Source: Caulobacter sp. (lineage in GTDB: Bacteria > Pseudomonadota > Alphaproteobacteria > Caulobacterales > Caulobacteraceae). Taken from it: 17,352 nt of DNA. Below the pieces are notes generated by a model, which had not been told where the DNA came from, did not search any database, and saw only the letters and a program-made list of their open reading frames with translations. How positions within the stretch are numbered: position 1 is the first letter of the stretch; the number at the start of each line of letters is the position of its first letter. The position numbers and the translations under genes are program-made. Below, piece by piece: positions 1 through 17,352 of the stretch. The stretch is from assembly GCA_014378155.1 (NCBI GenBank), contig JACMOF010000124.1, positions 1 through 17,352 of the forward strand, in the 5' to 3' direction.

Positions 1-74
1 CGGTGTCGAAGATTTTGAATATGGCGATGATGGCGGCCTATGAGGCGCCGGGGGATGGGGGCGGGGAGGGTTAG
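1..74 (+). CDS. C-terminal end of an unidentified gene (partial)
   Basis: An open frame entering from the left edge ends at a TAG at 72-74. The visible residues end with the tract NMAMMAAYEAP followed by a Gly/Glu-rich tail. I do not recognise the family. The run of GGG codons near the end is unlike the C-rich codon choice of the other genes, so the tail may not be well conserved or the frame may be chance. No minus-strand start codon is visible over this stretch. Only the upstream sequence could settle whether this is a gene end. Confidence 0.3.
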   Translation, partial: VSKILNMAMMAAYEAPGDGGGEG

Positions 75-85
75 GAGCGCCACCG

Positions 86-101
86 GTTCAGTTTTCTGAA
101 C
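86..101. repeat. short inverted repeat GTTCAG-TTTT-CTGAAC
   Basis: Perfect 6-bp arms (86-91 and 96-101) lie around a TTTT centre, 11 bases after the stop at 72-74. A second small hairpin follows, CTCCT-TGCAT-AGGAG at 111-125, and TTGACA lies between them at 105-110. It could be a weak terminator of the upstream gene or an operator. It is not the alphaproteobacterial LexA box, which is a direct GTTC repeat. No good -10 lies at the right distance from the TTGACA. Confidence 0.4.
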
Positions 102-431
102 TTGTTGACACTCCTTGCATAGGAGCCACCGCTTGGGAGCGTCTTGGGCTCTTGGATCGGGATTTTCCCCTAGCCGCATATGACCAGTTGCCGAAGTTTT
201 CCTAAGCTATCGGGCCCGCCGCTGGGGCGGCCGGGGGGCCGGCCGGGGGGGCGAAGGGGTGGGCTTCCATGCCGTTGGGGCGTCCTAATTAGCCTCTGCT
301 CTCTGGGAGAAAGTTGAAGGAGCTAGCCTCCATGCCCTGCGAATAGCCAGTAAACTCTAGCGTTTTCAAGGCACTAAAACTTTTCGATCTAATTGATCCT
401 CTCCCTCCAGATCACCGCCATACTGGTCCTA
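102..431. other. gene-free stretch with a G-rich tandem repeat
   Basis: I see no credible protein or known RNA here. Short frames exist (for example an ATG at 179) but they lack a ribosome site and read through a G-rich tract into Gly/Pro/Arg-rich sequence. The tract holds two copies of GGCCGGGGGG at 229-238 and 241-250, which could form a hairpin or be a slippage-prone run. From about 270 to 420 the sequence is clearly more AT-rich than the neighbouring genes, for example 341-400. This could hold a promoter or the 5' part of the structured RNA that follows: TTGATC at 393-398 and CATACT at 419-424 are promoter-like but 20 bases apart. Confidence 0.4.
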
Positions 432-841
432 CCCAAGAGCACGGGAAGGGCGCACGTACGGCGACCGAGGCGGCTCTTGGGGGTGGTCGAGCGGGAAGGC
501 TTGTCCGCCGTGTCTTCTTCGGAAGACGCCCCAGGTCGGTTCGGAGCAGGTTCACCCCCGTGGTGACGAAACTCCGGCGCTCGGGGTAGGCGGACAGGCT
601 GGCAGGTGCGGGCTGAAATCGCCCGCACGGTCCGGAAGGGTGCGCCAAGCCCTTCCGCCCGCCGGGGGCCCACTTCGGAAGCGGGTTAAGACCCCGCGCT
701 CCGATGGCTCCCGTCTGAAGGCCACGCGAAGCGCTCGTCTTCGTCGAAACGGTAAATCTACTGCAAAACCTCCGGGCGGAGCCCGGGCGCTTCGCATCCC
801 TCCCATCCCATCGCAGCCTCCGGGCGCGTGAGGGCGAAGCG
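432..841 (+). ncRNA. candidate structured non-coding RNA, about 410 nt, family not recognised
   Basis: The stretch folds into many strong nested helices: 432-440/473-481 (9 bp); 498-509/589-600 (12 bp, two G.U pairs) enclosing 510-517/522-529 with a cUUCGg loop and a second branch 529-532/583-586, 542-546/572-576, 552-556/562-566; then 606-613/621-628 (8 bp), 633-640/650-657 (8 bp), 681-685/693-697, 727-731/739-743, 771-777/781-787 and a closing 788-795/834-841. Non-Watson-Crick positions inside or next to helices are G.U on the plus strand and would be A.C on the minus strand, so a plus-strand RNA is favoured. I find no RNase P core (GAAAGTCC, ACAGAA), no tmRNA tag or tRNA-like end, and no group II domain V. 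Frames over it in several phases look like shadows. The ends are uncertain. An ORF-less omega/HEARO-type RNA or an intron relic remains possible. Confidence 0.5.
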
Positions 842-874
842 GCGTCCAAAGTCGCGCACCGGCCGCCGAAGCGA

Positions 875-911
875 ATAGATTATGTCTATCTTCAATGATG
901 AATTAATCGAT
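875..911. promoter_or_regulatory. probable OxyR operator upstream of ahpC
   Basis: Four tetranucleotides stand at exact 7-base spacing: ATAG (875-878), CTAT (886-889), GATG (897-900), CGAT (908-911). The known OxyR pattern is ATAG-N7-CTAT-N7-ATAG-N7-CTAT, so the first half is perfect and the second half is a 5-of-8 match. It is placed directly before the likely -35 of ahpC, where OxyR acts as activator. No oxyR gene is in the window, so the regulator must lie elsewhere. Confidence 0.65.
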
Positions 912-938
912 TGGCCCTATCGCACCCTCCCCTGTATG
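911..938 (+). promoter_or_regulatory. candidate ahpC promoter
   Basis: TTGGCC (911-916) and TGTATG (933-938) are 16 bases apart and directly follow the OxyR-type site. Both hexamers are imperfect, as expected for an activator-dependent promoter. A start near 945 would give a leader of about 25 nt to the ATG at 971. This is inference from position. Confidence 0.35.
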
Positions 939-970
939 GGTGGCCTCGCAATTTCCTGCAGGAGCACTCC

Positions 971-1534
971 ATGTCCTTGATCAACACGGCCATCAAACCC
1001 TTCACCGCCGAAGCCCTGAAGGACGGCAAGTTCATCACCGTCAGCGACGCCGACTTGAAGGGCAAGTGGTCGGTCGTGTTCTTCTATCCCGCCGATTTCA
1101 CCTTCGTCTGCCCGACCGAACTCGAGGACCTGGCCGACAACTACGCCGAGTTCCAGAAGCTGGGCGTGGAGATCTATTCAGTCTCGACCGACACCCACTT
1201 CGCCCACAAGGCCTGGCATGACACCTCGGAAGCCGTGGGCAAGATCGAATACACCATGGTCGGCGACCCGACCGGCACGATCACCCGCAACTTCGACGTG
1301 ATGATCGAGGAGGTCGGCCTGGCCGATCGCGGCACCTTCGTCGTCGATCCGGACGGCAAGATCCAGATCGTCGAGATCACCGCTGGCGGCATCGGCCGCG
1401 ACGCCCTCGAACTGCTGCGCAAGGTCAAGGCCGCCCAGTATGTCGCCGCCCACCCGGGCGAAGTTTGCCCCGCCAAGTGGGAAGAGGGCGAAGCCACCCT
1501 GAAGCCTTCGCTGGACCTGGTCGGCAAGATCTAG
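971..1534 (+). CDS. ahpC: alkyl hydroperoxide reductase subunit C (2-Cys peroxiredoxin)
   Basis: AhpC reduces H2O2, organic peroxides and peroxynitrite in the cytoplasm; its disulfide is then reduced by AhpF. The product has 187 residues, the normal length. The peroxidatic Cys is C47 in [10 protein letters not shown] and the resolving Cys is C166 in EVCPAKW. The GGIG motif and the C-terminal LDLVGKI end are typical of the AhpC subfamily (Prx1/AhpC) that forms decamers. An upstream in-frame TTG at 911 is rejected: the AGGAG at 959-963 serves the ATG at 971, and [11 protein letters not shown] is the usual family N-terminus. The gene is preceded by an OxyR-type site and followed 109 bases later by ahpF, with an intervening hairpin. 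Function is essentially certain from the sequence. Confidence 0.97.
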
Positions 1535-1544
1535 GTTCGCGATC

Positions 1545-1582
1545 GCGTCACCCCTTTCGCCAGCCCGCGAACGGGGTGACGC
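1545..1582 (+). terminator. intercistronic hairpin between ahpC and ahpF
   Basis: GCGTCACCCC (1545-1554) and GGGGTGACGC (1573-1582) form a perfect 10-bp stem with an 18-base loop, 10 bases after the ahpC stop. No T run follows, so it is more likely a partial terminator or a 3'-end stabiliser than a full stop signal. It would suit the much higher need for AhpC than AhpF protein. Confidence 0.6.
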
Positions 1583-1643
1583 ACCCTCGTTGAAATTCGC
1601 GCCGCATCCTCCCCCGAGGCGACGCCACGCATTGGAGCACGTC

Positions 1644-3248
1644 ATGTTGGACGCCGGTCTCAAGGATCAACTGAAGGCCTATCTGGGCAATCTGCGCCAG
1701 CCGATCGAGCTGGTCGCCTCGCTGGGCGAGGGCCAGGGCTCCAAGGACATGCTGGCCCTGCTCGAGGACGTGGCCGCGGCCTCCAACAAGGTCAGCCTGA
1801 ATCTGGCCGGCGACGACGCTCGCAAGCCGTCCTTCGCCATCGAGCGCGACGCCAAGGATTCCCCCCAAGACAAGGTTGGCGTCCGCTTCGCGGGCCTGCC
1901 CCTGGGCCACGAGTTCACCTCGCTGGTGCTCGCTTTGCTGCACGTCGGCGGTCACCCGCCGAAGTTCGACGCCGAGGTGCTGGACCAGGTCCGCGCCCTG
2001 GAAGGCCCGTTCCGCTTCGAGACCTATTTCTCGCAGAGCTGCCAGAACTGCCCGGACGTGGTCCAGGCGCTGAACACCATGGCCGCCCTGAACCCCAACA
2101 TCACCCATGTCGCCATCGACGGAGCGCTCTTCCAGCAAGAAGTCGAAGCGCGCCAGGTCATGGCCGTACCGACGGTGTTGCTGAACGGCCAGCCGTTCGG
2201 CCAGGGCCGGATGAGCCTGGAGCAGATCGTGGCCAAGCTCGACACGGGCGCCGTGGCCCGCGAGGCCGAGAAGATCAAGGCCAAGGACGCCTTCGAGGTG
2301 CTGATCGTCGGCGGCGGTCCGGCCGGCGCGGCGGCGGCGATCTATGCGGCCCGCAAGGGCATCCGGGTGGGCGTGGCGGCCGAACGCTTCGGCGGCCAGG
2401 TGCTCGACACCATGGCCATCGAGAACTTCATCTCGGTGTCGCACACCGAAGGCCCCCGCCTGGTCGCGGGCCTGGAGCAGCACGTCAAGGACTACGACGC
2501 CGACATCATGAACCTGCAGAAGGCAGTCGGCCTCGTGCCGGCTCAAACTCCGGGCGGCCTGATCGAGATCAGGCTGGAGAACGGCGCTAGCCTGACCTCG
2601 CGCAGCGTGATCCTGGCCACCGGCGCCCGCTGGCGCAATGTCAACGTGCCCGGCGAGGCCGAGTACAAGAACAAGGGCGTGGCCTATTGCCCGCACTGCG
2701 ACGGCCCGTTGTTCAAGGGCAAGCGCGTGGCGGTGATCGGCGGCGGCAACAGCGGCGTCGAGGCGGCCATCGACCTGGCCGGCATCGTCGCCCACGTGAC
2801 CCTGATCGAGTTCGACAGCCAGCTGCGGGCCGACGCCGTCCTGCAGCGAAAGCTGGCCAGCCTGCCCAATGTCAAGATCGTCACCTCGGCCATGACCACC
2901 GAGATTCACGGCGACGGGACCCGCGTCAGCGGCCTGACCTACAAGGACCGCAACCACGACAGCGCCCATCGCGTCGACCTGGAAGGCGTATTCGTGCAGA
3001 TCGGCCTGGTGCCCAACACCGAGTGGCTGAAGGACAGCGGCGTGGCGCTGAGCAATCGGGGCGAGATCGAGGTGGACTATCGCGGCGAGACCTCGTTGCC
3101 CGGGGTGTTCGCCGCCGGCGACGCGACGACCACGCCCTACAAGCAGATCGTCATCGCCATGGGCGAGGGCAGCAAGTCGGCCCTGTCGGCCTTCGACTAC
3201 CTGATCCGTCTGGAACCGGCCGTCCCGGCGCAGTCGGCCGCCGCCTAG
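1644..3248 (+). CDS. ahpF: alkyl hydroperoxide reductase subunit F (NADH:peroxiredoxin disulfide reductase)
   Basis: AhpF passes electrons from NADH through FAD and two dithiol centres to AhpC. The protein has 534 residues (E. coli AhpF 521). Order of parts: a tandem thioredoxin-like N-terminal domain with its redox centre C133-QN-C136 in [11 protein letters not shown]; an FAD-binding [17 protein letters not shown]; the thioredoxin-reductase-like centre C349-PH-C352 in [13 protein letters not shown]; an NADH-binding [15 protein letters not shown]; and the C-terminal FAD motif [10 protein letters not shown]. The ATG at 1644 is chosen over an upstream in-frame ATG at 1590 because [14 protein letters not shown] matches the family N-terminus and GGAG at 1634-1637 precedes it. 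A very long antisense frame covering this gene is a codon-bias shadow. Confidence 0.97.
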
Positions 3249-3320
3249 GGCGAAAACGCCCTCATCGTCGCGGTTCTGGAAGCCGCCGCGTTCGCCGTTC
3301 AAGGCCGACGCGGCGGCTTT
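3248..3320 (+). terminator. terminator hairpins after ahpF
   Basis: A small hairpin GGGCG-AAAA-CGCCC (3248-3261) begins on the last base of the ahpF stop codon. A strong 12-bp stem follows: AAGCCGCCGCGT (3280-3291) pairs with ACGCGGCGGCTT (3308-3319) around a 16-base loop. Only three T's follow the stem, so termination may be Rho-aided, but its position and strength fit the operon end. Confidence 0.65.
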
Positions 3321-3459
3321 CGTCGGTTTGGCGCTGCGGCAATGCGCCTCTCGCCGGACACGCGATCTACGCCTCGACATCAATCTTGGCCCCGGGCACC
3401 TTGTTAACGAATGAGCAAATGATTCTGCGCGGCCGACGGGCCGATTCGACGCGATGGGC

Positions 3460-3478
3460 GTCGTTACGCGGGTCGTTA
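3460..3478 (+). promoter_or_regulatory. direct repeat GTCGTTA just upstream of creS
   Basis: GTCGTTA occurs at 3460-3466 and 3472-3478, exactly 12 bases apart, ending 13 bases before the creS ATG. The period of about one helical turn suits a pair of protein-binding half sites, or an element in the untranslated leader. It is not a clean CtrA box (TTAA-N7-TTAA). Function unknown. The 240-base gap between ahpF and creS must hold the creS promoter, but I cannot place it firmly. Confidence 0.3.
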
Positions 3479-3491
3479 AAAGGTGGGCAAG

Positions 3492-4880
3492 ATGCGGCTG
3501 CTGTCGAAGAACGATCGCAACACCAAGAGCGGCGTCAAGCCGGTGATGCTGGCGACCGAGAACGACCGTCCTGAGTCCACGGAGACGTCCGACCGTCTGA
3601 TCGAGGCCACCCAGGCGATCGGCGTCCGCTACGAAACCATCCATGGCGGCCTCGATAGCATCAGCCGCGTGGTCGAGCACCTGCGGGCCATCGAGCCCCT
3701 GCTCTCTGAAATTCGCGGTCCGGTCGCCGAGGAGTTTGAAGCCCGTCGTAGCGAGCACGCCGAGCTGATCTCGCTGCGCGCAGCCTTCGACACCGCCGCC
3801 CGTCAACTGGCCGCCGTCCAGGCCGAGGAGCGCGAGCTCTCCGCCAAGCTGGCCGCCTCCGACGCCGGCCTGGTCGAGTCTGACGCACGACGCCAGGCCC
3901 TCGACGTGGCCCTGGAAGACGGGGCGCTCGAGATCGATCGGCTGCGCAACGGCCTGCTGCAGTCCGACCTGAAGGTCGGCGGGCTGGAAGCCGCCCTGCG
4001 AGACGCCGCCGCACGCGGCGAGCACCTGGCCCAGGACGTCGACACCCTGCGCCTGCAGACCCAGGACATCGACACCCGTCGCGGCGAGGCCGAATCGGCC
4101 CTGGCGCGCTCGAACCAGCAGACCGCCCTGCTGGTCGAGGAGTCTGGCACGCTGAAGAAGCGCCTCGAACAGGCCGGTTCCGACGTGGCCCGCCTGTCGC
4201 GCATCGAGACCGAGCTGGAAGGCCAGGTCGCCGCCGAGCGCGCGCGCCTGCTGGCCTCCGACAACGCCCTGACCACCTTCCAGTCCGACAGCGCCCGCAC
4301 GATCCGTGGCCTTGAGGCCCAGGTCGAGGCCGGCCGCACCGAGGTGTCGGCCCTGCAGACCCGCCTGGAGACCGCCACCGGTCGTGCCGACAAGCTTGAA
4401 GAGATGAACGGCCAGATCTCGGCCAAGCTGAACGAAAGCAGCGCCCAGCAGCAGGCCGTCGAGCGCCGGGCCGGCGATCTCAATGTCGCCTTGGAGCGCG
4501 CCCTGGAACGGGTTCGCAATCTGGAGGACGAGGTCGAGGACCTGCGCGGCCGTCATGCCGGCGTCGACACCGCCCGCGCCGCCGCCATCGAGCGCGCCGA
4601 CCAACTGGCCAAGACCGTCGTCGCCAACGAAAAGGCGCTCAAGCGGGCCGAGGAACGCGCGACCCAGTTGCGCACCCGCTTCGACGTCATGCAGACCGCC
4701 CAGGACGACATCCGTCGCCAGCACGACGACAAGGTCGCCGAAATGCAGACCGAGATCGAGCGCATCCGCTCGGAAGCCGCCCTGGCCGAAGGCGCTCTGG
4801 AATCGGCCCGTCGCGACCGTTCGCGCCTGCAGATGGCTCTGCTCGGCGCCACCAGCGACGACCTGGCGGCGGCGGGGTAG
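3492..4880 (+). CDS. creS: crescentin, intermediate-filament-like cell-curvature protein
   Basis: Crescentin forms a membrane-attached filament along the inner curve of Caulobacter cells. The product has 462 residues, close to the known protein. A basic head MRLLSKNDRNTKSG (residues 1-14), the type of segment crescentin uses for membrane attachment, precedes a short linker. From about residue 78 to the end there is not one proline, and there is no Cys or Trp; heptad-like Leu/Ala/Arg/Glu repeats run throughout, so nearly the whole protein is coiled coil. A short tail LLGATSDDLAAAG closes it. The ATG at 3492 is preferred over GTG at 3483 because AAAGGTGGG lies before it and MRLLSKN fits the crescentin head as I remember it. 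A generic coiled-coil protein is the alternative; the hfsK gene nearby supports the Caulobacter assignment. Confidence 0.78.
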   Translation: MRLLSKNDRNTKSGVKPVMLATENDRPESTETSDRLIEATQAIGVRYETIHGGLDSISRVVEHLRAIEPLLSEIRGPVAEEFEARRSEHAELISLRAAFDTAARQLAAVQAEERELSAKLAASDAGLVESDARRQALDVALEDGALEIDRLRNGLLQSDLKVGGLEAALRDAAARGEHLAQDVDTLRLQTQDIDTRRGEAESALARSNQQTALLVEESGTLKKRLEQAGSDVARLSRIETELEGQVAAERARLLASDNALTTFQSDSARTIRGLEAQVEAGRTEVSALQTRLETATGRADKLEEMNGQISAKLNESSAQQQAVERRAGDLNVALERALERVRNLEDEVEDLRGRHAGVDTARAAAIERADQLAKTVVANEKALKRAEERATQLRTRFDVMQTAQDDIRRQHDDKVAEMQTEIERIRSEAALAEGALESARRDRSRLQMALLGATSDDLAAAG

Positions 4881-4888
4881 TTTTAAGC

Positions 4889-4996
4889 CCTCCCCCCGTG
4901 GGGGAGGCGACCGAAGGCCGGTGGGGGATTGGGCGGCGAACGCCCTGCCACTCCCCCCTCCGGTCGCTACGTGATCACCTGCCCCAGAGGGGGAGG
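4889..4996. repeat. compound palindromic repeat between convergent creS and SRPBCC genes
   Basis: Nested inverted repeats fill the gap: CCTCCCCC/GGGGGAGG (4889-4896/4900-4907), GCGACCG/CGGTCGC (4907-4913/4961-4967), GGGCG/CGCCC (4931-4935/4941-4945), and a right-hand hairpin at 4978-4996 (CCTGCCCC/GGGGGAGG, one mismatch) that mirrors the left one. T-rich ends flank it on both sides (4881-4884 and 4998-5006). This layout fits a bidirectional terminator built from a dispersed chromosomal repeat. The SRPBCC stop lies just outside it. Confidence 0.7.
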
Positions 4997-4998
4997 AT

Positions 4999-5520
4999 TT
5001 ATTTTTCCGTCTCTACATAGACCTTGAGCCGGTCGAACTGGTCGCTGAGCACGCGATCGACGACCGGCGCGATCCTGTCCAGGCCGCCCTTCATGTAGCC
5101 GCCGACGTCATAGGTCTGGGTCAGGGTGGTCTTGCCGTCTTGCTCGGACAGGGCCCAATTCAGGTGACCGCTGGCGCCGCTCATCTGCAACGGACCTAGG
5201 CCGCCGAACAGCCGCAGGCCCTGGCCGGGCTGGGCATAGACCACGGTCATGTGCACCACCGAGCCGCCATTGGGCAGCTTCTCGCAGAAACAGCCGCCCG
5301 ACATCGCCGCCATCGACAGATTGGCCGCTGAGCCCGACCAGGTGTGATCCTTGTTCCACCAGGCCGAGGGCTGGGTCAGGGCGGCATAGACCTTGTCGGC
5401 CGGCGCGTTGATCACAGCCTCGCGCTTGACCTCGAACCCGTTGGGCTGGGCGTCGACGACTTCGCCGTGGGCGCTGGCGGCGGTGAGCGCCAAGGTCGCG
5501 GCGATGAGCAGGTGTTTCAT
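4999..5520 (-). CDS. secreted SRPBCC-family (AHSA1/START-like) protein
   Basis: The product has 173 residues with a signal peptide: MKHLL, a hydrophobic LIAATLALTAA core, and probable cleavage after ASA or AHG near residue 19. The mature part reads as one SRPBCC fold: NAPADKVYAALTQPSAWW at the start, a central MTVVYAQPGQGLRLFGGLG strand pair, TLTQTYDVGGY, and a C-terminal amphipathic helix ending in RLKVYVETEK. SRPBCC proteins hold hydrophobic ligands in a deep cavity; ligand and role here are unknown. The inner ATG (5520) is chosen over one 13 codons upstream because it gives a clean signal peptide and has AGGAA before it. It lies downstream of murI on the same strand, but a long inverted repeat separates them, so co-transcription is doubtful. 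Confidence 0.8.
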   Translation of the reverse strand: MKHLLIAATLALTAASAHGEVVDAQPNGFEVKREAVINAPADKVYAALTQPSAWWNKDHTWSGSAANLSMAAMSGGCFCEKLPNGGSVVHMTVVYAQPGQGLRLFGGLGPLQMSGASGHLNWALSEQDGKTTLTQTYDVGGYMKGGLDRIAPVVDRVLSDQFDRLKVYVETEK

Positions 5521-5578
5521 GGGGGCGTTCCTGATGTTGGACTGAGGTTGACGCCTCACCCATCAGCGTCAAGTCAGC

Positions 5579-5695
5579 ACTTGCCCCCAGCTGACCGCTT
5601 CGCGGTCTGTCGCGGCGAGCGGGCGGAGCCCCGGGCACTTGGAGCTCTTCCTCTTCAGGGGAAGACGATCGCGAAGCGGTCCGTAGGGGGCAAGT
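5579..5695. repeat. 117-bp inverted repeat after murI
   Basis: The left arm ACTTGCCCCC-N4-GACCGCTTCGCG (5579-5604) is matched perfectly by the right arm CGCGAAGCGGTC-N4-GGGGGCAAGT (5670-5695). That is 22 paired bases per arm with a symmetric 4-base mismatch bubble. The 65-base centre has its own small stem (CTTCC/GGAAG near 5648-5664). It ends 7 bases from the murI stop and fills the gap to the SRPBCC gene. It has the form of a non-coding dispersed repeat or small MITE-like element and should work as the murI terminator. Confidence 0.75.
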
Positions 5696-5702
5696 CCGTG
5701 AC

Positions 5703-6554
5703 CTAAGCCGCCTCGAACCGCAGCGGGCCACCCCAGAAGGTCTGGACCAGCGCATTCTGAGGTCCCGGCTCGCCGGTGGTCAGGAACACCCGGCCGCCGC
5801 CCGTCCCAGGGTCCAGCTCCGGATGACGCTCGAAATAGCGCTCCAGCGCGTCGGCCGTGGCGGCCGGCTGCTGGATCATCGGGGTGCCAGCCGGCAGGGC
5901 GGCGCGGAAGATGTCGGCGATGATCTCGTAATGGGTGCAGCCCAGCACCGCCCGGTCGGGATAGCGCCCGATGCGGTTCTTCAGCGCCTGGACATAGCCC
6001 TCTACGGCCTTGGCTAGGTCCACGGCCCCGGCGTCGGCCTCGATCATCGGCACAAGGTCCGGACAAGCCTGCGAGAACACCGCGATGTCTTGCTTGCGTT
6101 TGTCGATCTCAATCTCGTAGACACGAGAATTGGTGGTGCCCTGGGTGGAGAACACCCCCAGCACGTCCAGCTGCTCGACCTTGTCGCCGCGCCGCTCGGC
6201 CTCGTGTTCCCAGGGCAGGCCGGTGGCCGCCTCGATGGTCGGCACGATGATTCCCAGCACATTGACCGGCCGGCCCAGCGCCTTGCGATAGCCCGGCAGC
6301 CAAGTCTGTTGCAGGCGGCGCAGGGCGATGGCCGAGGCGGTGTTGCAGGCCAGGACGACGACGCTGGCCCCGGCGTCGAACAGGCGCTCGCACCCGGCCC
6401 GCGTCAGATTGACGACCTCCTCGCCCGGCCGCCCGCCATAGGGCGCATTGGCCTGGTCGGCCAGATAGATGAAGTCCGCCTGGGGCAGACGGTTCACGAG
6501 GGCGCGGTGGACCGTGAGGCCGCCCACGCCGGAGTCGAAGACGCCGATGGACAT
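5703..6554 (-). CDS. murI: glutamate racemase
   Basis: MurI interconverts L- and D-glutamate in the cytoplasm, supplying D-Glu for the peptidoglycan stem peptide. The product has 283 residues, normal for the family. Diagnostic parts: FDSGVGGL with D7 and S8, APYG at 37-40, first catalytic Cys C70 in LACNTAS, second catalytic Cys C206 and H208 in GCTHYE. The ATG at 6554 gives the standard N-terminus MSIGVFDSG. The ribosome site is weak. It is divergent from dcp, with 123 bases between their starts. A second cell-wall precursor gene, dapF, lies in the same window. Confidence 0.96.
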   Translation of the reverse strand: MSIGVFDSGVGGLTVHRALVNRLPQADFIYLADQANAPYGGRPGEEVVNLTRAGCERLFDAGASVVVLACNTASAIALRRLQQTWLPGYRKALGRPVNVLGIIVPTIEAATGLPWEHEAERRGDKVEQLDVLGVFSTQGTTNSRVYEIEIDKRKQDIAVFSQACPDLVPMIEADAGAVDLAKAVEGYVQALKNRIGRYPDRAVLGCTHYEIIADIFRAALPAGTPMIQQPAATADALERYFERHPELDPGTGGGRVFLTTGEPGPQNALVQTFWGGPLRFEAA

Positions 6555-6602
6555 GGGACGACACTTAGCTTTCGTCGCCGCGCCCGTCCACGGTGGTGAA
6601 GG

Positions 6603-6623
6603 GTCACAGCGGTGTCATGTGAC
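6603..6623. promoter_or_regulatory. inverted repeat GTCACA-N9-TGTGAC between murI and dcp
   Basis: Perfect 6-bp arms with a 9-base spacer stand in the shared 123-base upstream region of two divergent genes, 55 bases before the dcp start. The arms are in the opposite order from a CRP site (TGTGA-N6-TCACA). It could be an operator for one or both genes. I cannot assign clear -10/-35 hexamers nearby. Confidence 0.3.
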
Positions 6624-6677
6624 GGCGCTTTTCGCGTGGCCTAGGCTGATCTTCAAACGTTGTCCCGGAGACACCCC

Positions 6678-8813
6678 TTGAAGCGTCGTTCGTTCCTCGC
6701 CGCCGCCAGCGCCACGGTCCTCATTCCCGCCATCAGTGAAGCCGCCGACACCGCGACCCCAGCCAATCCCCTGCTCGCGCCCTGGACGGGTCCGCATGGC
6801 GGCGTCCCGCCCTTCGACAAGGTCAAGCCTGATCTGTTCGCCTCGGCCTATGACGTCGCGATGGCCGAGCAGCGCCAGAAGCTCTTTGCCCTGACCGCCA
6901 AGCGTTCGGCGCCGAGCTTCGAAAGCATCATCGCCGAATACGAGGATTCCGGGCGGGCAATGAGCCGGGTCAACGGGCTGTTTGGCGTGTTCACCTCGAC
7001 GATGAACGACGCGGTCATGCAGAAGGTCGAGGCCGCGACCACGCCCAGGCTCGCGGCCTTCACCGACGAGATCATCCAGAACGAACAGCTCTTCGCCCGG
7101 ATCAAGGCTGTCTACGACGCTCGCGAGACGGCCGGCCTGACGCCCGAGCAGAAGCGCCTGACCTGGGTGACCTACAACAACTTTGCCCGCCAGGGCGCGG
7201 CGCTGGATGGCGTCAAGAAGGCCCGGCTGGGCCAGATCAACCAGGCCCTGGCCGGCCTCTACACCAAGTTCAGCCAGAACGAGCTGGCCGACGAGGAAGG
7301 CTACAGCCTGGTGCTGGAAAGCCAGGCCGATCTGGTGGGCCTGCCGGACTCGATCCGGGCCGGAGCGGCGGCGGCGGCCGAGGAAAAAGGCCAGAAGGGC
7401 AAGTGGCTGATCACCAACACCCGCTCGTCGATGGAGCCGTTCCTGGTCTATTCCGACCGCCGCGACCTGCGTGAGAAGGGTTGGAAGCTGTGGATCTCGC
7501 GCGGCGACAATGGCGACGCTCATGACAACAAGGCGGTGATCACCGAAATCCTCAAGCTGCGGGCCGAAAAGGCCCAGCTGCTGGGCTTCCCGAGCTACGC
7601 CCACTGGATCACGGCCGACAACATGGCCAAGACCCCGGACGCGGCCATGGACCTGATGATGCAGGTCTGGAAGCCGGCCGTGGCGCGCGTCCATGAAGAA
7701 GTGGCCGACATGCAGAAGGTCGCCGCCGCCGAGGGCGCGACCTTCAAGATCGCGCCCTGGGACTATCGCCACTATGCCGAGAAGGTCCGCAAGGCGCGCT
7801 ATGATCTCGATCAGAACGCGGTGAAGCCCTACCTGCAGCTGGAGAAGCTGCGCGAGGCGATCCACTGGGCGGCCGGTCAACTGTACGGCTTCACCTTCAC
7901 CCAGATCACCGACGTGCCGGTCTGCCACCCCGACGTCCGCGTCTGGGAGGTTACACGGAGCGGTCAGCGCGTGGGCCTATGGTACTTCGACCCCTACGTC
8001 CGGGCCGGCAAGCAGTCGGGCGCCTGGATGAGCGAATACCGCACCCAGGAGACATTCCGCGGGGTGGTGACGCCGATCGTCTCCAACAACTGCAACTTCG
8101 TGAAGGGCCAGCCCGGCGAGGCGGTGCTGATCTCCTGGGACGACGCGGTCACCCTGTTCCACGAGTTCGGCCACGCCCTGCACGGCCTCAACTCGGACGT
8201 AAGTTATCCCACCCTGGCCGGCACCAACGTAGCCCGCGACTTCGTCGAGTTCCCCAGTCAGCTCAACGAGCACTGGTTGCCGACCAAGCCGGTGCTGGAG
8301 AGGTTCGCCGTGCACTACCAGACCGGCAAGCCAATCCCCGCCGAGCTCGTGGCCAAGATCGAGAAGGCCCACACCTTCAACCAGGGCTTCTCGACCGTCG
8401 AATATCTGTCCTCGGCGATCTACGACATGAAGATCCATCTGGCGGCCCAGGGTCAGGTCATCGATCCGGAAGCCTTCGAGACGGCGACGATGGCGCAGAT
8501 CGGCATGCCGTCGGAGATCGTCATGCGCCACCGACCCACCCACTTTGGCCACATCTTTTCCGGCGACGGCTACTCGGCGGGCTACTACGACTACATCTGG
8601 GCCGACACCCTGACCGCCGACGCCGCCGAGGCCTTCGCCGAGGCGCCCGGCGGCTTCTACGACAAGGCCGTCGCCAAGCGTTTGCACGACGACATCATGA
8701 GCGTGGGCAACACCCTTGACGCCGGCGAGGCCTTCCGCCGCTTTCGCGGCCGTGACGTGAAGATCGGCGCCCTGATGCGCAATCGCGGCTTCCCGGTTCC
8801 GCCGGGAGCCTAG
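6678..8813 (+). CDS. dcp: M3-family peptidyl-dipeptidase (Dcp-like) with Tat-type signal
   Basis: A zinc metallopeptidase of the thimet oligopeptidase/Dcp family that removes C-terminal dipeptides. The product has 711 residues. The zinc site is H495-EFG-H499 in FHEFGHALHG, with the third ligand E524 in VEFPSQLNEHW; substrate-site residues lie in RHRPTHFGHIF and GYSAGYYDYIW. The start is a TTG at 6678 with GGAG 7 bases upstream; a TTG at 6660 would place the ribosome site inside the gene. The N-terminus KRRSFLAAASATVLIPAISEA has a twin-arginine motif, a modest hydrophobic core and a signal-peptidase-like end, suggesting export by Tat in folded, metal-loaded form. E. coli Dcp is usually described as cytoplasmic, so this is worth noting. 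Followed by a perfect palindrome. Confidence 0.9.
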   Translation: MKRRSFLAAASATVLIPAISEAADTATPANPLLAPWTGPHGGVPPFDKVKPDLFASAYDVAMAEQRQKLFALTAKRSAPSFESIIAEYEDSGRAMSRVNGLFGVFTSTMNDAVMQKVEAATTPRLAAFTDEIIQNEQLFARIKAVYDARETAGLTPEQKRLTWVTYNNFARQGAALDGVKKARLGQINQALAGLYTKFSQNELADEEGYSLVLESQADLVGLPDSIRAGAAAAAEEKGQKGKWLITNTRSSMEPFLVYSDRRDLREKGWKLWISRGDNGDAHDNKAVITEILKLRAEKAQLLGFPSYAHWITADNMAKTPDAAMDLMMQVWKPAVARVHEEVADMQKVAAAEGATFKIAPWDYRHYAEKVRKARYDLDQNAVKPYLQLEKLREAIHWAAGQLYGFTFTQITDVPVCHPDVRVWEVTRSGQRVGLWYFDPYVRAGKQSGAWMSEYRTQETFRGVVTPIVSNNCNFVKGQPGEAVLISWDDAVTLFHEFGHALHGLNSDVSYPTLAGTNVARDFVEFPSQLNEHWLPTKPVLERFAVHYQTGKPIPAELVAKIEKAHTFNQGFSTVEYLSSAIYDMKIHLAAQGQVIDPEAFETATMAQIGMPSEIVMRHRPTHFGHIFSGDGYSAGYYDYIWADTLTADAAEAFAEAPGGFYDKAVAKRLHDDIMSVGNTLDAGEAFRRFRGRDVKIGALMRNRGFPVPPGA

Positions 8814-8826
8814 GCTGGTCTACGAA

Positions 8827-8854
8827 TGGGGACATGCGCATGCGCATGTCCCCA
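8827..8854. terminator. 28-bp perfect palindrome after dcp
   Basis: From T8827 to A8854 the sequence is its own reverse complement; each half is TGGGGACATGCGCA or its complement, centred on ATGCGCAT. It begins 14 bases after the dcp stop. There is no T run after it. As RNA it would form a long stem with a minimal loop, enough for a terminator or an mRNA 3' guard. It could also be a binding site for a dimeric protein. Confidence 0.65.
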
Positions 8855-8873
8855 GCAACTTCCCGACATTATC

Positions 8874-8934
8874 AGATATATCTAAACTCACTCTTGACCA
8901 AGTCCAATTTCGATATATCTATCACTTCGATATA
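8874..8934 (+). promoter_or_regulatory. promoter and AT-rich operator boxes of the PadR gene
   Basis: TTGACC (8894-8899) and TATCTA (8916-8921), 16 bases apart, make a good promoter. Three related boxes surround it: palindromic AGATATATCT at 8874-8883, CGATATATCT at 8911-8920 over the -10, and CGATATA at 8928-8934. The last two are also a direct repeat of TTCGATATA at 8909-8917 and 8926-8934, 17 bases apart. The boxes stand out in this GC-rich genome. They most simply mark autorepression by the PadR protein encoded downstream. Confidence 0.6.
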
Positions 8935-8952
8935 ACGAAACAGGATCTTAAA

Positions 8953-9525
8953 ATGTTTGGACGTCATCACCATCCCGAAGGCCGCATGGGTCACCATGGG
9001 GGCCATCACAGCCGTCATCCGTTCGGCTTCCACGGCCATGAAGGCCATCATCGTCGCGGCGGCCGCATGGGCCGGTTCTTCGACCACGGCGATCTGCGCC
9101 TGGTCGTGCTCAAGCTGATCGCCGACAAGCCCAGCCACGGCTACGAACTGATCAAGGCCGTCGAAACCTCGGCCGGCGGCGCCTATACCCCCAGCCCCGG
9201 CGTGATCTATCCCACCCTGACCTTGCTGGAAGAGCTGGGCTACGTCACGGCGGCAGACGCCGGCGGTGGCAAGAAGCTCTATACGATCACCGACGAAGGC
9301 CAGGCCTTCCTGGAAAGCAATCGCCAGCCCGTGCACGGGCTGTTCGCCCGGATGGCCGAGGCCGCCGCCCAGAGCGCCGCCTTCTCGCCGCAGATCATGC
9401 GGGCTCGCGAGAACATCAAGACGGCGCTCCGCCTCAAACTGACCGCCGGCCGGCTGACACCCGAGCAGATCGCCGCAATCGCCAAGGTGCTGGACGACGC
9501 GGCCGCCGCCATCGAGGGGGTGTAG
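8953..9525 (+). CDS. PadR-family regulator with His-rich N-terminus (YqjI-like)
   Basis: The product has 190 residues. Residues 1-47 are Gly/Arg/His-rich with 12 histidines between residues 5 and 33, in pairs and triplets, a likely metal-binding extension. A PadR winged-helix domain follows: DLRLVVLKLIADKPSHGYELIKAVE, then SPGVIYPTLTLLEELGYV and the wing KKLYTITDEG. A C-terminal helical part serves dimerisation. E. coli YqjI has the same plan: a metal-rich N-terminus before a PadR domain, nickel-responsive, repressing itself and a ferric reductase gene. Metal sensing here is inference by analogy. AGGA precedes the ATG by 7 bases. GATATATC-like boxes overlap the promoter, and the DUF2218 gene follows after 2 bases, so the two are co-transcribed. 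Confidence 0.9.
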   Translation: MFGRHHHPEGRMGHHGGHHSRHPFGFHGHEGHHRRGGRMGRFFDHGDLRLVVLKLIADKPSHGYELIKAVETSAGGAYTPSPGVIYPTLTLLEELGYVTAADAGGGKKLYTITDEGQAFLESNRQPVHGLFARMAEAAAQSAAFSPQIMRARENIKTALRLKLTAGRLTPEQIAAIAKVLDDAAAAIEGV

Positions 9526-9527
9526 CG

Positions 9528-9866
9528 ATGCAGAGCCATGCCCGTCTGAACACCGATAAGGCCGCGCGCTACGTGACCCAACTGGCCAAGCACTGGAGCC
9601 ACAGGTTCGAGGTGGCGTTCGACGCCACCTCGGCCCGGATTCCGCTGCCGGTCGGGACCTGCGTCCTGCTAGCCGAACCCGATGGCTTGAACATCACCGT
9701 CGAGGCGCCGCTGCTCGAGAACCTCACGAAACTGGAGGACGTGGTCGCCGACCACTTGCTGCGCTTCGCCTTCCGCGAATCGGTCGAGCGCCTGGCCTGG
9801 ACCCGCGCCTGGGAAGCTGGGCGAATTGACCCACCCGCCCTACGCGTCAATCAAGTCGGTCTCTAA
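9528..9866 (+). CDS. DUF2218 domain-containing protein
   Basis: A 112-residue soluble protein that is one DUF2218 domain over its whole length: ARYVTQLAKHWSHRF at the N-terminus, PVGTCVLLAEPDGLNITVEAP in the middle, and VADHLLRFAFRE..LAWTR near the C-terminus. The biochemical role of DUF2218 is not known. In other genomes this domain often sits beside, or is fused to, siderophore-interacting FAD reductases (SIP family), which suggests a link to iron or metal handling. It starts 2 bases after the PadR stop, with the AGG-poor junction suggesting translational coupling. No SIP gene follows in this window. Confidence 0.85.
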   Translation: MQSHARLNTDKAARYVTQLAKHWSHRFEVAFDATSARIPLPVGTCVLLAEPDGLNITVEAPLLENLTKLEDVVADHLLRFAFRESVERLAWTRAWEAGRIDPPALRVNQVGL

Positions 9867-9944
9867 GGCAAAACCCTGGTCACAATGTCGGGATAGCGCC
9901 GTTTATCCGTGGGACAGGCAGTCAACTGCCCTTGCGTGAACCCA

Positions 9945-9959
9945 TTAACCATCGTTTGC
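9945..9959. promoter_or_regulatory. possible degenerate CtrA-like site
   Basis: TTAA (9945-9948), seven bases, then TTGC (9956-9959): one half matches the Caulobacter CtrA pattern TTAA-N7-TTAA, the other only in two bases. It lies about 40 bases upstream of the small membrane-protein gene. Weak and possibly chance. Confidence 0.15.
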
Positions 9960-9997
9960 TTCGCCACGAGTCCCGGTAGAGGACTGTGGAGGAAACC

Positions 9998-10138
9998 ATG
10001 GGTCATGTGGTTCGCGACGTTGTGTTTCGCCCGCGGATGGATGGTTGCCAACGCCGTCTCCGCTGGCTTTTAGCCATCACGGCGTTCAACATCGTGCTGT
10101 GGAGTGGGCTGATCGCCTTGATCAGCCATAGGGCCTAA
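9998..10138 (+). CDS. small single-pass membrane protein, 46 residues
   Basis: The frame runs from ATG 9998 to TAA 10136-10138. It begins MGHVVRDVVFRPR, continues with a basic stretch (CQRRLRW), then one hydrophobic segment of about 20 residues (WLLAITAFNIVLWSGLIALI), and ends SHRA. Positive charges before the segment predict a cytoplasmic N-terminus. A full Shine-Dalgarno GGAGG (9988-9992) stands 5 bases before the ATG, the best in the window, which is the main reason to accept so short a gene. The function is unknown. It lies 131 bases after the DUF2218 gene and may have its own promoter. Homologues in related genomes would confirm it. Confidence 0.7.
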   Translation: MGHVVRDVVFRPRMDGCQRRLRWLLAITAFNIVLWSGLIALISHRA

Positions 10139-10172
10139 GGGCGTCGCAGGACGTCGCAGCCTGTCGGGTCAG

Positions 10173-10284
10173 CGCTAGAGCATTTCCCGACCTGACCGCG
10201 TCAGGCCGTGAGCTCTAATCTTTTGTTTTGACGCATTTTTCTTCACGCGAACCGGAACCACTTCGCTCGAAAAATGCTCTAGCG
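10173..10284. repeat. RIME-like alphaproteobacterial intergenic repeat
   Basis: Perfect 13-bp terminal arms CGCTAGAGCATTT (10173-10185) and AAATGCTCTAGCG (10272-10284) enclose a body that includes GACGCATTTTTCTTCACGCG and CACTTCGCTCG. I recognise this as the long palindromic element scattered through intergenic regions of Rhizobiales and Caulobacterales. It ends inside the 3' end of the minus-strand gene at 10279 and supplies that gene's stop codon. Confidence 0.85.
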
Positions 10285-11361
10285 CAGGCCGCGAAGCACG
10301 TCGATCCGCCGCATCGCCTTGCCCGGTAGGGCCGACACCCGGCCCAGCGGCAGGGATTCGGCCATCTCGCGCACGCGATAGGCGGTCTTGCGCGCCAAGG
10401 TCGAAACCGACGGGGCGCCCAGGAAGCCGAAAGTCACCATCTGCTGATGGTTAGACAGATCGCGCTTGAAGCGATAATCGCCCGCGCCCAGGTCGAGCCG
10501 GCGATAGGGGCTGTGGTCCAGGCTCTTCAGGATGTCTTGAAACAGAAGCAAGCCCGGCGAGTAGCGCTCGAATTTAGGATCGTGGGCGATCAGCCAGCCG
10601 TGGATCGTACCGCCGCCGCGCAGGTGGAAATGCGCCGCCGCCAGCTCGTCGCCCAGGTGGAGGGTGTAGAGGCCGCCCCCGAACGCCGAGTCGCGATCCT
10701 CGAACAGGGCCTCGATCAGCCGCATGACCCAGGGTGTCTTGAAAAGGTCGGTCTGGCCTGTGGCGGCAAGCTGGGCGCGCTTCCAGGCGATGAGCTGGGT
10801 GAAGTCCTCGCGCGATTCCGATAGGGCGGTGAACCGGGCGGCGCCCGTCTCACGCTCGGCCTTGCGACGCTTCTTGTCGATGTCCTTGAGCGCTCCGATC
10901 CCCGCCGCCTTGCGCTCGGCCTCGTAGGCGGCGTAGCCGTCGGCGACGTCGATGATCCAGGAGGTGCTTTCGCCTCGTCCCTGCCCACGAAAGGCCGGGT
11001 CACCGGCCTGCATGTGGCAAAAGTCGAAGCGGGAAACGCCCATGGCCCGAAGCATGGCGCGCGGATCCGGCCGGAAACCGCCATGGGTCACAAGGGCCTG
11101 GTAGTCCGACATCGGCGCCCCGACCGGCATGGCGATGTCGCCACGCTTGCGCACTGGCAGGAAGGCCGCGGGCTGGCCGGCCGTATCATGCTGGATCGCC
11201 ACTTGGACGCCGCTGTCGGGGCCTTGAGCCCGCGCAACGGCCGAAACCCACTGCGGCGACAGGAACGGGCTGTCGAAACGCGGCTCGGCCGCCTGGGCGG
11301 CCGACCAGCGCGCGCTGACCTCCGGCGGCAGTTCCAAGGCGGGGACGACGTCGATCTTCAA
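10279..11361 (-). CDS. hfsK: GNAT N-acetyltransferase, probable holdfast protein HfsK
   Basis: The product has 360 residues and has the layout of the CelD/BcsL/FemAB-like GNAT group (Acetyltransf_6): an N-terminal lobe with FDSPFLSPQWVSAVARAQG, a middle segment DIDKKRRKAERETGAARF, and a second lobe with LAAAHFHLRGGGTIHGWLIAHDP, YSPGLLLFQDIL and RRLDLGAGDYRFKRDL. This fold acetylates sugars of exopolysaccharides. In Caulobacter, HfsK belongs to this group, affects holdfast cohesion and binds cyclic di-GMP; the closeness to creS supports the identity. The start is TTG at 11361 with GAGG upstream. The stop codon and last Arg codon lie in the RIME-like repeat, so the C-terminus may differ in relatives. 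An acetyltransferase of another polysaccharide remains possible. Confidence 0.72.
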   Translation of the reverse strand: MKIDVVPALELPPEVSARWSAAQAAEPRFDSPFLSPQWVSAVARAQGPDSGVQVAIQHDTAGQPAAFLPVRKRGDIAMPVGAPMSDYQALVTHGGFRPDPRAMLRAMGVSRFDFCHMQAGDPAFRGQGRGESTSWIIDVADGYAAYEAERKAAGIGALKDIDKKRRKAERETGAARFTALSESREDFTQLIAWKRAQLAATGQTDLFKTPWVMRLIEALFEDRDSAFGGGLYTLHLGDELAAAHFHLRGGGTIHGWLIAHDPKFERYSPGLLLFQDILKSLDHSPYRRLDLGAGDYRFKRDLSNHQQMVTFGFLGAPSVSTLARKTAYRVREMAESLPLGRVSALPGKAMRRIDVLRGLR

Positions 11362-11442
11362 GGCAACCTCGATCCGACCTGAACGAGCAGCCGGAATTCT
11401 TGGCGATCTTGCTCTGGATAGATTGAATGAGGGTTTACAGCC

Positions 11443-13596
11443 TCAGTCCATCAGCTTCTTCGACAGATAGACATATTCCAGGGCCTGGCGGCGCGCGGTT
11501 TCGGCCAGGTTGGCGCTGGCCGCGTGGCCGCCGTCGACATTTTCGTAATAGAGCACCGGATAGCCCAGTTCTTCCAGCCTCGCGGCGGCCTTGCGGGCGT
11601 GGGCCGGGTGGACCCGGTCATCCTTGGTCGAGGTCTCGATGAACACCTCGGGATATTTCTGGCCGACCTTGAGGTTGGTATAGGGGTCATACTTGGCGAT
11701 TACCGCCCGCTCCGACGGTATGGCCGGGTCGCCATACTCGCCGATCCACGAGGCGCCGGCCCCGATCTGGCTGTAGCGGATCATGTCGAACAGCGGCACC
11801 TGCACGACGACGGCGTTATAGAGCTCGGGCCGCTGGGTCAGGGCCACGCCCATCAGCAGGCCGCCATTGCTGCCGCCCATGATCCCCAGATGGCGCGGCG
11901 AGGTGATCTTGCGGTCGATCAGGTCCTGGGACACGGCGAAGAAGTCGTCATAGACCTTCTGGCGGTTCTCCTTGAGCCCGGCATTGTGCCAGGCCGGGCC
12001 GAACTCGCCGCCGCCGCGGATATTGGCCACCACATAGGTGCCGCCGCGCTCCAGCCACAGCTTGCCCATCACGCCCGAATAGCCGGGCGTCATCGACACC
12101 TGGAAGCCACCATAGGCGTAGAGCAGGGTCGGCGCCTGGCCATCCATGGCGAGGGTCTTGGGATGGATGACGAAATAGGGGATCCTGGTCCCGTCGGTGC
12201 TGGTCGCCTCGAACTGTTCGACCACGTGGGCCCCGGCGTCGAAACGGGCCGGCGAGGCCTTGATCTGCTCCAGCTTCAACGAGCCGGCGTCGGCCAGCCA
12301 GAGGGTGGAGGGCGTCAGATAGCCGGTGACGCTGAAGAACAAGCGGTCGTCCTTCGACGAGGCCGAGCCCAAACCGATCGTCGAATTGGCCGGGAGGTCG
12401 AACTTCTTTTTCGTCCAGCCCAGGGGCCCGTGATTATAGGCGAAGGCCACGCCGGTGACGTTGTCCAACAGGCCGACGATCAGCCTGCCGCGGGTGCTGG
12501 TCACCGACTCGACCGACTGCTTGGCGGTGGGGCGCAGCACCAGGGTTGCCTGGGCCTTGGCCGGATCAGCCTTGACCGCCCTGAGGCTGAAGCTGATCAG
12601 GTCGCCGGTCTTGAAGCCCTCCTCGGCCCAATCCTGCTCCAGAGACACCACCATCTGGCCATCGACATAGCCCTGGATCGAGCTCTTCACGGGCAGGTTC
12701 AGCCGCACGGGAGCAGCGTCGGTCAGCAGGTATTTTTCGCTCTCGAAGAAGCTGGTGGCGCGATTGGCCATCACCGCCTGGACCACGCCGTCGGCGTCGC
12801 GCAGCGTGTAGCCGCTGACCGAGACGTCATCGACCGTGCCGCGAAACACCTCCCTGGCCGAGGCCAGGGGGGTTCCGCGCTTCCAGGTCTTCAGCACATA
12901 GGCGTAGCCCGACTTGGTCACTTGGCCCGGCTCCCATTCGCGGGCGACCATCAGGGTGTCCTTGTCGATCCAGTCATAGTCCTGCTTGCCCTCGGGCAGC
13001 ACGAAGCCGTCCTCTACGAAGGCGCGGGTCATCGTGTCGAACTCCCGGACGGTGACGGCGTCCTTGCCGCCGTCCGACAGGGTGACCAGGCACAGGGTCT
13101 CGTCAGGGGCCAGGCAATTGGCACCCTTGAACACCCAGTTGGCGCCCTCGGCCTTCGACAGGGCGTCGATGTCGAGGAGGGTCTCCCATTGTGGCGCGGG
13201 CGTCCGGTAGCTGTCCAAGGTCGTGCGGCGCCACAGGCCGCGCACGTGATCGACGTCCTGCCAGAAGTTGCGCAATGACCCGTCGCCGGCGAACGACACG
13301 CCCGGCACCCGGTCCTTGGCGTTGAGGATCGCCAGGGCCTTGGCCTCAAGGTCGGCATAGCGCGGATCACCCTGCAGCTTGGGCAGGCTTCGAGCGTTCT
13401 GGGTCTTGGCCCAGTCCAGGGCGCGGGCTCCCTCGATCTCTTCCATCCATTTGTAGGGATCGTTCTGACCCAACTGGTCCAGGGGCGTGCGCGCCTCGGT
13501 ATCGGCGGAAGCCGGGACGGGCTGGGCGGCTTGGGCGGTGTTCGAAAGGGTCATGAGGCTCGTGGAGGCGAGGAGAACGAGAAACAGTCTGCGCAT
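11443..13596 (-). CDS. secreted S9A prolyl oligopeptidase family serine peptidase
   Basis: The product has 717 residues. A signal peptide MRRLFLVLLASTSLMTLSN ends at AQA (about residue 24). Next come the N-terminal lid piece DPYKWMEEIEGARALDWAK, a beta-propeller of about residues 90-430, and an alpha/beta-hydrolase domain. The catalytic Ser is S576 in MGGSNGGLL, the Asp lies in the DDRVHP motif (D659/D660), and the His is H691 in VDGGHAA. The oxyanion Tyr lies in LLYAYGGFQ. It cuts short proline-containing peptides, here probably in the periplasm, where it could scavenge peptides. It is upstream of hfsK on the same strand with an 81-base gap, so a shared transcript is possible. It diverges from dapF. 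Start at ATG 13596. Confidence 0.93.
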   Translation of the reverse strand: MRRLFLVLLASTSLMTLSNTAQAAQPVPASADTEARTPLDQLGQNDPYKWMEEIEGARALDWAKTQNARSLPKLQGDPRYADLEAKALAILNAKDRVPGVSFAGDGSLRNFWQDVDHVRGLWRRTTLDSYRTPAPQWETLLDIDALSKAEGANWVFKGANCLAPDETLCLVTLSDGGKDAVTVREFDTMTRAFVEDGFVLPEGKQDYDWIDKDTLMVAREWEPGQVTKSGYAYVLKTWKRGTPLASAREVFRGTVDDVSVSGYTLRDADGVVQAVMANRATSFFESEKYLLTDAAPVRLNLPVKSSIQGYVDGQMVVSLEQDWAEEGFKTGDLISFSLRAVKADPAKAQATLVLRPTAKQSVESVTSTRGRLIVGLLDNVTGVAFAYNHGPLGWTKKKFDLPANSTIGLGSASSKDDRLFFSVTGYLTPSTLWLADAGSLKLEQIKASPARFDAGAHVVEQFEATSTDGTRIPYFVIHPKTLAMDGQAPTLLYAYGGFQVSMTPGYSGVMGKLWLERGGTYVVANIRGGGEFGPAWHNAGLKENRQKVYDDFFAVSQDLIDRKITSPRHLGIMGGSNGGLLMGVALTQRPELYNAVVVQVPLFDMIRYSQIGAGASWIGEYGDPAIPSERAVIAKYDPYTNLKVGQKYPEVFIETSTKDDRVHPAHARKAAARLEELGYPVLYYENVDGGHAASANLAETARRQALEYVYLSKKLMD

Positions 13597-13610
13597 CTAG
13601 TGATCCAGGG

Positions 13611-13622
13611 CTGTCGCGACAG
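13611..13622. promoter_or_regulatory. 12-bp palindrome CTGTCGCGACAG
   Basis: A perfect palindrome 15 bases upstream of the S9A peptidase start, inside what would be its leader. It could be a regulator site or a small leader hairpin. No known regulator fits. The rest of the 171-base divergent region holds the dapF promoter. Confidence 0.25.
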
Positions 13623-13729
13623 GTGGCCGGGCGACGGTAACGAAAATCACGGATGGCGCCAGAGTGGCCGAAAACACGCGGGTCAATCGTCTAAAGCCGC
13701 GCTAAGAACGCCGCACTTGGGCCTGACCT

Positions 13730-13760
13730 CTGACTCGGCCGAGGTTTTCCACTATATAAC
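13730..13760 (+). promoter_or_regulatory. dapF promoter, placing the transcript start at the ATG
   Basis: TATAAC at 13755-13760 is a near-perfect -10, set in an AT-rich ACTATATAAC patch; CTGACT at 13730-13735 is a weak -35 at 19 bases. Seven bases separate the -10 from the dapF ATG, so transcription should begin at about 13767-13768. No Shine-Dalgarno is present between them. Together these predict a leaderless mRNA. Confidence 0.55.
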
Positions 13761-13767
13761 CCGCACC

Positions 13768-14637
13768 ATGAGCCGCACCTTTCTCAAGATGAACGGGCTG
13801 GGCAACGACTTCGTCGTGCTTGAGACCGCCTCCCAGCCCTTCCATCCGACGGCGGAGGACATCCGCGCCATCGCCAGACGGCCCGGCAAGGATGGGGGCG
13901 AGGGCGGAATTGGCTGCGACCAGGTGATCGCCATCGATCCGCCCAGGGCGCAGGGCGCGAGCGCCTATGTGCGGTTCTGGAATTCGGATGGCGAGGAGAC
14001 CGGGGCCTGCGGCAACGGTACGCGCTGCGTGGCGTGGCTGCTGATGCAGTCGTCGGACAAGACCGCCGTGGCCTTCGACACCGTGGCCGGCCGGCTGACC
14101 GGCCAGATGGCCGGCGACAAGCTGGTCACCGTCGACATGGGCCCACCGGGCCTGGCCTGGGACCAGATCCCGCTGTCCGAGGAGATGGACACCACCGGCA
14201 TCGAGCTGCAGGTCGGCCCGATCGACGCCCCCGACCTGCACACGCCGGGCTGCGTCTCGATGGGCAATCCGCATGTGGTGTTCTTTGTCGATACGCCGGC
14301 CACCGATGAGCTGGCGCGCGGCACGGGGTCGCTGATCGAACACCACCCGCTGTTCCCGCAGGGCGTCAATGTCGGCTTCGCCAACGTCGTTGAGCGCGAC
14401 CACATCAGGCTCAAGGTCTGGGAGCGCGGCGCGGGCCTGACCGCCGCCTGCGGCACCGGCGCCTGCGCGGCCCAGGTGGCCGCCGTCCGCAAGGGCCTGA
14501 CCAACCGCGTCGCCAGGGTCGAGTTCGAGAGCGGGTCCCTGACCATCGAATGGCGGGCCAGCGACAGCCACGTGATCATGACCGGTCCCGTGACGATGGA
14601 ATTCAGCGGCAAACTGCCCGAGAAGGTCGCGGCATGA
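13768..14637 (+). CDS. dapF: diaminopimelate epimerase
   Basis: DapF converts LL- to meso-diaminopimelate in the lysine/peptidoglycan pathway, using two cysteines as acid and base. The product has 289 residues. N-terminus MSRTFLKMNGLGNDFVVLE is standard. The first catalytic Cys is C81 in GACGNGTRC and the second C228 in AACGTGACAA; GNPHVVFFVD and the GGEGGIGCDQ loop are also present. The frame stays open upstream into the divergent peptidase gene, but the ATG at 13768 matches the family and the promoter. Its stop overlaps the next start as ATGA. It opens a dense four-gene plus-strand group. Confidence 0.96.
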   Translation: MSRTFLKMNGLGNDFVVLETASQPFHPTAEDIRAIARRPGKDGGEGGIGCDQVIAIDPPRAQGASAYVRFWNSDGEETGACGNGTRCVAWLLMQSSDKTAVAFDTVAGRLTGQMAGDKLVTVDMGPPGLAWDQIPLSEEMDTTGIELQVGPIDAPDLHTPGCVSMGNPHVVFFVDTPATDELARGTGSLIEHHPLFPQGVNVGFANVVERDHIRLKVWERGAGLTAACGTGACAAQVAAVRKGLTNRVARVEFESGSLTIEWRASDSHVIMTGPVTMEFSGKLPEKVAA

Positions 14638-15479
14638 GCGTCCATACCGCCCCCATCCACCCGGCGATTGGTCCAGGCAAGACGGCCGTGATCACCGGCG
14701 CGGCCGACGGCATCGGCCTGGCCGCCGCCCAGACCTTCGCCGGTCTGGGCATGAACGTGGTCATGGCCGACATCATGGGCCGCGCCCTGGCCAAGGCCGC
14801 CGACTCCATCGGCGAGCGCGCCTTGGCCGTGCCCACCGACGTCGCCGACCGCGCCGCGGTCCAGATCCTGCGCGACGCAGCGGTCGATCGATTCGGCGCT
14901 GTCGACGTGCTGATGAACAACGCCGGAGTTGGCGGCGGAGGCGACGCCTTCTCGGGCGAGGACCCGTGGAAGCGCATCCTCGACGTCAACCTGTGGGGCG
15001 TGATCAATGGCGTTCAAGTGATCGGCGAGGAGATGGCCGCCAGCGGCCGCCCCGGCTTGATCATCAACACGGGCTCCAAGCAAGGCATTACCCAGCCGCC
15101 GGGCAACACGGCCTACAATGTGTCGAAATCGGCGGTGAAGTCGCTGACCGAGGGGCTGGCCCACACCCTGCGCGAGATCGTCGATTGCCAGGTCGACGCT
15201 CGCCTGCTGATCCCCGGCTTCGTCCACACCGGCATGACCCGGCGCGGCGGCGACAAGCCCGCCGCCGCCTGGACCCCGCAACAGACCGTCGACTTCATGC
15301 TGGAAAGCATCCAGCGCGGCGACTTCTACATCCTGTGCCCCGACAACGACGTGCCCCGCGCCGTCGACGAAAAGCGCATGGCCTGGGCCATCGGCGACAT
15401 CATCGAAAACCGCCCAGCCCTGTCGCGCTGGCGCCCCGACTGGAAGGACGCCTTCGCGGCGTTCGTCGATAAGCCGTGA
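14634..15479 (+). CDS. short-chain dehydrogenase/reductase (SDR)
   Basis: A classical SDR of 281 residues using NAD(P)H. Cofactor motif TGAADGIG (residues 21-28), NNAG (95-98), and catalytic N119, S148, Y161 and K165 in YNVSK are all present. An acidic residue D46 after the second strand (VVMAD) suggests NAD rather than NADP, an inference only. The C-terminal part is longer than the minimal fold and ends WKDAFAAFVDKP. The substrate is unknown. The start overlaps the dapF stop (ATGA) and the stop overlaps the mtaB start (GTGA), so its translation is coupled to both neighbours. In other alphaproteobacteria dapF and mtaB are often direct neighbours, so this gene looks inserted between them. Confidence 0.92.
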   Translation: MSVHTAPIHPAIGPGKTAVITGAADGIGLAAAQTFAGLGMNVVMADIMGRALAKAADSIGERALAVPTDVADRAAVQILRDAAVDRFGAVDVLMNNAGVGGGGDAFSGEDPWKRILDVNLWGVINGVQVIGEEMAASGRPGLIINTGSKQGITQPPGNTAYNVSKSAVKSLTEGLAHTLREIVDCQVDARLLIPGFVHTGMTRRGGDKPAAAWTPQQTVDFMLESIQRGDFYILCPDNDVPRAVDEKRMAWAIGDIIENRPALSRWRPDWKDAFAAFVDKP

Positions 15480-16834
15480 CCACCTACACCCTCATCTCCC
15501 GGCCGCCGAAGCCGGCCCCCACCTCCCAACATGAGAATGGGGGCGAGGAGGGCGGCCCGGCCGTCGTCTCCAACGGTCCCGACGACGTGGCGATCGTCAC
15601 CTTCGGCTGCCGGCTGAACGCCTATGAGTCGGAAGCCATCCGGGCCCGCGCGGCCGCCGATGGCTTGACCGACGCGGTGGTGTTCAACACCTGCGCGGTA
15701 ACCAACGAGGCCGTGCGTCAGGCCCGGCAGGCGATCCGCAAGGCGCGTCGCGAGCGGCCGGACGCCCGGCTGATCGTCACCGGCTGCGCCGCCCAGATCG
15801 ATCCCGCCGCCTTCGCCGCCATGCCGGAGGTCGACCTCGTGCTCGGCAACGCCGAAAAGGCCGCGCCTGGCGCGTTGATGGACACCTCTACCCGTGTTCG
15901 GGTCAATGACATCATGTCGATCAGGGAGACCGCCGGTCACCTGATCGCCGGTCTCAAGGACCGCGCCCGGGCCTATGTCGAGGTCCAGAACGGCTGCGAC
16001 CACCGCTGCACCTTCTGCATCATCCCCTATGGCCGGGGAAACTCGCGCTCGGCCCCGGTTGGCGAGGTGGTCGACCAGGTCCGCCGGCTCTCGGACGAGG
16101 GCTATAACGAGGTGGTGTTGACCGGCGTCGATGTGACGTCGTGGGGCTCCGACCTGCCCGGCCAACCGACCCTTGGCCAGCTGGTGGGGCGAATCCTGAA
16201 GCTGGTCCCTGGCCTGCCGCGCCTACGGCTGTCGTCGATCGACGCCGCCGAGATCGACGTCGACCTGTTTCGGCTGCTGGAGACCGAGCCCCGGCTGATG
16301 CCCTATCTGCACCTGTCCTTGCAGGCCGGCGACAACCTGGTGCTCAAGCGCATGAAGCGTCGCCACAGTCGCGAGGACGCCCTGAAGCTGGTGGCCAGCG
16401 TCCGCGCCGTGCGCCCCGACACAGCCTTCGGCGCCGACCTGATCGCCGGTTTCCCCACTGAGAGCGACGAGGCCTTCGAAAACACTCTGAGGCTGGTCGA
16501 GGAGGCGGGCCTGGCCTTCCTGCACGTCTTCCCCTACAGCGCTCGCCCCGGCACGCCCGCCGCGCGGATGCCGGCGGTCAAGGGCGGGGTGATCAAGGAC
16601 CGCGCCCGCCGCCTGCGGGAAGCTGGCCAGGCTGGGCTTGAACGCCACCTCCAGCGCCAGGTGGGCCGCGTTCTATCGGGCCTGGTCGAGCGCGAAGGCG
16701 TGGCCCGCGCCGAGGATTTCACCGAGATCGCCTTCGATCCCGCCTTGGGGGGCGCCGCGCCCCAGGGCCGGATCGTTGCCTTTCGCGTCACCGGCCACGA
16801 CGGCGCGAGGGTGATCGCCGAGCTCACCGCCTAG
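15476..16834 (+). CDS. mtaB: tRNA (ms2t6A37) methylthiotransferase MtaB
   Basis: MtaB is a radical-SAM enzyme that adds a methylthio group to t6A at position 37 of tRNAs reading ANN codons. The product has 452 residues from the GTG at 15476. The N-terminal methylthiotransferase domain carries C45 (TFGCRLNAYESE), C73 (NTCAVTNEA) and C104 (TGCAAQ), which bind one 4Fe-4S cluster. The radical-SAM cluster is C174-x3-C178-x2-C181 in NGCDHRCTFCIIPYGRG. GADLIAGFPTE and HVFPYSARPGTPAA follow, and a short RNA-binding-type C-terminal part ends the protein. The first 37 residues are low-complexity and coincide with a palindromic repeat; a second possible start is GTG 15587, which would begin right at the conserved domain. 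Neither start has a strong ribosome site. Confidence 0.93.
   Translation: MTTYTLISRPPKPAPTSQHENGGEEGGPAVVSNGPDDVAIVTFGCRLNAYESEAIRARAAADGLTDAVVFNTCAVTNEAVRQARQAIRKARRERPDARLIVTGCAAQIDPAAFAAMPEVDLVLGNAEKAAPGALMDTSTRVRVNDIMSIRETAGHLIAGLKDRARAYVEVQNGCDHRCTFCIIPYGRGNSRSAPVGEVVDQVRRLSDEGYNEVVLTGVDVTSWGSDLPGQPTLGQLVGRILKLVPGLPRLRLSSIDAAEIDVDLFRLLETEPRLMPYLHLSLQAGDNLVLKRMKRRHSREDALKLVASVRAVRPDTAFGADLIAGFPTESDEAFENTLRLVEEAGLAFLHVFPYSARPGTPAARMPAVKGGVIKDRARRLREAGQAGLERHLQRQVGRVLSGLVEREGVARAEDFTEIAFDPALGGAAPQGRIVAFRVTGHDGARVIAELTA
15515..15544. repeat. palindromic repeat inside the mtaB 5' end
   Basis: GCCCCCA (15515-15521) and TGGGGGC (15538-15544) are inverted around 16 bases. The flank CCGAAGCCGGCCCCCACCT resembles the G/C-run hairpin repeats between the genes elsewhere in this window, such as the one at 4889-4996. 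It lies in the non-conserved N-terminal extension of MtaB. Confidence 0.45.
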
Positions 16835-16845
16835 GGAGGTTTCCC

Positions 16846-17289
16846 ATGTCCGATACGACCGCGCTGACCGGCGGCTGCCAATGCGGCGCGGTGCGCTTCA
16901 GCGTCGACGGCGCGCCTGGCCGCGCCTCGATCTGCCATTGCCGAATGTGCCAGAAGGCCTTCGCCGGAGCGTTCGGGGCCTTGGTCACCGTCTCGGTCGT
17001 CGACCTGATCTGGACGCGCGGCGCTCCGGCCCATTTCCAGAGCTCCGACCAGGTGAAGCGCGGCTTCTGCGCCGCCTGCGGCACGCCGCTAACCTTTGAA
17101 TGGAGCGCCGAGCGGATCGACTTAGCGGTCTTTGCCTTCGACGATCCCTCGCGGGTCGAGCCGGCGGTGCAATTGGCCGTCGAGGGTCGTCCGGCCTGGA
17201 TGGATCATCTGGCCGATATGCCGGTTCGCCCGCCGACGGGGCCGTCGGGTGTAGTAGTCAGCCGGCAGCATCCCGATCACGACACCTGA
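16846..17289 (+). CDS. GFA-family (CENP-V/GFA domain) zinc protein
   Basis: The product has 147 residues. It has the seven cysteines of the glutathione-dependent formaldehyde-activating (GFA) family: C11 and C13 in GGCQCGAVRF, C30, C32 and C35 in CHCRMCQ, and C75 and C78 in FCAACGTPL, which bind two zinc ions. GFA of Paracoccus was proposed to speed the reaction of formaldehyde with glutathione, but most family members have no proven activity, so no reaction is assigned. GGAGG follows the mtaB stop directly and stands 6 bases before the ATG; the 11-base gap makes it the last gene of the dapF group. The 3' end runs into a repeat. Confidence 0.88.
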   Translation: MSDTTALTGGCQCGAVRFSVDGAPGRASICHCRMCQKAFAGAFGALVTVSVVDLIWTRGAPAHFQSSDQVKRGFCAACGTPLTFEWSAERIDLAVFAFDDPSRVEPAVQLAVEGRPAWMDHLADMPVRPPTGPSGVVVSRQHPDHDT

Positions 17290-17344
17290 TCCTTCTCCCT
17301 TTGCGGGAAAATGTGGGCTCGCTGAGCGATGTCGGATGAGGGGT
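17290..17344. repeat. degenerate dispersed repeat after the GFA gene
   Basis: CTTCTCCC (17292-17299), a short turn and GGGAAAATGTGG, then GAGCGATGTCGGATGAGGGG, match the form of a common alphaproteobacterial intergenic repeat in which a CTTCTCCC/GGGAGAAG hairpin is followed by a second hairpin and GGATGAGGGG. The arms here are imperfect. It starts right after the GFA stop codon and probably serves as the operon terminator. TTGACA at 17344-17349 could be the -35 of a gene beyond the edge. Confidence 0.55.
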
Positions 17345-17352
17345 TGACAGGA

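Follow-up and report, generated by a model that had tools for sequence, protein, structure and literature searches.

A large structured RNA dispersed in many copies through genomes of Caulobacter and related bacteria

Positions ~329–853 of the plus strand of the DNA analysed here (the window, 17,352 nucleotides of a Caulobacter sp. contig) are one of many dispersed copies of a large folded noncoding RNA (ncRNA) in Caulobacter and its relatives. In all probability, these copies form a real and apparently undescribed structured RNA family. Judging from sequence comparison, the reading that we favour, with a probability of roughly 0.55, is an undescribed multicopy family of ncRNA genes, in which each copy would be transcribed from its own promoter, the RNA would act in trans, and the copies would be kept alike by gene conversion. 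Up to dozens of copies of a large and tightly constrained RNA, unlisted in Rfam 15, thereby appear in a model genus whose transcriptomes have been deeply studied, and the family lends itself to direct tests in an organism that is easy to handle in the laboratory, low-copy species included. All features described below lie on the plus strand.

Evidence for a conserved RNA fold

In G+C-rich DNA, single-sequence folding is weak evidence. The window copy gave a z of -2.69 on the plus strand and -2.53 on the minus strand, with 1 of 100 shuffles folding equally well in each case; folding by itself is insufficient as proof, and comparison supplies it. Across 34 full-length copies, a structure of 93 pairs, 9 of which belong to two helices (17 and 18) incompatible with a hairpin at 772–786, is paired in 97.6% of 3157 cells. 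Change on both sides occurs at 33 of the 93 pairs, amounting to 216 such cells as against 63.8 in shuffles, and the covariation values were reached in none of 500 shuffles, a comparison that related sequences may win even without structure. When the structure was slid, pairing dropped to 38–51%, although a structure drawn from the same alignment tends to beat its slid versions. The strand test is free of both weaknesses: G-U combinations outnumber A-C by 341 to 19 in 3023 cells, and by 279 to 19 once helices 17 and 18, both of which compete with the hairpin, are removed, an excess that identifies the plus strand as the RNA. A covarying secondary structure on one strand, as expected of a structured ncRNA gene, was found.

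These results bear out an earlier note, made from the letters of this sequence, which had proposed a large structured RNA, assigned it to the plus strand, and named covariation across relatives as one way to check it; the five G·U pairs that it listed are all G/T in the sequence. A coding role, for which the note had seen no credible gene, is likewise not supported: copy lengths fall 14, 8, and 12 into the three classes modulo 3 (n = 34) and the frame of the long stop-free stretch differs between copies. A coding sequence was rejected because no open frame is common to the copies, although the longest stop-free stretch per copy exceeds that in shuffles (median 134.5 codons versus 112.5). The note had also recognised no known RNA family, in agreement with the absence of any match in the window at the gathering score of Rfam 15. 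Relaxed Rfam searches returned only weak sub-threshold matches, none of them to HEARO, both for the region (E up to 10) and, with E up to 1, for ten copy-bearing loci, and a scan for tRNA and tmRNA found none.

Architecture of the RNA

The predicted RNA opens with P1, in which 432–440 pairs with 473–481 (helix 1, with both-sided change in 4 of 9 pairs). The strand 483–486 closes a central multiloop with 722–725 (helix 4, paired in 100% of cells, with no both-sided change). The central domain (491–662, helices 5–11) consists of the helices 491–495/658–662, 606–613/621–628, and 633–639/651–657 together with an arm at 498–600. The earlier note had regarded this arm as the clearest domain; it does belong to the central domain, but it lies in the most variable part of the family. 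A long arm follows at 663–713 (helices 12–15), formed by 663–671/705–713 with an apical helix 681–685/693–697.

Across the family, the 5′ domain is tied to the 3′ tail by a long-range helix, the strands of which in the window are GGGAAGGG (443–450) and CCCTCCC in the RNA tail (798–804). Of 129 anchored copies, 114 reach a fixed score for this helix, compared with a mean of 39 and a maximum of 51 in 200 tail swaps; the remaining 21 of 150 copies, the window copy included, have no anchor and are uncounted in this test. In the window copy, the helix comprises 7 bp plus one bulged A, as judged by eye. The unanchored version of the test gives a smaller margin, with a mean best score of 22.1, whereas swapping the tails gives 19.0 and reversing them 20.6. 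In other subfamilies, the strands are GGAGAGGGC/GCCCTCTCC, GGAAAGGGC/GCCCTTTCC, TGGAGGGCT/AGCCCTCCA, and GACACGAG/CTCGTGTC, the last being an example of strands with unrelated sequences. Positions 448–450 are claimed both by helix 3 (448–453/461–466) and by the three innermost pairs of the long-range helix.

The 3′ domain (726–795) is enclosed by the outer stem GCGAAGCGC/GCGCTTCGC at 726–734/787–795 (helix 16). Model R1, which represents this domain and was built from 45 named Caulobacter, Brevundimonas, and related sequences retrieved through the motif string CGAAACGGTA, matches the window at 723–807 with 78.9 bits. Within the stem lies a conserved motif, CTTCGTCGAAACGGTA (739–754). Its part GTCGAAACGGTA shows no variation among 34 of 34 copies that had been found by similarity to the window, while CGAAACGGTA occurs in 12 of 13 copies of genome G164, themselves found with model R1. 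It is followed by a copy-variable loop (755–770) with 115 distinct variants among 150 copies and a G content of 4.3%, as against 36% in the element, and by the hairpin CCGGGC-GGA-GCCCGG (772–786). A pair of this hairpin covaries, being G-C in 94, A-T in 39, and mixed in none of the 133 copies conforming to the pattern; 17 of 150 do not conform. The RNAalifold helices 740–745/775–780 (helix 17) and 750–752/772–774 (helix 18) and the hairpin are mutually exclusive; helix 17 is complete, with 6 of 6 pairs, in 101 of 135 copies, and the others retain at least 4. Since the hairpin shows both-sided change and helix 17 one-sided change only, the hairpin is drawn and a switch is kept open, and the 3′ domain may be an RNA switch between two folds. 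Two other ideas were rejected by eye: homodimerisation through UUCGUCGAA, which is not conserved in G164, and a role of the loop as a guide to flanking DNA, as its alleles are common to different loci and species. The string TCCGGRCG (within 739–780 of the window) has two exclusive conserved pairings, one inside the hairpin and one with the motif that precedes it.

Upstream region and ends of the RNA

A promoter-like region at 329–431 is conserved and can be aligned in most full copies. No promoter was found in it by a standard sigma-70 scan, and no canonical -35 was recognised upstream of the RNA. Hexamer statistics of anchored copies point to a -10-like box, CATACT in the window (419–424): at least four of six matches to TATAAT occur within the 21 bases before the anchor in 91% of 115 anchored copies, whereas shuffling these bases gives 29% and sequence farther upstream 33%. 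Between two copies, L027 and L028, a likeness of 96% sets in only at the position equivalent to 430–432, and they differ upstream; this likeness, beginning at P1, suggests that the transcript start is also the boundary of the unit. At the other end, no U-tract terminator was recognised. From the conserved structure, the -10 spacing, the L027/L028 boundary, and the 3′ tail helix, the predicted ncRNA would span 432–806, or about 375 nt. Of the extent 432–841 given in the earlier note, the beginning stands (start at about 431), whereas the RNA runs to at least 804 and homology covers ~329–853. That note mentions neither the long-range helix nor the motif of the 3′ domain, and neither the -10-like box nor the existence of many copies. 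Upstream of L028 and L073, a second promoter type with an operator-like inverted repeat (AGGAAAACGCGCGTTTCCT-like) was seen by eye.

Distribution and copy number

A blastn search of the source genome with the candidate region gave 16 matches. The extent of the whole dispersed element (329–853) follows from blastn and within-genome comparisons, the longer copies starting at 321–366 and ending at 804–853. In a first draw, 18 of 41 genomes matched, all in one of ten genera. Model R1 has at least 15 matches in the source genome and is found in 43 of the 61 genomes of the source genus, with a maximum of at least 47 matches per genome; the other 18, some of them incomplete, are without a match at E 0.001, so the family is hardly essential to the genus. 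Across the order, 24 of 200 genomes in three genera matched, the second matching genus (g11) probably being Brevundimonas, and across the class 3 of 385 did, all three in the host's own bacterial family. A pattern scan of named genomes yielded at least 119 stretches, with titles, among the matches listed, of Caulobacter, Brevundimonas, and alphaproteobacterial records that belong to these genera or lie close to them. A single genome from another family of the order, G164, contains 13 diverged copies of shared architecture. Copy numbers of at least 31 to at least 34 were recorded in G002, G007, and G059, all of which lack both RT and Y1 transposase; G007, with at least 34 copies, is a two-contig genome. 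No match was obtained in plasmid and phage records (one blastn query each) or in viral contigs (one exact pattern).

With a crude gene caller, the largest neighbour gene family was found at 11 of 119 loci, and neither its distance nor its strand is constant. The same caller gave 18 convergent flanking-gene arrangements among 51 resolved of 118 loci, and orientation bias was set aside as evidence. In G060, the R1 match of each of five fetched loci (L259–L263) lies 112–271 bases from a contig end, which suggests that near-identical copies may break assembly. Two loci of G074 (L249, L250) contain apparent tandem 3′ domains; as N separates the copies, true tandem copies were dismissed in favour of a likely scaffolding or assembly artefact.

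Homogenisation, gain, and loss

Eleven orthologous pairs were chosen, four backed by both flanks and seven by one, and they are not mutually independent; in ten of them, each of the two RNAs resembles a paralog from its own genome more than it does its ortholog, and in the eleventh (L032/L074) this holds for just one of the two. In 3 of the 11 pairs the upstream part goes with the locus, and in 8 with the first copy's paralogs. Certain loci have orthologs in other species. One orthologous site is occupied by the element in 7 of 30 loci, two of the 23 element-free loci (L280, L284) being shortened by contig ends. In sister genomes without the element, the gene ends and terminators on either side are preserved and other repeats take its place; two empty-site comparisons, in which a MITE would be recognised by terminal inverted repeats and a target duplication, revealed neither a clean duplication nor a clean or fixed insertion boundary. 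Paralog likeness, together with presence and absence, indicates that copies are homogenised and also gained or lost. The intergenic space at L279 (1150–1420) and L281 (490–1470) is packed with REP-like palindromes of the CCTCCCCC...GGGGGAGG type.

Neighbourhood in the window

Downstream of the element lies ahpC (971–1534; TIGR03137, 345.8 bits for the ORF 911–1534, with the start ATG at 971 placed by eye). Between the two, a palindrome ATAG-N7-CTAT (875–889), which we take to be an OxyR-like motif, occurs once in the window, where 0.01 matches are expected, and ends 82 bases before the ahpC start. The flanks retrieved around 29 other ahpC loci, up to 1.5 kb long, contain no copy, and the proximity of element and ahpC looks incidental. 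The position upstream of ahpC given in the earlier note is correct as a location, but the link to the gene appears to be no more than positional. Elsewhere in the window, the third ORF tested (3483–4880) gave weak SMC-like matches below curated cut-offs.

Interpretation and alternative explanations

As members of an ncRNA gene family, the copies would each be transcribed from their own promoter (-10-like box at ~419–424, start at ~431), and the RNA would act in trans as a stable ribonucleoprotein or as a regulatory RNA. The fold would be a scaffold presenting the motif 739–754, a probable protein or RNA contact that perhaps switches between two pairings with 772–780, and the unpaired loop 755–770, a possible contact for a target RNA or an Hfq-like chaperone; gene conversion would hold the copies alike. 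Action in trans is probable. An independent gene is favoured because the -10-like box exceeds its two controls and the exchange boundary lies near +1. An ncRNA gene family is favoured because the same architecture recurs in 13 copies from another family of the order, because no gene family consistently adjoins the element at the 119 loci, and because G002, G007, and G059 are multicopy without RT or Y1. Against this reading, copy number and location vary, as in mobile DNA, and the canonical -35 and the U-tract terminator at the end are lacking. RNAs with large constrained folds often work in catalysis, as scaffolds, or in ribonucleoproteins; to our knowledge, homogenised ncRNA genes of ~375 nt in many copies are very unusual in bacteria. 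A further, speculative reading, which we judge unlikely, is a new kind of RNA machine, in which an end-tied scaffold of ~375 nt would carry the G-poor variable loop, between the conserved motif and the hairpin with its two exclusive pairings, as a switchable segment for target recognition or templating, with a putative protein serving it in trans; the copies would form a repertoire, and gene conversion would keep their scaffold uniform.

A non-autonomous mobile element, whose RNA moves or guides in a SINE-like manner or as a guide served in trans by a nuclease or transposase, is unlikely as well, though it carries real weight. Dispersal, the high maximum copy number, partial occupancy of one orthologous site, close copies within genomes, RNA-level selection, and the variable loop would all suit such an element, as would the two comparisons in which flanking gene ends and terminators are kept where it is absent. 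What speaks against it is that those comparisons show no clean duplication or fixed boundary, that plasmid, phage, and viral sequences gave no match in the searches described above, that loop alleles, as judged by eye, are shared between loci and species, that some loci have orthologs in other species, and that neither RT nor Y1 transposase fits as a mobilising partner. RT, as for a SINE-like element, was rejected as a partner, since it occurs in only 12 of 43 RNA-bearing genomes (3 of 18 RNA-free) and is missing from G007 despite its copies; Y1 transposase (RAYT) was rejected too, being commoner without the RNA (6 of 43 RNA-bearing versus 10 of 18 RNA-free genomes), and 26 of the 43 have neither.

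Each of three other explanations has very little chance of being right. A passive DNA repeat (MITE, REP, or BIME-like) with merely RNA-looking palindromes would accord with the intergenic, multicopy occurrence and the REP-type repeats close by, but the strand asymmetry of G-U over A-C and the long-range covariation imply selection at the RNA level. A cis-acting leader or regulator of ahpC is suggested by the element's end lying 118 bases upstream of the ahpC start on the same strand; the intervening OxyR-like site, the lack of copies at 29 further ahpC loci, and the unrelated genes beside other copies make it hardly credible. The resemblance to an omega/HEARO RNA raised in the earlier note would make the element a stand-alone OMEGA/HEARO-type guide RNA, in keeping with its size, its pseudoknot, and its many copies without a protein gene, but it did not survive scrutiny: the HEARO model of Rfam has no match, a guide-like segment was seen by eye at neither end, and IscB is unsupported as a partner (domain PF14239 in 0 of 61 genomes of the genus, a weak result as it was also detected in 0 of 14 controls).

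Relation to known RNAs and repeats

OLE, GOLLD, ROOL, and HEARO RNAs are hundreds of nucleotides long, with many covarying helices and with roles that are unknown or were found late. The element resembles them in size and in its many covarying helices, but differs in having no Rfam threshold match and at least 47 dispersed copies in one genome. With REP/BIME sequences and MITEs, it shares an intergenic, multicopy, and palindromic character; unlike them, it has RNA-level covariation, its own promoter-like region, and no positive association with Y1. Multicopy bacterial sRNA families are similar in providing several related RNAs per genome with an unpaired variable loop, whereas the present RNA is larger, has a fold tied end to end, and is homogenised within genomes.

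Within Caulobacter itself, the intergenic repeats termed CIR (Chen and Shapiro 2003) are described in PMC2229807 as ~110 bp long with a conserved GANTC; they are comparable in being Caulobacter intergenic repeats with conserved inverted-repeat folds. In contrast, the present element is ~500 bp long and GANTC-depleted, with 0.29 occurrences per ~400 nt versus 1.21 expected, none in 111 of 150 copies, and a single one in the 3′ domains of all 150; identity with CIR was rejected, as neither the GANTC hairpin nor the ~110-bp length was found. Two transcriptome studies of Caulobacter count 133 ncRNAs and 155 noncoding start sites (PMC4117421, PMC4287350), and their main texts do not use the word "repeat"; single copies may be present, unrecognised, in published Caulobacter ncRNA tables. 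No description of the family was found among the literature matches listed, subscription journals aside, and by sequence and fold the family would appear to be new.
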